Shown here piece after piece: positions 1 through 60,922 of a stretch of 60,922 bases of DNA; the stretch's first letter is position 1; each line of letters starts with the position of its first letter. Where the stretch lies: assembly GCA_021769885.1 (NCBI GenBank), contig JAETSA010000011.1:1-60922 (forward strand). The letters are read 5' to 3'. Below the pieces are notes generated by a model. That model did no database searches. It was not told where the DNA came from and saw nothing but the letters and a program-made list of their open reading frames with translations. A program made the translations under genes and the position numbers. This stretch comes from Bacillota bacterium. Its GTDB lineage: Bacteria; Bacillota; Clostridia; Oscillospirales; Acutalibacteraceae.

Positions 1-293
1 CGCTCCCGCCGAAGTCTGATGAAATTTACGGAACGACACTAAGGTCGTTCCCTACACCTGTAGGGGCGATGCGCGTAGCCCGTAAATTTCACACAGACAA
101 AAAACGGCGGGAGCAAAGTCTCGCCGACCGCGCCCCGCGCCCTACACCAGCCCACGTAGGGGCGGGTCTCCTGCCCCCCCTGCGGACGGACGGGACGTCC
201 CGTCTCTACGCGCAAACCAAATTCACTTCGTGCATAGGGAAATCTACCCTGCCTTACGTTCTGAATGACAAATTTTGCACAGAAACAAACGCT
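1..293. repeat. Interspersed hairpin-repeat array A (left part)
   Basis: No gene is credible here. The stretch holds a GGAACGAC/GTCGTTCC dyad followed by CCTAC (about 30-54), a GTAGGGGCG element (about 61-85) and a GTAGGGGCGGG element (about 155-178). All belong to the repeat family that recurs in most long gaps of this window. The open frames across it are low-complexity shadows of the repeats. Confidence 0.75.
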
Positions 294-536
294 TTACGCC
301 AATTCCTTATACATATTCCCTGCGGATTCTTTGGTGGCGTATTCGGTGACTTCGAGCACCTCATATTTTTTAACGTTGCCGCCGAAGCTCAATTCTATTA
401 CATCGCCGGCCTTTACATCGTAAGAGGCGCGTGCAACCTTGCCGTTGACAACGGCGTGCTTTGCGTCGCAAATTTCATTGGCGACCGTGCGGCGTTTGAC
501 AATACGGGATACTTTTAAATATTTATCTAATCTCAT
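294..536 (-). CDS. rqcP: S4-domain RNA-binding protein, RqcP/YabO family
   Basis: An 80-residue basic protein that is essentially one S4 domain. It opens MRLDKYLKVSRIVKRRT, the RqcP/YabO signature, and continues with VNGKVARASYDVKAGD. RqcP-type proteins bind the 50S subunit at the P-site tRNA and support poly-alanine tailing of stalled nascent chains together with RqcH. The start was set at 536 because CAAGGAGT lies just upstream and the protein then matches family length; the longer frame reads into repeat DNA. It is the distal gene of a spoVB-mazG-hup-rqcP minus-strand series, a classical Firmicutes order. The yabP, yabQ and divIC genes that often follow are absent; repeat DNA follows instead. 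Confidence 0.9.
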   Translation of the reverse strand: MRLDKYLKVSRIVKRRTVANEICDAKHAVVNGKVARASYDVKAGDVIELSFGGNVKKYEVLEVTEYATKESAGNMYKELA

Positions 537-539
537 TTT

Positions 540-1140
540 TACTCCTTGTTTTTGATTTTTTTGTAGGGCGGTTTGCGGATTGTAGCGTTCCCTACGCTCG
601 TAGGGGCGATTCACGAATCGCCCGAGCTCGGTTGGATTTTGCACAAACAAAACGGTGATGCACAACCCCGTAGGGGCGGCGTTCTCGCCTGCCGGCTCGG
701 TTGCGCTTCTAAGCTTCGCTTAGAGGTGTCCACTGGACACCCGCACCCTCATCCGCCCGATCACGGTCAGATTTTTGCACAAACCGAACGGCGGAACAAA
801 AATCGTAGGGGCGAACTGCGTTCGCCCGCAAAGTCCGTTGAAATCCGTTGCGGGGCGCCGAGGTTACGGCTTCGCCATTTCCCCTAAAAGGGGAATCTAC
901 ATCGCTCCCTACAACTTGCGAATCTATTTTACATAATGCAAAATTGCGGAACGACACTAAGGTCGTTCCCTACGCCCGTAGGGGCGCTTCACGAAGCGCC
1001 CGAGCAACTTTACAAATCCGCACAAACCCGCGGACAGACGGGTTACGGCTTCGCCATTACCCTTTTGTCGCTTTGCGACATTTTCCCTAACAGGGAAATC
1101 TCCCCCTACGCGTGTCAAATTTACGCTCGGCAGAACTAAA
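540..1140. repeat. Interspersed hairpin-repeat array A (right part)
   Basis: A 670-base gene-free gap filled with the window's hairpin repeats. Clear units are GGGCGATT/AATCGCCC at 604-623, a composite module with TCTAAGCTTCGCTTAGA and GTCCACTGGAC near 710-740, GGGGCGAAC/GTTCGCCC near 809-826, the GGAACGAC dyad at 949-970, and GGGCGCTT/AAGCGCCC at 982-1001. The linker GGTTGGATTTTGCACAAAC is at about 630-650. After about 1140 comes AAAGGCAGGGG...CCCCTGCC (1169-1189), a hairpin that may end transcription of the HU gene. No coding signal is convincing. Confidence 0.8.
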
Positions 1141-1206
1141 AGAATAACGAAGAAAAGAAAAAGGCAGGGGAAACACTGTCCCCCTGCCCAAACGGTTTGC
1201 AAACAC

Positions 1207-1479
1207 TTATTTCACAGCGTCTTTCAGTGCTTTGCCTGCTTTGAAAGCGGGCACTTTGGAAGCAGCGATGGTCATAGTTTCGCCGGTTCTGGGGTTGCGG
1301 CCCTGTTTTGCAGCGCGCTCACGGGTTTCGAATGTGCCGAAGCCGATCAGCTGGACTTTTTCGCCCTTTACGAGTTCTGCGGTAACAGCGTCAAAAACGG
1401 CTGTAACGGCAGCGTCTGCGTCTTTCTTGGAAAGACCCGCTTTTTCTGCAACTGCTGCAATAAGTTCTGTCTTATTCAT
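1207..1479 (-). CDS. hup: HU-family nucleoid DNA-binding protein
   Basis: A 90-residue histone-like protein. It begins [21 protein letters not shown] and carries the HU signature [21 protein letters not shown], with the DNA-intercalating beta-arm around residues 50-75. It bends and compacts DNA as a dimer. The start at 1479 was chosen over upstream frame extension because CGGAGGAAAA sits at the right distance and residue 1 matches the family. It lies 58 bases after mazG on the same strand and probably shares its transcript. Confidence 0.97.
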
Positions 1480-1537
1480 TTTGTTTTCCTCCGTTTGTGT
1501 TTGATTGATAATATCTCCAAACAGCGGCAACCCGCCG

Positions 1538-2350
1538 TCAAGATTCTTGTTTTTCCGTGGCTTTGACCTCATCCCACAACTTGTCCAGCACGGCGAGGTC
1601 GGATTCTGCCATAGAAATGCTGCGCGCATTTGCAAGTGCTTCTACTGCTGTGAAGCGTGTTTGGAACTTGTCCGTCGCTTTGGTGAGCGCTTCTTCCGGG
1701 TCAATGTCCAGCTTGCGTGCCACATTGACGACCGCAAACAGCAAATCGCCGAGTTCTTCCACGGTATTGGCGCGGTCGTTTGCCGCGATTGCCGCAGAAA
1801 GCTCTGTTTCCTCTTCCGATATCTTTTTAGCGGCATCGGATAGCTCGTCCCAATCAAAGCCGACCTTGGCAGCCTGCCGCTGAATTTTGTCCGCACGCAT
1901 CAGTGCGGGCAGCTCGCGGGGGACAGACTGCATTTTGTCTGTGACAGTTTTACGACTTTTGGATGCGGATTTGATTTGCTCCCAATTTCGGAGAACTTCG
2001 TCCGAAGAATGTACTTCGACTTCGCCGAACACGTGCGGGTGGCGTTCAATCAGCTTTTTGCAAACGCCGTGGGCGACATCAGAAAAATCGAACACCTGTT
2101 TTTCCGCTTCCATCTGCGCGTGGAATACGACCTGCATCAAAACATCGCCGAGTTCTTCGCAAAGCAGGTGACTGTCCTGCTTATTGATGGCTTCGATTGC
2201 TTCATAGGTTTCCTCAATGAAGTTCTTTCGAATGGATTCGTGGGTCTGCTCCCGATCCCAGGGGCAGCCGTCCTCCGAGCGGAGAATCCGCATAATTTCG
2301 ACCAAATCGTCAACAGTGTATTTTTGTTTAAATGTGAATGTCGGTTTCAA
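1538..2350 (-). CDS. mazG: Nucleoside triphosphate pyrophosphohydrolase MazG
   Basis: A 270-residue protein with two MazG all-alpha domains. The first has the metal-binding EExxE (EETYE, about residues 46-50) and ExxD (EELGD, 65-69). The second repeats the pattern with EEETE and EELGD near residue 200. The family hydrolyses (d)NTPs to NMP and pyrophosphate and clears aberrant nucleotides. The fused tetrapyrrole-methylase-like N-domain of Bacillus YabN is absent. The start is TTG with GGGAG upstream. It is 22 bases downstream of the spoVB-like gene. Confidence 0.93.
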
Positions 2351-2372
2351 GGTTCACTTCACTCCCTCTATT

Positions 2373-4157
2373 CTACTCTATAAAACCATATTTTGCAAGT
2401 AGTTTGGCGATTTTTTTCCCTTTCGGGAGCATAATTACGTCATCTTTTGCGATTCCGCCGACCAAAAGCATAGAAATCCCGTAAACCAACACCGCAAAAA
2501 CGATTGCAATCAAGGTGGCGATGATATTGGTCAGCGACAAAGCCCCGCGTGACAAATCGGGCAAAAGGTTTCGGAACAGCCCGTAGCTTGTGTGTGCCGC
2601 AACCCCACAAAGCACACTGCAAATCAGCGGCTTTATAAACACGGAAATGAAATTGATGCGAACCTTTGTGGTGCGCACAAGGGCAATATAGTTATAAATC
2701 ACAATCAAGGTGTAGCAAATCACCGTGCCGATGACCGCACCGTTGATGCCGATTTGCGGAATACCGATGAAAATGTAGTTCGCGATAACCTTCGCGACTG
2801 CACCGAGCGTCAGCGATTTTACGGGCACCCCGGGTTTGCCGATGGCTTGCAGCATATTGGTCATCGGCTGGGACAGCGACATTAAAAAGATGGTATACCC
2901 GTATGCCGCCATAATCGGAGCGGCAATGGGAATGGCGGAAGCGGATTTACCGGTTTGATACATCATATCGAGAATCGGCGTGGCGAGTACGCCCATACCG
3001 ATACCTGCCGGGAGCGCAATCATTAAGGTCACGCGCAGTACCGATTCGACGGACACGCGCAGATTGTGCTTATCCTTGACCGCCCAGGCGGCAGACAGCG
3101 CGGGAATGGCACTCACGCCCAAGGTCATTGTGATAGATGGAATCAAATTTTTAAAGTCCAGCGACATCGTGTATGCGCCGTACAGGAATTTGGCAATATC
3201 CTCATCTAAAATCTGCGAAGCGGCAAGCGCGTCGCCGTAAATGGAATGGATATAATCCAGATTGCCCATAATCATAGCGTCCAAACGATTTTGCACGGTG
3301 ATGGAGTCAATCAGATTCGTGACGCTGAACACAAGCGAGGATGCAACCACGGGTATAGCAATCGAAATCAGTGTTTTGGCAATGGCAGAGCCCTGCAAAG
3401 GGCGCGGGGAATTGATGAGCTCTTCGCGCGTGATGCCGTCGCCCTTTACCTTGTGCAGAACCATCATATAAATCATACCGACCACAGTGCCGAATGTAAC
3501 ACCGATGGCGGCGGCAGCGGCGGCATACGGGTAAATCGCGCTCATCGCCTCGGCTTCCGTGGAAACCGTTTGCCCGTAAACAGTGTATCCCGCCGCAAAG
3601 CGCGACATACCGTAGTCAATCGAGAGCTTGGCACAAAGAAGTCCTGCGGCAACCTTGCCGACAGCCTCCCAAACCTCGGACATCGCCGTGGGCGTCATAT
3701 TGCGCAGTCCGTTGTAGTAGCCGCGGTAAATCGACATCACACAGCAGAAGAAAATCGACGGTGTAATGGCGAAAATGGCAGGCAAAGCTTCCAAATTTTT
3801 TGCAAGGTAGGCATAAGGATAGGAAAGCAAAAGCATCAGAACGGTGCCGAGCGTACCCGTCAGCAAAAAGAGCCTTGCGGCGACCTTGAAAATCTGTTTT
3901 ACATCGCGGAAGCGACCTAACGCCACCTGCTGAGAAACCATTTTGGATACCGCAACGGGAAAGCCCGCCATGGAAACGGTATAGATGGGGATATACAAAT
4001 TGTATGCCGAGTCGAAGCAGCCGCGCCCGACCGCGCCGACCATATTGGAAAGCGGGATTTTATAAAGAATACCGATGACTTTTACAAGAATGGTTGCGGC
4101 GGCAAGTACCATAGCGCCGTTCAAAAGCGATTGGCTTTTTCTTTTCTTCTCTGCCAA
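2373..4157 (-). CDS. MOP-superfamily lipid flippase, SpoVB/YabM-like
   Basis: A 594-residue polytopic membrane protein of the polysaccharide-export/MurJ-like fold, with about 14 predicted helices and a basic N-terminus (AEKKRKSQSLLNGAMVL). Placement directly upstream of mazG matches YabM/SpoVB neighbourhoods. Such proteins move lipid-linked glycans, for example peptidoglycan precursors, across the membrane. It is somewhat longer than many relatives because of an insertion near residues 200-225 containing an alanine-rich stretch. The start is TTG at 4157 with GGGAG about 10 bases ahead; no better ATG is nearby. The exact substrate cannot be read from sequence. Confidence 0.85.
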   Translation of the reverse strand: MAEKKRKSQSLLNGAMVLAAATILVKVIGILYKIPLSNMVGAVGRGCFDSAYNLYIPIYTVSMAGFPVAVSKMVSQQVALGRFRDVKQIFKVAARLFLLTGTLGTVLMLLLSYPYAYLAKNLEALPAIFAITPSIFFCCVMSIYRGYYNGLRNMTPTAMSEVWEAVGKVAAGLLCAKLSIDYGMSRFAAGYTVYGQTVSTEAEAMSAIYPYAAAAAAIGVTFGTVVGMIYMMVLHKVKGDGITREELINSPRPLQGSAIAKTLISIAIPVVASSLVFSVTNLIDSITVQNRLDAMIMGNLDYIHSIYGDALAASQILDEDIAKFLYGAYTMSLDFKNLIPSITMTLGVSAIPALSAAWAVKDKHNLRVSVESVLRVTLMIALPAGIGMGVLATPILDMMYQTGKSASAIPIAAPIMAAYGYTIFLMSLSQPMTNMLQAIGKPGVPVKSLTLGAVAKVIANYIFIGIPQIGINGAVIGTVICYTLIVIYNYIALVRTTKVRINFISVFIKPLICSVLCGVAAHTSYGLFRNLLPDLSRGALSLTNIIATLIAIVFAVLVYGISMLLVGGIAKDDVIMLPKGKKIAKLLAKYGFIE

Positions 4158-4199
4158 AGTCGGTTCACTCCCATCGGATGGAAAATTGCGGTAAAATAT

Positions 4200-4229
4200 A
4201 GAATAGCACGGTTTTCAGACACTTGTCAA
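4200..4229 (-). promoter_or_regulatory. Sigma-A type promoter of the spoVB-mazG-hup-rqcP series
   Basis: On the minus strand TTGACA (4224-4229), an 18-base spacer and TATTCT (4200-4205) lie about 43 bases ahead of the TTG start at 4157. Confidence 0.7.
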
Positions 4230-4269
4230 TGATTTTCGGGGGATTTTTTGGAAAAGGAATTTTGAGAAA

Positions 4270-4985
4270 AGGGGAAAAGGGTAGGGGCGAACTGCGTTCG
4301 CCCGCGAAATCAGAACAAGTAAACGGCGATGCGCAATCCCGTAGGGGCGGATGCCCTCATCCGCCCGAGCACGGTTGGATTTTGCAAAAGCCTACGGCGG
4401 GAGCAAGCCCCCGCCCTACGCCCGTAGGGGCGGGTCTCCGTGCCCGCCCGGGCACGGTTGGACTTAACACAAACTCAACCGTGATACGCAACCCCGTAGG
4501 GGCGCGCATTGCGCGCCCGCGGGTCGTCGAGGACGCCGACCCCTACGATTTGTGAATCAAATTTATTTTGTGCAAATTTTACGGAACGACACAGGGGTCG
4601 TTCCCTACGGTCGTAGGGGCGGGTCTCCGTGCCCGCCCGCGCACGGTTGGACTTTCCACAAACCTAACGGCGGGCGTGGAAGCCCGCCACTACGCGTGTA
4701 CCAAACCCACTTCGCGTTATGAGAGATTCTGCGGCGGGAGCAAGGTCTCACCTGCCGATTATACAATTCACATTGTGCAAGATGAGATTCTGCGGCGGGG
4801 GCAAGGTCTCGCCTGCCGGCTCGGTCGGTGCTTCTGCATACTTACGTATGCAGAGGTCTCCACTGGAGACCCGCACCCCCGCCCTACCGATTATGCAAGT
4901 TACGTTGTTCTGATTGAGATTCTTCGCTCCGCTCAGAATGACAGGCCTGTGGCTGACCGTCTGCGGGCGAACGAAGTTCGCCCCT
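4270..4985. repeat. Interspersed hairpin-repeat array B
   Basis: An 830-base gene-free gap carrying the richest set of repeat units. Hairpins include GGGCGAAC/GTTCGCCC (4285-4303), GGGCGGATG/CATCCGCCC (4345-4366), a GGGCGGG/CCCGCCC unit near 4435-4450, GGGCGCGC/GCGCGCCC (4500-4518), the GGAACGAC dyad (about 4582-4606) and another GGGCGGG unit near 4616-4638. A composite module at about 4795-4875 contains TCTGCATACTTACGTATGCAGA-type and CTCCACTGGAG hairpins. The CACGGTTGGA linkers between units are also conserved. No gene is supported. Confidence 0.85.
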
Positions 4986-4987
4986 AC

Positions 4988-5920
4988 TCACGCTTTTTTA
5001 CCTAAAAATTCGCGCAATAAGGAATCGGCGGGAATCAGGCTCGGGGACAGCGGCTCGAACTGCCCCAATGCGCGCATCAGCCGTTCGGCGTCACGGGCGT
5101 GCTCCCCCGAAAGCGACGCGCCCCGCAGCATTTTAAGGCAGGTGTCGCGAAATACGCACGGCGCGCTCAAATGCACAGAATTGATTTTTACGTCTGCGAG
5201 GTCTTTAAAGGGGAAAAGGTATTTGTCCTCACCTTTGCGGACGTTATCCCAAAGCGCATAGGTGTTTTCCACGGAGCTTGCACGGAACAGATAATCGCGT
5301 ACCATCCGCCGAAGAAAACGGAGATTCCGCTTGTTCAATACGATTTTTCCTCTTTCATTATATATGCGTGAGGACACGCTGATATAAAGCTTTAAAAGAT
5401 TTTTTTGCGGCAGTGCATCCGTGACAATCGGATTCAGCGCGTGCAGACCTTCGACAAGAATCACATCCTGTTCGCCGAGGGTGACGGTGTGTACGCAGTC
5501 ACTGCGCCTGCCGAGTGTAAAATCAAACAGCGGCAATTCTGTCGGCGCACCTGTCAAAAGCATTTGCAGGGATTCCCGAAGCTTCGGCAGGTCGAGCGCA
5601 TACACGGTTTCAAAATCGGGTTCGCCGTCTTCCCCGAGCGGGATATCCCCACGGTTTAGATAAAAATCATCTAAAGAAATTACGTGCGTTTGCATTCCGC
5701 GCGCCGTGCATTTTTCCGAAAGCTTTTTTGCGGTCGTCGTCTTGCCCGATGCAGAAGGCCCTGCAAGCATAATGATTTCGCGTCCGTTGTCATTTTCTAC
5801 GCGGTCGGCAACTGCATTTAAAATATTGTCAAACCGCGTTTCACTGCGTGCAACGAGCGTTTCAGGGTCGTTTTTTGCCAAATCATTGATATATTCCAAA
5901 TAGTTGTGCACGTTTGCCAT
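4988..5920 (-). CDS. Uridine kinase-like P-loop kinase (PRK/Udk superfamily)
   Basis: A 310-residue protein with Walker A GPSASGKTTTAKKL around residue 53 and a downstream SLDDFYLNRGDIPLGEDGEPDF-like segment typical of uridine kinase/phosphoribulokinase folds. The related clostridial 'nucleoside kinase' proteins often have N-terminal TGS domains fused; here the N-terminus is only a short helix. It probably phosphorylates a nucleoside such as uridine. The start at 5920 has GAGGGAA upstream and removes a long extension overlapping hemZ. It is the last gene of the recJ-rel-dtd-MBL-hemZ series, 10 bases after hemZ. Substrate remains uncertain. Confidence 0.82.
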   Translation of the reverse strand: MANVHNYLEYINDLAKNDPETLVARSETRFDNILNAVADRVENDNGREIIMLAGPSASGKTTTAKKLSEKCTARGMQTHVISLDDFYLNRGDIPLGEDGEPDFETVYALDLPKLRESLQMLLTGAPTELPLFDFTLGRRSDCVHTVTLGEQDVILVEGLHALNPIVTDALPQKNLLKLYISVSSRIYNERGKIVLNKRNLRFLRRMVRDYLFRASSVENTYALWDNVRKGEDKYLFPFKDLADVKINSVHLSAPCVFRDTCLKMLRGASLSGEHARDAERLMRALGQFEPLSPSLIPADSLLREFLGKKA

Positions 5921-5930
5921 ACAAATTCCC

Positions 5931-7388
5931 TCATATATATTTTTCGTAGAACGGAAGAATCTTTTCCTTGCGGGCGAGAATTTCTTCGAATCCCGAAATA
6001 TATTCATATGGATATTTATAGTTAAATATGCGTTCAATCTCCTTGCCGTGCGGAGATTTTAATTTTGTGACCGCGCCTGCGCCCACGGCAAATACCGTGT
6101 GGCACTCCTCCATCATAAAAATATTATAAATACATTCAAAGCCCGATTTTGCATAGCCTGTATTTTCCAGATTGCCGAGCGTTTTGGACTGACGGTACAT
6201 ATAATACGGATGATAAGCGTTTTCGGTAAGATTGCGGTATGCGTAGCCGAGCATTTCGTCTGCGGCAAGCCCTGCCGCGCGCTCTACCTGCGTGTTTTGC
6301 GTGCCGAGTCGGGACGCGCGCTTTAACGACAGCGTATGTACAGTGATGTTTTCGGGCTGTAAGCGAAGCGCACGGTCAATCGAGGATGCAAAGGAATCGG
6401 GCGTATCTGTCGGCAGACCCGCAATAAAATCCATATTGATGTTGTGAAAGCCCGCGTCGCGTGCTTCTAAATAGGCGGATTCGGTTAAAGCAGAGGTGTG
6501 ATTTCTGCCGATTTCGCGCAAAACCGCATCATTAAAGGTCTGCGGATTGATGCTGATGCGTGTGACACCGCCGTTTTTGAGTGTATCCAATTTTTTACGC
6601 GTGACGGTGTCGGGTCTGCCCGCTTCTACCGTGTATTCACGCACTGTAGAAAGGTCGAATGCGCTGTCGATTGCCGCAAGCAAGCTTTCGAGCTGTTCGG
6701 CGGAAAGCGTGGTCGGCGTACCGCCGCCGAAATAGACGCTCTCAAGCCGAAGTCCCAAGGATTTTGCATATGCCCCCGTTTGGGCGATTTCCTTTGTCAA
6801 AAGCGATACATACTCGGGCACGAGCTTTTTGGCGGTGGGGGAGGTGGTTGCGTGCGATACAAACGAGCAGTAACTGCACCGCGTGGGACAAAAGGGAATC
6901 GACACGTACAGACTGCACGAATCGGGACGGGAAGTGCGGATAATCGCCTCTTCGCGCGATGCCACGCTTTCGGTGAGCGCCGTTTTTTCCTCGGAAACAA
7001 AAAATCGGTCACGGAAATAGGTACGCGCATTTTCATTGCCCATTTCTGCCTGTAAGGCGAGCAACAGCTTTGACGGGCGGATGCCCGTCAGCAAGCCCCA
7101 TTTCGGCGTATAGCCTGTTAATTCTTTTAACGCGCAAAACAGCATAGAGGCGATTTGCAGTTCAGGGTCTTGCACGTTTTCGAGGGTAACATTTTGCTCC
7201 CAAGCTTTTTCGCCGAAGCGGCAGAATACACGGGCACTGCCGTCACGTATTTCCGTACTGCAAAGCGGCTCTGCGTCACTTTGCGTGCGCTTTTCAAATA
7301 CGACGTGGATTTTTTCATTCGGGAAAAAGAGCCGCGTCAATTTTTCCAGCTCATATTGGTAGCTGTGTCCTAAAATTTCTAAAATCAT
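5931..7388 (-). CDS. hemZ: Coproporphyrinogen III oxidase-like radical SAM protein HemZ
   Basis: A 485-residue radical SAM enzyme with the cluster motif C-x3-C-x2-C at Cys167, Cys171 and Cys174 (FCPTRCSYCSF), followed by FGGGTPT, the SAM-binding GGxP-type motif. An N-terminal extension of about 160 residues before the radical SAM core distinguishes HemZ from HemN and HemW. The family is assigned to oxygen-independent coproporphyrinogen III decarboxylation, although HemW-like heme chaperoning cannot be excluded. The ATG overlaps the stop of the MBL gene by four bases (ATGA), indicating translational coupling. Confidence 0.9.
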   Translation of the reverse strand: MILEILGHSYQYELEKLTRLFFPNEKIHVVFEKRTQSDAEPLCSTEIRDGSARVFCRFGEKAWEQNVTLENVQDPELQIASMLFCALKELTGYTPKWGLLTGIRPSKLLLALQAEMGNENARTYFRDRFFVSEEKTALTESVASREEAIIRTSRPDSCSLYVSIPFCPTRCSYCSFVSHATTSPTAKKLVPEYVSLLTKEIAQTGAYAKSLGLRLESVYFGGGTPTTLSAEQLESLLAAIDSAFDLSTVREYTVEAGRPDTVTRKKLDTLKNGGVTRISINPQTFNDAVLREIGRNHTSALTESAYLEARDAGFHNINMDFIAGLPTDTPDSFASSIDRALRLQPENITVHTLSLKRASRLGTQNTQVERAAGLAADEMLGYAYRNLTENAYHPYYMYRQSKTLGNLENTGYAKSGFECIYNIFMMEECHTVFAVGAGAVTKLKSPHGKEIERIFNYKYPYEYISGFEEILARKEKILPFYEKYI

Positions 7389-8023
7389 CGTCCGATTCTC
7401 CGCATATACCGATTGCGTGTGCGTTCAAATTCTAAGGTTGTGGCGCGGTTGTGCCCTGTGTAGACGGTGAAATCGCCGTCCAGGTTCCGAAGCCGAATGA
7501 GCGACGCGAGCAGTTCTTCATCACTGCCGCCGGGGAAATCCGTGCGCCCCGCCGTCAGGCAAAAGAGCGTGTCACCCGTTAAAAGAATGCGGTTTTCGTA
7601 ATCCGCATAGCATACGCCGCCCTTGGTGTGTCCCGGTGTGTGTAAAACGTGCAAAACGCTTTCTCCCAAAACGATTTTGTCGCCGTCGTGAAGCAGCCGG
7701 TCCGCCTGTATCGGCGTTTGCTGCCCTGCACATTCCCACGAGCAAAGGCTTTTTTCTTCATCCAAAAGGCAGTCTGCATCTGCCGCGTGTATGCAGATTT
7801 CCGCGCCTGTCAGCGCCTTTAACGCCGCTACGCCGAGAATATGGTCGAAATGGCCGTGCGTCAAAAGAATATATTCTACCGATTTGCCGTTTAAGCGGTC
7901 TTTGAGCGCGTCCGTGCAGTCACCTGCGTCCACCACGGCAATTTTGCCTGTGGCGGTATCGGTTAAAATATGTGTGTTTGCCTGCACGGGTCCTTGCGGG
8001 ATGGTTTCCACTGTCAGTGCCAT
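7385..8023 (-). CDS. MBL-fold metallohydrolase, glyoxalase II-like
   Basis: A 212-residue metallo-beta-lactamase-fold protein. The zinc motif THGHFDH (His56, His58, Asp60, His61) is intact, and later ligands appear as HTPGHTKG and GHNRATT. Small MBL proteins of this group act as hydroxyacylglutathione hydrolase-like thioesterases or sulfur dioxygenase relatives; the true substrate is unknown. The start at 8023 is preceded by GGAGAGG. The gene lies between dtd and hemZ, a placement common in Clostridia next to rel. Confidence 0.88.
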   Translation of the reverse strand: MALTVETIPQGPVQANTHILTDTATGKIAVVDAGDCTDALKDRLNGKSVEYILLTHGHFDHILGVAALKALTGAEICIHAADADCLLDEEKSLCSWECAGQQTPIQADRLLHDGDKIVLGESVLHVLHTPGHTKGGVCYADYENRILLTGDTLFCLTAGRTDFPGGSDEELLASLIRLRNLDGDFTVYTGHNRATTLEFERTRNRYMRRIGR

Positions 8024-8024
8024 T

Positions 8025-8483
8025 TTATTTGCCTCTCCAAATTTCCGTATCATATAAAATCGTTACAGGACCGTTGTTTAAAAGCTCGACCTCCATATGC
8101 GCGCCGAACACGCCCTTTTCCACCTTTTTCACGCCGTTTTTGAGTAGCTCATCGCAAAACAGCTCGTAAAGCCGATTCGCTTCTGCGGGGGCGGCGGCTT
8201 TTGCAAAGGAAGGACGGTTGCCCTTTTTGACGTCGGCGCACAAGGTAAACTGTGAAATCGCCAACACCTCGCCGCCGATGTCGAGAATCGAGCGGTTCAT
8301 TTTGTCGTTTTCATCGGTAAATACGCGTAAGTTCGCGGTCTTGCGGGCGAGCAGTTCTGCGTCTGCGTCTGTGTCGCCGTCCTGCACGCCCACTAAAATC
8401 ATATAGCCCCCGCCGACTTTGCCGACCGTTTCGCCGTCCACCGTGACGGCGGCGTGTTTGACTCTTTGAATGACTGCTTTCAT
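8025..8483 (-). CDS. dtd: D-aminoacyl-tRNA deacylase
   Basis: A 152-residue protein with the two diagnostic motifs of DTD: SQFTL at residues 77-81 and NGPVT at 137-141. It hydrolyses D-aminoacyl-tRNA, and glycyl-tRNA(Ala), to proofread chirality. Length matches the family (about 145-150). It sits 8 bases after rel and 1 base before the MBL hydrolase, so it is co-transcribed. GGAGAGG formed by the end of rel serves as its ribosome binding site. Confidence 0.97.
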   Translation of the reverse strand: MKAVIQRVKHAAVTVDGETVGKVGGGYMILVGVQDGDTDADAELLARKTANLRVFTDENDKMNRSILDIGGEVLAISQFTLCADVKKGNRPSFAKAAAPAEANRLYELFCDELLKNGVKKVEKGVFGAHMEVELLNNGPVTILYDTEIWRGK

Positions 8484-8491
8484 AGCTGTAC

Positions 8492-10687
8492 TTACCTCTC
8501 CACACTCAGCACACCGTCCACCTTTTCCACACGGGAAATCACGTTTTTTAGGTGGTCTACATTGCTGACGGTGATGTTCATATTGATGGTGCTTCTGCCG
8601 TCCTTTGCCACGCGCGAGGAAATCTCGTTGATGTTGACGCGCATATTGGCAAGCTGAACGGAAATATCCGCCATTAAGCCGATGCGTGACAAAGCGGTAA
8701 TCTGTAGGGCGGCTTTAAATTCTTTTTTGACGTCCTTGTTCCAGCGCACCTGTACCCAGCGTTCGGGCTCGGCGCAGGCGGAAATGTCCTTCGGCACATT
8801 GGTACAGTCGCGCTTGTGTACCGAAATGCCGTGCCCACGTGTGATAAAGCCGATGATGTTGTCGCCCGGTAAGGGATTACAGCAACGCGAAAATTTAATC
8901 AGCACGTTGTCCACGCCCTCGACCGTTACGCCGTCACTGCCCTTGCTTTTGGTGGTTTTCAGCTGTGTCGGCAGATTTTCGGTCTCCTGCTCCTGCGGGC
9001 GGTAATTTTTGTTGTATTCCTCTTTGATGTAGGGCATCAGCCGAATGACCGATATCCCGCCGAAGCCGATGGCAGCATAAAAATCGTCCAAATTGTCAAA
9101 TCTTTGCCGTGCGGCAAGGTTATGAATAAATTTGTCGTACTCCTCTTCCGTCAGGCGGATATAGTTGCGGCGAAATTCGCGTTCAATTTCGGCTTTGCCT
9201 TCGGCAATGTTTTCGTCACGCTTTTCATTTTTGAACCAAGAACGAATCTTATTGCGCGCAGAGCTGGTTTTGGCAATGCCCAGCCAGTCACGGGAAGGAC
9301 CTTTGCCCTGCTGGGAAGAGGTCAGAATCTCTACAATTTCCCCGGTTTTGACCTGATAGTCAATCGGGACAATGCGTCCGCCCACCTTTGCACCGACCAT
9401 TTTATTGCCGACGGCGGTGTGAATGGCGTAGGCAAAGTCAATAACGGTTGCGCCGCTCGGCAGTGTAATCACATCGCCGCGCGGGGTGAATACGAATACA
9501 TCCTCAGGAATCAGGTCGCTCTTAATGGCGCGCACCAATTCCTGCACGTCGCCCGATTCCTTTTGGTCGTCAAGCATTTGGCGAATCCACGCCAAGCGTT
9601 CGTCCAAATTGGATTTGCCTTTGAGCCCGAGCTTGTATTTCCAGTGTGCCGCAATACCAAATTCCGCCGTGCGGTGCATTTCCCGCGTGCGAATCTGCAC
9701 TTCAAACGGAATGCCGTCCGTACCGAGCACCGTGGTGTGCAGGGATTGGTACATATTGGGCTTCGGGGTGGAAATATAGTCCTTAAACCGCCCCGGCATC
9801 GGGCGGAACATATCGTGTATTAACCCCAGGCAGTTGTAGCAGTCTATCACGCTGTCTACGATAATGCGGATGGCGTAGATGTCATAAATCTGGTCGAAAT
9901 TTTTGTTTTGCATATACATTTTGCGGTATATGCCGTGTACGCTTTTCACACGTCCGTCAATTTTCGGGTCTTTTACGACGGTGGAAATGCGCACGCGGAT
10001 TTTTTCTTTCATATCCTCCAAAAATTCCAGACGCGAACGGGTCATATTGTCGAGCGATTTTTCAATATCCGCATAGGCAATCGGGTCTAAGAAGCGAATT
10101 GCCAAATCCTCCAATTCCTCTTTTGCGGCGCGGATACCGAGTCGGTGCGCAATCGGCGCATAAATTTCGAGGGTTTCAAGCGCAATATCCCGCTTTTTCT
10201 GCGGCGCCATAAAGTCTAATGTGCGCATATTGTGCAGTCGGTCGGCAAGCTTGATGATGATGACGCGAATATCCTGATACATCGCCAACAGCATTTTGCG
10301 CAGATTTTCCGCCTGAAATTCCTCTCTTGTGGCAAGCGGCACCTTGCCGAGCTTAGTGACGCCGTCTACAAGCGCGGCGACCTCATCGCCGAACTCGGAT
10401 TTTAGTTGCTCCAGTGTGACGTCGGTATCTTCTACGGTATCGTGCAGAAGCGCGGCTTCAATCGACTGTGCGTCCATACCGAGGTCAACCAAAATATTGG
10501 CGACGGCAATCGGATGTATGATATACGGCTGCCCCGAATAGCGAAGCTGTGCGCTGTGCACATCCTCCGCCAGCAGAAAGGCACGGTCAATCTCCGCAAT
10601 TTCGGCAGGCGTACACGCAGTTTCCTTTTGCAGACGCTCTTTTAACAGAGCATACTGTTCTTTCGGGGTCAATTCTCGTTCTTCCAT
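8492..10687 (-). CDS. rel: Bifunctional (p)ppGpp synthetase/hydrolase Rel
   Basis: A 731-residue RelA/SpoT homologue. Domains in order are the HD hydrolase (HSAQLRYSGQPYIIHP, LLHDTVEDTDVT), the synthetase (YDIYAIRIIV; RFKDYISTPKPNMYQSLHTT), TGS (VFVFTPRGDVITLPSGATVID), a zinc-finger-like region with the CNPLPGD motif, and a C-terminal ACT domain. Both the HD/ED hydrolase residues and the RxKD synthetase motif are present, as expected for a bifunctional enzyme that makes and degrades the stringent-response alarmone. It is 3 bases after recJ. The apt gene often found between recJ and rel in Firmicutes is missing. Confidence 0.97.
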   Translation of the reverse strand: MEERELTPKEQYALLKERLQKETACTPAEIAEIDRAFLLAEDVHSAQLRYSGQPYIIHPIAVANILVDLGMDAQSIEAALLHDTVEDTDVTLEQLKSEFGDEVAALVDGVTKLGKVPLATREEFQAENLRKMLLAMYQDIRVIIIKLADRLHNMRTLDFMAPQKKRDIALETLEIYAPIAHRLGIRAAKEELEDLAIRFLDPIAYADIEKSLDNMTRSRLEFLEDMKEKIRVRISTVVKDPKIDGRVKSVHGIYRKMYMQNKNFDQIYDIYAIRIIVDSVIDCYNCLGLIHDMFRPMPGRFKDYISTPKPNMYQSLHTTVLGTDGIPFEVQIRTREMHRTAEFGIAAHWKYKLGLKGKSNLDERLAWIRQMLDDQKESGDVQELVRAIKSDLIPEDVFVFTPRGDVITLPSGATVIDFAYAIHTAVGNKMVGAKVGGRIVPIDYQVKTGEIVEILTSSQQGKGPSRDWLGIAKTSSARNKIRSWFKNEKRDENIAEGKAEIEREFRRNYIRLTEEEYDKFIHNLAARQRFDNLDDFYAAIGFGGISVIRLMPYIKEEYNKNYRPQEQETENLPTQLKTTKSKGSDGVTVEGVDNVLIKFSRCCNPLPGDNIIGFITRGHGISVHKRDCTNVPKDISACAEPERWVQVRWNKDVKKEFKAALQITALSRIGLMADISVQLANMRVNINEISSRVAKDGRSTINMNITVSNVDHLKNVISRVEKVDGVLSVER

Positions 10688-10690
10688 AGG

Positions 10691-12724
10691 TCAGGCTTCC
10701 TTTTCGGTCAGTTGTTGCAGTGTAGGGGAGGCGGTCAGCTCCGCTTTGCCTGCGGACGGTATGTAAATATATGCACCGTCCGCGTTTTTTTCTAAAAGTC
10801 CCAATTCCGTCAGCACATCAAACGCAATTTGGACGGTTGCCGCCTTTGCGGGTGCACAGCCGCTGCGTTTGCAAAAAACGGCAGTATCAAAGCAAAATGG
10901 GGTGTTCAGCTTCAAAAATTTGTAAACGCCGAGCAAAAATTCCCGAGAGGGCGTTAAAAAGATGCGTTCCTTAACGGTCAGCGTATCGCCGAAGCGGAAT
11001 TTTTCATACAGACGCAGACTTTTTAAGTAATTCTCCGTATCAAAGCCCGAAAACCGCATTTCCCGAATGCGCACAGACGGGTGAATTTCCCCGCGGAAGG
11101 TATTTTTCTCGATTTGTACGGCGAGGTCGACCGAATCGCCGATTTGATACGGGAACGCGGAGAGTGTGACGGAAAACAGCATTGCCGTGAGCGTAGTGTC
11201 GCCCTTGCCGAGCGTCAGGCGCAGATGCTTGCCGTCGCCGACGGGCTTGACGGCGCGAAGCTGCATATTATAAAGCCCGAAAATCGGTGCGGGATTTTCA
11301 CAGCCGCACGGCTCTAAAGCGGAAAGGGTATCGAGTAAATACAAATTGATATAGGCGGGATTCAGCTTGCAGTCGAGCGTTACACGCGGAAAGGGCAGGC
11401 TTACGGATTTTGCGTAGGCGTCCAAAGCGCGGCGCAGGGCGGGAATATCCTTTGTACATAGACCTAAGCCGGCAGCACCCGGGTGCCCGCCGAAATGGGT
11501 GAGGTGCTCGCGCACGGCGCACAGCGCGTCATAAATGGAGAATCCCGGAAGGCTTCGGCAAGAGCCTGTACCGCTGTCGCCGTCTACGGAAATGACCACG
11601 GCGGGCTTGCCGTAGCGGGAAACCAAGCGCGCGGCGACAATGCCGTTCACACCCGGGTGCCAGCCCTCGCCCGCCACCACCAAAATCTGTGCATATTTGA
11701 TTTCGGGATTTTGTTCAATCTGTTCTACGGCTTCTGCGGCGATTTTCGATTCAATTGCCTGACGCTGTTTGTTGAGCGCATCGGTTTCCTCGGCGATTTG
11801 CAGAGCCGTGTCTTCGCCGTCGCAAAGCAGTAAGCGCAGTGCGGTCATTGCTGAGCCGATGCGCCCTGCGGCATTGATGCGCGGCGCGAGTGTAAAGGCA
11901 ACGCCGGAAGCGGTCAGCGGTCGGTCGCCGAGTCCCGAAACCGTTTTTAAAGCGGACAGCCCCATACGGGTATCTGCACTGATTTTACGGATACCTTTTT
12001 TTACGAGCGCACGGTTTTCACCTGTCAGGGGTACAACATCCGCCAAAGTGCCGATGGCGACCAAGTCCGCATACTGCTCAAAGACCGAATCGCAGTCGCC
12101 CTCTAAGGCGCAAATCAGCTTAAAAGCTACGCCGACGCCCGCACTTTCCTTGTATTCGGAAGGACAGTCCGCACGGTGCGGATTGATAACGGCTACGGCG
12201 TCGGGCAATACTGCACCGGGCGTATGATGGTCGGTAATGACCATATCAATGCCGAGCTCCTTTGCGAGCGCGGCTTCTTCCACGGCGGCAATGCCGTTGT
12301 CTACTGTGATAATCAGCTTCACGCCATCTTTATGCAGGTCGCGGATTGCGCCTGCAGATACGCCGTACCCCTCGCTTTGGCGGTCGGGAATACGGCAAAT
12401 CACATTCCCGCCCTGGGCGTTCAAATAGGAATACACAAGCGCGGTGGCAGTGACGCCGTCGGCATCGTAATCGCCGAATACGGCAATTTTCTCAAAATTC
12501 TCAAGCGCGTCCGCAATGCGCTCGACCGCCTTTTCCATATCCGCCAATTCAAACGGGTCGGTAAAATCGAACGTGTTTGAAAGATATTCCTGCGCCTGCA
12601 CTTCATCCGTAATACCGCGCGCCGTTAAAAGCAGGGCGAGAAACGGGTCGAGCGCACAGCTTTCTGCCAAATCTGCCGCCGCGTCGCGGTCGCACTCCGA
12701 AATTTCCCAAAGTTTATGCGGCAT
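10691..12724 (-). CDS. recJ: Single-stranded-DNA-specific exonuclease RecJ
   Basis: A 677-residue DHH-family 5'-3' exonuclease. Visible motifs are FGDYDADGVTAT (motif I), VITDHHTPG (motif III) and the DHHA1 portion near GGHPGAAGLG. RecJ resects single-stranded DNA in recombination and mismatch repair. The C-terminal 180 residues are a less conserved extension, as in Bacillus RecJ. The ATG at 12724 has GGGAGAG upstream. It is the first gene of a six-gene minus-strand operon (recJ to the kinase at 4988). Confidence 0.96.
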   Translation of the reverse strand: MPHKLWEISECDRDAAADLAESCALDPFLALLLTARGITDEVQAQEYLSNTFDFTDPFELADMEKAVERIADALENFEKIAVFGDYDADGVTATALVYSYLNAQGGNVICRIPDRQSEGYGVSAGAIRDLHKDGVKLIITVDNGIAAVEEAALAKELGIDMVITDHHTPGAVLPDAVAVINPHRADCPSEYKESAGVGVAFKLICALEGDCDSVFEQYADLVAIGTLADVVPLTGENRALVKKGIRKISADTRMGLSALKTVSGLGDRPLTASGVAFTLAPRINAAGRIGSAMTALRLLLCDGEDTALQIAEETDALNKQRQAIESKIAAEAVEQIEQNPEIKYAQILVVAGEGWHPGVNGIVAARLVSRYGKPAVVISVDGDSGTGSCRSLPGFSIYDALCAVREHLTHFGGHPGAAGLGLCTKDIPALRRALDAYAKSVSLPFPRVTLDCKLNPAYINLYLLDTLSALEPCGCENPAPIFGLYNMQLRAVKPVGDGKHLRLTLGKGDTTLTAMLFSVTLSAFPYQIGDSVDLAVQIEKNTFRGEIHPSVRIREMRFSGFDTENYLKSLRLYEKFRFGDTLTVKERIFLTPSREFLLGVYKFLKLNTPFCFDTAVFCKRSGCAPAKAATVQIAFDVLTELGLLEKNADGAYIYIPSAGKAELTASPTLQQLTEKEA

Positions 12725-12761
12725 ACAGCGCTCTCCCTTCCAAAAATAAATAGATAAAATT

Positions 12762-12790
12762 ATTTTACCATTTTTTTAAAACAGAATCAA
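12762..12790 (-). promoter_or_regulatory. Promoter of the recJ operon
   Basis: Minus-strand TTGATT (12785-12790), a 17-base spacer and TAAAAT (12762-12767), about 38 bases upstream of recJ. Confidence 0.65.
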
Positions 12791-12841
12791 CCTGCGGCGG
12801 GAATTTTCATAGAGAATACGTTTGACTTTTTCACTACTTTA

Positions 12842-12870
12842 TTGACATATCTGTAAGAAAAGTGTATCAT
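12842..12870 (+). promoter_or_regulatory. Sigma-A promoter of the dehydratase gene
   Basis: TTGACA (12842-12847), an exact 17-base spacer and TATCAT (12865-12870), about 74 bases ahead of the GTG start at 12944. Confidence 0.8.
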
Positions 12871-12943
12871 TGATAATAGTTTTATTGTGATTGAAATTTG
12901 CGTTTATATCTTTATAAAGAATCTGAATCAGGGAGAATTTCAG

Positions 12944-14860
12944 GTGAAAAAGCAACGAAAAGCAAGAAGGGTCGGCAAAAGAACGCTGGCTTTGGTATTG
13001 GCGGATATTGTAATTGCAACCGTGTCCTATTTCTTCACGGTGTTTATTCATTGGAATTTTATTATGGACAGTGTAACGGCATCTCGCCTTTTGCGGCGTT
13101 TGCCGTATGTCATACTGTTTTATGTCGGCTTCAATATCCTTTTTAAGCTGTATAATACGCTTTGGAAATATGCCGGGCTTTACGATGTAATTCGTTTCGG
13201 AGTGTCTTCCGTTTTGGCAACGGCGGGCGTTTGGATATGCGATTATATCGGTATGAAGACCTGCCGTGCTTTGGGTGCACCGACTGCATTTCCTTTGTAT
13301 TATAATGTTTTGCCGCTGGCAATTTATATTGAAACGGCAATGCTGATTATGATGCTGGGGCTTTCGGTTCGCATTTATTACCGCTCGGCAAAGCTGCTGC
13401 GGACAGAGGGTCTGCGCCGCCAAAAGGCGCAGGACAGCGACGGCGTACGCAACCGTATTTTGGTGGTGGGCGCAGGCAATGTCGGCGGGGCGATGATTTC
13501 CGAACTGCAGGCAACCGACTACCGTTTGGGGCTTCCCGTTGCGGTTTTGGATGACGACCCGAAAAAGGTTGGGCTGTCCATTCTCGGTACGCCCATCGTC
13601 GGTACGTGCGATGACGTCAGGGAAGTGGTTGCAAAGTACGACATTGACCAAATCTACTTTTGTATTACCGATATTGCGGAAGCGCGTAAACGTGAAATTT
13701 TGGAAAAGCTGGTTGCCACCGACCGTATGGTGAAAATTTCCGAGCATCGGGAGATTTCTGCCGAAAAGCCGAAATCTGCGGTGAAATCCGCGCGTTCGGT
13801 AGATATTTTAGACCTGCTCTCCCGCCCGCCGGTAGAGCTTGACCCCGATGTTTGCCGTTACGTAACGGATGAAGTGGTTTTGGTCACGGGCGGCGGCGGT
13901 TCCATCGGTTCGGAGCTGTGCCGGCAGATTGCCAAATACAGTCCTGAAACAATCGTAATCTATGATATTTACGAAAACAATGCATATGAATTGAAAAATT
14001 CGCTGGACCGTGCGTATTTCGGCACGCCCCGTGTAGAGATACGCATCGGCTCTGTGCGGGAGGAGGCGCGTCTGCGCGAGGTGTTTGAAGAATTTCACCC
14101 CACCAGCGTATTCCACGCCGCGGCACACAAGCACGTGCCCTTAATGGAGGACAGCCCCTACGAGGCAATTAAAAATAATATTTTGGGAACGTACAATACC
14201 GCGAAGGTCGCCGATGCATACGGTGTGCATAACTTTGTGTTGCTTTCGACCGATAAGGCGGTCAATCCCACCAATGTTATGGGCGCGTCCAAGCGTTGCT
14301 GTGAATTGGTGATACAGCATTTCTCCAAGATTTCGAAAAATACCAAATTTGCCGCCGTGCGCTTCGGCAATGTGCTCGGCTCGAACGGCAGTGTAATACC
14401 GCTGTTTAAGGAACAGCTCAAAAACGGCGGCCCCTTAACGGTCACACACCCTGATATCACCCGCTATTTTATGACGATTCCCGAAGCGGCACAGTTGGTG
14501 GTGCAGGCAGGCGGTCTTGCCAAGGGCGGCGAGATTTTTGTGCTGGATATGGGCGAGCCCGTGAAAATCGTCACGCTTGCCGAAAAGCTGATCAAGCTCT
14601 CCGGCTACAAGCCGTATGTCGATATCGATATTCAGTTTACGGGGCTTCGTCCGGGCGAAAAGCTGTATGAGGAATTGATATTGCCGTCGGAAAAAGAGGG
14701 TATGCACAAGACCGAAAACAACAAAATCTTTGTGACTGCACCGTCTGACTTCGACGACGCCTATTTGATGGAGCACATTGAAAAAATCGGCGATATGGAG
14801 CCGTCACAGGCGCGCACTTTCCTAAAAGAGCTCGTGCCGAATTACAAGGCGGACAGATAA
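12944..14860 (+). CDS. Membrane-anchored nucleotide-sugar 4,6-dehydratase, CapD/PglF/FlaA1-like
   Basis: A 638-residue protein. Four N-terminal membrane segments (to about residue 150) are followed by a CoA-binding-like Rossmann unit (ILVVGAGNVGGA) and a C-terminal extended SDR domain (VLVTGGGGSIGSE). The catalytic region STDKAVNPTNVMGASKR shows the family-specific replacement of Tyr by Met in YxxxK. Relatives act on UDP-GlcNAc (4,6-dehydration and/or epimerisation) in surface-glycan or protein-glycosylation pathways. GTG at 12944 is preferred because GGGAGA precedes it; the upstream ATG lacks a site. It is not embedded in a capsule cluster, so its pathway is unclear. Confidence 0.9.
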   Translation: MKKQRKARRVGKRTLALVLADIVIATVSYFFTVFIHWNFIMDSVTASRLLRRLPYVILFYVGFNILFKLYNTLWKYAGLYDVIRFGVSSVLATAGVWICDYIGMKTCRALGAPTAFPLYYNVLPLAIYIETAMLIMMLGLSVRIYYRSAKLLRTEGLRRQKAQDSDGVRNRILVVGAGNVGGAMISELQATDYRLGLPVAVLDDDPKKVGLSILGTPIVGTCDDVREVVAKYDIDQIYFCITDIAEARKREILEKLVATDRMVKISEHREISAEKPKSAVKSARSVDILDLLSRPPVELDPDVCRYVTDEVVLVTGGGGSIGSELCRQIAKYSPETIVIYDIYENNAYELKNSLDRAYFGTPRVEIRIGSVREEARLREVFEEFHPTSVFHAAAHKHVPLMEDSPYEAIKNNILGTYNTAKVADAYGVHNFVLLSTDKAVNPTNVMGASKRCCELVIQHFSKISKNTKFAAVRFGNVLGSNGSVIPLFKEQLKNGGPLTVTHPDITRYFMTIPEAAQLVVQAGGLAKGGEIFVLDMGEPVKIVTLAEKLIKLSGYKPYVDIDIQFTGLRPGEKLYEELILPSEKEGMHKTENNKIFVTAPSDFDDAYLMEHIEKIGDMEPSQARTFLKELVPNYKADR

Positions 14861-14910
14861 CAGAGCCGTTAGACTAATCCTTAACAAATCAAAACATGGA
14901 GATGTTTTTT

Positions 14911-15978
14911 ATGGAAATCAAATTTGAAAAGACTCAAAATCCGAAGGCAAAGCCTGCCGACGAAAATGCGCTGGAATTTGGCAAGCTGTTTACGGATCAT
15001 ATGTTCCTGATGGAGTATTCTGCGGGCGTGGGCTGGCATAATGCACGCATCGTCCCGTTTGGATATTTGTCCGTGCATCCGGCTTCGACCGTTCTGCACT
15101 ATGGCTCGGAGATTTTTGAGGGCTTGAAAGCGTACCGCCGTGAAGACGGCAAGGTTCAGCTGTTCCGCCCGATTGAAAATATCCGCCGTATGAACAACTC
15201 CGCAGAGCGTCTTTGCCTGCCGCAGATTCCCGAAGACGACGCGATGGAAATCTTAAAAACCTTTGTAAGCGTTGAGCAGGATTGGACGCCCTCTGCGCCC
15301 GGTACATCCCTGTATCTGCGCCCGTTTATGTTCGGTAATGATGAATCCTTGGGCGTGCACGCGGTACATAATGCAACCTTTGCAATTATCGCTTCGCCTG
15401 TGGGCAGTTACTATAAAGAGGGCATTAACCCGGTTAGAATTATGATTGAAGCGGAGGATGTCCGTGCGGTTCGCGGCGGTACAGGCTATGCGAAGTGCGG
15501 CGGCAACTACGCGGCGAGCAACCGCGCAGGTCAGCGTGCAGAGGAAAAGGGCTACTCGCAGGTTCTTTGGCTGGACGGCGTGGAGCGTAAATACATAGAA
15601 GAAGTCGGTGCGATGAACGTGATGTTCAAAATCGGCGGCGAGATTGTCACCCCGAAGCTGACAGGTTCTATTCTGCCCGGTATTACCAGAAAATCCTGCA
15701 TCGAAGTGTTAAAGAGCGAGGGGTATACGGTCAGCGAGCGTCTGTTAAGCGTAGACGAGCTCGGGGAAGCATTGAAAAACGGCACACTGGAAGAAGCTTG
15801 GGGCTGCGGTACGGCGGCAGTGGTTTCTCCGATTGGCGAGCTTTGCTATAAGGATGAGAAATTCATCATCAACAACGGCGAAATCGGCGAAGTGACGCAG
15901 CATCTTTACGACACCTTAACGGGCATTCAGTGGGGCAAGCGTCCGGATGACTTCGGCTGGACGGTTGAAATTCAATAA
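14911..15978 (+). CDS. ilvE: Branched-chain amino acid aminotransferase
   Basis: A 355-residue fold-type IV PLP enzyme of the larger BCAT class. The PLP lysine lies in TGYAKCGGNYAAS (Lys195), and the second signature is KYIEEVGAMNVMF. It interconverts Leu, Ile and Val with their 2-oxo acids using 2-oxoglutarate. The second of two in-frame ATGs (14911) is chosen because GGAG at 14898-14901 is correctly spaced to it. It is 50 bases after the dehydratase gene and ends in a strong terminator. Confidence 0.95.
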   Translation: MEIKFEKTQNPKAKPADENALEFGKLFTDHMFLMEYSAGVGWHNARIVPFGYLSVHPASTVLHYGSEIFEGLKAYRREDGKVQLFRPIENIRRMNNSAERLCLPQIPEDDAMEILKTFVSVEQDWTPSAPGTSLYLRPFMFGNDESLGVHAVHNATFAIIASPVGSYYKEGINPVRIMIEAEDVRAVRGGTGYAKCGGNYAASNRAGQRAEEKGYSQVLWLDGVERKYIEEVGAMNVMFKIGGEIVTPKLTGSILPGITRKSCIEVLKSEGYTVSERLLSVDELGEALKNGTLEEAWGCGTAAVVSPIGELCYKDEKFIINNGEIGEVTQHLYDTLTGIQWGKRPDDFGWTVEIQ

Positions 15979-16025
15979 ATACGGCAAAAAATAAACAAGG
16001 CAGAACAGCTTGTCTATTATTATAC

Positions 16026-16053
16026 AAGGCGGATGTTTCATCCGCCTTTTTTT
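16026..16053 (+). terminator. Intrinsic terminator of ilvE
   Basis: AAGGCGGATG (16026-16035), loop TTT and CATCCGCCTT (16039-16048), followed by a T run. Confidence 0.9.
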
Positions 16054-16063
16054 GTGCATTATG

Positions 16064-16092
16064 TTGATTTTTTGAGCGTTTTATGCTACAAT
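16064..16092 (+). promoter_or_regulatory. Promoter of the serine hydrolase gene
   Basis: TTGATT (16064-16069), a 17-base spacer and TACAAT (16087-16092) with an extended -10 TGC, 54 bases before the ATG at 16146. Confidence 0.75.
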
Positions 16093-16145
16093 AACAGAAT
16101 CAAAAATATATACATCGGATTCGATGCAGAAGGGTGAGGTTGGTT

Positions 16146-17741
16146 ATGGCAGTCAGAAAAACAGATTTGCCGCGCGCAGCGGCACCGGAAGATGTCGGCG
16201 TTTACGCAGATGTCGTCGAGCAGCTTATCGAGTATATGCAGCAGGAGGAATTGGAGTTCCACAGCTTAATGGTGCTTCGCCACGGCAAAGTGGCGGTGGA
16301 ATGGTATAACGAGCCGTTTGACGCACACACAAAGCACACAATGTACTCTGTCAGCAAAAGTTTTACCTCTACGGCAGTGGGGTTTGCCGTCAGCGAGGGA
16401 CTGCTGTCGTTAGACGATGTGGTTACGGACTTTTTCCCGGACTACCCGCCGAAAACGCCGAATCCGTATTTTGAAAAAATGACCGTGCGTACGCTCATCA
16501 CAATGACCTCGGGCAAACAGACCGATATGATGGCGGATAAGGGCAAAATCGACTGGATTGCCGATTTCATCAATTCCCCGTGGGTGTTTGAGCCGGGCAC
16601 GCAGTTTTTATATGTCAATGAAAATATCTATATGCTCTGTGCAATCTTGCACCGCGTAACGGGGATGAGCGTGATTGAGTATTTAACGCCGCGCCTGTTT
16701 GAGCCGCTCGGCATTGAAGTGCCGTTTTGGGAAACCGATTCAAACGGGGTAGAGGCAGGCGGCTGGGGCTTGTACATCACTACAGAGGACCTTGCCAAGG
16801 TTGCCGATTGCTATCTGCACGGCGGCAAATCCCGCGGCAAACAGATTTTGCCCGCCGAATGGGTTGGGGAAGCCACGAAAAACCAGCTCGGCGAAATCAA
16901 ACAGCCGAGCGATGATCCCGATGCAAACAGCGGCTACGGGTATTGCTTCTGGATGAATGCCGCGATACCCAATTCTTACAGAATGGACGGTATGTTCTCT
17001 CAGTTTGCCATCAATCTGCCGGATTATGATGCGTCTATCATTACCACGGCGGCGATTCCCGTAGAGTCGCAGGCGAGAGAAGCTCTGTGGCGGTTTTTCC
17101 CGAAGGCGTTTATCAACGAAGGGGAGGAGAAAAAGCCGACAAAATTGGACACGGCACTGCTTGCACGTCCCGCTGTTTCGCCGCGTTCCCTGACCGAAAA
17201 GAAAATCGAGGGCAGAACCATCAAGGTGCGCAAAAAGATTCTTTTAAATCTCATTGGTTTCCCTGTTAGTATGCTGCCGTTGGCAGTCACCTTTATGATG
17301 TCCGACCGCGCGGGCAATATTGACAATATCCGCTTCCGTTTCAAAGAGCACGAATGCTCCATCACGTGGGACGAAGGGGACGAGAACAACACCGTCGCCT
17401 GCGGTATGGACGGTCATTACCGCTACGGCACGATGACCTTGGGAAAAATCACATTTAAGGTGTGCGCCAATGCCGAGTGGGTGGATGACATCAATCTCCG
17501 TCTGTACATACGTCCTGTGGAAACCATCGGCAGACGCGATTTGAATTTCCTGTTCCGCCGTAATGACCGCGTCACGATTACGCCGTCCTCTACGCCGTCG
17601 GTCTACAAAATCGCCGAATCCCTGACCGTCAGCATCGGTGAGGTCATAAAGAACCCGATTATTGCCAAAGCCGGGCAGTTCTTAATGCGTTTTGCCCCCG
17701 CCGCCGCAGAACCGAAGCATTACGGCAAGTTTATTGACTGA
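16146..17741 (+). CDS. Beta-lactamase-fold serine hydrolase with extra C-terminal domain
   Basis: A 531-residue protein. The N-terminal 340 residues form a class C beta-lactamase/DD-peptidase-like domain with SxxK (SVSK, Ser68-Lys71) and YxN (YVN, 156-158). No signal peptide is apparent, so a cytoplasmic esterase or peptidase is more likely than a secreted beta-lactamase. Residues from about 370 on form an unfamiliar domain that begins with a hydrophobic stretch (LLNLIGFPVSMLPLAVTF) and continues beta-rich. ATG at 16146 is used with GGTGAGG upstream; an in-frame GTG lies 12 bases earlier. It is transcribed alone, next to the SCP2/transketolase locus on the other strand. Confidence 0.85.
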   Translation: MAVRKTDLPRAAAPEDVGVYADVVEQLIEYMQQEELEFHSLMVLRHGKVAVEWYNEPFDAHTKHTMYSVSKSFTSTAVGFAVSEGLLSLDDVVTDFFPDYPPKTPNPYFEKMTVRTLITMTSGKQTDMMADKGKIDWIADFINSPWVFEPGTQFLYVNENIYMLCAILHRVTGMSVIEYLTPRLFEPLGIEVPFWETDSNGVEAGGWGLYITTEDLAKVADCYLHGGKSRGKQILPAEWVGEATKNQLGEIKQPSDDPDANSGYGYCFWMNAAIPNSYRMDGMFSQFAINLPDYDASIITTAAIPVESQAREALWRFFPKAFINEGEEKKPTKLDTALLARPAVSPRSLTEKKIEGRTIKVRKKILLNLIGFPVSMLPLAVTFMMSDRAGNIDNIRFRFKEHECSITWDEGDENNTVACGMDGHYRYGTMTLGKITFKVCANAEWVDDINLRLYIRPVETIGRRDLNFLFRRNDRVTITPSSTPSVYKIAESLTVSIGEVIKNPIIAKAGQFLMRFAPAAAEPKHYGKFID

Positions 17742-17801
17742 TTGTAAGGAACAGTAAAAATAAAAGGAATAGTAAAAACAAAATCGTGAAAATAAAATAG
17801 T

Positions 17802-17835
17802 AAAAAGCGTGTGTAATTTTTGCACACGCTTTTTT
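17802..17835. terminator. Terminator hairpin after the serine hydrolase gene
   Basis: AAAAAGCGTGTG (17802-17813) pairs with CACACGCTTTTT (17823-17834), followed by another T. It is symmetrical enough to act in both directions. Confidence 0.85.
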
Positions 17836-17882
17836 GTATGGTAAATGGATATTGCACAGTAGAGAAAGGTAATAAGAATATC

Positions 17883-18090
17883 CCGTAGGGGCGGGTTTCC
17901 ACGCCCGCCCGATCACAGTTGGATTTTTGCAAAAAACCAACGGCGGTGCACACCACCCGTAGGGGCGAACTGTGTTCGCCCGCGGGACGATGTAGGCATC
18001 GTCCCCTACGGATTGTGCAGATTTTACACTTACTTGGGTAGGCGAGAACAGCGTTCCCTACTTAAGATTGTTCCCCGCAGGGGAGTAATA
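17883..18090. repeat. Interspersed hairpin-repeat array C
   Basis: Three repeat units sit between two convergent genes: GGGCGGG/CCCGCCC (about 17887-17909), GGGCGAAC/GTTCGCCC (about 17963-17980) and GGACGATG/CATCGTCC (about 17984-18004). A conserved linker (CACAGTTGGATTTTTGCAAA) joins the first two. Confidence 0.8.
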
Positions 18091-18093
18091 CAA

Positions 18094-18124
18094 AAAAGCG
18101 TGTACAGATTTTGCACACGCTTTT
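18094..18124. terminator. Terminator hairpin after the distal SCP2-like gene
   Basis: AAAAGCGTGT (18094-18103) pairs with ACACGCTTTT (18115-18124). It is almost the same sequence as the terminator at 17802, so the two convergent genes end in near-identical hairpins flanking the repeats. Confidence 0.8.
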
Positions 18125-18139
18125 CTATATGTAATGTTT

Positions 18140-18955
18140 TTATTTTGCCAATGCGGCGACCTCGAGCATATAGGTACCGATTTGTCCGCCAAATTCGGGT
18201 GCACCGTCCATAATCAGCTTGCCTTTTTTCACGGACTCCAACATATCGTCTGTGCCGAGGAGAATGCCCAATGCGCTGTCCAAGCTGTCAAAACGCAGGG
18301 TGAAAAACGGCATGGCGCGTTTGTACTCGCCGCGTCCCGCACGGGATTTCCCCGCCTTAATGCGCAGATACGCCGAAATCTGCGGATAGCCGTTAACTGC
18401 CCACGCGTACACGCGGTCGGGGCTTTTGCTCGTCCAGTCGTGGATATCTTCGTGTCCCATTTTGTTGAGCTGGCTGATGCCGCCCGACAAAAGATAGAAG
18501 AAGCATTTGACCATCAGCTCTTTGGTTGCTTCATCCTTCGGTGCTTCGGTTGCACCCAACAGAGAGGACATCTTTAAAAGCGTCATCAAAAATGCTTTAA
18601 ATGCACCGAAGTTCTTGAGTACACCGCGCATTTTCGGCAATGTGGCAGGGCTCATTTTGCCTTTGAAAAAGGCGTTCATCGCCTCCACGCTCTTAAACTC
18701 CAGCTCCACGTGGGGATTCGGGTCAACGCGGTTCAGGTGCACCAGCCATTCGTCACCGTTGACGACATAGTGCATACCGACCTTGCCGCCCTCTGCATCG
18801 GGGTCAAGTGCCGTGACCTGAATAATCGCGTGGACGTGCGCAAACTGCTTTTTTAAAGACGGCACGTCTGTTGCAATGACCTTGACAAGCGGCAGTGCGG
18901 CGTTGAAGAAAATTTTATTGGAATATAATTCTTCTTTTGTGTGCAAAATTTTCAC
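18140..18955 (-). CDS. Double SCP2-like protein (paralogue of the gene at 22709)
   Basis: A 271-residue soluble protein without signal or membrane segments. It appears to hold two alpha/beta units resembling SCP2-like lipid-binding domains, residues about 30-110 (pattern VELEFKSVEAMNAFFKGK) and about 180-270 (AWAVNGYPQISAYLRI, GKLIMDGAPEFG), joined by a helical linker. The whole architecture parallels the protein at 22709-23470, so the two are probably paralogues. The start is uncertain: GTG at 18955 sits very close to AAAGGAG, while TTG at 18946 has better spacing. It is separated from the transketolase genes by about 530 bases of repeats and hairpins. No enzyme motif is seen; ligand binding is an inference. 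Confidence 0.7.
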   Translation of the reverse strand: MKILHTKEELYSNKIFFNAALPLVKVIATDVPSLKKQFAHVHAIIQVTALDPDAEGGKVGMHYVVNGDEWLVHLNRVDPNPHVELEFKSVEAMNAFFKGKMSPATLPKMRGVLKNFGAFKAFLMTLLKMSSLLGATEAPKDEATKELMVKCFFYLLSGGISQLNKMGHEDIHDWTSKSPDRVYAWAVNGYPQISAYLRIKAGKSRAGRGEYKRAMPFFTLRFDSLDSALGILLGTDDMLESVKKGKLIMDGAPEFGGQIGTYMLEVAALAK

Positions 18956-19074
18956 ACTCCTTTAAAAGGAATTTTATCAAAAGGTAAATCAACTGTTGAG
19001 GAATAAATTACAGAGGATGTTGCGCAGAAGGGGGTACCGAGGTGAGTAGCCACAAAATGCACGCCAAAGGTTGC

Positions 19075-19250
19075 TGAAATTCCGCGGAACGACACAGGGG
19101 TTGTTCCCTACGCAAGCAATTTATTTCGAGATTGATTCTGCGGCGGGGGCAAGCCCCCGCCCTACGCTCAAAATGACAAAACCGCACGACCTGTAGGGGT
19201 CGCCGAGTCGGCGACCCGCGGGCGATTCGCGAATCGCCCCTACATTCCAT
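19075..19250. repeat. Interspersed hairpin-repeat array D
   Basis: Holds the GGAACGAC/GTTGTTCC dyad (about 19085-19110), a GGCGGGGGCAAGCCCCCGCC hairpin (about 19142-19162) and adjoining GTCGCCGAGTCGGCGAC and GGGCGATTC/GAATCGCCC hairpins (about 19199-19240). It fills part of the 527-base gap between the distal SCP2-like gene and the transketolase genes. Confidence 0.8.
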
Positions 19251-19264
19251 CCAAGCACAGAGTC

Positions 19265-19376
19265 AAATCTTTGATTGCAGTGCGTGCATCGCGCGCTTTC
19301 TTTTGCCCCGAAGTGTACAAGGGTACACGAGCGGGCGAAAAAAGCGTGCGAGGTGCGTGCGGCAACAAAAATTTTC
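19265..19376. repeat. Large imperfect inverted repeat 1
   Basis: About 45-base arms pair imperfectly around an apical GTGTACAAGGGTACAC (19313-19328). The left arm carries GCGCGCTTTCTTTTGCCCC and the right arm GGGCGAAAAAAGCGTGCG. It directly abuts a second hairpin of the same style. It could be a long RNA hairpin, a cruciform or a relic of a mobile repeat. Confidence 0.65.
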
Positions 19377-19484
19377 AAATCTTTTGTTCAGCGTGATGGA
19401 TAACGGATTAAAGTTCTCCCGTCGCGTACAAAGGTATGCAAGGGGAAAGTTAATTCGTTATCCGCACGATTGAACAAAGATTTT
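19377..19484. repeat. Large imperfect inverted repeat 2 abutting the transketolase stop codon
   Basis: Left arm about 19378-19420 and right arm about 19442-19484 pair over some 43 positions with few mismatches; shared blocks are TTGTTCA, GGATAACG, ATTAA and TTC-CCC. The apical part is GCGTACAAAGGTATGC, closely related to that of the preceding hairpin. The right arm ends within the stop codon of the transketolase C-terminal gene, so the structure forms at the mRNA 3' end. Confidence 0.75.
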
Positions 19485-20493
19485 AGACTTCGTCGTCCCA
19501 GTTGTCGTCAAGCTCAAAGTCCTTATGCATAACCTCGCGCACAGCTTCAATAATGCCGTTTGCATCGATGCCGACAATCGACATAATATCTTCGTGCAGA
19601 CCGATGGGCGCGAATTTGTCGGGGTGACCGAGCTTCTTGAATGCACAGCCCTTGCCCGATTCCACGACGACCTCTGCGACCGCAGAGCCAAGACCGCCGA
19701 GTGTGCTGTGATCCTCTACCGTGATGATACGGCGGGTGTCCTGTACCGCTTTGAGGATTGCCTCTTTGTCAATCGGTTTAATGGTGTGCATATTGAGAAC
19801 GCGGACTTTTAAGCCGTCGGCACTGTCTAAGAATTTTGCCGCTTCACGTGCCTGGAATACGCACGAGCCGCAGGCGATAACGGTGATATCCGTACCGGGA
19901 TGTACTTCCACCGCCTTGCCGACCTCGAAGCCGTAATCCTCGTTGTCATAGAGCACACGGTCAAAGCCGCGGTTGATGCGGATATAGTACGGGCCGAAGT
20001 TTTCATAGGCTGCGCGGACTGCGTTGGCGGTTTCGTACCCGTCCGCGGGGCAGATAACGGTCAGATTCGGCATAGAGCGCGCCACTGCCAAGTCCACAAT
20101 CGCGTGGTGCGTAGAGCCTGCCTGCCCGAAGGATGTGCCTGAATGCGTCGCAATGATTTTTGCGTTGACGTTCTGATAGCAGATGTCCGTGTGCAGCTGA
20201 TCCGCCGCGCGCAAAGATGCGAATACCGAGAAGGTGGACGCGAACGGCACGAGACCCGCTCTTGCCATACCTGCCGCGACGCCGAGCATATTCTGCTCTG
20301 CAATACCGACGTTAAACACGCGGTCGGGGCAGGCGTTTGTGAAGTCCTGCAATTTGGTCGAGGTGGCAAGGTCAGCGGTGACCGCCACAATCTCTTTATG
20401 TTCTTTGGCAAGGTCAGCAAGGGTCTTGCCGTAGATTTCCGAGGTGGAAAGCTCAGGGGTTTCAATTACGTTATAAACAAATCCTCCGGCCAT
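19483..20493 (-). CDS. Transketolase, C-terminal subunit (split type)
   Basis: A 336-residue protein covering the pyrimidine-binding and C-terminal domains of a transketolase. The catalytic glutamate lies in FNVGIAEQNMLGVAAGMA, followed by FASTFSVFASLRAADQ and HSGTSFGQAGSTHH. It needs the partner at 20493-21371 to form the thiamine diphosphate active site. Start and stop overlap with the N-subunit gene as TAATG, giving coupled translation. Split transketolases occur in the non-oxidative pentose phosphate route and in specialised pathways such as sulfo-TK or aminosugar/AHBA supply. The aminotransferase and SCP2-like neighbours favour a specialised role, but this is inference. Confidence 0.9.
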   Translation of the reverse strand: MAGGFVYNVIETPELSTSEIYGKTLADLAKEHKEIVAVTADLATSTKLQDFTNACPDRVFNVGIAEQNMLGVAAGMARAGLVPFASTFSVFASLRAADQLHTDICYQNVNAKIIATHSGTSFGQAGSTHHAIVDLAVARSMPNLTVICPADGYETANAVRAAYENFGPYYIRINRGFDRVLYDNEDYGFEVGKAVEVHPGTDITVIACGSCVFQAREAAKFLDSADGLKVRVLNMHTIKPIDKEAILKAVQDTRRIITVEDHSTLGGLGSAVAEVVVESGKGCAFKKLGHPDKFAPIGLHEDIMSIVGIDANGIIEAVREVMHKDFELDDNWDDEV

Positions 20494-21371
20494 TATTCAA
20501 ACTCCTTTCCGCAGCGTGCAATGCGTTCTGCACTGTAATCGTTGAGGTCTTGGGAGGCGGTTTTCGCCATATCCTCGTCGATTGCGCCGTAGTGCCACTT
20601 GTAGTTGCCTGCCGTCAGCTTGATGCCGACGCCCTTGACGGTATCTGCGACAATTACGGTCGGTTTGTCGGTGCAGGCGTGTGCCGCATCAATTGCCTTA
20701 CACAGCTCTACGATGTTATTGCCGTCGCAGACGATGGTGTTGAAGCCGAACGCGGTGAATTTGTCCGCCAGCGGCTCTAATTTCATAACATCCTCGGTGT
20801 TGCCGTCAATCATACAGTGGTTGCGGTCCACAATCGTGATGCAGTTTGTCAGGTTGTAGTGGTGAATGGTCATCAGGCCTTCCCAGTTGGAGCCTTCGTC
20901 CAGCTCGCCGTCGCCTGTTACAACATAGGTGGTGTAATCCTTGCCGAGTACGCGCGCCGCGATGGCAGTGCCTGCCGCAATCGGAATGCCGTGGCCGAGA
21001 GAGCCTGTGGAAGCATCCACACCCACAACCTTGTTGGAATCCAAATGGATACCCATTTTGGAGTTGGTCAGGTTAAAGGTCTTGAGCTGTTCGGGGTCGT
21101 TCCAGCCGTAGTCGCATAGCACGGGCGCATAGGCGATGCCTGCGTGACCCTTGCTGAGGATGAAACGGTCACGATCCGCCCACTTCGGGTCTTCTTTTTT
21201 GAGATTCAGGTATCTGTGGTACAAAACGGTCAGAATGTCCATCACGCTCATACCGCCGCCGATGTGCCCGCTGCCTGCCCAAACCGTGGTTTGTAAGCAG
21301 AGGTGGCGCAGGTCGTTGGCTTTCTTTTCAAGCGCCAGCCATTCTTCCTTGGTTAAAGGTGCTCTTTGCAT
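20493..21371 (-). CDS. Transketolase, N-terminal (TPP-binding) subunit (split type)
   Basis: A 292-residue TPP-binding domain. It contains GSGHIGGGMSVMDIL near the N-terminus, LSKGHAGIAYAPVL, the TPP motif beginning GDGELDEGSNWEG and ending NLTN, and a late WHYGA. It pairs with the C-terminal subunit encoded immediately downstream to transfer two-carbon ketol units between sugar phosphates or related aldehydes. GGGAGGA precedes the ATG. It lies 50 bases after the aminotransferase gene in the same orientation. Confidence 0.92.
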   Translation of the reverse strand: MQRAPLTKEEWLALEKKANDLRHLCLQTTVWAGSGHIGGGMSVMDILTVLYHRYLNLKKEDPKWADRDRFILSKGHAGIAYAPVLCDYGWNDPEQLKTFNLTNSKMGIHLDSNKVVGVDASTGSLGHGIPIAAGTAIAARVLGKDYTTYVVTGDGELDEGSNWEGLMTIHHYNLTNCITIVDRNHCMIDGNTEDVMKLEPLADKFTAFGFNTIVCDGNNIVELCKAIDAAHACTDKPTVIVADTVKGVGIKLTAGNYKWHYGAIDEDMAKTASQDLNDYSAERIARCGKEFE

Positions 21372-21421
21372 AGTGTCCTCCCTGTTATATACATATTGTT
21401 ACAGCAAAACCCTGCTGAAGG

Positions 21422-22696
21422 TTAGCCCTTGATTTCGGGATGGCGTTTCGCCACGACCGAGAATGCATCCTCCGCAATTTCGATTGCTTTTTTGATATCC
21501 TCATCCGTCACCGCTGCATTCATAAAGTGATTGTGGTGCGACGCCAAGAACAGGCCGCGGCTGACACATTCGGAAATCCATTCCTGATGCAGCATCAGGC
21601 TGTCATCGTTGGCAATGCGCAGATAGAACAGCGCGGGCTCGCCTGAAACCACCAAATCAAAGCCGTGTTCCTTACCTGCCGCAACAAAGCCTTCGGTCAG
21701 CTTTGTGCCCATTTCGCGGAACATCTTCGGGGTGTCGAGTTTTTTCATTTTGTTGATGCACGCAATCGACGCCGCGAACGGGACAGCGCTCATCCAGTAA
21801 GAGCCTGTGTAGGTGATGCCCGAAACGGTGGCTTTCATATGCGCACCGCCGCAGAGTGCGGACATATTGTAGCCGTTGGCAAGTGCCTTGCAGAAGCAGA
21901 TGAGGTCTGCCTTGATGCCGTAATAGTGGTCGGAGCCCTGTAAATCCAAACGGAAGCCTGTGCGCACGTCGTCGAAAATCAGTACCATACCTTTTTCGTC
22001 GCAGAATTTGCGCACGGCCTGCCAATATTCCTTGGAAGCGACTTCGTTATCCTTGAAGTTGCCGTGGTCATACGGCTGGGCAATTAAGCCCGCCACATCG
22101 CCGTCACAGGCGTTGTAGGCATCTTCCAGCGCTTTCAGATTGAACCACGGCACAACCACGTTGTTTGCGACCTCTTCGGGCATAATGCCGGGGTAGTCGA
22201 TTTTCTGTGCCCACTGGAAATCGCCGTGATAGAAGCCCTTTAAGAAGAACATTTTCTTTTTGTGCGTGTGCGCACGTGCCGCCATAACGGCGAGCGTGGT
22301 GGTGTCCGAGCCGTTTTTGGCAAAGAATGCCCAATCAGCGGAAGCCACGGTATCCACAAGGTTTTCGGCACATTCCACCATCACCTTAGAGGGGGAGGTG
22401 GTGCAGTTGCCGAGCTTTAACTGTTTGAGAGCCGCCGCATCTACGTCGGGGTCGTTATAGCCCAAAACATTCGGACCGTAGGCGCACATAAAGTCAATGT
22501 ACTTATTGCCGTCTACGTCCCAAAAATAGGTGCCCTGGGCTTTCTCCGAATAGAAAGGCCATTTTGAAACGGGAACCCAAAGCCCCTCGGCAGGGCCTAA
22601 GTGCCCGTAGATGCCCGAGGGAATTACTTTAATGGCACGGTTAAAATATTCGTGGCTTTTGTCGTGTTTGTATTCCGGAAATTTACTCATATGCAC
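21422..22696 (-). CDS. Class III PLP aminotransferase, glutamate-1-semialdehyde aminomutase-like
   Basis: A 424-residue fold-type I PLP enzyme. Visible signatures are IPSGIYGHLGPAEG and YFWDVDGNKYIDF near the N-terminus, AKNGSDTTTLAVMAARAHT, the PLP-contacting LIFDDVRTGFRL, and FCKALANGYNMSALCGG with the Schiff-base lysine. It resembles GSA aminomutases and sugar- or ketone-acting class III transaminases rather than acetylornithine enzymes. No hemL-type heme pathway neighbours are present. The start is GTG at 22696, 5 bases after GGAGG, or ATG at 22690. It lies between an SCP2-like gene and a split transketolase; the substrate is unknown. Confidence 0.85.
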   Translation of the reverse strand: MHMSKFPEYKHDKSHEYFNRAIKVIPSGIYGHLGPAEGLWVPVSKWPFYSEKAQGTYFWDVDGNKYIDFMCAYGPNVLGYNDPDVDAAALKQLKLGNCTTSPSKVMVECAENLVDTVASADWAFFAKNGSDTTTLAVMAARAHTHKKKMFFLKGFYHGDFQWAQKIDYPGIMPEEVANNVVVPWFNLKALEDAYNACDGDVAGLIAQPYDHGNFKDNEVASKEYWQAVRKFCDEKGMVLIFDDVRTGFRLDLQGSDHYYGIKADLICFCKALANGYNMSALCGGAHMKATVSGITYTGSYWMSAVPFAASIACINKMKKLDTPKMFREMGTKLTEGFVAAGKEHGFDLVVSGEPALFYLRIANDDSLMLHQEWISECVSRGLFLASHHNHFMNAAVTDEDIKKAIEIAEDAFSVVAKRHPEIKG

Positions 22697-22708
22697 TGAA
22701 TCCTCCCA

Positions 22709-23470
22709 TTACGCTAAGTACAGCGCGACTCTGTCGAGCAGTCTGTTCATATTATCGACCATAGAAAGCATACCGCGAATCTCGACTGTGCCAAGGCCTA
22801 TACACTCGAGCGCATTCACCTTGCCGTTAAACAAATCGTTTGCCAGCTGCAAATTGTCAAACTGCATAATGGCACGCGGGTTTTCGGCAGGCTTTTTCAA
22901 TGTAATCAAGTGATTGTCTTTGACACGCAGTGTTGCCGCAGGACCGTTTTTGATTGCGAAAGAGATGTCGCCGTCCATCATATAGGACGCGCTTGCCTGC
23001 CCGATTTTATCCTGATTGCCGATTTGTGCGAGTGCGACGGAGATGGTGTAGAACGTCATTACGGTAGACAACTCAAAGAACGCAGGGTCTTTCAGTGCTT
23101 CTTCGGTCGGACGCATCAATTCGGTCAGGCGGTCAGTCAGTGCCGTAAAGGTCTTTAACAAGAACCCAATCTTTGAAAAGCCTTTTACGGGGATGGGTGT
23201 TACGACGCCGTCGATGATGCCGTTGAATTTTTCACAGGACGCGACGGGAATCAGAATGTCACACGGTTTTTTGCCGTCTTCCATACGGCAGCCGTGCGAA
23301 GTGAAGCGGATGGTTGCCGCAGGGCCGCCTTTCACGTCAAAGCAGACCGTCACGGGCTTTTTCAGCTCCCACAGGATTTCTTTAGCCTTGCTATCGAGCT
23401 CGCAGAGGTTTTCGAGTGTCCCCAAAACCGCATAGAGATTGATATAGGCGAGTGTTCTTGCATCAGTCAA
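22709..23470 (-). CDS. Double SCP2-like protein (paralogue of the gene at 18140)
   Basis: A 253-residue soluble protein made of two similar halves. The N-half holds VTVCFDVKGGPAATIRF and EKFNGIIDG; the C-half holds ISFAIKNGPAATLRV and LANDLFNGKV. Both match the strand pattern and ligand-cavity layout of SCP2-like domains, joined by a helical segment. SCP2 folds bind lipids or other hydrophobic ligands. The start is TTG at 23470, 7 bases after GGGAGG; upstream frame has no better site. It is the first gene of the operon leading to the aminotransferase and split transketolase. Function is unassigned. Confidence 0.72.
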   Translation of the reverse strand: MTDARTLAYINLYAVLGTLENLCELDSKAKEILWELKKPVTVCFDVKGGPAATIRFTSHGCRMEDGKKPCDILIPVASCEKFNGIIDGVVTPIPVKGFSKIGFLLKTFTALTDRLTELMRPTEEALKDPAFFELSTVMTFYTISVALAQIGNQDKIGQASASYMMDGDISFAIKNGPAATLRVKDNHLITLKKPAENPRAIMQFDNLQLANDLFNGKVNALECIGLGTVEIRGMLSMVDNMNRLLDRVALYLA

Positions 23471-23507
23471 TGTAATTCCTCCCGTTTGACAATTATATAA
23501 CAAGATA

Positions 23508-23536
23508 ATCATACCAAATTTTCAAGGCAAAGTCAA
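23508..23536 (-). promoter_or_regulatory. Promoter of the SCP2-like/aminotransferase/transketolase operon
   Basis: Minus-strand TTGACT (23531-23536), a 17-base spacer and TATGAT (23508-23513), 38 bases upstream of the TTG start. It is close to sigma-A consensus, so the operon is likely well expressed. Confidence 0.8.
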
Positions 23537-23592
23537 CGAAAACAGCGGATTCCGGACAAAATTTTCAATGCAAAATTACTTAAAAAAAGAGG

Positions 23593-23621
23593 TGATTTTT
23601 TCCAAAAACTATGCTATACTA
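23593..23621 (+). promoter_or_regulatory. secA promoter
   Basis: Extended -10 TGCTATACT (TATACT at 23616-23621) with a weak -35 GTGATT at 23593-23598, 17-base spacing. Confidence 0.6.
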
Positions 23622-23634
23622 TTTAGCGTATAGG

Positions 23635-23656
23635 TCGTTTTATCTTTGAAACGACG
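23635..23656 (+). promoter_or_regulatory. Small hairpin in the secA leader
   Basis: GTCGTTT (23635-23641) pairs with AAACGAC (23650-23656) just ahead of the GGAAAGGA ribosome binding site. It could stabilise the leader or modulate initiation; no known regulatory class is recognised. Confidence 0.4.
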
Positions 23657-23673
23657 GAAAGGACGCAAAACTT

Positions 23674-26400
23674 ATGGCATTGTTTAAAAAATTATTCGGT
23701 GACTATTCCTCCCGAGAGGTTAAGCGCATTTTACCTTTGCAGAAAAAGGTTCTCGCGCTTGACGAGGAATACGCCGCACTGACCGATGAGGAATTAAAAG
23801 CCAAAACCCCTGAGTTCAAAAGCCGCTTGGAAAACGGGGAAACGCTTGACGATATTTTGCCCGAGGCGTTTGCAACCTGCCGTGAGGCGGCGGCAAGAGT
23901 GCTCAAAATGAAGCACTTCCCCGTACAGATTATCGGCGGTATCATTCTGCACCAGGGCAGAATTGCCGAAATGAAAACCGGTGAGGGCAAAACCCTCGTG
24001 GCGACCTTGCCTGCGTATTTGAACGCACTTTCGGGCAAGGGCGTGCACATTGTGACGGTGAACGATTACTTGGCGCGCCGTGACTCGGAGTGGATGGGCA
24101 AGCTGTACCGCTTTTTGGGGCTGTCCGTGGGTCTTATCGTACACGAATGCACCAATGAGGAACGCAAAGCCGCCTATGCCGCAGACATCACCTACGGCAC
24201 AAACAACGAAATGGGCTTTGACTATCTGCGTGACAATATGGTGCTGTATGCAGAGCATCGCGTACAGCGCGGGCACAATTTCGCGATTGTCGACGAGGTG
24301 GACTCTATCTTGATTGACGAAGCGAGAACGCCGTTGATTATTTCCGGGCAGGGCGACAAGTCCACCGACCTTTATAAGATTGCGGATACGTTTGCAAAAT
24401 CTCTGCGGAAAATCACCGTCAAGGAGCTCGATACCAAATTCAACGCGGAAGACTTGGTCGATGCGGACGGCGACTTCGTGGTTGATGAAAAGGCAAAGAG
24501 CGCAACGCTGACGAAGCAAGGTATTCAAAAAGCCGAAAAATTCTTTAACATTGACAATCTGATGGATGCGGAAAACATCACGATTCACCATCATATCGAG
24601 CAGGCAATTCGCGCCATCGGCGTGATGAAGCGCGATGTGGACTATGTCGTCAAGGACGGTGAGGTCTTAATCGTTGATGAATTTACGGGACGTATTATGC
24701 TCGGTCGCCGCTACAGCGAGGGTCTGCATCAGGCGATTGAGGCAAAAGAGGGCGTGAAGGTCGAGCGTGAATCCAAAACGCTTGCGACCATTACCTTCCA
24801 AAACTACTTCCGTCTGTATGCAAAGCTTTCGGGTATGACGGGTACGGCAATGACCGAGAGCGTCGAATTTCAGGAAATCTATTCGCTCGACGTCATCTCC
24901 ATTCCGACCAATAAGCCGATGGTGCGTAAGGACGAACCCGACCTGCTTTATAAAACCGAGCAGGCGAAGTTCGACGCTATCATCGAGCAGATTATCGAGA
25001 GCCACGAAAAAGGACAGCCCGTTTTGGTCGGTACCATCAGTATTGAAAAGAGCGAAGCCCTTTCGAAGGCACTGAAAAAACGTGGCATTAAGCACGAAGT
25101 GCTCAACGCAAAATACCACGACAAGGAAGCGGAAATCATTGCGCAGGCAGGTAAGCTCGGCGCGGTGACCATCGCCACCAATATGGCGGGGCGCGGTACG
25201 GATATTATCCTCGGCGGCAACCCCGAATATATGGCAAAGGCGGAAATGCGCAAAAAAGGCTATATTGAGGAATTGATTGCCGAAGCGACAGGCTTTGCCG
25301 AAACTGACAACGAAGAAATCCTCGAAGCGCGCAAGACCTTCCGCGAATTAGAGGATAAGCATAAAGCGGAGCTTCGCGAGGAAGCCGAAAAGGTGCGCGA
25401 AGCGGGCGGTCTTTACATCATCGGCACGGAACGTCACGAATCGAGACGAATCGACAACCAGCTGCGCGGGCGCGCAGGTCGTCAGGGTGACCCCGGTCAG
25501 AGCCGTTTCTATCTGTCTGCGGAGGATGAATTGCTGCGTCTGTTCGCGGGCGACCGCTTCTATACGATTTTGGATTCCGTGAAAGCGGTCGGCGATATGC
25601 CGATTGAGTCCAAAATGCTGACGAAATTCATCGAGGGCGCACAGCAAAAGGTCGAGGGCAACAACTTCGCAACCCGCCGCAACGTTTTGAACTTCGACGA
25701 TGTTATGAACAAACAGCGCGAGGTCATTTACGGTCAGCGTAATCAGGTGCTTGACGGTGTGGACTTGCACGCCACGATTCAGAAGATGATTGACGAGTAC
25801 TTCACCGCGCAGGTGCAGTTCTACTGCCCGTCCTCTTTGCCGAAGGCGGAGTGGAACGTCAAGGGTATGCAGACCAAATTCGGTTGGATTTTGGACGGCG
25901 AAGCGCCGGACGACAACGCGAGCCAGCAGGATTACATCGATTTGCTTCTCGAAAAAGCGCACGCACGCTACAGCGAACGTGCCGAAAAATACGGCGACTT
26001 CATTATGCAGGAGCTCGAGCGCAAAATCCTGCTGCAAAACGTCGATTCGCGCTGGATGGAGCATATCGATGCTATGGAAGAGCTCAAACGCGGCATTTAT
26101 CTGCGTTCTTACGGTCAGCAAGACCCCGTTGTGGCATTCCGTATGGAAAGCTTCGATATGTTTGATGAAATGAGTGCCGCCATTCAGGAGGGCACGGTTA
26201 CAGGTATGCTGACCGTGGTTCTGCGCACGGATGCCGAGGTCAAACGCGAACAGCAGGTGAAAATCACGGGTACGTCAGGCGCAACAGACGGCAGTGAGAA
26301 AAAACAGCCCGTCCGCAAGGCGAAAAAGCCCGGCAGAAACGATCCCTGCCCCTGCGGCAGCGGCAAAAAATATAAGCACTGCTGCGGAAAGGACGAATAA
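23674..26400 (+). CDS. secA: Preprotein translocase ATPase SecA
   Basis: A 908-residue motor of the Sec pathway. Walker A lies in [15 protein letters not shown], the DEAD-type box is [16 protein letters not shown], the second nucleotide domain has [15 protein letters not shown], and the [13 protein letters not shown] segment follows. The C-terminus is a zinc-binding SEC-C tail ([15 protein letters not shown]). It is transcribed alone from its own promoter and ends in a strong hairpin. Length matches Firmicutes SecA with an intact C-terminal linker and zinc tail. Confidence 0.99.
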
Positions 26401-26429
26401 ACGTCCGACTTCCTCGAATATGTAAAATG

Positions 26430-26469
26430 AACGGGGCTGTAAAAAACGTAAGTTTTTTACAGCCCCGTT
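26430..26469. terminator. Bidirectional terminator between secA and ddh
   Basis: Perfect 18-base arms AACGGGGCTGTAAAAAAC (26430-26447) and its complement (26452-26469), with A/T runs inside the stem. It serves the convergent genes on both sides. Confidence 0.85.
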
Positions 26470-26489
26470 ACGAATTGGTTTTATGCGTA

Positions 26490-26660
26490 GGGAATGGGCA
26501 CTGCCCATTCCGCGGGCGCGCTGTGCGGGTGTAGGGAACGACCTCTGTGTCGTTCCGCAAGGGTTTAGCAACTTTGGACGGGCGCGCAATGCACGCCTCT
26601 ACGGGTTGCGGTTCACCGTTGGTGTGTGCATATCGTAGGGACAGCCTGGGTTCGCTGTCC
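26490..26660. repeat. Interspersed hairpin-repeat array E
   Basis: Contains a GTAGGGAATGGGCAcTGCCCATTCC unit (about 26482-26512), the GGAACGAC dyad in reverse orientation (about 26534-26560), a GGGCGCGC/GCACGCC-like unit (about 26578-26600) and a GGACAGC...GCTGTCC unit (about 26639-26660). Confidence 0.75.
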
Positions 26661-26684
26661 TTGCTGTTTATAAGCTTCTCTTTT

Positions 26685-27665
26685 TTACAGCAGATTTTTC
26701 CGCTGTTCTTCAGGGGAGGCGGGGTGGAGATAAGACGGTGCAATGTCAAAAATCGTCTTACAGCCCGAAAGACCGTCCTTTTGCATACGGTATGCCGCGC
26801 GCGCAAAAGCGACCAATACGCTCGAGGTGAAGCCGGGGTTCGATTCCAACTGCAATTTGTATTCGACTACGTGCTTTTGCTCACCTCTAAGTCCCGTTGT
26901 GCCTGTGCGGAACACCACGCCGCCGTGCGGAATGCCCGAATGGTCGCGGTCAAGTTCTTCTTGACTGATGAAATGCACCGTAGTATCATAATCCGCAAAA
27001 TAATTGGGCATTGTTTTGATAGCGGTTTCAATCGCCGACTTATCCGCGCCGCCCTCAGCAACAACAAAGCATTCTCTCGTGTGCTTTTCACGGGTGGAAA
27101 GCTCGGGATTCTCCCCGTTTCTGACCTTTTCAAGCGCCGATTCTACAGGGATGGTATACTGCTTGCCGTCTTTGACGCCGGGAATGCGACGAATGGCGTC
27201 GGAATGCCCTTGGCTTACGCCCTTGCCCCAAAATGTATAATCTTTACCGTTCGGCAGAATTGCCTGCCCGTACAGACGGTTCAAGGAGAACAGACCGGGG
27301 TCCCAGCCGACCGAAATTACGCTGATTTTGCCGTTTGCACGGCTGACCGTATCCACCTGCGCAAAATGCTCGGGGATTTTGGCGTGGGTGTCAAAGCTGT
27401 CCACCACGTTAAAATATGCCGCGAGCTCTGCGGTCTGCGTCGGCAAATCGTTTGCACTGCCGCCGCAAAGAATCATTACGTCGATTTTGTCCTGCATATT
27501 TTTTGCGTCCGCCCATGCATATACGGGGATGCCTGTAGCGGTTTTGACGCTCGCAGGGTCACGGCGTGTAAATACGCCGACCGTTTCCATATCCTCTGCA
27601 TCACGCAGTGCGCTTTCCACACCGCGCCCTAAATTGCCGTATCCGGCAATACCGACTCGAATCAT
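26685..27665 (-). CDS. ddh: meso-Diaminopimelate D-dehydrogenase
   Basis: A 326-residue NADPH-dependent enzyme. The N-terminal Rossmann motif is GIAGYGNLGRGVE. The substrate domain includes SVGWDPGLFSLNRLYG, WGKGVSQGHSDA and the C-terminal NPGFTSSVLVAFARA, all typical of DapDH. It catalyses one-step amination of tetrahydrodipicolinate to meso-DAP, the lysine and cell-wall precursor. The start at 27665 has GGAG nine bases ahead; TTG at 27671 is too close to it. Monocistronic, bounded by a terminator and LysR. Confidence 0.95.
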   Translation of the reverse strand: MIRVGIAGYGNLGRGVESALRDAEDMETVGVFTRRDPASVKTATGIPVYAWADAKNMQDKIDVMILCGGSANDLPTQTAELAAYFNVVDSFDTHAKIPEHFAQVDTVSRANGKISVISVGWDPGLFSLNRLYGQAILPNGKDYTFWGKGVSQGHSDAIRRIPGVKDGKQYTIPVESALEKVRNGENPELSTREKHTRECFVVAEGGADKSAIETAIKTMPNYFADYDTTVHFISQEELDRDHSGIPHGGVVFRTGTTGLRGEQKHVVEYKLQLESNPGFTSSVLVAFARAAYRMQKDGLSGCKTIFDIAPSYLHPASPEEQRKNLL

Positions 27666-27725
27666 TCTCAATCACTCCGTTTTAAAAACTTCGAGTGTAT
27701 ATTTTAGACCGACGCATCAAAAAAA

Positions 27726-28634
27726 TCAAGAGCTTTCTTTGTCCGAATTTTTTGCATTTCGAATCATATGCTCCAACTCCCTTGCGGCAATGCTCAATGG
27801 GCGGTCGGTACGCTTTAAAAAGCAGATACTGCGGTCGGGGACGGGCACCGTCAGTTGTATCGGCAGAACGGCATTTTCGCCCGCTTCCGTTAAAAATGCC
27901 TGCGGTACAAAGCCGATGCCGAGATTGCTTTTCACCAACGGCAGAATCTGATCCGCCGTTGCCGCCTCAATGTCGGGTGCGAAGGTGAATCCGTTTTGCA
28001 TAAACCAATTTGTATACACGGCATAGGTTTTGGTTTGTGCGCCGAGAGAGATGATCGGATATTTTATAAGCTCCTTGAGCGTAACGGGATGCTTTGTGAG
28101 CTCGGCAAAAGCTGTACCGCAAACCGCAATTTCGCGGATTTTTTGAATGCTTTCCACATAGAGTGCCGGCTCTGCGTGAATCGGCGAGGTTGTAAGCGCA
28201 AGGTCTGCCAAGCCGTTTTTTAAGGTGTCAATCGCCTGCGGCGTGGTGTGATTGGATACCCGAAGCCGTACATTCGGATAGAGCTCCCGATATCTTCTTA
28301 AAACGGGCAGCAGAAAACAGCGCAGTGCGACCTCACTTGCGGCAATCGTGACCGTGCCGCTTTGCAGGCTTTTATCCAAGGCGAGTGCTGCTTCGCCTGC
28401 CTGAATCTGCTCAACGGCAATTTGAATGTGCGCATACAGCTTTTCTCCTTCGGGTGTGAGCCGCACGCCGCGGTTGGAACGGATAAACAGGGTGCATCCG
28501 AGCGCGTTTTCAAGATTTTTAACGGTGCGCGTAATGTTTGGCTGATTGCACAGCAGTACATTGGCGGCCTGTGTAAAGTTTCCGCATTTTGCCACATGGT
28601 AAAAGATGCGGTAATAGTCGTAATTGATATACAT
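27726..28634 (-). CDS. LysR-family transcriptional regulator
   Basis: A 302-residue LTTR. The N-terminal winged helix-turn-helix spans about residues 1-60 (FTQAANVLLCNQPNITRTVKNLE), and a periplasmic-binding-protein-like effector domain follows from about residue 90. It is divergent from a MATE exporter gene at 28756, so control of that exporter is the simplest reading. A TATCA-N8-TGATA dyad lies in the shared promoter region. The effector is unknown. Confidence 0.92.
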   Translation of the reverse strand: MYINYDYYRIFYHVAKCGNFTQAANVLLCNQPNITRTVKNLENALGCTLFIRSNRGVRLTPEGEKLYAHIQIAVEQIQAGEAALALDKSLQSGTVTIAASEVALRCFLLPVLRRYRELYPNVRLRVSNHTTPQAIDTLKNGLADLALTTSPIHAEPALYVESIQKIREIAVCGTAFAELTKHPVTLKELIKYPIISLGAQTKTYAVYTNWFMQNGFTFAPDIEAATADQILPLVKSNLGIGFVPQAFLTEAGENAVLPIQLTVPVPDRSICFLKRTDRPLSIAARELEHMIRNAKNSDKESS

Positions 28635-28649
28635 ATTTTTGCTCTTTCA

Positions 28650-28667
28650 TATCAAAATAAAATGATA
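28650..28667. promoter_or_regulatory. Candidate LysR operator
   Basis: TATCA (28650-28654), 8 bases, TGATA (28663-28667): an interrupted dyad of T-N11-A type just upstream of the lysR start. Confidence 0.55.
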
Positions 28668-28685
28668 ACAATATCAAACATATAT

Positions 28686-28714
28686 TTTACATATTGCAAT
28701 AAGGGCATTATAAT
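28686..28714 (+). promoter_or_regulatory. Promoter of the MATE gene at 28756
   Basis: TTTACA (28686-28691), a 17-base spacer and consensus TATAAT (28709-28714). Confidence 0.8.
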
Positions 28715-28755
28715 AGGACAGAACAAAAATGTCAATGCAAGGTGAAAGAAAACAT

Positions 28756-30081
28756 ATGAATAAGGATTTAACCGTCGGCAAATCCCGCACGGTGCTTTGG
28801 AAATTTTGCTTGCCGCTGTTCGGCAGTATACTTTTTCAACAGCTTTACAATATTGCCGACAGCTTTGTTGCAGGCAAGTTCGTCGGCGAAAATGCCTTGG
28901 CGGCGGTCGGCAACAGCTATGAGATTACGCTGATTTTTATTGCGTTCGCCTTCGGGTGCAACATCGGCTGTTCGGTCATTGTATCTCAGCTGTTCGGCGC
29001 AAAGAAGCTTCCCGAGCTGAAAACAGCTGTGTATACAACGCTGATCGCGGGCGGCGTGCTGTGTGCCGCCTTGATGGCAGTCGGTGCGTTGTTTTGCCCA
29101 CAGCTTTTGCGGCTGATGCACACACCCGAAAACGTGTTCGCAGATTCCAAGCTGTATTTGGATATCTATATTTTGGGACTGCCGTTTGTATTCTATTATA
29201 ACATCGCAACAGGCATATTTTCCGCACTCGGCGATTCCAAAACGCCGTTTTGGTTTTTAGCGTGCTCGTCGCTTTCCAATATCGCAATGGATATTTTGTT
29301 TGTCACCGCATTTAAAATGGGCGTTGCGGGCGTGGCGTGGGCAACCTTTTTGTGCCAAGGCGTCAGCTGTGTTTTGGCGATTGTTTTTGTGTTCCTGCGC
29401 TTTCGGAAAATCCAAACCGACACGCGTCCGAAAGTATTTTCGTGGCATTTGCTCCGAAGCATCGCGGCGGTGGCGATCCCGAGCATTTTACAGCAAAGCT
29501 TTATCTCTGTCGGCAATATTTTGATTCAGGGCATCATCAACAGTTTCGGTTCTGCGGTAATGGCAGGGTATTCGGCATCCATTAAGCTCAATAATCTTGT
29601 CATTACATCGCTGACGACGCTCGGCAACGGGATTTCGAATTTCACGGCGCAGAACCTCGGGGCGGGCAAGCCGACACGCATCAAGGAGGGCTTTCAAGCG
29701 GGTCTCCAAATGGTGTGGATGCTGTGTGTACCGCTGACGCTTTTGTATGTATTCGCGGGTAGACACCTTGTTTATATTTTCTTGGACGACCCGAGCGGAA
29801 CGGCTATGGATACGGGTGTTGCACTTTTGCGCATTCTCGCGCCGTTCTATTGTGTGGTCGCCGCAAAGCTTGTGGCGGACGGTGTTCTGCGCGGCGCGGG
29901 CAAAATGCGGCAGTTTATGGTTGCCACCTTTACGGATTTGATTTTGCGTGTGGTGTTAGCAAAAGTGCTGTCAGGATTTTTCGGCACGGTCGGCATTTGG
30001 ATGGCGTGGCCGATTGGCTGGAGTGTGGCAACGGTGCTTTCCTTACTGTTTTACAGGCACGGAAAGTGGCAAAAAGAATAA
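28756..30081 (+). CDS. MATE-family efflux transporter
   Basis: A 441-residue membrane protein with 12 predicted helices in two six-helix halves, starting MNKDLTVGKSRTVLWKFCLPL. It shows the MATE hallmark of a conserved N-half (QQLYNIADSFVAGKFVGENALAAVG) and a repeated motif in the second half (LQQSFISVGNILIQG). Such proteins export drugs or metabolites using Na+ or H+ gradients. ATG at 28756 has AAGGTG upstream. It is divergent from the LysR regulator. Confidence 0.92.
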   Translation: MNKDLTVGKSRTVLWKFCLPLFGSILFQQLYNIADSFVAGKFVGENALAAVGNSYEITLIFIAFAFGCNIGCSVIVSQLFGAKKLPELKTAVYTTLIAGGVLCAALMAVGALFCPQLLRLMHTPENVFADSKLYLDIYILGLPFVFYYNIATGIFSALGDSKTPFWFLACSSLSNIAMDILFVTAFKMGVAGVAWATFLCQGVSCVLAIVFVFLRFRKIQTDTRPKVFSWHLLRSIAAVAIPSILQQSFISVGNILIQGIINSFGSAVMAGYSASIKLNNLVITSLTTLGNGISNFTAQNLGAGKPTRIKEGFQAGLQMVWMLCVPLTLLYVFAGRHLVYIFLDDPSGTAMDTGVALLRILAPFYCVVAAKLVADGVLRGAGKMRQFMVATFTDLILRVVLAKVLSGFFGTVGIWMAWPIGWSVATVLSLLFYRHGKWQKE

Positions 30082-30137
30082 CAAAAAAACGGCAGACCTT
30101 TATGCGTCCGCCGCAGTGTTTTGTAAAAGTAGATTTT

Positions 30138-30325
30138 GCTCCCCTTGTCAGGGGAGCTGTTGCGCGTAGCGCGACTGAGGGGTAGTTAAAAAGCTTAGCT
30201 TATCCAGATTTTCTCTCCCTCCGTCACGCGCAAAGCGCGTGCCACCCGCTAACGGCGGCGGTCTCCCTCTGTCGCTTCGCGACATCTCCCTCACACTGTG
30301 AGGGAGTTTACCCTCGTCAGAGGGA
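30138..30325. repeat. Second palindromic repeat family, two inverted copies
   Basis: Fills most of the 328-base gap. One copy holds GCTCCCCTTGTCAGGGGAGC (30138-30157) followed by a GTTGCGCGTAGCGCGAC-type hairpin and GAGGGG. A second, inverted copy holds a GTCGCTTCGCGAC hairpin and CTCCCTCACACTGTGAGGGA (30286-30305). A third hairpin of CACGCGCAAAGCGCGTG type lies between (about 30224-30242). The same order of parts with different stem sequences is seen in both copies. Confidence 0.75.
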
Positions 30326-30350
30326 GGAAAACAAGGTTTTTCTACAGCTT

Positions 30351-30382
30351 AAAACGGCAGACCTTCGTGAGTCTGCCGTTTT
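30351..30382. terminator. Terminator between convergent MATE genes
   Basis: AAAACGGCAGAC pairs with GTCTGCCGTTTT around an 8-base loop, then GTTTT. A degenerate copy of the same motif (AACGGCAGACC) occurs at about 30087. Confidence 0.8.
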
Positions 30383-30409
30383 GTTTTGTAAAAATGAGAT
30401 GGCTTCAAA

Positions 30410-31750
30410 TTACATATATCCGTATTTTTTACGGTTCCCGACTAAGAACAGGAGCGTAACCAAAAATGCCATTACTTCGGCGGCGGGAATCGACCACCAA
30501 ATGCCGTCTACCCCGAAAATCAACGGGAATATAAGCACTGCCGCTATTTGAAAGAGCAATGTGCGCACAAAAGAGATTGCCGCAGAAATGAATCCGTTGT
30601 TCAGCGCGGTAAAAAAGGAGGAACCGAAAATCACGAATCCCGAAAGCAAAAACGAAAGGGAAAAGATGGAAAAGGCGTGAGTGGTCAAATCCAACAGCTC
30701 TGCATCGTAGCCCACGAAAATGACGGAAAGCGGTCTGCCCAAAAGCTCGCCTGCCAAGCACATCAAAACCGCAAAGCTGCCGAGCAGAATTGCGCTCCGC
30801 TTCAACAGAGATTTCAGCTCCGCGTGGTTCTGTGCGCCGTAGTGAAAGCTGACAATCGGTGCCGCGCCGACAGAATATCCGATGAAAACAGCCTGAAACA
30901 TCAAGCTGACATACATCAAAACGCCGTAGGCGGCAATACCGTTTTCGCCGAGATATTTCATCAGCTGTGCGTTATACAGCATACTGACTAAAGACATGGA
31001 AATGTTGCTCATCAGCTCCGAAGCGCCGTTGGTGCAGGCTTTCAAAAGCGCTTTGCCGTCCCATTTGCATTTTACCAAGCGCAAAAGACTTGTATTTTTG
31101 CGCCCGAAGTACACAAGCGGTATAACGCCGCCGACGAATTGGCTGAGCGCGGTTGCCGCCGCCGCGCCGGCGAGCCCCCAATGAAAAACCGCCACAAACA
31201 AGGCGTCTAAAACCATATTGGTCACGCCTGCCGCAACCGTAACGGACAGCCCGAGCTTCGGCTTTTCGGCTGTCGCGAACAGGCATTGAAATTCGTATTG
31301 CAAAATGTAAAAGGGGAGTGCGAGCAAAATGATTCTGCCGTACAAAAGGCAGTCTGAAAGCAACTGCCCTTCCGCGCCCAACAGCACGGCAATCGGGCGC
31401 AGGAATACGATGCCGAGCACCGAGAGTACCACGCCGCAGGCGGCGGATACATAAACGAGCAGGGAAAAGGTTTCGTTCGCTTTTTTTGCGTCGCCCTCGC
31501 CGAGGGTTTTGGCAATCAGCGCGCCGCCGCCCGTGCCGAACATAAACCCGACACAGCCGAGTATCATCAAAACAGGCATAATGAAATTTAAAGCGGCAAA
31601 CGGCGTTTTCCCAACGAAGTTAGATACAAAGAATCCGTCCACAATTCCGTAAATAGAGGTGAACACCAGCATAATGACAGACGGAAAGGTGAACCGAAGC
31701 AAGAGCTTATACGTAAAATGATCGGAGAGTTGAATAGCTTTTTTAGTCAT
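30410..31750 (-). CDS. MATE-family efflux transporter, MepA-like
   Basis: A 446-residue 12-helix MATE protein, opening FTYKLLLRFTFPSVIMLVFTSIYGIVDGFFVSN-like in the manner of MepA-group pumps. It is co-transcribed with and translationally coupled to the MarR gene upstream (ATGA overlap at 31747-31750). MepR/MepA of Staphylococcus is a MarR/MATE pair with the same logic: the repressor controls its own promoter and the pump. The substrate is unknown, and the pump is distinct from the MATE at 28756. Confidence 0.92.
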   Translation of the reverse strand: MTKKAIQLSDHFTYKLLLRFTFPSVIMLVFTSIYGIVDGFFVSNFVGKTPFAALNFIMPVLMILGCVGFMFGTGGGALIAKTLGEGDAKKANETFSLLVYVSAACGVVLSVLGIVFLRPIAVLLGAEGQLLSDCLLYGRIILLALPFYILQYEFQCLFATAEKPKLGLSVTVAAGVTNMVLDALFVAVFHWGLAGAAAATALSQFVGGVIPLVYFGRKNTSLLRLVKCKWDGKALLKACTNGASELMSNISMSLVSMLYNAQLMKYLGENGIAAYGVLMYVSLMFQAVFIGYSVGAAPIVSFHYGAQNHAELKSLLKRSAILLGSFAVLMCLAGELLGRPLSVIFVGYDAELLDLTTHAFSIFSLSFLLSGFVIFGSSFFTALNNGFISAAISFVRTLLFQIAAVLIFPLIFGVDGIWWSIPAAEVMAFLVTLLFLVGNRKKYGYM

Positions 31751-32205
31751 TTTAGTTCCTTTTTTAATTCCTTTGTTTTTTTCTGAAATGCGAGTAAAAA
31801 TTTCTCGGTAAGAGCTAAATAGGTTTCGACATCCTCAGCGCGCCAGGAATCCCATATCTCGTTTTCGGCTTCTATCATACGCAGGGCAGTGTTTTTCGCT
31901 AAAAGCTTGCCCGTATCCGTCAGACAGACGTTTTTGCCCTTTGCACCGAGCTGTTCCAAATACAACATCCCTTCGGCTTCCAGTTTGCGCAAAGCGGAAT
32001 TGACGGTTTGCTTCGGGAGCCCTGTTTGACGACAGATGACCTGTAACGGACAAACACCGTCTTGCCCGCAGTCGCAGACCGCATACAAAATCTGCATAGC
32101 GCTGTCGGAAAGCCCGAGTTGAAAAGACATTTCGTGATAAGCCGCCCCGATTTCAGCGGATAAATAGTTGAAGCGCCTAAGCGCTTTTGAAGCAGAAGAT
32201 GACAT
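31747..32205 (-). CDS. MarR-family transcriptional regulator
   Basis: A 152-residue winged-helix protein. The recognition region is LPKQTVNSALRKLEAEGML, and a beta-wing with LGAKGKNVCLTDTGK follows. ATG at 32205 has AAGGAGAA upstream. It is the first gene of a two-gene operon with the MATE pump at 30410. Two GTAYGRAATCGTAC-like dyads lie in its promoter (32233-32278), consistent with autorepression relieved by a pump substrate. Confidence 0.92.
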   Translation of the reverse strand: MSSSASKALRRFNYLSAEIGAAYHEMSFQLGLSDSAMQILYAVCDCGQDGVCPLQVICRQTGLPKQTVNSALRKLEAEGMLYLEQLGAKGKNVCLTDTGKLLAKNTALRMIEAENEIWDSWRAEDVETYLALTEKFLLAFQKKTKELKKELK

Positions 32206-32232
32206 AAGATTCTCCTTTATTCTTGTTTTACG

Positions 32233-32287
32233 GTATGAAATCGTACGTTGCAAAGCGTAGTATAGTACGGAATCGTACCATTGTCAA
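32233..32287 (-). promoter_or_regulatory. marR-MATE promoter with two operator dyads
   Basis: Minus-strand TTGACA (32282-32287), 17-base spacer, TATACT (32259-32264). The spacer contains the dyad GTACGGAATCGTAC (32265-32278). A second copy GTATGAAATCGTAC (32233-32246) lies 32 bases away, centre to centre, about three helical turns. A MarR dimer at either site would block RNA polymerase. Confidence 0.8.
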
Positions 32288-32310
32288 GTAAAAAATAATA
32301 AAAATGCAGA

Positions 32311-32333
32311 CAGTCACTTGTAAAGGGTGACTG
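32311..32333. other. Small hairpin upstream of the restriction-modification island
   Basis: CAGTCAC (32311-32317) pairs with GTGACTG (32327-32333). It may insulate the marR promoter from the AT-rich island on its right; no T run follows on the plus strand. Confidence 0.4.
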
Positions 32334-32480
32334 CCTGTGTTGTATAGCCTGATTTATTCTCACTCCATTGTTATGAAACTATCAAGGAGAGTTATTATTT
32401 TTGTATCGGTTCTGTTAGATACTTATTGTATGTAGACTTTTTGTATTCGTTTTTATTATGCTATATATAGGAGGATTGTA

Positions 32481-32696
32481 ATGATGGATATTATTAAAGT
32501 TTTCGGTGATAACTTGAAAAAATACCGTACCGCTTTAGGTATATCGCAAGAAGGATTTGCCGATAAATGCGGTATGCACCGCACATATATAAGCGCTATC
32601 GAATGTTATCGCAGAAGCATTTCGCTTGAAAATATTCAGCGAATAGCAGATGCACTGGAAATTGAAACATACAAGTTATTTTTGGAGGAAAAGTAA
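32481..32696 (+). CDS. Small XRE-type HTH regulator, probable restriction-modification controller
   Basis: A 71-residue single-domain helix-turn-helix protein (ISQEGFADKCGMHRTYISAIE). Size and placement immediately ahead of a restriction endonuclease gene match controller (C) proteins that delay nuclease expression until methylation is complete. AGGAGG lies 8 bases before ATG ATG; either Met could be used. ATAC-TTATT-GTAT upstream (about 32419) is a possible operator. Base composition is clearly AT-richer than the flanking chromosome. Confidence 0.85.
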   Translation: MMDIIKVFGDNLKKYRTALGISQEGFADKCGMHRTYISAIECYRRSISLENIQRIADALEIETYKLFLEEK

Positions 32697-32697
32697 A

Positions 32698-33306
32698 GTG
32701 GGAAGAGGAAAAACGAAAATTGAACTGTTTGAAGAATTGGCGGGAATAGATGAAAATGGCTGCAGCAGATGGGTATATGTGACAGAATTTGTCGGTAAAT
32801 ATCAAGGGTTACAACTGTTGAATGGAGCCGGTTGGTCTAGAGATGATGGAACTTTTGGTAAAAAATATCTTATTGAACGTGATAAATCCATTACGCCTGG
32901 CAATAAGACGGATGCTATCAGAACTGTAGGATTCAACAACGGTGACTATTCTCAACATATACGGGCAGACATTAAAAGAGAAATTCAAAAGCAACGCTGT
33001 GCAATACTTGGTACCTCTAATCCTGAAGTTGATCATAAAAACGGAATGAAAAATGAAGCTAGAGTTATGCGGAACGAGAATCAGCGGTTATCGGATTTTC
33101 AGCCGTTAAGCAAAGCGGCAAATGATGCAAAACGTCAGTATTGTAAAGAATGTATCAGAACAGGAATCAGGTTTGACGCTAAAAAACTCGGATATCCTAT
33201 GTCTTATTATAAAGGCGAAGCAAATCACAACCATGAAGAAAATGCCTGTGAAGGTTGCTATTGGTACGATCCAATGGAATTTAAGAGACACCTGAAGGAG
33301 AAGTGA
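32698..33306 (+). CDS. HNH restriction endonuclease, NlaIII/IceA-like
   Basis: A 202-residue protein whose body resembles the NlaIII/IceA1 restriction enzymes (CATG specificity), as recalled from family sequences: SRWVYVTEFVGKYQGLQL near residue 25, the HNH core EVDHKNGMKNEARVM near residue 112, then LSDFQPLSKAAND, CKECIRTGIRFDAKKLGYP and CEGCYWYDP, a zinc-knuckle-like Cys pattern. The start is GTG at 32698, with GGAGG inside the end of the controller gene, giving tight coupling. The CATG target is an inference; the nuclease class is more certain. Confidence 0.82.
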   Translation: MGRGKTKIELFEELAGIDENGCSRWVYVTEFVGKYQGLQLLNGAGWSRDDGTFGKKYLIERDKSITPGNKTDAIRTVGFNNGDYSQHIRADIKREIQKQRCAILGTSNPEVDHKNGMKNEARVMRNENQRLSDFQPLSKAANDAKRQYCKECIRTGIRFDAKKLGYPMSYYKGEANHNHEENACEGCYWYDPMEFKRHLKEK

Positions 33307-33458
33307 TATGAACACGCACGTTTTTATTGTATAAAAGTTTGGCTATATTTCAAGAAGAAAATTCAACGAATCTCGGTTTGATATTACAATTGATAGAAAG
33401 AATATATTGCATTTAAAGCCGGTAAAATGAGATTCATTTTCGAAAAATTTTGCAGATG

Positions 33459-33502
33459 TTTAAAAAGGTAAGGTAATCATATGGTTACCTTACCTTTTTA
33501 AA
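33459..33502. terminator. Bidirectional terminator inside the restriction-modification island
   Basis: Perfect 18-base arms TTTAAAAAGGTAAGGTAA (33459-33476) and 33485-33502, loop of 8. It ends both the nuclease gene and the convergent methyltransferase, and the right arm includes the methyltransferase stop codon. Confidence 0.88.
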
Positions 33503-34273
33503 TACAAAAATATATTCATGCTTAAAAATATAAAAATCGCTTGCTAAAGCACGATATCTCCATATACCTTGTTTGTTTGATTTCCCTTTCGTTTCCTCAA
33601 AATTTTTAACTAAAATCGCTTTCAGTAAAAAGCCCTTATCCAACATTAAATTCATGCAATAGAAACCCAACGGTATTATCTGGCTGTTCGCGTATTTATC
33701 ACCGATTACAATAGCACAATATCTGTTTTTTTCTAAAACACTTGTAGTATTGTCAACTGTTTTACCAAAAGATGAAAGGAAGTCCTCCACGCTTGTACAA
33801 TTTGATAAATCATCGGGATGGTCTGAAAATTTAACGATATCCCAATACGGCGGATGCATAATAACAAACTGTACTTTATCAATACCGACAGTATTTGTGA
33901 TCTCATGCATATTGCAGTTTTGGCTATTTGCAACAATCACTTTTGCTGTAGCTTTTTCATTTTTTTCAGTTACAATTCTATCATAAGCCTCTTTGGCAAC
34001 ATCATGCTGCAGTTCAATTCCAATAGAGTTTCGCCCCATTCTTTGCGCTTCAATCAATGATGTTCCGCTGCCCATAAAAGGGTCTAAAATCCAATCTCCC
34101 TTTTTCGTATATCTTGAAAATAATTGATATGGTATCTGCGGGACAAAATTCCCATGATAATGTCCGCTGTGTGCGCCGCTGTTGTCTCGCTTTTCAATCA
34201 TCCATAACGAATCCGTTTTTATATCATTGTATTCTTTCCATTTCGCCATGTCTAAATCATTGTATTTAGCCAT
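33485..34273 (-). CDS. DNA methyltransferase (N4-cytosine or N6-adenine type)
   Basis: A 262-residue SAM-dependent amino-methyltransferase. The SAM-binding DPFMGSGTSLIEAQRMG lies at about residue 63, preceded by the motif X region, and catalytic HPPYWD lies near residue 138. The order is therefore X-I-IV rather than the IV-X-I order common in this group. Whether it methylates N4-C or N6-A cannot be decided. It is one base after the larger methyltransferase on the minus strand. A second methyltransferase beside an NlaIII-like pair is not expected for a simple CATG system, so it may add another specificity. Confidence 0.88.
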   Translation of the reverse strand: MAKYNDLDMAKWKEYNDIKTDSLWMIEKRDNSGAHSGHYHGNFVPQIPYQLFSRYTKKGDWILDPFMGSGTSLIEAQRMGRNSIGIELQHDVAKEAYDRIVTEKNEKATAKVIVANSQNCNMHEITNTVGIDKVQFVIMHPPYWDIVKFSDHPDDLSNCTSVEDFLSSFGKTVDNTTSVLEKNRYCAIVIGDKYANSQIIPLGFYCMNLMLDKGFLLKAILVKNFEETKGKSNKQGIWRYRALASDFYIFKHEYIFVFKKVR

Positions 34274-34274
34274 A

Positions 34275-35279
34275 CTATTCCTCTTTAATTAAGCAATGCA
34301 AATACTCTGTGGTTTCATTTTTGCCGGTATTTCTATTTTCGTCTTTGTCAGCTTTAAAACGCTTATGGGTTCGGGTAAAGCAACTGTAAGTCCCATACTT
34401 AGACATGATATCTTTGATGGTATCAACACGCATTAATCCCTCGTTATTGTAACTTAAAAAGATGTATTTAAAATTTGCGTTCGCGATAAGGCTTTCAAAT
34501 TCACTGCATAAAGTCTTCTTGGAACAGTATTTACTTTTTTGCACATCATAATTTCTCAGCCCCGTTTTCCCTTTGAGTTCGGGATCATCATAACGTGCGA
34601 TGGTTTCCAATACATGATAATTGGTGCAATATTGTCTTGCATTGTATGGCGGATCTAAATACAAAATGTCTCCGTGCACTTTTTTGATGAGCGCATTGAC
34701 ATCTTCATTGTATACTGTACCTTTTACACCTTCTATATAAGGCAATAATTCTAATACAAAATTTTTTTTGGCGGATTGCTTTATGTGCTTCAAAAAAGCC
34801 CCATATACGGACGCGGTATTCGCATATTTATCAATGGAATTAATCAGACTTGCCAAAAAATAGAAATATGTTTCATCTGAAATTTCTCCGCTGTGATGTA
34901 GCCTTTCCAATTCTGTTCGAATTGCATCGCACTTTTTTCCGTTTCCGTCGGTAAAATAATTTCGCCCGCTTCCGGAACCGGCACAATAATTCTTATATAT
35001 AAAACCATCTATACCGGTTAGGTGATTCAAATAATTTAATAAGTCTAGATTTGCTTCTGTTTGATTCTCAATATAGTATTTATTTAGCACATAACTATAA
35101 TACTGAATATCATTTGCTATTACTTTACAACCTTGCTTTCTATAGCTTGCACCAACAACTCCGGTACCTGCAAATAAATCTGCAAATACATAACTGTCAC
35201 CTTGCTTATAGCCTGTTATATCAGATATTTTTTCATGGATGAAATCCAACAGAGAATATTTTGAACCTATATAATTCAT
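34275..35279 (-). CDS. D12-class adenine-specific DNA methyltransferase, M.NlaIII-like
   Basis: A 334-residue Dam/D12-type N6-adenine methyltransferase beginning MNYIGSKYSLLDFI, which resembles the M.NlaIII/M.HpyI group by start and length. Motif I is ADLFAGTGVVGASYRKQG (about residue 30), and catalytic DPPYNARQYCTNYH is near residue 206. It should protect the host site recognised by the HNH nuclease at 32698. AAGGAG precedes the ATG. It is markedly AT-rich like the rest of the island. Confidence 0.88.
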   Translation of the reverse strand: MNYIGSKYSLLDFIHEKISDITGYKQGDSYVFADLFAGTGVVGASYRKQGCKVIANDIQYYSYVLNKYYIENQTEANLDLLNYLNHLTGIDGFIYKNYCAGSGSGRNYFTDGNGKKCDAIRTELERLHHSGEISDETYFYFLASLINSIDKYANTASVYGAFLKHIKQSAKKNFVLELLPYIEGVKGTVYNEDVNALIKKVHGDILYLDPPYNARQYCTNYHVLETIARYDDPELKGKTGLRNYDVQKSKYCSKKTLCSEFESLIANANFKYIFLSYNNEGLMRVDTIKDIMSKYGTYSCFTRTHKRFKADKDENRNTGKNETTEYLHCLIKEE

Positions 35280-35362
35280 GGCTTGTGCTCCTTGTCAGTG
35301 CGAGAGGACGGGAGACAGTGTTGGGTCCTCTGCAAGACGCTCGGGTTATAAAATCATTTTGA

Positions 35363-35407
35363 ATACAAACAGGCTATCGGTCATAAATTTTGACAGTCTG
35401 TTTGTAT
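35363..35407 (-). terminator. Hairpin downstream of the Tam-like gene
   Basis: ATACAAACAG (35363-35372) pairs with CTGTTTGTAT (35398-35407) with additional pairing inward. It separates the methyltransferase gene from the island. Confidence 0.55.
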
Positions 35408-35412
35408 CTGGA

Positions 35413-36171
35413 CTATTTCTTCGCTGTAAAAAAGAACCGATTGAATTTGAAAATGACCTCTCCGTGTTTGGTTACGGGATAGGCTTTCTGCACTTTTTGT
35501 AAAATTCGGTTTTCAAATTCGGTTTGTTCTTCGGAGTTCAGCACATCCAGATACGGGCGAAGCCGTGTACTGCGCACCCATTCTATTAAAGAATGATGCG
35601 ACGGCATAATATGATAATAGGCGGTTTCCCACATATCAAAGTTACTTGCGCACGAAGATAAAATTTCGTGGTATTTGTCGGGCGATAGCCCATCATTTTG
35701 CACAAAGTGCACCTCGGAAAAATCCCATTCGGATTCTGCCGCAACCTCGCGGATGATTTGGAACAACGGTTCTCGCTGACTCATCGGTATTTGCACGGCG
35801 AACGTGCCGTTTTCTTTTAAATTAGACATCAGCTTCGGAATCAGCGTTTCATGTGCGGGCAGCCACTGCAGGCAGGCGTTGGAAAACAATAAATCGTAAT
35901 GCCCTGTCAAATTGTCTGCCGAGCCGAACTGAAACGATATATCGCTGTGTGCGGCACGGGCTTTCGAGAGCATCGTTTCGGAATTGTCAATCCCGCAGAT
36001 TTCCGCGTGCGGAAACACCGATTTTAGAATCGCCGTGCTGTTCCCCGGACCGCATCCGATATCCGCAACCGTTTTCGGATTGCATTCCCGTATACGGTTT
36101 GCAAGGTCGATTGCAGGTTGTGTGCGCTGTTTCTGAAATTGTAAATAGCTTTCCGGATTCCATTCAGACAT
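35413..36171 (-). CDS. Class I SAM methyltransferase, trans-aconitate methyltransferase-like
   Basis: A 252-residue Rossmann methyltransferase with motif I VADIGCGPGNST (about residue 35), acidic motif II GIDNSETML, and the Tam-like post-motif FSNACLQWLPAHETLIPKL. It starts MSEWNPESYLQFQ, close to the Tam start pattern. Tam detoxifies trans-aconitate formed from cis-aconitate; small-molecule methylation of another acid is possible. ATG at 36171 has AGGAG at good spacing. Confidence 0.85.
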   Translation of the reverse strand: MSEWNPESYLQFQKQRTQPAIDLANRIRECNPKTVADIGCGPGNSTAILKSVFPHAEICGIDNSETMLSKARAAHSDISFQFGSADNLTGHYDLLFSNACLQWLPAHETLIPKLMSNLKENGTFAVQIPMSQREPLFQIIREVAAESEWDFSEVHFVQNDGLSPDKYHEILSSCASNFDMWETAYYHIMPSHHSLIEWVRSTRLRPYLDVLNSEEQTEFENRILQKVQKAYPVTKHGEVIFKFNRFFFTAKK

Positions 36172-36433
36172 AAAGACTCCTGTAAGGATTACGCCGCTCG
36201 ACACTGCCTTCCGCGGCTTGTTTTGGCGTTATTGCCGCTTCTAAGAATATGTTCTGCTACAATTATAAGTGATTTCATTTGGAAATTCAACATAAAAAGC
36301 TTAGAATATGCACTGTAAACTGAAAGGTTTTCGGCAAGGAAAAAAGCAAAACAGGCAATCTTCCGAAAGGACGACCGCCTGTTTTTTGCCGATATGCGAT
36401 TTTTGCGTTTTAAACTGCCCGCAAGGCAAAGCA

Positions 36434-37264
36434 CTATGCTAAAAATTCGGATGTGTTTTCATAATCCTTTACCCGTTCGCGGTTGTTTTCCACGATTCTT
36501 TCTGTAAAGGACAGCTTTGTTTTTCTTCGTTTCAGCGACTCGGTAAATCTTCTGGAAACGGCGATAAATATAATAAAGATGTAAGGCATACCGAGATTCG
36601 TTTCCAACAGGGAATTGATAATCATCGGGGAGAATGCGCTTACATTCATACCCGTAACGCCGAGATTTGCGGAGCGGATACCGCCGAGATAAAGTCCGAT
36701 TTCCCAGCCTGCCTGCACAAGAATGCCGATAATCAGCAGCCACAGAATATTGACGCGTTCGTCTTTTTTCTTTCGCGACATATTCCAAACAAACAGCAGT
36801 ACGTAGCCGACAAACAGAATCAACGCCATCCAGCCGTGGTATGCGCCTGTTTCACGCCAAATGGTGATGGTGTAATTGTGCGGACCGAAGGTCTTGGTCA
36901 GCAGCGGACAGCAAATCCACCAGCCTAAAATCAGCGTTGTCCATTCAAATAGGTTTTTGTCTTTGGAAATCCACAGCCAAATCCAAGCAAAGTTGGTAAA
37001 TCCGTAGCTCATAGACATCCACAACAGCACCCAAAAGAGCTGACTTTCCGTGCCCTCAACGCCGTTCATCAGCAGGTGGCGCGAGCCGGTTGCAAGATGA
37101 AAAATGCCGAAGTCCACAATCTGATACAGTATGCCGGCAAGTACACCCACAATCACGGTGGTGTATTTCTTTTTGTAGAAAAGCAACCCGATAAACAGTG
37201 CTAAAAACGCGATGTCCAGCCACATATAAAACGGCTCAAACACCCTTTGTGCAACAACTTCCAT
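36434..37264 (-). CDS. Polytopic membrane protein of unknown function
   Basis: A 276-residue protein with about seven hydrophobic segments and a charged cytoplasmic tail (RRFTESLKRRKTKLSF). Tryptophan-rich loops (FTNFAWIWLWISK, LGWWICCPLLTK) are conspicuous. No transporter or enzyme motif is recognised. AAGGGG lies ahead of the ATG. It stands alone between the Tam-like gene and the arsenic-type operon, with about 250 gene-free bases upstream in which nothing notable is seen. Confidence 0.8.
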   Translation of the reverse strand: MEVVAQRVFEPFYMWLDIAFLALFIGLLFYKKKYTTVIVGVLAGILYQIVDFGIFHLATGSRHLLMNGVEGTESQLFWVLLWMSMSYGFTNFAWIWLWISKDKNLFEWTTLILGWWICCPLLTKTFGPHNYTITIWRETGAYHGWMALILFVGYVLLFVWNMSRKKKDERVNILWLLIIGILVQAGWEIGLYLGGIRSANLGVTGMNVSAFSPMIINSLLETNLGMPYIFIIFIAVSRRFTESLKRRKTKLSFTERIVENNRERVKDYENTSEFLA

Positions 37265-37512
37265 TCACATTCCCCTTTAAATTGTATTTTTGCATACGGC
37301 TTACAACTTTAGTTTAACATAGAATTAAAATAATGCAATAGATTATTTTAGTTGTTGCAGGTATTTTATTTGTTTTTTTTGATGGCAAAAGCCATTATTC
37401 TGCCATCGTCATAGAGAATATTCGCTTAATAAACTGTGGATAACAGTAATACTTTTTGAATCAGATTCTATAAATGAGGTTTTTGCCTATTCTGTCTTTT
37501 TCATTTCCGTTT

Positions 37513-37893
37513 TTAATGTCCTAACTTTTGTAATAAAGCTAAGACATCATTTGCTTTCAATACCTTGCCCATAGCCACGACCTTTTCGTTGACAACAAGG
37601 GCGGGCATACGCATAACACCGTATTCCATTACTTTCTGCATATCCGTAATGTATTCCACCTCTACGGAAATCCCCATATCGTTTACTGCCTGTTTTGCGT
37701 TCTCATACTGTTCGTGACAGGATTTACAGCCTGCGCCTAACACCTTAATACAGCAGATTTCACCCTTTGCTTCAGGGCAACAGTTATTATTTGTGGTTTT
37801 TTCTGCCGTACCTGTCGGGCAACCGCAACGACAAGCTGGGGCAGGTGTTTTCTTTTCTTCTTCTTTTTTCTTTCCGAAATGAAATAATGCCAT
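37513..37893 (-). CDS. Cysteine-rich thioredoxin-like redox protein
   Basis: A 126-residue protein. The C-terminal 80 residues match the small thioredoxin-fold 'redox-active disulfide protein 2' group with active site GAGCKSCHEQYENA and cis-proline region MRMPALVVN. The N-terminal 45 residues are lysine-rich, then carry clustered cysteines (ACRCGCP, NNNCCPEA, EICC), nine Cys in all. Such proteins are linked to ArsP-like permeases. The extra cysteines suggest metal or metalloid binding. Strong AGGAGG precedes the ATG; it is 18 bases after the permease gene. Confidence 0.85.
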   Translation of the reverse strand: MALFHFGKKKEEEKKTPAPACRCGCPTGTAEKTTNNNCCPEAKGEICCIKVLGAGCKSCHEQYENAKQAVNDMGISVEVEYITDMQKVMEYGVMRMPALVVNEKVVAMGKVLKANDVLALLQKLGH

Positions 37894-37911
37894 AGTGATA
37901 ACCTCCTGAAA

Positions 37912-38925
37912 TTAAACAATGAAATATTGTATTGCGTTGAAGAAATAACCTACAACGATAATACCGACTGTGCATATGGCAATGAAAATGCCGAGCAGCT
38001 TAGGCTTAACCGCTTTGCGAAGCATAATCATTGACGGGAGAGAAAGGGTAGTTACACCCATCATAAAAGAAAGGACAACGCCGAGTAAAGCGCCTTTGGC
38101 GAGCAAGGCTTCTGCAATCGGGATTGTGCCGAAAATATCCGCATACATCGGAACGCCTGCGATAGTAGCAAGCACAACACCAAACGGATTGTTATCCCCA
38201 AGCACCTTGACAATGAAATCTTCGGGTATCCAGTTGTGAATAATTGCACCGATACCGACACCGATTAACACATAAGGCGCGACCTTTTGAGCTGTTGCAA
38301 CGACCTGTTCGAGGGCATATTTCATACGGCCTTTGAAATGCAATTCTTCCTGCGGAAGGTGGGTAGCGTGACCGTTTCGGATATATTCTTCCACTTGATT
38401 TTCAAGGTGCAGTTTTTGGGTAAGCGTACCGCCGACAACAGCAATTGCCAAACCGAGAACAACATACAAAACGGCAACTTTCCAACCGAATATGCTCATC
38501 AGTAAAACAAGGCTGCCGAGGTCAACCATTGGCGAAGAAATCAAAAATGAAAATGTAACGCCAAGCGGCAAACCCGCACTTGTAAATCCAATAAACAGCG
38601 GAATAGAGGAACACGAACAAAACGGCGTTACCGTACCAAGTAATGCGGCAATGATATTTGCCCATATCCCGTGAAAATGCCCAAGTATCTTTTTTGTTCT
38701 TTCGGGTGGAAAATAGCTTTGAATATACGAAATAATCAAAATCAACACACCGAGCAGTACCATAATTTTTATGGTATCGTAAATAAAGAACTGAATGCTG
38801 CCGCCTACTCTGCTTGTAGTATCTAAACCGCAGGCATTCAATATAGTTGATATGAGCCTACTCAGCCAACCCATACCGAGGACTTCATTTTGAAAGAAAT
38901 CCCAAGCGTTTTTGAATGCTGTCAT
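37912..38925 (-). CDS. Permease of the ArsP/DUF318 family
   Basis: A 337-residue membrane protein with about eight helices. The family signature FCSCSSIPLFIGFTSAGLP and SFLISSPMVDLGSLV are present. ArsP members export trivalent organoarsenicals; others in the family have unknown metalloid or sulfur-related substrates. It forms an operon with the ArsR regulator upstream (39034) and the thioredoxin-like gene downstream. GAAGGAGA precedes the ATG. Confidence 0.88.
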   Translation of the reverse strand: MTAFKNAWDFFQNEVLGMGWLSRLISTILNACGLDTTSRVGGSIQFFIYDTIKIMVLLGVLILIISYIQSYFPPERTKKILGHFHGIWANIIAALLGTVTPFCSCSSIPLFIGFTSAGLPLGVTFSFLISSPMVDLGSLVLLMSIFGWKVAVLYVVLGLAIAVVGGTLTQKLHLENQVEEYIRNGHATHLPQEELHFKGRMKYALEQVVATAQKVAPYVLIGVGIGAIIHNWIPEDFIVKVLGDNNPFGVVLATIAGVPMYADIFGTIPIAEALLAKGALLGVVLSFMMGVTTLSLPSMIMLRKAVKPKLLGIFIAICTVGIIVVGYFFNAIQYFIV

Positions 38926-39033
38926 AGAAAGTCTCCTTCATATAGTTATATTGAAATATGTCGATGTATTGGTGGCTTTATAAGCCGTGCGGAAAAGTAA
39001 TCTGTAAATTTACTTTTCACAGCACGACTTTTT

Positions 39034-39315
39034 TCATTCAGCATCGAGTGTAGTCAACTGCGCCAAACATTCCTTTGCTTGTTCCACGCCTTTTTTTGAA
39101 ATGGAATAATGCGTCCATTTGCCCTCTTTTCGACCGACAACAATCCCGGCGTCGCAAAGTATTTTCATATGGTGAGAAAGTGTGGGCTGTGTCACATTTA
39201 TTTCTTCCAACAGCTTACAGGCACATTTTTCGCCCGAACGCAGTAGCTTGATAATTTTGATACGGTTTTCATCACAAAATGCTTTGAAGATTGCCGCAGT
39301 TCTTCTTTCGTCCAT
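39034..39315 (-). CDS. ArsR/SmtB-family metalloregulator
   Basis: A 93-residue winged-helix repressor (VTQPTLSHHMKILCDAGIVVGRKEGKWTHYSIS). The alpha-3 region reads EKCACKLLEE, with two cysteines placed like the ELCVCDL arsenite site of ArsR. It probably senses arsenite/antimonite or a related metalloid and controls the permease and thioredoxin-like genes downstream. The Shine-Dalgarno is weak. A consensus promoter and operator dyad precede it. Confidence 0.92.
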   Translation of the reverse strand: MDERRTAAIFKAFCDENRIKIIKLLRSGEKCACKLLEEINVTQPTLSHHMKILCDAGIVVGRKEGKWTHYSISKKGVEQAKECLAQLTTLDAE

Positions 39316-39330
39316 CTCTCTAAATCACTT

Positions 39331-39381
39331 CCCATAGATAATTGTCTATGCATTATTATATGCATCATATAGAAAAATGTC
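39331..39381 (-). promoter_or_regulatory. arsR promoter and operator
   Basis: Minus-strand TTGACA (39376-39381), 17-base spacer, TATAAT (39353-39358): a full consensus. Downstream CATAGA-N6-TCTATG (39331-39348) overlaps the expected transcription start and is the likely ArsR operator. Confidence 0.85.
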
Positions 39382-39494
39382 AATATATTTTCGAGATTTT
39401 TCAAAAAGAAAAAGCGGTAAGGAAAAAATTTCTACCGCCCAATATACTATGAGAAAGTCAATTCTGTATTCAAAATAACAACGCTAATAAAAGT

Positions 39495-39527
39495 AATAGC
39501 AGACAGCAAAAATTGCCGTCTGCTATT
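39495..39527 (-). terminator. guaA terminator
   Basis: AATAGCAGAC (39495-39504) and GTCTGCTATT (39518-39527) form a stem extended inward by partial pairing, 10 bases after the guaA stop. Confidence 0.75.
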
Positions 39528-39537
39528 TATAAGTGAA

Positions 39538-41067
39538 TCATTCCCACTCCACCGTTCCGGGGGGTTTGGAGGTGATGTCATAGACGACGCGGTTGACGTG
39601 TTCGACCTCGTTGGTGATGCGGTTGGAAACACGCGCGAGCAAATCATAGGGAATCTGCGCCCAGTCTGCGGTCATAAAGTTGTCCGTTGTGACGGCACGC
39701 AGGGCGATTAAATGGTCGTAGGTTCTGTGGTCACCCATCACGCCGACGGTTTTCACGTTCGGCAGGACGGCGAAGAATTGGCTTAATTGCTTCTCGTAGC
39801 CCGTTTTTGCCATTTCATCGCGGAAAATGGCATCTGCTTCTTGCAGAATGCGTACCTTTTCCGCCGTAATCTCCCCGATGATGCGCACACCGAGACCGGG
39901 CCCCGGGAACGGCTGACGCCAAACGAGCTCTTTCGGAATGCCCAGTTTTTCGCCGACGGCGCGGACTTCATCCTTAAACAAGTCGCACAGCGGCTCGATG
40001 ATGCCCTCAAATTCAATATCTTCGGGCATTTTGACGCGGTTGTGATGTGTCTTGATGACATCCGCATCCCCCTTGCCCGATTCAATGCAGTCGGGATAAA
40101 TCGTGCCCTGCGCGAAGAAGCCCTTGTCCGCCTCTTTGCGGATTTCGTTCCAAAATACGTTATAAAATTCCGTGCCGATAATTTTGCGCTTTTCTTCGGG
40201 GTCGGTCACGCCCTTGAGCTTTTCCAAAAATACATCCTGACAGTTGACGCGCACAAAAGTCATATCGAAAAGTGTGGTGAAGGTCTTTTCAACGAAATCG
40301 CCTTCATCCTTGCGCATCAACCCTTGGTCAACGAATACGCAGGTTAGCTGTTTGCCGACCGCGCGGGAAAGGAGTCCCGCCGCAACAGAGGAATCCACAC
40401 CGCCCGAAAGCCCGAGGATGACCTTTTTGTCGCCGATTTTTTCGCGCAGGGACTGCACGGTCTTTTCAATAAAATTGTCCATTACCCAGTCGCCTGTGCA
40501 GTGGCAGATGACGTACAGGAAATTGTGGAGCACCTGTTTGCCGAACTGTGAGTGCGTGACCTCAGGGTGGAACTGCACGGCGTAAAGGTTCTCGGCGCGA
40601 TTTTCCATCGCGGCACAGGGGCAGTCGTCGGTCGTGCCGACAATTTCGAAGCCCTCGGGGGCTTCCGAAATATAGTCCGTATGGCTCATCCACATCACGC
40701 TTTTTTCGGGAATCCCCTTAAACAGCGGACTTTTGGTGTTGACCGTCACTTGGATTTTACCGTATTCCGAAACGGGCGCGGTCACCACTTTTCCGCCGCG
40801 CATCCACGCGACAAGCTGACAGCCGTAGCAAATGCCGAGTACAGGGATGCCTAAATCCAATATTTCCTTTGGATAATGCGGCGATGCCATATCGAATACA
40901 GAATTCGGCCCGCCCGTAAAAATGATGCCCTTGTAATTTCGCGCCCGGATTTCAGCAAGAGGCGTGGTGTAGGGCAGAATTTCGGCATACACGTTGTTGT
41001 CGCGCACACGGCGCGCAATCAGCTGATTGTACTGCCCGCCGAAATCCAAAACCAGAATTTTTTCCAT
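39538..41067 (-). CDS. guaA: GMP synthase (glutamine-hydrolysing)
   Basis: A 509-residue fused enzyme. The class I glutamine amidotransferase has the nucleophile elbow LGICYGCQ and the FHPEVTHS His/Glu. The ATP-pyrophosphatase P-loop is [13 protein letters not shown], and the C-terminal dimerisation domain ends GTVEWE. It converts XMP to GMP. ATG at 41067 is preceded by GGAAGA; the longer frame is upstream leader. No purine riboswitch is visible in the leader. Confidence 0.98.
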
Positions 41068-41098
41068 ATCAGTCTTCCTAACGTAATTTAATTTAAGT

Positions 41099-41128
41099 AT
41101 TTTACCACAAATGACAGACGTATTGCAA
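41099..41128 (-). promoter_or_regulatory. Candidate guaA promoter
   Basis: Minus-strand TTGCAA (41123-41128), 18-base spacer, TAAAAT (41099-41104). Confidence 0.55.
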
Positions 41129-41151
41129 TAGAAAACCATGCAAAAACAGAG

Positions 41152-41184
41152 AAGAGCAGGTGCCGATTTTTCAGCGCCTGCTCT
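41152..41184 (-). terminator. Hairpin after the YjdF-like gene
   Basis: AAGAGCAGG (from 41152) pairs with CCTGCTCTT (to 41184), 12 bases after the stop codon at 41197; only a modest T tract follows on the minus strand. Confidence 0.65.
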
Positions 41185-41196
41185 TTGTAAATTCGT

Positions 41197-41970
41197 TTAT
41201 TTTGCCGCTTTGGCTTTTTGCTTTTTCAGTTCCGCTTTGGTCTGCGGTGCAAACAAAAGGTTTACATTGTTTTTGCCGGTGTGATGATAGGGCTTGATTT
41301 TCAAAATAATCCACGCGATTACAGCACCGACGGTGTTGCAGATGATGTCTTCCATCGTGTCAATCAATGCCCAGCGCATATCGTCGAGCGCGGGAATGAC
41401 GTTCGGCAGCTTGACGCCGTATTGTGCGGATGCCTCTTTGGCAAGTTCCAAAGACCAGTGCTGGGAATCGCCGCCCGCGATTTGGTCAAACGTAAATTCA
41501 AACAGCTCCCAGCCCGTGCCTGCAAAGAACGAGAAGCCGAACGCGCAAAGCACGGCGATTGCCGCACTGCACTGCACCTTGTCGCGTTTTTGCATTGCCA
41601 CAACGATTTCATACCCTGCGAATGCGCCGGCAAGACCGCCGACTGCGTGGAACACAAGGTCATATTCGGGAACGCTGTAATAGAAATTCAGATATGCGCC
41701 GCCGAACGAGGCGAGGAAAAGTCCGGGTGCTAAGAAATCCTGAATATAAGAGGGGATGTTTCGGAGAAAGGTCTTTTTGGGGAACATCTGAAAAATTTCC
41801 CAAAGGAACATCAGCACGAGATTTGCCGCGGTTTGCAGGGACTGTTGGACGTCCTTGCGGAAAAAGATGGAATCAATCAACGCACCGAGCATCACCGCAC
41901 GCAAAAGCCACCAGAATACGATTTCCCATTTTTTTGCATTCTCCAAAAGCCGCTGTATGTATGCTTTCAT
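41197..41970 (-). CDS. YjdF/DUF2238-like integral membrane protein
   Basis: A 257-residue membrane protein with six or so helices. Conserved-looking stretches YDLVFHAVGGLAGAFAGYE, FFAGTGWELFEFTFD and ALIDTMEDIICNTVGAVIA match the pattern of YjdF-type membrane proteins of unknown function, with acidic and histidine residues inside the membrane. The C-terminus is lysine-rich. AAGGGG precedes ATG at 41970. Monocistronic, bounded by hairpins on both sides. Confidence 0.75.
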   Translation of the reverse strand: MKAYIQRLLENAKKWEIVFWWLLRAVMLGALIDSIFFRKDVQQSLQTAANLVLMFLWEIFQMFPKKTFLRNIPSYIQDFLAPGLFLASFGGAYLNFYYSVPEYDLVFHAVGGLAGAFAGYEIVVAMQKRDKVQCSAAIAVLCAFGFSFFAGTGWELFEFTFDQIAGGDSQHWSLELAKEASAQYGVKLPNVIPALDDMRWALIDTMEDIICNTVGAVIAWIILKIKPYHHTGKNNVNLLFAPQTKAELKKQKAKAAK

Positions 41971-42153
41971 ACGAACCCCTTTCACTGCCGCCGTGCATTG
42001 CGATTGCGACAGACTATTTGTCATTTTGTTATTTGCGCTTGCTTATATAATACCAATAAAACACATTTAGGGCAAGCCTTTTTTGAACAAAAAACGGGAA
42101 AGTGTAAAAAAATTCAAAGAATTGCGCGAAATTTCCGATTTCAGCGCAAAACA

Positions 42154-42188
42154 AAACGCCATCCTGCAAGCCGTGCAGGATGGCGTTT
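42154..42188. terminator. Strong symmetrical terminator hairpin
   Basis: AAACGCCATCCTGCA (42154-42168) pairs perfectly with TGCAGGATGGCGTTT (42174-42188), loop of 5. It follows the gene at 42217 on the minus strand. Confidence 0.85.
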
Positions 42189-42216
42189 GGGGGCTTTAGA
42201 AGTGCGAACAGGATTT

Positions 42217-42744
42217 TTATCCGTGCGTTTTAAAAAATCGGTGTTTTGAAAAAGGCTGAATCCAAGAAACTGCTACAACGGTCAACCCAACAGACAGAAC
42301 GCCCAGCAACCATATTGTCAGTTTATTAAGCCAAAGAAAGACCGCAAAGAGAAGTGCAGAGAGAATGATTAAAATGCATATAGCCAATTTTTGTAGTTGA
42401 AAGCGCGCTTTTCCCTGTGAAACATACGATTTAAACTGTGCATCGGACAGAACTGCTTCCGTTAGAGTGCGGTCAATCTGTTTTGCGATTTTGTTGTATT
42501 CTGCAATTCCAACGGATACCGAAACGGCAATCCCAAAGAATATCAGAAGCAGTGCAGCCATCGGATTGATTTTTTCCTGTACCCAACTGTCGCATCCGGC
42601 AACGATGATCAGTATAAGAAAAAGGGATAGAAGATATTTAAAATTTAACTTGAAGCCTTCGGCATTTTTGCCTCGGTAAATTTTGCCGTCTTCGGTATAG
42701 CAGTAATACTCTTGACCGTTGTCAAAAAAACATACATATTTCAT
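42217..42744 (-). CDS. Small membrane protein of unknown function
   Basis: A 175-residue protein with four hydrophobic segments in two pairs (about 34-75 and 120-165) separated by a charged, probably cytoplasmic loop (NKIAKQIDRTLTEAVLSDAQFKSYV). The N-terminus MKYVCFFDNGQEYYCYTEDGKIYRG looks like a small soluble beta unit. No family is recognised and the ribosome binding site is weak. It lies 25 bases after the lipoprotein gene and may be co-transcribed with it. Confidence 0.7.
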   Translation of the reverse strand: MKYVCFFDNGQEYYCYTEDGKIYRGKNAEGFKLNFKYLLSLFLILIIVAGCDSWVQEKINPMAALLLIFFGIAVSVSVGIAEYNKIAKQIDRTLTEAVLSDAQFKSYVSQGKARFQLQKLAICILIILSALLFAVFLWLNKLTIWLLGVLSVGLTVVAVSWIQPFSKHRFFKTHG

Positions 42745-42769
42745 AAGCTTTTTACTCTGTTACGCCCCG

Positions 42770-45022
42770 TCAGTTCACCCGCAGGCATTGCATCGGTTCT
42801 ACGGTAATGGAGTTCACCGTCACAGCGGTGTCGTTATAATTGCAGTACAGCAGGATGCTGTTGTTGTATTCGGTCTTATAGACGCCGTCCTGCACCTTTT
42901 CGTGCGCTGTCATCCGCGCGCCGCGCAGGTCGGTCAAAAGACCGCTTGCCGTCAGATATTGCTCGGCGGCTTTGGTGATTTGTGTGTCGTAATAATAGAG
43001 ATTGTCTAAATCGGTGTTCTCCGTTTTTGTATAGCTCCAGCAAAAGCTCGGCAGTGCGCCGTATTCTATTGCGCGCAGAACCGCCTCGTCGGCATTGTCT
43101 GTCAGATTGGCGGGGGTGTGCGCATATTCCACAATGCCGTGCAGAACCATTTGCAAAAACGGCACGGCGTAATAATTCGGTTCTTCCGGATAGGCGGTAC
43201 TGCTCGGCAGGTCGGCAACGACGTCTGCGTTTTTCAGCATATAGATGTTGCCCGTATCCACCATCAGCGTGTGCCCGGCGGAAAGCGCCGCCGCCTGCGC
43301 GGAGAGCAGATTTGCCGCGCCTGTGCGGCTGAATGTGTCACCTGTGTAGTCCGAATACAAATATTTGCCGGCGTCGTCAATGCAGTAGCCGTCGAAATCC
43401 AAATCCTGCATATCCACAATGAAATCATTGACGTATTCGTCTAAATCCGCAAGCCTTACCGTGAAGCGCGACTGCGTTTCTCGTCCTGCAAAGCCGAAAA
43501 ACGGATTTTCCGCTGTGTAGCCGACCGCTTTGCCGTCTAATCCCTTTGCCGCGCAGGCGCTCGGCAAAGCACTCTTTTTTTGGAACGAAACAATGTCTGT
43601 GTTCAGATACATTGTAAACTGCTGGGTATGGACATACTGCGCCAATGCGTCAAAGGATTTTTGATTGCCGAGTCCCCGAATCGGCTCGCTTTTGCTCAAA
43701 AGACCTTGGTTGTTTGCGCCGTCCAAAACACCGTTGCAGCGCAAATAAATATTGTTGACGCTTTTCGCTTTCATCAGCTTTAAAAGCTCTAGGGTTTGGC
43801 TGTAATCGGTCAGTACCTCGGTGCGGTTCGGATTGTTTTTTGCCGCCGCATTTTGCACGGTGAGCAAAAACGGCAGATATTCCGTTTGCTTCGCGGTTTT
43901 TGTGGAAAGCACGCCGTTTCGAATCAAAAGCTCGCGGCACGCCGCTGCCATACCCGAATAGCTTGCGTTTTTGTCGGAAAGGAATCGGTAGCAGACTGTG
44001 ACATCGCCTGTGTACGCATTGCCTGTGCGCAGAATTTGCTTGCCCGTTTCCCCGCTGCAAACGGCGTCCGTTACGCGGAAGGTTGCCCCGACGCGGCTGT
44101 AAGAGTTTGTACCTTTTGAAACAAATTCGTGAATTTCCGAAATCGCGTCTCCGCTCTCAATTAGTGCCAAAAATGCATTGTTGCCGCTTTTCATACCGTA
44201 AGCGGGCACAAGTGCGGGCATACGGAGTTCGCCGTCGGATGAAGCGGCTTTGAGTGCCAAATCGTCGCCGTAGGGCACAAAGGTGCGTGTTTCGTATTCG
44301 CCGACGAAGCCCTCGCCGATTTTTTCCACCGCACCACAGCCGTCGGGCACGAATATATAGTCCTCCGCGCCCGCTTTTTCAACCGCGCCGAAGAAATCCA
44401 ATACGGTAAGAGACTCGAGCGTGTAGCCCTCGCTTAAAAGAATATCCCCGCAGTTGATTTTGACGCGCAGTGCGCCGTCCGAAAGGACATAGGAAACGGT
44501 GACCGAAGCATAAAGACTGCCCTCGGGGACGTCACTGAAGGCGCAGTCGGCGGTTGCCTTATCCGGCGCCATATCGTAGGTGACCTGGATGCCGTTTTCA
44601 ATCGGTTTAAAAGATGCGGTTTCAAATGCGACGGCATTTTCCTGTGAATTGAGTATATACAGCTGATTTCCCCGCGAAACGCGCAAAGTCAGCACGGTGG
44701 GGTCAACGATGTCTGCCGCCTCCGAGGTCTGCGGCAGGCTGTACCACATTTTGCCTGTATTCGTTTCTTCTACGGCAATCGCATAGGTTTCGCTGTCAAA
44801 ATACAGCGCGATCAAGCCCGATTTTCCGACATAAACAAGATTTTCACGCGCGGAGAAATGATATTTTTGCGCGGTAAAGTCTGTACCGACGGTCTGGCGC
44901 GTACCGATTTTTTGCGAAGTGATTTTTCCGCCCGCAGAGCAGCCCGTGAAAAGTAAAGTCACCGCAAGTGATACCCCAAGCACGCGCCGCAATACGTGTT
45001 TCAAACCGTTTGTTTTTCGCAT
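42770..45022 (-). CDS. Large DUF5696-like surface lipoprotein
   Basis: A 750-residue secreted protein. A signal peptide with lipobox LLFTGCSA predicts acylation at about Cys28. The body has an N-terminal beta-rich region of about 350 residues, then a section that looks like a TIM-barrel glycosidase fold (VNNIYLRCNG, YLNTDIVSF, DFDGYCIDDAGKYLYSDY, HTLMVDTGNIYML). This arrangement resembles DUF5696 proteins of clostridia, which often accompany sugar ABC transporters; none is present here. AGGAGAG precedes the ATG. A role in glycan binding or cleavage is an inference. Confidence 0.75.
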   Translation of the reverse strand: MRKTNGLKHVLRRVLGVSLAVTLLFTGCSAGGKITSQKIGTRQTVGTDFTAQKYHFSARENLVYVGKSGLIALYFDSETYAIAVEETNTGKMWYSLPQTSEAADIVDPTVLTLRVSRGNQLYILNSQENAVAFETASFKPIENGIQVTYDMAPDKATADCAFSDVPEGSLYASVTVSYVLSDGALRVKINCGDILLSEGYTLESLTVLDFFGAVEKAGAEDYIFVPDGCGAVEKIGEGFVGEYETRTFVPYGDDLALKAASSDGELRMPALVPAYGMKSGNNAFLALIESGDAISEIHEFVSKGTNSYSRVGATFRVTDAVCSGETGKQILRTGNAYTGDVTVCYRFLSDKNASYSGMAAACRELLIRNGVLSTKTAKQTEYLPFLLTVQNAAAKNNPNRTEVLTDYSQTLELLKLMKAKSVNNIYLRCNGVLDGANNQGLLSKSEPIRGLGNQKSFDALAQYVHTQQFTMYLNTDIVSFQKKSALPSACAAKGLDGKAVGYTAENPFFGFAGRETQSRFTVRLADLDEYVNDFIVDMQDLDFDGYCIDDAGKYLYSDYTGDTFSRTGAANLLSAQAAALSAGHTLMVDTGNIYMLKNADVVADLPSSTAYPEEPNYYAVPFLQMVLHGIVEYAHTPANLTDNADEAVLRAIEYGALPSFCWSYTKTENTDLDNLYYYDTQITKAAEQYLTASGLLTDLRGARMTAHEKVQDGVYKTEYNNSILLYCNYNDTAVTVNSITVEPMQCLRVN

Positions 45023-45146
45023 GGAATCTCTCCTAAATACACATAGAATTATATTATTTTAACATAAAAAGCGAAAAAATACCACCCTTTTTCTGCAGAA
45101 TGTATTGACAGGAAATGTCCGTACGGGTATTTCCTAAAAATAGGGA

Positions 45147-45176
45147 TTGACTTTTTTAGTGCTTTGGGGGTACAAT
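45147..45176 (+). promoter_or_regulatory. thrS leader promoter
   Basis: TTGACT (45147-45152), 18-base spacer, TACAAT (45171-45176). Confidence 0.75.
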
Positions 45177-45184
45177 AAGACCAA

Positions 45185-45450
45185 TAGCAAAGAAATCGTT
45201 GACGGAGAACGAGGGTTTTTCCCACGCTTTTCAGAGAGTCTGTATCATCGGCTGGGAGTACAGGCAAAGCGCAAAACCCGAGACCGCTCCCGAGAGCGCG
45301 CCGAAAAGGGCTTCCCACAAGGCGTGCCGCTGTGCACCGCGTTACAGTGCAACAGAGTGGGCACAAAGCCTTTCGCTTGTGTCAATTTTGGGTGGAACCG
45401 TGGAATGTTTTTGGCATTTCATCCCGATGTTCGGGGTGAAGTGCTTTTTT
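45185..45450 (+). promoter_or_regulatory. T-box riboswitch controlling thrS
   Basis: A 5' leader with the features of a tRNA-sensing T-box. Stem I lies at about 45190-45300. The T-box sequence TGGGTGGAACCGTGG is at 45389-45403. The terminator GCATTTCATCCC / GGGGTGAAGTGC (45414-45444) is followed by six T. Uncharged tRNA-Thr should pair with the T-box bulge and form the antiterminator. A candidate threonine specifier is ACC at 45283-45285. It accounts for the 471-base gap before thrS. Confidence 0.92.
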
Positions 45451-45493
45451 ATTTTTAAAAAATACACACTACTTTATATAGGAGGTATATAAA

Positions 45494-47437
45494 ATGATTG
45501 AAATTACGTTAAAGGGCGGCGCAGTCAAGACCTATGACGCACCCGTATCTGCCGCAGACGTGGCAAAGGATATCGGTATGGGGCTGTACAAATCCGCCTG
45601 CGTCGCGCGTGTAAACGGCGAGGTGTGCGATTTGCGCACCGTGCTCTCACAAAGCTGTGCGCTCGAGATTCTGACCTTTGACGATGAGGACGGCAGAAAG
45701 ACCTTCCGCCATACCGCGTCGCACATTTTGGCACAGGCAGTCAAGCGTCTGTATCCCGAAACGAAGCTTGCCATCGGCCCTGCTGTCGATAACGGTTTTT
45801 ACTATGACTTTGATTCCGAAGTTGCATTTACGCCTGATGTACTCCTGAAAATCGAAGCGGAAATGAAGAAAATCGTTAAAGAGGATTTAAAGCTCGAAAG
45901 CTTTACACTTTCGCCCGACGAAGCACTCCGAATGATGGACGAAAAAGGCGAAACCTACAAGGTTGAGCTGATTCGCGAACACGCCGAAAAAGGCGAACCG
46001 ATTTCCTTCTACAAGCAGGGTGAGTTTACCGAGCTTTGCGCAGGACCGCATTTGATGTCTACAGGCGCGGTCAAAGCCTTCAAGCTGACCTCCTGCACGG
46101 GCGCATATTGGCGCGGTGACGAAAAGAACAAGATGCTGCAGCGCATTTATGCAACTGCATTCCCGAAAGCGGCGGCATTGGAGGAATACCTTCAGCAGGT
46201 CGAAGAGGCGAAAAAACGCGACCATAATAAGCTGGGACGTGAATTGGAGCTGTTTACCACAAGCGATGTCATCGGACAGGGTCTGCCGATTATGCTGCCG
46301 AAGGGTGCGCGCATCATACAGCTTTTACAGCGCTTTGTGGAGGACGAGGAACAGCGCCGTGGCTGGCTCTTAACCAAAACGCCGTTTATGGCGAAAAGCG
46401 ACCTTTACAAAATTTCGGGTCACTGGGATCATTATAAAGACGGTATGTTCGTATTGGGTGACGAAGAAAAGGACAAAGAGGTCTTTGCTCTGCGCCCGAT
46501 GACCTGCCCGTTCCAATATCAGGCATATCTGAATAAACCGCGTTCCTATCGCGATTTGCCCCTGCGCTATAACGAAACCTCTACGCTGTTCCGCAACGAG
46601 GCTTCGGGCGAAATGCACGGGTTGATTCGTGTGCGGCAGTTCACCATTTCCGAGGGGCACTTAATGTGCACGCCTGAGCAGCTGGAAGACGAATTTCGCG
46701 GCTGCTTGGAGCTTGCAAACTATATGCTCCAAACGCTCGGACTTTACGAGGATGTATCCTACCGTTTCTCGCAGTGGGATCCGAACGACCGTGACAAATA
46801 CATCGGCACGCCCGAGCAGTGGGACGAGGCACAAGGCGTTATGAAAACGATTTTGGATGACTTGGGGCTCGATTACAAAATCGGCATCGGCGAAGCGGCT
46901 TTCTACGGACCGAAGCTGGATATTCAGATTAAAAACGTGCACGGCAAAGAGGATACCCTCATCACCATTCAAATCGACCAAATGCTTGCCGAAAAATTCG
47001 GGATGGAGTATACCGACAAGGACGGCACAAAGAAAATCCCGTATATTATTCATCGCACGTCTATCGGCTGTTACGAGCGTACACTTGCACTGTTGATTGA
47101 GAAATACGCAGGCGCGTTCCCGCTGTGGCTCTCTCCCGAGCAGGTGCGCATTCTCCCGATTGCCGACCGTCACCAGGATAGAGCCTACGAAATCAAGAAA
47201 GAATTGGAAAAAGCAGGCTTGCGCGTCACGGTGGATGACCGTTCGGAAAAAATCGGCTACAAAATCCGCGAGGCTCGTATGCAGAGACTTCCCTATTGGC
47301 TGATTGTCGGCGACAAAGAGGTTGAAAACGGCGATGTATCCGTCAGTCACCGCGGCGAAGGCGACATCGGTTCTATGGAGCTTTCGGTGCTCCTTGCCCG
47401 TTTGAATGAAGAAATTTCGACAAAAGCGAGGGATTAA
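45494..47437 (+). CDS. thrS: Threonyl-tRNA synthetase
   Basis: A 647-residue class II synthetase. It has an N-terminal TGS domain (to about residue 60), an editing domain with HxxxH (HTASH, near residue 75), class II motif 2 region (RYNETSTLFRNEASGEMHGL), motif 3 (HRTSIGCYERTLALL) and an anticodon-binding C-domain from about residue 540. AGGAGG precedes the ATG. It is under the T-box leader and followed after 3 bases by a metallophosphoesterase gene. Confidence 0.98.
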   Translation: MIEITLKGGAVKTYDAPVSAADVAKDIGMGLYKSACVARVNGEVCDLRTVLSQSCALEILTFDDEDGRKTFRHTASHILAQAVKRLYPETKLAIGPAVDNGFYYDFDSEVAFTPDVLLKIEAEMKKIVKEDLKLESFTLSPDEALRMMDEKGETYKVELIREHAEKGEPISFYKQGEFTELCAGPHLMSTGAVKAFKLTSCTGAYWRGDEKNKMLQRIYATAFPKAAALEEYLQQVEEAKKRDHNKLGRELELFTTSDVIGQGLPIMLPKGARIIQLLQRFVEDEEQRRGWLLTKTPFMAKSDLYKISGHWDHYKDGMFVLGDEEKDKEVFALRPMTCPFQYQAYLNKPRSYRDLPLRYNETSTLFRNEASGEMHGLIRVRQFTISEGHLMCTPEQLEDEFRGCLELANYMLQTLGLYEDVSYRFSQWDPNDRDKYIGTPEQWDEAQGVMKTILDDLGLDYKIGIGEAAFYGPKLDIQIKNVHGKEDTLITIQIDQMLAEKFGMEYTDKDGTKKIPYIIHRTSIGCYERTLALLIEKYAGAFPLWLSPEQVRILPIADRHQDRAYEIKKELEKAGLRVTVDDRSEKIGYKIREARMQRLPYWLIVGDKEVENGDVSVSHRGEGDIGSMELSVLLARLNEEISTKARD

Positions 47438-47440
47438 CGA

Positions 47441-49051
47441 ATGGCAAAAGCACCGCTGACGGTTACCGTTGTGACCGATACCCATTATTACGCAAAATCC
47501 ACAGGCACAGAAGGCAAAGCGTATGAAGCGGCAAACACCAAAAGCCAAATGCTTCTGAAGAACTCTGCCGAGCTTTTGGATGCGGCGTTCCGTCAAATCA
47601 AGGCGGATAAGCGCACAGATATCGTTTTGATTTCGGGCGATACCACCTCGAACGGCGAATACGATTCGCACAAGGAATTTATTGCGATGCTGCGGGATTT
47701 GAAAGCCGCAGGCAAACGCGTATATGTGATTACCGCAACCCACGACTATCAGGATGACGGGCAGACGAACGCCTACCGCGGGGACGAGAAAATCAAAATT
47801 CCCGCCGCCAAGCGCGAAGAACTTTACGATATGTACCGTGAGTTCGGGCCTGATGAGGCGATTTCCGTGCATCGCGACAGTATGTCCTATGTGGTACAGC
47901 TGCAAGAGGGCTACCGTCTGTTTGCGATTAACGATGACCGCAATCTGACAGGCAAAAGCGGCATTTCGGATGATTGCTACAAGTGGCTTTGCGAGCAGGC
48001 GGAGGATGCGCGCCGAAACGGGCAGTTTATCCTCGCTATGACGCACCATCCGCTGATTGCGCCGTCGCCCATATACGCGCTTATCGGCAAAAACGATATG
48101 CACGGCGATTTTGACGTCCGTCGGGAGCAGTATGCCGATTTAGGGATTCAGTTTATGCTGACGGGGCACACGCACATTCATCACATTGACAAGTGCGAAA
48201 GTGCGCGCGGCAACACACTGTATACCATTGCGACCTCGGCGACTGTGGGGTATCCCGCACCGATTCGCACCGTGGTGGTGGACGAATCCGCAGGCATTGT
48301 ATCCACAACGACCGATTTCATCACCGAAAAGGTAAATTTCGATTTGGAGGGCAAAACCCTGCAGGAGTACCTCAAAAATCAGCTGGTCGGTATGGTGCGC
48401 GATATGGTCAAGGCGGCAGGGGGCGATACCCATAAATTTGCCGATATGGTCACCGCCATGAGCATCAAAAAGAAGCTGATTTACAAAATCGGCTGGCTCA
48501 TAAAACCCTTTGCGAAGCGGCTGAACGCTTTGACTATTGGTACGGTTGCCAAATGGACGAAAAAGGAAACGGGCTTACAGCCCCAGGATTACGCCGACAT
48601 TAAAGATCGCTCGGTGGTGGATTTCATTGTCGATTTGGTTACCAATTTGTATGCGGGTGAAAATCTCTACAGTCCCGAGGATGCAGAGTACAAAATCACA
48701 ATGGGACTTTTGAGTATTTTTGATTCGGTCTTTGACGCACTGCACGTTCCCGTGCGCAAGCTGTTAAAGGTTTCCGATTCACTTACCGATTTTGTTGAGC
48801 CGCTGTTACATAATGACGGGATTCCGTCCTACAACGCTGTTCTGCCGATTTTGCCGTATTACAAAGACGGCGAGCAGGGCGAAAAATCTCCCGCACCGGA
48901 AAAGAAACCGCGCAAAAAGAGCAAAAAAGGCGTGCCGATTGTGATTCTTTCCGTTTTGGCATTGCTTGTATTGCTGATTCCGCTTCTGTTGGTACTCGGC
49001 GTCGGCTTTATCGTGAACCAAGTGCGCTACGGCAAGTTTATGAAAGATTAA
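47441..49051 (+). CDS. Membrane-anchored calcineurin-like metallophosphoesterase
   Basis: A 536-residue protein. The phosphoesterase motifs appear in order: TDTHYY (residues 12-17), SGDTTSNGE (near 65), THD in place of GNHD (TATHDYQDDG, near 103), MTHHPLI and GHTHIHHID. Residues 280-460 are a helical region of unknown nature. A basic linker (KKPRKKSKKG) leads to one C-terminal transmembrane helix. There is no signal peptide, so the catalytic domain is probably cytoplasmic and tail-anchored. It is co-transcribed with thrS. Substrate unknown; the altered GNHD motif is noteworthy. Confidence 0.85.
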   Translation: MAKAPLTVTVVTDTHYYAKSTGTEGKAYEAANTKSQMLLKNSAELLDAAFRQIKADKRTDIVLISGDTTSNGEYDSHKEFIAMLRDLKAAGKRVYVITATHDYQDDGQTNAYRGDEKIKIPAAKREELYDMYREFGPDEAISVHRDSMSYVVQLQEGYRLFAINDDRNLTGKSGISDDCYKWLCEQAEDARRNGQFILAMTHHPLIAPSPIYALIGKNDMHGDFDVRREQYADLGIQFMLTGHTHIHHIDKCESARGNTLYTIATSATVGYPAPIRTVVVDESAGIVSTTTDFITEKVNFDLEGKTLQEYLKNQLVGMVRDMVKAAGGDTHKFADMVTAMSIKKKLIYKIGWLIKPFAKRLNALTIGTVAKWTKKETGLQPQDYADIKDRSVVDFIVDLVTNLYAGENLYSPEDAEYKITMGLLSIFDSVFDALHVPVRKLLKVSDSLTDFVEPLLHNDGIPSYNAVLPILPYYKDGEQGEKSPAPEKKPRKKSKKGVPIVILSVLALLVLLIPLLLVLGVGFIVNQVRYGKFMKD

Positions 49052-49096
49052 ATGCAGCGTGCAGCGGGTTTTCTATCAAAAAACAAACGTATGTAA

Positions 49097-49154
49097 AGCA
49101 AACATACAGGAAACAAGCATACAGAAAGTAAACATACAGAAAGCAAATATGCAG
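49097..49154. repeat. 15-bp tandem repeat
   Basis: About four degenerate copies of a 15-base unit (AAGYAAACATACAGA and variants) run directly into the terminator at 49155. The plus frame would read a five-residue pattern (xxNIQ) and the minus frame a FLYVC-like hydrophobic pattern, but neither has a credible gene start. Confidence 0.75.
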
Positions 49155-49192
49155 AAAAGCAATGCAGATTTTTCGGTCTGCATTGCTTTTTT
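49155..49192. terminator. Terminator of the thrS-phosphoesterase operon
   Basis: AAAAGCAATGCAGA (49155-49168) pairs with TCTGCATTGCTTTT (49177-49190), followed by more T. Confidence 0.85.
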
Positions 49193-49204
49193 TGTTCCAT
49201 TTGC

Positions 49205-49912
49205 CCCGCGTAGGGGCGGGTTTTGCACAACCCAACAGCGGTGCGCAAATCGTAGGGGCGAACTGTGTTCGCCCGCGGGTCGCTGAGGGTGCGGGTGTCC
49301 GGCGGACACCTCTAAGCGAAGCTTAGAAGCACCGACCGAGCCGGCAGGCGAGACCTTCCATGCCCGCCCGCGCACGGTCGGATTTTTGCACAACCTTACG
49401 GTGATATGCAAATCGTAGGGGCGGATGAAGATTCCCCTATTAGGGGAAATGTCTGCGAAGCAGACAAAAGGGTAATGGCGAAGCCGTAACTTCATCCGCC
49501 CGCGCACGGTTGGATTTTCACACAATCCTACGGTGAAGCGCAATCCGTAGGGGCGATTCACGAATCGCCCGAGTAAGGCGGGATTTTGCCAAAACCCAAT
49601 AGCGGACGTGGAAGTCCGACACTACGCGTGAATCAAGTTCACTTCGTTCTAAGTGAGATTCTTCGCTACGCTCAGAATGACAAGCCTAAGAAAACCCCGT
49701 AGGGGCGAACTGTGTTCGCCCGCGGGGCGCCGAGTCGTCGCCCCCTACAATTTGCGAATCCAATTTATGCTGTGCAGATTTCACGGAACGACACATAGGT
49801 CGTTCCCTACGCCTGTAGGGGCGATTCACGAATCGCCCGCGCTCGGTCAGATTTTGTACAAACCTGCGGCGAGAGCTTGCTCACGCCCTACCGACATACA
49901 ATTTGCATTATT
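49205..49912. repeat. Interspersed hairpin-repeat array F
   Basis: The longest array, about 700 bases without a gene. Units include GGGCGAAC/GTTCGCCC (about 49256-49274 and 49705-49722), a reverse-oriented composite module with GTCCGGCGGAC and TCTAAGCGAAGCTTAGA (about 49290-49345), GGGCGGATGAAG with distal CTTCATCCGCCC (about 49421-49501) enclosing smaller hairpins, GGGCGATTC/GAATCGCCC (about 49551-49570 and 49820-49839) and the GGAACGAC dyad (about 49790-49815). The linker GCACGGTTGGATTTT joins units. Confidence 0.85.
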
Positions 49913-49916
49913 CTGA

Positions 49917-50909
49917 TTACCCATCAGAAAGCACCGCCCCCGGGTAATAGTGCATTAAAATTTCTTTATAATCCGCGCCCTGCCGTGCCATATAATCCGC
50001 ACCGTACTGGCTCATACCGACGAAATGCCCCTTGCCCTGCACGGTAAAGTGGAACGCGCCGTCTTTGTATTCCACGGCAAAGGCAGGAGAGGGCAGTCCC
50101 AAGAGGGCACGGCACTGCTGTCCCGTCATCGTTTTCCCGCCGATAGTGATTTTGCCGACCGCGCCCGAACCGCTGTCGGCAGTCTGTATACTGCCGAACC
50201 AGCCTGCAGGGTCGTCACCGAGTACAATTTCCTTTTCTGATGAGAGCTTCTCGCGCACTTCGTCGGGCGACAGCTGTATTTCGCTTTGCAAATCGGGCGA
50301 AAGGCGGTCGCCTGTGCTCGTTACAGACTGCAAATAGGGAATGTCACCGTCCCAAATCACCTGCGCGCTTTCCGTGCGCCCTGCGCAAAGGGAAAAATAT
50401 GCCGCCGTAATGGACTTGCCGTCATAGGTTAAAGTTTGTCCGTAAACTGCCTGTACGGCGGCGGTGAATTTTTCAGTATACACATCGTATTTTTCGCCCC
50501 ACTTTTCCCGCCGTGCCGCCTCGTCATAGTAGCCCTGATGCTTGCCTGTATCGTCGGTGATGTCGGCGTTTTCCGCTTTGCCGTCGGGATTTTCTTTCAG
50601 CCGTATGAGATTTGTGTATGCCGCCACTGCCTGCGCCTTGAGGGCCTCGTCCGCATAGCTCGGCGGCATTTCGCACGCAAGACAGCCTACAAGATATTCT
50701 ACCGTGCCGACCTCTGTGACATTGCCGCTTGCCGCCTGCAAAACGCGGACGGTATCTTTATTTTCCTCCGCCGTTTTTCGATTTTCGGAAAACAGGTGCA
50801 GATTTTCTTTGACATTCTCCGTCGAGAATTGGCTGAAATCAAATGACGCCAAGGGCGAAACGAACATAGCGATTGCCAAAACAAAGCATAAAATTCCATA
50901 GGTTTTCAT
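49917..50909 (-). CDS. SpoIID/LytB-domain protein
   Basis: A 330-residue exported protein. A hydrophobic N-terminal segment (ILCFVLAIAMFVSPLASF) acts as signal or anchor. The SpoIID core is clear: VEYLVGCLACEMPPSYADEA with the catalytic-type Glu, LKAQAVAAYTNLI, and AAYFSLCAGRTESAQVIWDG. SpoIID cleaves denuded glycan strands as a lytic transglycosylase during engulfment; LytB-type paralogues modify amidases in vegetative cells. No sporulation genes flank it. Start set at 50909 with AAGGA upstream; the longer frame collides with the divergent citrate synthase promoter. Confidence 0.88.
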   Translation of the reverse strand: MKTYGILCFVLAIAMFVSPLASFDFSQFSTENVKENLHLFSENRKTAEENKDTVRVLQAASGNVTEVGTVEYLVGCLACEMPPSYADEALKAQAVAAYTNLIRLKENPDGKAENADITDDTGKHQGYYDEAARREKWGEKYDVYTEKFTAAVQAVYGQTLTYDGKSITAAYFSLCAGRTESAQVIWDGDIPYLQSVTSTGDRLSPDLQSEIQLSPDEVREKLSSEKEIVLGDDPAGWFGSIQTADSGSGAVGKITIGGKTMTGQQCRALLGLPSPAFAVEYKDGAFHFTVQGKGHFVGMSQYGADYMARQGADYKEILMHYYPGAVLSDG

Positions 50910-50935
50910 AAAAATCCTTCTTTCCTTTGAATCGG

Positions 50936-50964
50936 TTGACTTTGCGGAAAATTTGCGATACAAT
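50936..50964 (+). promoter_or_regulatory. Citrate synthase promoter
   Basis: TTGACT (50936-50941), 17-base spacer, TACAAT (50959-50964), 74 bases before the ATG. Confidence 0.8.
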
Positions 50965-51037
50965 AATATATCTGTTAAAAAGTGCGATTCTGCACGTTTA
51001 GATATCGAAGAAACCAAGCCAAAGGAGGTCCTGCAAA

Positions 51038-52450
51038 ATGGCTGATTATATTTCTCCGATTGCAAATGAAGCCCTTTCTAATTTATGCAAGGAGCTTTTA
51101 AAAAATAACCGAATCCGTATGGAGGATTATCGCCGCTTTGATGTAAAGCGTGGGCTTCGAAATGCGGACGGTACGGGCGTAATGACGGGTTTAACGCGTG
51201 TTTGCTCGGTCGAGGGCTACTATATTGATGACGGTGAGCGCGTACCGAAGGACGGTCGTCTTGTGTACCGCGGCATTGATATGAGTGAGATTGTCAAAAA
51301 CTGTGAGGCAGAAAACCGCTTCGGCTTTGAAGAGGTCGCGTGGCTGCTGCTGTTCGGCGATTTGCCGACACAAAAACAGCTGGATGGGTTTTGCACCCTG
51401 TTGGCGGAATGCCGCGAGCTGCCCGACGAGTTTATTGAAGATATGATTATGAAAGCCCCGTCGCCCGACATTATGAACAAGGTTGCGCGGTCGGTTTTGG
51501 CACTGTATTCCTTTGATGAAAATCCCGATGACATTTCGGTGGAAAATGTTTTGCGGCAGTCTATTCAGCTGATGGCACAGATTCCGACGATTATGGCGTA
51601 CGCCTATCAGGTCAAGCGCAGAGTGTATGACCACAAAAGTATGTATATTCATCAAAACGACAAAAAACTGCGCACCGCGGAATCGATTTTGCACTCCATC
51701 CGTGCCGACCGAAAATTCACCGATGAAGAAGCAAAGCTTTTAGATATCTGTATGATTATGCACGCCGAACACGGCGGCGGCAATAACTCGACGTTTACCA
51801 CACGCTGTATCACCTCCTCGGGGACGGATACCTATTCCGCTATCGCGGCGGGCATCGGTTCTTTAAAAGGGCCGAAGCACGGCGGTGCAAATATCAAGGT
51901 GCACAAAATGGTCGATGATATGAAAGCCCACATTTCCGACCCCACCGACGAGGGGCAGGTTGCCGATTATCTTGCCAAAATCATTCAGAAAAAAGCAGGG
52001 GACGGTTCGGGACTTATCTATGGTATGGGGCACGCGGTGTATACGCTGTCTGACCCGCGCGCCGTTATTTTGAAGCGGCACGCGCGTTCGTTTGCCGAAA
52101 AATGCGGCTGTACGGACGATTTCCGCACCTTAGAGCTGATTGAGCAGTTGACACCCGAGTTGTTTTCGAAATACAAAGGGGAAAAGAAAAAAATCTGCGC
52201 AAATGTGGATTTGTATTCGGGGCTTATATACGATATGCTGCATATCCCGCAGGAATTATTTACCCCGCTGTTTATGTCCGCACGTATTGCAGGCTGGTCG
52301 GCGCACCGTATTGAGGAGCTGACAACGGGCAGCCGCATTATGCGTCCCGCCTATAAAAATGTATCTCTGCCGCGGCGCTTTGTGCCCATCGGCGAACGTG
52401 TGGACAATCACGAAGTCCCGACGGAATACATCCCGCCCGAAGAAAGATAA
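51038..52450 (+). CDS. Citrate synthase (citrate/2-methylcitrate synthase family)
   Basis: A 470-residue enzyme. Active-site regions visible are HAEHGGGNNSTFTTR, GPKHGGAN and YGMGHAVYT, carrying the catalytic histidines. It is longer than the common 370-430 residue type because of an N-terminal extension of about 50 residues, as in a clostridial subgroup. It condenses acetyl-CoA with oxaloacetate; 2-methylcitrate activity or Re-type selectivity cannot be judged. AAAGGAGG precedes the ATG. It leads a possible unit with the membrane genes at 52473 and 53441. Confidence 0.92.
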   Translation: MADYISPIANEALSNLCKELLKNNRIRMEDYRRFDVKRGLRNADGTGVMTGLTRVCSVEGYYIDDGERVPKDGRLVYRGIDMSEIVKNCEAENRFGFEEVAWLLLFGDLPTQKQLDGFCTLLAECRELPDEFIEDMIMKAPSPDIMNKVARSVLALYSFDENPDDISVENVLRQSIQLMAQIPTIMAYAYQVKRRVYDHKSMYIHQNDKKLRTAESILHSIRADRKFTDEEAKLLDICMIMHAEHGGGNNSTFTTRCITSSGTDTYSAIAAGIGSLKGPKHGGANIKVHKMVDDMKAHISDPTDEGQVADYLAKIIQKKAGDGSGLIYGMGHAVYTLSDPRAVILKRHARSFAEKCGCTDDFRTLELIEQLTPELFSKYKGEKKKICANVDLYSGLIYDMLHIPQELFTPLFMSARIAGWSAHRIEELTTGSRIMRPAYKNVSLPRRFVPIGERVDNHEVPTEYIPPEER

Positions 52451-52472
52451 TTTCTTGAAATGAGGAAGTCGA

Positions 52473-53432
52473 ATGCAAAAGAGATTGGCAAAATCAGAAA
52501 AATTAGATGGAAAAGCAATGCTTTTGGCAGTGCTTGCGGCGCTCGTCTGTGCAGTGCCGCTGCGCACCGTACAGCTTTTTACCAATATTGAGCCGGACAC
52601 GGGATTTTTTGCGGCAATCGACTGGACGGTATATACCGTTTACGGCGTGTTGCTTGTCGGCACGGTGGTTTTGCTGTTCCTGCCGATGCTGTCGTCGCGT
52701 CTGCCCGCTTCGCGTCCTGTGATTCGCAAAAGCTATGCGCTCACCGTCGGCGGATTTTTCTTGGCGGTCGGTATTGCCTACGATGTGCTTGTTTGCGCGA
52801 TGCGGATTTCGAATACCATTGCAAATGAACTCGGCAGAACGGAGCTGTTTGCACTTCTGTTTACAAACGGCTTATTGGCATTGCTGCTGCAAGCCGTCTG
52901 CGGCGCGGCGGCGTGCGTGTATTTCGTATTCTTTGCGCTTTCCTATTTAAAGGGCAATGCGGTTTTCTGCAAATATAAGCTGTTAGGACTGATGCCGCTG
53001 TTTTGGACACTGTTCCGCTTGGTGTCGCGGTTTATGACAAAAATCAGCTTTACGATTTTGTCTGAATTGCTCATTGAGCTTGCTATGCTGAGCTTTATGG
53101 CGTTGTTTATGATGTCCTTTGCGCGCGTTTCGGCAGGGATAAACCAAAAAGGCGAAATGCAGAAATGCATTCGCTACGGTCTGCCTGCGGCGTTCTTGGC
53201 ACTGACAATCGGCATTTCGCGCCTTGTGTGCACCGTCGGCGGCAACGCGGAGGTACTGCCGGACGGCTTTGCATTTGCACTCTCTGACCTTGGCTTCGGC
53301 GTGTTCGCAGTACTGTATATTTTCGAGCATATGCAGTACGGCCGCCCCGCATCGGAGGACGCACAGCTTGCCGCTGAGGCGGACGAGCCGAACGAGAATC
53401 CTGCGGATGCACCGAAAGAAAGCGAAGCGTAA
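52473..53432 (+). CDS. Polytopic membrane protein of unknown function
   Basis: A 319-residue protein with about eight hydrophobic helices and an acidic, alanine/glutamate-rich C-terminal tail (EDAQLAAEADEPNENPADAPKE region). No transport or enzymatic signature is recognised. GAGGAAG precedes the ATG. It begins 22 bases after citrate synthase and ends 8 bases before an AEC transporter gene, so the three are probably co-transcribed. Confidence 0.78.
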   Translation: MQKRLAKSEKLDGKAMLLAVLAALVCAVPLRTVQLFTNIEPDTGFFAAIDWTVYTVYGVLLVGTVVLLFLPMLSSRLPASRPVIRKSYALTVGGFFLAVGIAYDVLVCAMRISNTIANELGRTELFALLFTNGLLALLLQAVCGAAACVYFVFFALSYLKGNAVFCKYKLLGLMPLFWTLFRLVSRFMTKISFTILSELLIELAMLSFMALFMMSFARVSAGINQKGEMQKCIRYGLPAAFLALTIGISRLVCTVGGNAEVLPDGFAFALSDLGFGVFAVLYIFEHMQYGRPASEDAQLAAEADEPNENPADAPKESEA

Positions 53433-53440
53433 GGCGGTTT

Positions 53441-54376
53441 ATGTTTTTACAAAATGTCCAAACGGCGGCCATGCAGGTCGCAATTCTGTATATCATTGTT
53501 GCAGTCGGGTTCATCTGCGACCGCGTCGGGCTGTATACCGAAAAGGCGGCGCGGCTGACGAACGATTTGCTGTTTTACATCGTGACCCCCGCCATCATCG
53601 TGCAGTCTTTTACTGCTATTGCGTACACTCCCGAATCGCTTCGGAATCTGCTGCTCTCTTTCCTCGGGGGCGCGGCTCTGCACGTTGCGGCAATTCTAAT
53701 CTCTCTGCCCTTTTTCAGAAAAGGCGACAAGCGCACCGCCAATGTCTATAAATTTGCGTGTGTGTACGGCAATGTCGGTTATATGGCACTGCCGCTTGCG
53801 GCGGCGGTACTAGGTAGTGAGGGCGTATTTTTCTGCTCGGGCGTGCTGATTCCGTTCAATATTTTTGCCTTTACCCACGGTGTGCATCTGATGACAAGCA
53901 CCTCGGGTGAAAAGACAAAATTCGACGTAAAATCTTTGATTTTGAATCCGGGTGTGATTTCGGTTGTTATCGGAATGCCGCTGTTTTTGCTGCATATTAC
54001 TCTGCCGCGTATTTTGGCAGAGCCTGTGTCTTATATCGCGAGCCTCAATACACCGCTTGCCATGCTGATGTTCGGCACATATCTTTCCAAAACCGATTTG
54101 CGGAAAATGTTTTTTCGAAAAGAAACATATTTTGTTGCGTTTTTAAAATTAATCGTATTGCCTGCGGTCATGCTCGGCGGCTTGAAGCTTTTGGGTGTGC
54201 CGTCTGTGCTTTGCACGGCACTTCTGATTTCCGCTTCTGCGCCCACGGCAAACAATACCGTAATGTTTGCCACCAAATACGGAAACGATACCGCCGCGGC
54301 TTCACAAACGATTGCGGTTGTGAGCTTTCTGTCGGTGCTGACGATGCCGTTGTTCATTGCGGCGGCGCAAATCTAA
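53441..54376 (+). CDS. AEC-family (auxin efflux carrier-like) transporter
   Basis: A 311-residue membrane protein with about ten helices. The family pattern is visible in LTNDLLFYIVTPAIIVQSF near the N-terminus, VYGNVGYMALPLAAAVLG in the middle and SASAPTANNTVMFATKYG near the end. Bacterial AEC proteins export or import organic acids such as malate or malonate. Co-transcription with citrate synthase hints at citrate or another tricarboxylate-derived anion, but this is inference. Confidence 0.88.
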   Translation: MFLQNVQTAAMQVAILYIIVAVGFICDRVGLYTEKAARLTNDLLFYIVTPAIIVQSFTAIAYTPESLRNLLLSFLGGAALHVAAILISLPFFRKGDKRTANVYKFACVYGNVGYMALPLAAAVLGSEGVFFCSGVLIPFNIFAFTHGVHLMTSTSGEKTKFDVKSLILNPGVISVVIGMPLFLLHITLPRILAEPVSYIASLNTPLAMLMFGTYLSKTDLRKMFFRKETYFVAFLKLIVLPAVMLGGLKLLGVPSVLCTALLISASAPTANNTVMFATKYGNDTAAASQTIAVVSFLSVLTMPLFIAAAQI

Positions 54377-54417
54377 TACTATTTATATATACTGTATATT
54401 ATTTTGGAGGTATTCCT

Positions 54418-54744
54418 ATGATGAAACTGCTTATCGCAATCGTCAACAGCGAGGATGCACCTGCTGTTTTGTCCGAATTGACTACAGCCGGCTTCAGTGT
54501 GACGAAGCTTTCAACCTCGGGCGGATTTTTGCGCGCGGGGAATGTGACGATGCTCATCGGTATGGAAGAGGAGAAGGTCAAGGATGCCCTCTCCGTGATT
54601 GAGGAGTTCAGCAGCCGCAGAAAACAGCAAGTGCCTGTAAATTCTACGTATATCGGCGATTCCCTGATTTCCGTGCCTGTCGAGGTGACCGTCGGCGGGG
54701 CGACCGTATTCGTGCTCGATGTGGAGCAGTTCTATAAATTATGA
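54418..54744 (+). CDS. darA: Cyclic di-AMP receptor, PII-like (DarA/PstA)
   Basis: A 108-residue PII-like protein with the family signature TKLSTSGGFLRAGNVTMLIG and a central loop around residues 65-80 (SSRRKQQVP). DarA trimers bind c-di-AMP; downstream targets are unsettled. GGAGG precedes the tandem ATGATG. Its stop overlaps the holB start (ATGA), reproducing the Firmicutes darA-holB-ricT order. yaaR, which separates darA and holB in Bacillus, is absent. Confidence 0.95.
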   Translation: MMKLLIAIVNSEDAPAVLSELTTAGFSVTKLSTSGGFLRAGNVTMLIGMEEEKVKDALSVIEEFSSRRKQQVPVNSTYIGDSLISVPVEVTVGGATVFVLDVEQFYKL

Positions 54745-55613
54745 GCTTGCAAGAGTATCCGCTGTCAGGCGGCGACCGCCGCTTTTTAGAGGCACGTATC
54801 GAAAGCCGTACTTTGCCGCAGACCCTGCTTTTAGAGGGCGGTGCGGAGGAACGGCGTCACGCGCTCGCGCTGTATTTGGCGGCGGCAATCGTCTGCACAG
54901 GTAACGGTGCGCGTCCGTGCGGTATTTGCCGTGCCTGCGTCAAATGCAAGGCGCACAGCCACCCCGACATACAGCTGTATGCGCCCGAGAAAAAGGGGAG
55001 CACCTTTAAGGTTGAGGTCTGCCGTGCCATTCGGCAGGATGCCTTCCTCCAGCCCAACGACGGTGTGTGCAAGGTCTATATTTTAGAGGATAGCCAGGCG
55101 ATGAATGACAGCAGTGAAAACGCATTGCTGAAAATTCTCGAGGAACCGCCCGCGGGCGTATACTTTATATTAACGTGCGACAGCCGCTCGGCAATGCTGC
55201 CGACGGTGCTTTCCCGTGCGACAGTCGTGCCGCTGCTCGGGGCAGTGTCCGCATTTTCCGAGCAGACGCTGGAAACAGCCTGTGCCCTCGCCGTGGCGGC
55301 GGCAGGCGGCAATGAGCTCGCAATTCTCAGAGAAAGCGCGTCGCTGGAAAAAGCCCGTGAAGAAATTCGGCAGGTGCTTTTGTGCCTTTCTGAAATTTTT
55401 GCGGCGGCACTGAAGCAAAAAAGCGGCGGCACTGCGGAGGAAGCGGAATACGCAGAAGCCGTCGGACAGCTTGTGCACACGCTCACAAAGCCGAAAATTT
55501 ATGCGCTTTGGAAAAATGTGCAGGCGCTGACAGCGAGTGCCGAGCACAACGCGAATTTGAATTTACTGCTGACCGGTCTTTGCTACAGACTGCGGCAGGC
55601 GACAGAGAATTAA
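54741..55613 (+). CDS. holB: DNA polymerase III delta-prime subunit
   Basis: A 290-residue clamp-loader subunit. The Walker A position is degenerate (LEGGAEERRH), as expected for non-ATPase delta-prime. A zinc module with Cys spacing CTGNGARPCGICRACVKC is present, and the SRC-motif region DSSENALLKILEEPPAGVYF with later RA(T) follows. It is translationally coupled to darA through a four-base overlap. Confidence 0.93.
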   Translation: MSLQEYPLSGGDRRFLEARIESRTLPQTLLLEGGAEERRHALALYLAAAIVCTGNGARPCGICRACVKCKAHSHPDIQLYAPEKKGSTFKVEVCRAIRQDAFLQPNDGVCKVYILEDSQAMNDSSENALLKILEEPPAGVYFILTCDSRSAMLPTVLSRATVVPLLGAVSAFSEQTLETACALAVAAAGGNELAILRESASLEKAREEIRQVLLCLSEIFAAALKQKSGGTAEEAEYAEAVGQLVHTLTKPKIYALWKNVQALTASAEHNANLNLLLTGLCYRLRQATEN

Positions 55614-55683
55614 AACAAGAAAGGAACGATACCGAACGCGGCGCGTGCGCGCGGCAGAAAATTCTGTATCAAAGGTAAACAGT

Positions 55684-56547
55684 ATGGCAGAGGTAGTCGG
55701 CGTCCGATTCAAAGAGGTCGGGAAGGTATATTATTTCGACCCGGACGGAAAGCTTTATAAAAAGGGCGACCGCGTAATCGTAGAAACGGCGCGCGGTGTG
55801 GAATGCGGCGAAATTGCAATGGAAAACCGCGATGTTTCGGATTCTGAAATCGTCAAGCCCTTAAAGCGCATCATCCGCGCGGCGAACGAGTCGGATTTGC
55901 GCACCGTACAGGAAAATAAGGAAAAAGAGCAAAAAGCGTTCGCAATAGGCGAAGAAAAAATCCGTGCGCACAATTTGGAAATGAAGCTGGTTGATGTGGA
56001 ATACACCTTCGACGGCAGTAAAATATTATTCTATTTTACCGCGGACGGACGTGTGGATTTCCGTGAGCTTGTCAAGGATTTGGCAGGCGTGTTCCGCACC
56101 CGTATCGAACTGCGTCAAATCGGCGTGCGCGATGAATCCAAAATGGTCGGCGGCTTCGGCATTTGCGGCAGACCGTTTTGCTGTAACTCGTTTTTGGGCG
56201 ATTTCCAGCCCGTTTCCATCAAAATGGCAAAGGAGCAGGGGCTCTCCTTAAATCCCGTGAAAATCAGCGGCACGTGCGGGCGTTTAATGTGCTGTCTCAA
56301 ATACGAGCAGGAGGCATATGAGCATCTGCTTCGCCACACACCGAAAATCGGTGCAATCGTGGAAACGCGCGAGGGACGCGGCACGGTTGTCGATAACAAT
56401 TTGCTGACCGGTATGCTCAAAATCCGTTTGGATCGCCGCCCCGATGCGGCACCCGTGCTGATTGAGCGCCACGAGGTGAAGCTGATTCGCGATGCGCAAA
56501 TCCGTGTGGACCGATCGGAACTGGAATCCTTAAAAGGGATTGAGTAA
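55684..56547 (+). CDS. ricT: PSP1-domain protein RicT (YaaT)
   Basis: A 287-residue RicT homologue. The PSP1 C-terminal domain with conserved cysteines in GICGRPFCCNSFL and GTCGRLMCCLKYEQEAY is intact; these ligate iron-sulfur clusters in the Bacillus RicAFT complex that assists RNase Y-dependent mRNA maturation and sporulation signalling. Start at 55684 follows AAAGG by 8 bases; an in-frame upstream extension has no site. It is 70 bases after holB. Confidence 0.93.
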   Translation: MAEVVGVRFKEVGKVYYFDPDGKLYKKGDRVIVETARGVECGEIAMENRDVSDSEIVKPLKRIIRAANESDLRTVQENKEKEQKAFAIGEEKIRAHNLEMKLVDVEYTFDGSKILFYFTADGRVDFRELVKDLAGVFRTRIELRQIGVRDESKMVGGFGICGRPFCCNSFLGDFQPVSIKMAKEQGLSLNPVKISGTCGRLMCCLKYEQEAYEHLLRHTPKIGAIVETREGRGTVVDNNLLTGMLKIRLDRRPDAAPVLIERHEVKLIRDAQIRVDRSELESLKGIE

Positions 56548-56600
56548 CTGCACAAAACAGCATCATTTTTCAGAAAATCAAGAACCCTTGCAAAAAGGGC

Positions 56601-56628
56601 TTGATATTTTATGAAAGTATGATAGAAT
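56601..56628 (+). promoter_or_regulatory. Candidate ferredoxin promoter
   Basis: TTGATA (56601-56606), 16-base spacer, TAGAAT (56623-56628), 32 bases before the ATG. Confidence 0.55.
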
Positions 56629-56660
56629 GTAAGTACATTTTAGCAAGGGAGGCTATAACG

Positions 56661-56831
56661 ATGGCATATCATATTTCCGACGACTGCATCTCCTGCGGCG
56701 CTTGCGCAGCAGAGTGCCCGGTTGAAGCGATTTCGGAAGGGGACGGCAAATACGTAATCGACGCAGACACCTGCATTGATTGCGGTTCTTGCGCAGATAC
56801 CTGCCCCGTTTCCGCACCGCAGGCTGAGTAA
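56661..56831 (+). CDS. 2[4Fe-4S] ferredoxin
   Basis: A 56-residue clostridial-type ferredoxin with two CxxCxxCxxxCP motifs (CISCGACAAECP and CIDCGSCADTCP). It is a small soluble electron carrier. GGGAGG precedes the ATG. It has its own promoter and terminator and interrupts the usual ricT-trmN6 neighbourhood together with the XRE gene on the opposite strand. Confidence 0.97.
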   Translation: MAYHISDDCISCGACAAECPVEAISEGDGKYVIDADTCIDCGSCADTCPVSAPQAE

Positions 56832-56845
56832 TTTACCCAAAAGAA

Positions 56846-56885
56846 AAAGCCCGTCGCTGATAGTTCAGCGGCGGTCTTTTTTGTT
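56846..56885. terminator. Ferredoxin terminator
   Basis: AAAGCCCGTCGCTGA pairs with TCAGCGGCGGTCTTT with two non-Watson-Crick positions, followed by a T run. Confidence 0.85.
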
Positions 56886-56933
56886 TAAAAGGAGCTTCGG
56901 CACGGAAGTACCGAGTATATTCATCCCTGCACT

Positions 56934-57509
56934 TTATGCTTTCATTTTGATTTTTAAGACAACTAAGGATACCGTGCCGTAAATAATCAGGCAAACGGCT
57001 ATGCCCGCAAGCCAAAACAGATGGTAGGTGGATAAAAACGGAAGAAAAGCGTGCACTTTTATTTGCGTAGTTATCACATCATTCTCCGGCACCCAATCGG
57101 GTGTGGGGGTACCATCCGGGAACGCGATATCCTCTCTCGAAACATCCTGCGTGCTTTCCATATATGACGGCACAACCGTGGACAGAACTGCCAATGTGCC
57201 GAGAATCATAACGCCGAGTACAACGGACAGAACGGAGACCCATATTTTTGTATGCTTAGGGTGCTTCTTTGCCGTGCTTATCTCTTGCGGAACAGTGATT
57301 GTTGGCACTTCTTGCTGTTCATTCAGCAAATAATCGCAGGATACTGAAAAAAGCGTACTCAGCTTATACAACTTTTGAAGCTCGGGTGCGGAATCATCCA
57401 ACTCCCATCTTGAAACAGCCTGCCGCGATACCTCCAGCTGTTCTGCTACATAATCCTGTGACCAGCCCTTTTCTTTACGAAGCTTGTAAATTTTTTCTCC
57501 TATTGTCAT
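56934..57509 (-). CDS. XRE-family regulator with C-terminal membrane segments
   Basis: A 191-residue protein. The N-terminal 65 residues are a Cro/C1-type HTH (WSQDYVAEQLEVSRQAVSRWE), ending SVSCDYLLNE. Two hydrophobic segments follow (VSVLSVVLGVMILGTLAVL; FWLAGIAVCLIIYGTVSLVVL) separated by an extracytoplasmic loop of about 55 residues. It may be a membrane-tethered regulator. GGAGGTGG precedes the ATG. It lies convergent to the ferredoxin gene; targets are unknown. Confidence 0.88.
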   Translation of the reverse strand: MTIGEKIYKLRKEKGWSQDYVAEQLEVSRQAVSRWELDDSAPELQKLYKLSTLFSVSCDYLLNEQQEVPTITVPQEISTAKKHPKHTKIWVSVLSVVLGVMILGTLAVLSTVVPSYMESTQDVSREDIAFPDGTPTPDWVPENDVITTQIKVHAFLPFLSTYHLFWLAGIAVCLIIYGTVSLVVLKIKMKA

Positions 57510-57674
57510 TGTTTGCCACCTCCGCTTTTATTGTACTATAAATGTATGATAATAGCAACAAAACCGCGATTGCACTTTGTCAACGAGTGGTTGCGTTTTA
57601 TTTTTAGAGTTTGAAACCTTTTGGCTGACGCCGTTTTCACGAAACTCTCCCTTTTCATTTCCCGCATTTTATGT

Positions 57675-57680
57675 TACAAT
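57675..57680 (+). promoter_or_regulatory. -10 element placed for a leaderless trmN6 transcript
   Basis: TACAAT ends 6 bases before the trmN6 ATG at 57687, so transcription would begin at or next to the start codon. The -35 region (TTTTCA, about 57652-57657) is weak, and no Shine-Dalgarno is present. Confidence 0.5.
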
Positions 57681-57686
57681 TTCCAT

Positions 57687-58433
57687 ATGACGGAAATTAC
57701 GCTTTTGGAAACGGAACATATTGAATATTTGAAGCCGAATTTCGGGCTGGTGGTGTCGCCCTTGCACACCTTCGGCACGGATGCGGTTCTGCTGAGCCAT
57801 TTTGCCGCGCCGAAACGGCAGGATACCGCCTGCGACCTCGGCACGGGCTGCGGTATCATTCCGATGCTTTGGGCGCGTGACGGGCTTTGCAAACGCATTG
57901 ACGGTGTGGAGATTCAAGAGGCGGGGGTGAATCAGCTTTTGCGCTCTGTCTTGGCGAACGGTTTAGAGGACAAGCTCTTTGTGCACTGCGCGGATTTGCG
58001 CGACTTGAGCGGTGTGCTCCAAAAAGCGGCTTACGACCTTGTGACGATGAATCCTCCCTACAAGGCGGCGGACAGCGGGATACCGAGTGCGGCGCAACAC
58101 GAAAAGATTGCGCGGCACGAAACCCTTTGCACTTTTTCGGATGTCACTGCGGCGGCAAGCGATTTACTGCGTTTCGGCGGGCGGCTGTGCATTTGCTTTC
58201 GTCCCGAACGGCTCGCAGAGGCAATTTGCTGTATGCAGGCGAAAAAAATCGAGCCGAAACGTCTGCGCCTGGTCTCCAAAAACCCGCAGACTGCGCCGTG
58301 GCTGTGCCTGCTGGAGGGGCGGCTCGGCGGCAAGGTCGGGATGCGGGTCGAGCCGAACCTGTTTGTCTACGACAACGAAGGCAATTTGAGTGATGAAATG
58401 CACCGCATTTACGGTGCATATAAGGAGGTGTAA
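57687..58433 (+). CDS. trmN6: tRNA1(Val) (adenine37-N6)-methyltransferase TrmN6-like
   Basis: A 248-residue class I methyltransferase. SAM-binding DLGTGCGIIPML follows the family N-terminus SPLHTFGTDAVLLSHF, and the N6-adenine catalytic motif is MNPPYK. TrmN6/YabB modifies A37 of tRNA-Val. It lies three bases before rsmI, the conserved Firmicutes order. The chosen ATG fits family alignments; the upstream frame would need a TTG without ribosome binding site. The apparent lack of a leader is unusual in this window. Confidence 0.9.
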   Translation: MTEITLLETEHIEYLKPNFGLVVSPLHTFGTDAVLLSHFAAPKRQDTACDLGTGCGIIPMLWARDGLCKRIDGVEIQEAGVNQLLRSVLANGLEDKLFVHCADLRDLSGVLQKAAYDLVTMNPPYKAADSGIPSAAQHEKIARHETLCTFSDVTAAASDLLRFGGRLCICFRPERLAEAICCMQAKKIEPKRLRLVSKNPQTAPWLCLLEGRLGGKVGMRVEPNLFVYDNEGNLSDEMHRIYGAYKEV

Positions 58434-58436
58434 TGC

Positions 58437-59261
58437 GTGGCAGGCAGTTTATATGTGGTGGGTACGCCCATCGGCAATCTGTCGGATTTTTCACCGCGTG
58501 CAATTGAAACGCTCCGAAACTGCGATTTCATTGCGGCGGAGGATACGCGCGTGACCTTAAAGCTTTTGAATCGGTTTGCAATCAAGAAGCCGATGGTCAG
58601 CTATTACGAGCATAATCGCCGCGAGCGCGGGGAAATGATTTTATCACGTATTGTAGCGGGGGAAAACTGTGCATTGGTGACAGATGCGGGTATGCCCGCC
58701 ATCTCCGACCCGGGTGAGGATCTTGTACAGCTGTGTCATATGCACGGTGTGCGTGTGGAGTCCGTGCCCGGACCGACGGCATTCGCAACTGCCGTGGCGG
58801 TATCGGGACTGCCGTCGGGACGGTTTACCTTTGAGGGCTTTTTGAGTGTCAATAAACCGAGCCGCCGCGAGCACCTTTTGAGCTTGCAGAATGAAAAGCG
58901 CACGATGGTGTTTTACGAAGCACCGCACAAGCTGCTCTCGACGCTTCGGGATATGCTGGATTTCTTCGGTGACCGCGAGTTGGCACTGGTGCGGGAGCTT
59001 ACAAAGCTGCACGAAACCGTGGAGCGCACAACGCTTCGGGCGGCAGTTGAAAAATATTCGGAAACGGCACCCAAGGGCGAATTTGTATTGGTGCTTGCGG
59101 GTGCGCCCGAAACGGAAGCGGCACCGAAAACGGTGGACGACGCTTGCGCCTATGCGCGGGAGCAAATTGCGGCGGGGTTATCCGTGAATGAGGCCGCAAA
59201 GGCAGCGGCAAAGTGGAGCGGCATCAAAAAAAGCGATATATACAAGCTTTTAGCAGAATAG
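58437..59261 (+). CDS. rsmI: 16S rRNA (cytidine1402-2'-O)-methyltransferase RsmI
   Basis: A 274-residue tetrapyrrole-methylase-fold enzyme. Hallmarks are LYVVGTPIGNLSDFSPRA, AAEDTRVTLKLL, TDAGMPAISDPGE and SVPGPTAFATAVAVSG. It 2'-O-methylates C1402 of 16S rRNA in the P site. The start is GTG at 58437, 8 bases after GGAGG that lies within the end of trmN6; the nearby ATG at 58433 is out of frame. Confidence 0.97.
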   Translation: MAGSLYVVGTPIGNLSDFSPRAIETLRNCDFIAAEDTRVTLKLLNRFAIKKPMVSYYEHNRRERGEMILSRIVAGENCALVTDAGMPAISDPGEDLVQLCHMHGVRVESVPGPTAFATAVAVSGLPSGRFTFEGFLSVNKPSRREHLLSLQNEKRTMVFYEAPHKLLSTLRDMLDFFGDRELALVRELTKLHETVERTTLRAAVEKYSETAPKGEFVLVLAGAPETEAAPKTVDDACAYAREQIAAGLSVNEAAKAAAKWSGIKKSDIYKLLAE

Positions 59262-59270
59262 AGGACGGCT

Positions 59271-59873
59271 ATGGAATATTGGTATTTGTGGGTGGCGTTC
59301 GCCGTACTGTGTGTAATCACGGTGCTCGTGCTTCGAAAAGCCTCTAAGGCAATGCGCCTGCACAACGACGGGCAGAAAAAGATATATGAGGAGATTGAAC
59401 GCCTGAAGGTCTTGAAAGAAAAATATAAAAACGCCGATGCAGAAGTTATCGAAGCCGCAGAGCCGCGCGAGCTGTTGGGCGGTGCATATGCTGTTTTACA
59501 ATCGGCACTGGAGCGCGACGAGAACCCGGACGCTCTGTTTGCGGTTCTGCCCGAGTCGTGCCGATATACCTACACGCTGTATTGTTTTGTTGAGGATACG
59601 GAGGCACAGGGGCTGACCTTTTTCTTTAAAAACAATGGGCATACCCTGCTGCAATATGCTGTCGGTGCGCTGGAAGCCGTACGGCAGGAGGGGCTTGCGG
59701 CACTTGTGCGTGCAGAATATGCCATGTTTGACGAAAACAACGAAGCCGTTTCCCTGGATGCGGCAAAATTCGAAAAGTTTGACGCAGATTTTCGGAAAAT
59801 TTACGATGCGGAAGCTTTGATGGACTCTGTAAAGCAATATATCTTTACACACCGTGAAGAGATTTTGGGCTGA
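59271..59873 (+). CDS. Single-pass membrane protein of unknown function
   Basis: A 200-residue protein. One N-terminal transmembrane helix (WYLWVAFAVLCVITVLVL) is followed by a charged coiled-coil-like segment (residues 30-55) and a globular domain. The globular part (TFFFKNNGHTLLQYAVGALEAVRQEGL; FEKFDADFRKIY) is reminiscent of the DMP19/DUF4375 pattern, though this is not certain. AGAGGAC precedes the ATG; it lies 9 bases after rsmI and is likely co-transcribed. Confidence 0.75.
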   Translation: MEYWYLWVAFAVLCVITVLVLRKASKAMRLHNDGQKKIYEEIERLKVLKEKYKNADAEVIEAAEPRELLGGAYAVLQSALERDENPDALFAVLPESCRYTYTLYCFVEDTEAQGLTFFFKNNGHTLLQYAVGALEAVRQEGLAALVRAEYAMFDENNEAVSLDAAKFEKFDADFRKIYDAEALMDSVKQYIFTHREEILG

Positions 59874-59924
59874 TTTGCTCGCTTTCCTGTGCCGTTGGAA
59901 GAGTAGGGGTAAACAAAAATCTTG

Positions 59925-60040
59925 CACAAACGCAACGGTGACGTACACCCCGCCCGCGCAGCCTTGCAAATTTGCTCAATCCAACGATGATACGCAAACC
60001 CGTAGGGGCGAACTGCGTGCGCCCGCGAAATTCCGGAGGA
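59925..60040. repeat. Interspersed hairpin-repeat array G
   Basis: A short array with one full unit GGGCGAAC/GTGCGCCC-like (about 60003-60024) and a linker resembling those of the other arrays (CAATCCAACGATGATACGCA). Confidence 0.7.
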
Positions 60041-60107
60041 AGAGAAAAAATTCGCATAAACGAACGGCTTCACACCAATCATAGAAATGTGCACGGCACG
60101 TCTGCAA

Positions 60108-60725
60108 TTATGTGTCAGAATTACTGATTTTTGCACATTCCCTTTGCAAAAGCTGTTCACAGCTTGCAATCACCGTTTGAATGCACGCAGGTTTTGTCTC
60201 GGCAATCCCTGCGTGACGCGGATGTGCCGAGCGCAAATCGGTTTTCATCAGCCGATCCATCAATGCGTCGCTGAAGGTTTCCGCCGTGTCATAGGGCAGG
60301 GTAATCCATTCGCTCGGAATGACGCCCATTCGCCCCGCCTGCACAGCAACACGATAAATGGAAAGCGCGAAATAATTGCGTATCTGCTCTGCAGTGCCGC
60401 CGACGGCGGATATACTGTCATTCAGCATCGTCGCCGCGCGAAAAAGCGTAGCTGTTCGGAACTCCAAATCCTGCGAGGTGTCGTGATCGTCAAAGGTTTC
60501 TTCAAATCCGTTATGGCGCGAATCACTGACACCGAGTAAATAGTCACAGCTCACATCGTAAAGTGCGGCGGCTTTACATATAAAGGACAGTCCGCATTCC
60601 CGAATCCCTTTCTCATAATGCGACAAAAGCGCGGCAGATACGCAAAGCCGCTCAGCGGCCTCTTTCTGTGTAAAGCCGTTTTCCTTGCGTAGCTCCGCAA
60701 GACGTTTTGGAAATATATTCGGCAT
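60108..60725 (-). CDS. XRE-family transcriptional regulator
   Basis: A 205-residue protein with an N-terminal Cro/C1-type HTH (FTQKEAAERLCVSAALLSHYEKG), the SCDYLLGVSD end typical of this group, and an alpha-helical C-terminal domain of about 130 residues with no recognised family. GAGGG precedes the ATG. Upstream lies a 99-bp-period direct repeat in which every unit carries a minus-strand TATAAT, so its expression may be driven by repeated promoters. Target unknown. Confidence 0.85.
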   Translation of the reverse strand: MPNIFPKRLAELRKENGFTQKEAAERLCVSAALLSHYEKGIRECGLSFICKAAALYDVSCDYLLGVSDSRHNGFEETFDDHDTSQDLEFRTATLFRAATMLNDSISAVGGTAEQIRNYFALSIYRVAVQAGRMGVIPSEWITLPYDTAETFSDALMDRLMKTDLRSAHPRHAGIAETKPACIQTVIASCEQLLQRECAKISNSDT

Positions 60726-60766
60726 AGTTTTCCCTCGATTCTACTATTTGTATTATGGCATCTTTC

Positions 60767-60922
60767 ATTATACCATATCTGCGAAGCGCGCAAGTGCGAA
60801 GCAGGCATGATACAATGTTCTCCGAAGCTCTTGAAATCTATGATTTCTTAGAGATTCGTGAGGTTATTATACCATATCTGCGAAGCGCGCAAGTGCGAAG
60901 CAGGCATGATACAATGTTCTCC
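60767..60922. repeat. 99-bp-period direct repeat, cut by the window edge
   Basis: The 57 bases at 60767-60823 recur without mismatch at 60866-60922, giving a period of 99 bases. The 42-base remainder of the unit holds a GAAATC-TAT-GATTTC dyad (60833-60847). Each copy has ATTATA (minus-strand TATAAT) at its left edge and a TTGCGCGC-like stretch that could serve as a poor -35. More copies may lie beyond the window. Confidence 0.85.

What the first reader, a model, noticed from the sequence alone, without database searches (positions are those of the whole stretch)
18140..23536. Candidate new pathway: two double-SCP2-like proteins, a GSAM-like aminotransferase and a split transketolase
Four genes run from one near-consensus promoter (SCP2-like, class III aminotransferase, transketolase N, transketolase C), and a paralogue of the first protein sits at the downstream end on the same strand. 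Both SCP2-like proteins share an N-domain / helical linker / C-domain architecture with an internal duplication, and neither has a signal peptide or catalytic motif. Transketolase plus class III aminotransferase suggests making or rearranging an amino-sugar or aminoketone-like metabolite. SCP2-like folds suggest a hydrophobic ligand or carrier-like partner. I know of no named pathway with this combination; known split transketolases with specialised roles (sulfo-TK, AHBA supply) lack SCP2 partners.
Basis: partly seen in the sequence, partly recalled or inferred. Interest (0 to 1): 0.8.

Follow-up and report, generated by a model that had tools for sequence, protein, structure and literature searches.

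The report
Lipid-carrier operon with altered transketolase
A five-gene operon of uncultured gut Clostridia pairs two lipid-carrier-like proteins with an altered transketolase and an aminotransferase, and may make or break long-chain amino alcohols resembling the backbone of sphingolipids by an undescribed route.

Summary
Five minus-strand genes form one operon: SCPb, aminotransferase, TktN, TktC, SCPa. 68 of 80 related loci carry all five in this order; the other 12 lie at contig ends. A distant relative of the phylum keeps it too. Models show two tandem SCP2 folds in each SCP protein. The 'GSAM' is closest to FumI, the fumonisin aminopentol aminotransferase (354 bits against 196 for the best GSAM). 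The transketolase is a separate clade (100/100) beside a canonical one in the same genome. It keeps the catalytic residues tested, but the acceptor pair R91-D469 is N-A in every SCP2-linked sequence examined, and R358 is lost wherever the aminotransferase was found. D469A improves E. coli transketolase on propionaldehyde (PMC3657141). Best reading: SCP2 proteins present a hydrophobic 2-amino-1,3-diol; the aminotransferase makes the 1,3-dihydroxy-2-ketone; transketolase splits it into an aldehyde plus C2, or the reverse. A sphingoid-like substrate fits best but is inferred, and stereochemistry speaks against plain sphinganine. Nearest precedent: DesAB steroid desmolase. No function was shown experimentally.

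The parts
23508..23536 (-). promoter-like site, TTGACT-17-TATGAT with TG before the -10
   Evidence: 10 of 12 matches; 7 sites found against 4.9 expected in shuffles, so weak
22709..23470 (-). SCPb, tandem SCP2-like protein, probable TTG start at 23470 (ORF finder: ATG 23512)
21422..22696 (-). class III aminotransferase nearest to FumI (aminopentol aminotransferase)
20493..21371 (-). TktN, N-terminal subunit of a split transketolase, R91 replaced by N
19483..20493 (-). TktC, C-terminal subunit, GEDG replaced by GQAG (D469A), R358 replaced by S
18140..18955 (-). SCPa, tandem SCP2-like protein, GTG start

Best explanation
The operon encodes a short pathway that interconverts a hydrophobic 2-amino-1,3-diol of sphingoid-base type (R-CHOH-CHNH2-CH2OH) and a hydrophobic aldehyde (R-CHO). 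The two tandem SCP2 proteins bind the lipid and present it to the soluble enzymes (fold shown, role inferred). The FumI-like aminotransferase exchanges the C2 amine for a ketone (inferred). The product R-CHOH-CO-CH2OH has the form of a transketolase donor; the TktN/TktC enzyme moves its HOCH2-CO unit to or from thiamine diphosphate and releases or takes up R-CHO (inferred). With a C16 aldehyde the C18 partner would be a sphinganine-like base. Shown here: gene order and its conservation, folds, affinity to FumI, intact catalytic residues, and constant loss of sugar-acceptor residues. Ligand, reactions and direction are inferred. I lean to degradation or salvage, about 60:40, with the C2 unit entering the pentose phosphate pathway as has been proposed for DesAB.
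For: Order SCPb-AT-TktN-TktC-SCPa in 68 of 80 loci, 12 others at contig ends, and in G145, G675, G816 and G895. AT nearest to FumI: 298 against 159 bits, 354 against 196 with a profile; 48 conserved positions shared with FumI only, 13 with one GSAM only. FumI acts on the C2 amine of hydrolysed fumonisin B1, a sphinganine-like compound (PMC9858248 passages). Transketolase: D469 is A in 78 of 78 and R91 is N in 72 of 72, with catalytic residues kept; same in 13 and 12 wider SCP2-linked rows; 25 of 25 other split TktC keep D469 and R358; one clade, 100/100. D469A and other D469 variants improve E. coli transketolase on propionaldehyde, and several accept linear aliphatic aldehydes (PMC3657141 passages). 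SCP2 folds. An aldehyde dehydrogenase nearest MdlD stands in the cluster of G052 and of G351. A zinc dehydrogenase replaces the AT in the sister architecture, as expected if the ketone can also come from an alcohol.
Against: No ligand or activity was tested. E. coli transketolase and its D469S and D469T variants make mainly 3S ketodiols, while D-erythro-sphinganine is 3R (recalled); a threo base or an altered selectivity would be needed. S385, H461 and R520, which contact phosphate or line the entrance, are kept. A canonical split transketolase that lacks this substitution also accepts phenylacetaldehyde and cyclohexanecarboxaldehyde (PMC7661550 passages), so hydrophobic acceptors do not require it. 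The window's genome has no aldehyde dehydrogenase of the MdlD type among its four Aldedh matches. No conserved source or sink of fatty aldehyde lies beside the operon.
Confidence: 0.48

Rival explanations
1. Steroid side-chain metabolism of DesAB type: the SCP2 proteins carry a steroid, the transketolase removes an HOCH2-CO side chain, and the aminotransferase (or, in the sister architecture, the zinc dehydrogenase) sets the state of C20.
For: DesAB is a split transketolase thought to remove the C2 side chain of cortisol, in an operon with a zinc dehydrogenase (DesC, a 20-alpha-HSDH) and a sodium-dependent symporter also called Na+/melibiose transporter (PMC3735941 passages). The sister architecture is transketolase plus SCP2 protein plus zinc dehydrogenase. 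SCP2 folds bind sterols (recalled). Symporter-like genes that I assign by eye to the melibiose family lie in 11 of 80 loci.
Against: No steroid 20-amine substrate is known to me. The FumI affinity of the AT points to acyclic amines. The symporter-like genes stand at varying places and strands, and no background rate was measured. The zinc dehydrogenase of L095 is nearest scyllo-inosose and threonine dehydrogenase models, far below their cut-offs. An aldehyde dehydrogenase (G052, G351) is not expected when cleavage leaves a 17-ketone. DesA and DesB sequences could not be compared.
Confidence: 0.15
2. Polar amino-sugar or aminocyclitol synthesis, the first reader's product class: the transketolase builds a ketose that the aminotransferase aminates, and the SCP2 proteins serve a carrier or partner role.
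For: Class III aminotransferases with sugar-type substrates are among the weaker relatives (C-6' aminotransferases 7lld and 7lm0, NeoN). The transketolase keeps S385, H461 and R520.
Against: Loss of R91 and D469 in all SCP2-linked sequences examined and of R358 with the AT; FumI is by far the best match; SCP2 folds suggest a hydrophobic ligand; no sugar or secondary-metabolite genes conserved around the operon.
Confidence: 0.12
3. An ordinary second transketolase of the pentose phosphate pathway, with an AT and SCP2 proteins by chance beside it.
For: Catalytic residues are intact, as are S385, H461 and R520.
Against: A canonical split pair exists in the same genome (L002), and own, G184, G348, G351 and G385 each list two TktC matches. 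The gene order is strictly conserved. The unit is rare: 3 of 147 genomes of the order, 5 of 391 of the class, 5 of 398 of the phylum, own genome included. R91 and D469 are lost, and the clade has a long stem (0.92).
Confidence: 0.06

Closest known systems
DesAB steroid-17,20-desmolase operon desABCD (Clostridium scindens ATCC 35704; PMC3735941 passages)
   Same: Split transketolase in its own operon, for a hydrophobic substrate that carries an HOCH2-CO unit; a zinc dehydrogenase next to it in desABCD and in the sister architecture here; other transketolases elsewhere in the genome.
   Different: The des operon as described holds no aminotransferase, and the words 'sterol carrier' and 'aminotransferase' do not occur in that paper's main text. 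Here the partners are an AT and two tandem SCP2 proteins, and des-type transporter and dehydrogenase are not in the window's operon. Sequence kinship to DesA/DesB was not tested.
FumI, aminopentol (hydrolysed fumonisin B1) aminotransferase, PDB 6hbs/6hbv
   Same: Best match of the AT, 38% identity; shared motifs such as YID(F/Y)MCAYGPN, KNGSD, DDVR, ANGY and TGS(Y/F)W.
   Different: Only 38% identical; FumI variants that detoxify fumonisin are reported at 61-74% to one another (PMC9858248); no transketolase partner of FumI is known to me (recalled).
Split transketolase of Carboxydothermus hydrogenoformans, PDB 6yaj/6yak
   Same: Best structural relative of TktN and TktC (214.8 and 257.9 bits); same catalytic residues.
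   Different: It keeps R91, D469 and R358, all replaced in the window pair; no SCP2 partner in the entries.
UbiJ, SCP2 protein of ubiquinone synthesis, PDB 6h6n-6h6p
   Same: SCP2 fold; best Foldseek hit of SCPb; a lipid-binding helper of biosynthetic enzymes (recalled).
   Different: The UbiJ chains hit are 114-126 residues, one SCP2 unit; SCPa and SCPb have two units with a helical linker, and no listed hit covers both (best TM by query 0.35).
Engineered E. coli transketolases with D469 changes
   Same: Same position altered; D469A itself was found to improve activity on propionaldehyde (PMC3657141 passages).
   Different: The natural clade has also lost R91 and the neighbouring E468, and with the AT also R358, and keeps R520 and S385, which the engineered S385Y/D469T/R520Q variant changes (PMC5073344 passages).

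Membership tests
Transketolase (superfamily) | thiamine-diphosphate site and catalytic residues (E411, H26, H66, H100, H261, H473, GDG motif, metal Asn) | tested here: met
   identical in 78 TktC and 72 TktN sequences; Pfam Transketolase_N, Transket_pyr and Transketolase_C above cut-off
Transketolase of the pentose phosphate pathway | sugar-acceptor residues R91, D469 and R358 | tested here: not met
   R91 to N in 72 of 72, D469 to A in 78 of 78, R358 to S/A/T/M in 78 of 78; kept in own canonical, C. hydrogenoformans and human sequences, and D469 and R358 in 25 of 25 further split TktC
DesAB steroid desmolase | sequence kinship to DesA and DesB | not tested
   DesA and DesB sequences were not obtained; no intermediate group between SCP2-linked and other TktC in 291 class genomes
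DesAB steroid desmolase | operon with zinc 20-HSDH (desC) and symporter (desD) | tested here: not met
   not in the window's operon; a zinc dehydrogenase is present in the sister architecture only
DesAB steroid desmolase | cleaves cortisol side chain | not testable with these tools
   needs enzyme assay
FumI-type aminotransferase | class III fold type and closer to FumI than to GSAM | tested here: met
   354 against 196 bits; 38% against 29% identity
FumI-type aminotransferase | deaminates hydrolysed fumonisin B1 or a sphingoid base | not testable with these tools
   needs enzyme assay
Glutamate-1-semialdehyde aminomutase | NCBIfam cut-offs of the GSAM models | tested here: not met
   201 bits against 398 (NF000818), 189 against 527 (TIGR00713), 195 against 486 (NF004856)
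SCP2 sterol-carrier fold | SCP2 fold in each half | tested here: met
   confident models with two alpha/beta units and SCP2 chains as top Foldseek hits; the halves were not searched separately
SCP2 sterol-carrier fold | Pfam SCP2 match above its cut-off | tested here: inconclusive
   none for SCPa, 15.7 bits for SCPb; 29.2 bits for the SCPb of L142, above the cut-off of 21.3
Classical bacterial sphingolipid pathway | serine palmitoyltransferase (alpha-oxoamine synthase) in the genome | tested here: not met
   best own match to TIGR01825 is 20 bits against a cut-off of 535; one model only, genome 97.6% complete

The most novel reading that the evidence does not exclude
A transketolase/aminotransferase route to or from sphingoid-type 2-amino-1,3-diols that does not use serine palmitoyltransferase, in anaerobic gut Clostridia: a fatty aldehyde and a sugar-derived C2 unit give a 1,3-dihydroxy-2-ketone, which is aminated at C2, with tandem SCP2 proteins as lipid chaperones. 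Nature would have made on its own the D469A acceptor-site change that engineers introduced into E. coli transketolase.
Probability: 0.28. Interest if true: 0.92.

Novelty: new variant of a known kind. Interest (0 to 1): 0.7.

Why it matters
It would be a second natural case, after DesAB, of a transketolase turned on lipids, and possibly a new way to make or break sphingolipid-like amino alcohols in the gut. It also offers biocatalysis a natural, conserved transketolase that carries an acceptor-site change previously reached by engineering, together with a matching aminotransferase and lipid-presenting partners. The operon is small and can be tested directly in E. coli.

Tried and rejected
Canonical pentose phosphate role: rejected because of the second, canonical pair, the residue changes and the patchy distribution. 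True GSAM: rejected on NCBIfam cut-offs and on FumI affinity. Amino-sugar synthesis: disfavoured by loss of R91 and D469. Conserved partners outside the operon: clustering of flanking ORFs (up to 10 kb each side, often less) gave only a secA-like cluster upstream in 24 loci (22 on the opposite strand; named by eye) as frequent and near; the next clusters were in 14 or fewer loci. Ceramidase: no match in the own genome, but the control genomes were silent too, so it says nothing. Intermediate, DesB-like transketolases: not seen in 291 class genomes; scores leave a gap between 599 bits and more (SCP2-linked) and 374 and less. Literature: searches found no paper, one yeast review and one Streptomyces paper, both judged from the listing only; (clostridial sphingolipid synthesis) gave ten papers, none of them on it by title and abstract start; one search gave six papers on transketolase with transaminase and aminodiols, listing only. 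The held library omits most subscription papers.
Full report
What is there. The window is contig C33 of a 2.32 Mb, 97.6% complete genome. The closest named relatives in the scan are Ruminococcaceae bacterium UBA7212 and Candidatus Fimenecus MAGs (SCPa 97% and 94% identical; Fimenecus stands in Clostridia). On the minus strand lie SCPb, an aminotransferase (AT), TktN, TktC and SCPa. SCPb probably starts at the TTG at 23470.

It is one operon of five genes. The genome-contig scan found 136 stretches that encode a relative of SCPa and kept the best 80. 68 of 80 hold all five genes, and 68 of 68 hold them in the same order; only genes on the strand of SCPa were counted. The median TktC-SCPa gap is 27 bp. 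Of the 12 others, 10 have 0-2 bases before their first gene, L062 has 137 and L013 has 507, so the missing genes would lie beyond the contig end; for L013 this assumes a long TktC-SCPa gap, as in the window (527 bp) and L014 (459 bp). A sister architecture in G351, G348, G184 and G385 has TktN-TktC-SCPa followed by a zinc MDR dehydrogenase and a MerR regulator, without AT or SCPb in the stretches held; the G385 contig ends just before TktN, and the rest of these genomes was not searched for the AT. G676 shows only TktN-TktC-SCPa in 18 kb.

SCP proteins. Models from 30-row alignments are confident (pLDDT 92.9 and 88.5): an SCP2-like unit, two long helices, a second SCP2-like unit. Foldseek lists SCP-2, AF1534, UbiJ and SdsA1-type alkylsulfatases, but no listed hit covers both units (best TM by query 0.35). 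SCPa and SCPb are distant paralogues.

Aminotransferase. Its best solved relative is 6hbs/6hbv, aminopentol aminotransferase, called FumIS in PMC9858248 (passages): 298 bits against 159 for the best GSAM, 354 against 196 with a profile. Identity is 38% to FumI and 29% to GSAM 3bs8. Of positions at least 95% conserved in 72 members (69 loci, window, G675, G895), 48 agree with FumI only, 13 with that GSAM only and 50 with both; one GSAM only was used. FumI acts on the C2 amine of hydrolysed fumonisin B1, and fumonisins resemble sphinganine.

Transketolase. Numbers are those of E. coli, carried over by alignment to the human enzyme. The roles of R91, D469, S385, R520, H461, H26, H261 and E468 are from passages of PMC5073344 and PMC3657141; those of R358, H66, H100, E411 and H473 are recalled. 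The sets were 78 TktC (75 loci, window, G145, G052; 2 partial of 77 loci dropped) and 72 TktN (71 loci, window; 4 partial of 75 dropped). All catalytic residues tested are kept. F434 is F in 75 and M in 3. D469 is A in 78 of 78, the E before it is Q in 77 and T in 1, R91 is N in 72 of 72, and R358 is A, S, T or M in 78 of 78; S385, H461 and R520 are kept. D469 bonds to R91 across subunits, so the pair was lost together. In the wider set (13 SCP2-linked TktC, 12 TktN) D469A and R91N hold without exception; R358 is lost in the 8 with an AT, G895 included, and in L087, whose AT is unknown, and kept in the 4 without a visible AT (G676, G351, G348, G184), three of which have S385T and F434M. All 25 non-SCP2 split TktC fetched from the class keep R358 and D469; R91 was compared with only three canonical TktN. 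The SCP2-linked set is one clade (100/100, stem 0.92) and scores 599 bits or more on its own profile against 374 or less for the rest. D469T and D469A improve E. coli transketolase on propionaldehyde, and several D469 variants accept linear aliphatic aldehydes (PMC3657141 passages). So the natural acceptor is probably an aldehyde without an alpha-hydroxyl. Two facts weaken this: three phosphate-site residues are kept, and the canonical C. hydrogenoformans enzyme accepts phenylacetaldehyde and cyclohexanecarboxaldehyde without such a change (PMC7661550 passages).

The cell has another transketolase. The own genome has four Transket_pyr matches: this one, a canonical split pair (L002) and two DXS-like proteins (named by eye). 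The unit is accessory and patchy: SCPa relatives in 3 of 147 genomes of the order, 5 of 391 of the class and 5 of 398 of the phylum, own genome included.

Mechanism. Deaminating a 2-amino-1,3-diol at C2 gives HOCH2-CO-CHOH-R, the form of a transketolase donor; cleavage gives R-CHO plus a C2 unit on thiamine diphosphate. With an alcohol dehydrogenase in place of the AT the same ketone could come from a triol, which would explain the sister architecture. An aldehyde dehydrogenase nearest the MdlD model (460 and 457 bits, below its cut-off of 550) follows SCPa in G052 and lies three genes downstream in G351, which favours the catabolic direction there. The window's genome has no such protein: its four Aldedh matches lie on three proteins that I read as MMSDH-like, AdhE-like and ProA-like. 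Hence a direction of only about 60:40.

Stereochemistry. E. coli transketolase and its D469S and D469T variants prefer 3S products; D469Y gives 3R; D469A is not listed there. D-erythro-sphinganine is 3R, fumonisin B1 2S,3S (recalled). A plain sphinganine substrate would need an altered selectivity; a threo base would not.

Comparison with what is known. Four searches of the held papers found no description of this gene set. I rate it a new variant of a known kind, a transketolase recruited to hydrophobic substrates, with a new set of partners.

Changes made when the report was checked: the secA count now gives its strands, the C. hydrogenoformans result against my reading was added, and confidence in the best explanation was set at 0.48 for that reason.

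Noticed in passing
window 16134-17741 (+): Beta-lactamase-fold serine hydrolase whose residues 11-323 match the 3-succinylated cholic acid synthase model at 236 bits, far below its cut-off of 800. A near-identical gene lies beside the operon in L009.
   Followed up: partly
window 18956-19482, 599, 49546: The 527-bp gap before SCPa holds TAGGGGCGATTCGCGAATCGCC-type sequence; a related 16-mer occurs 3 times in the window with up to 2 mismatches against 0.03 expected, so a dispersed intergenic repeat is likely.
   Followed up: partly
L087 1-2594: A contig filed as Bifidobacteriaceae carries TktN-TktC-SCPa at 60-70% identity: transfer between phyla, or a binning error.
   Followed up: no
L081, L082, L085, L140, L141, downstream of SCPa: A TetR-type regulator follows the operon in five loci; only that of L140 was checked with Pfam (50.4 bits).
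   Followed up: partly
L004 (G000:C11:49844-53317): A second DXS-like protein of 591 residues in the own genome whose motif reads YGMNDVTHLG where the other reads VGEDGVSHQG.
   Followed up: no
11 of 80 loci (for example L079 3927-5372, L086 4277-5569): Symporter genes that look by eye like the GPH (melibiose) family, the type named for DesD, lie in the flanks, at varying sides and strands; no background rate was measured.
   Followed up: partly
window 32650-35279: Two adjacent genes that look by eye like DNA methyltransferases (33485-34273, 34275-35279, minus strand) near a possible nuclease (32650-33306, plus strand), perhaps a restriction-modification locus.
   Followed up: no
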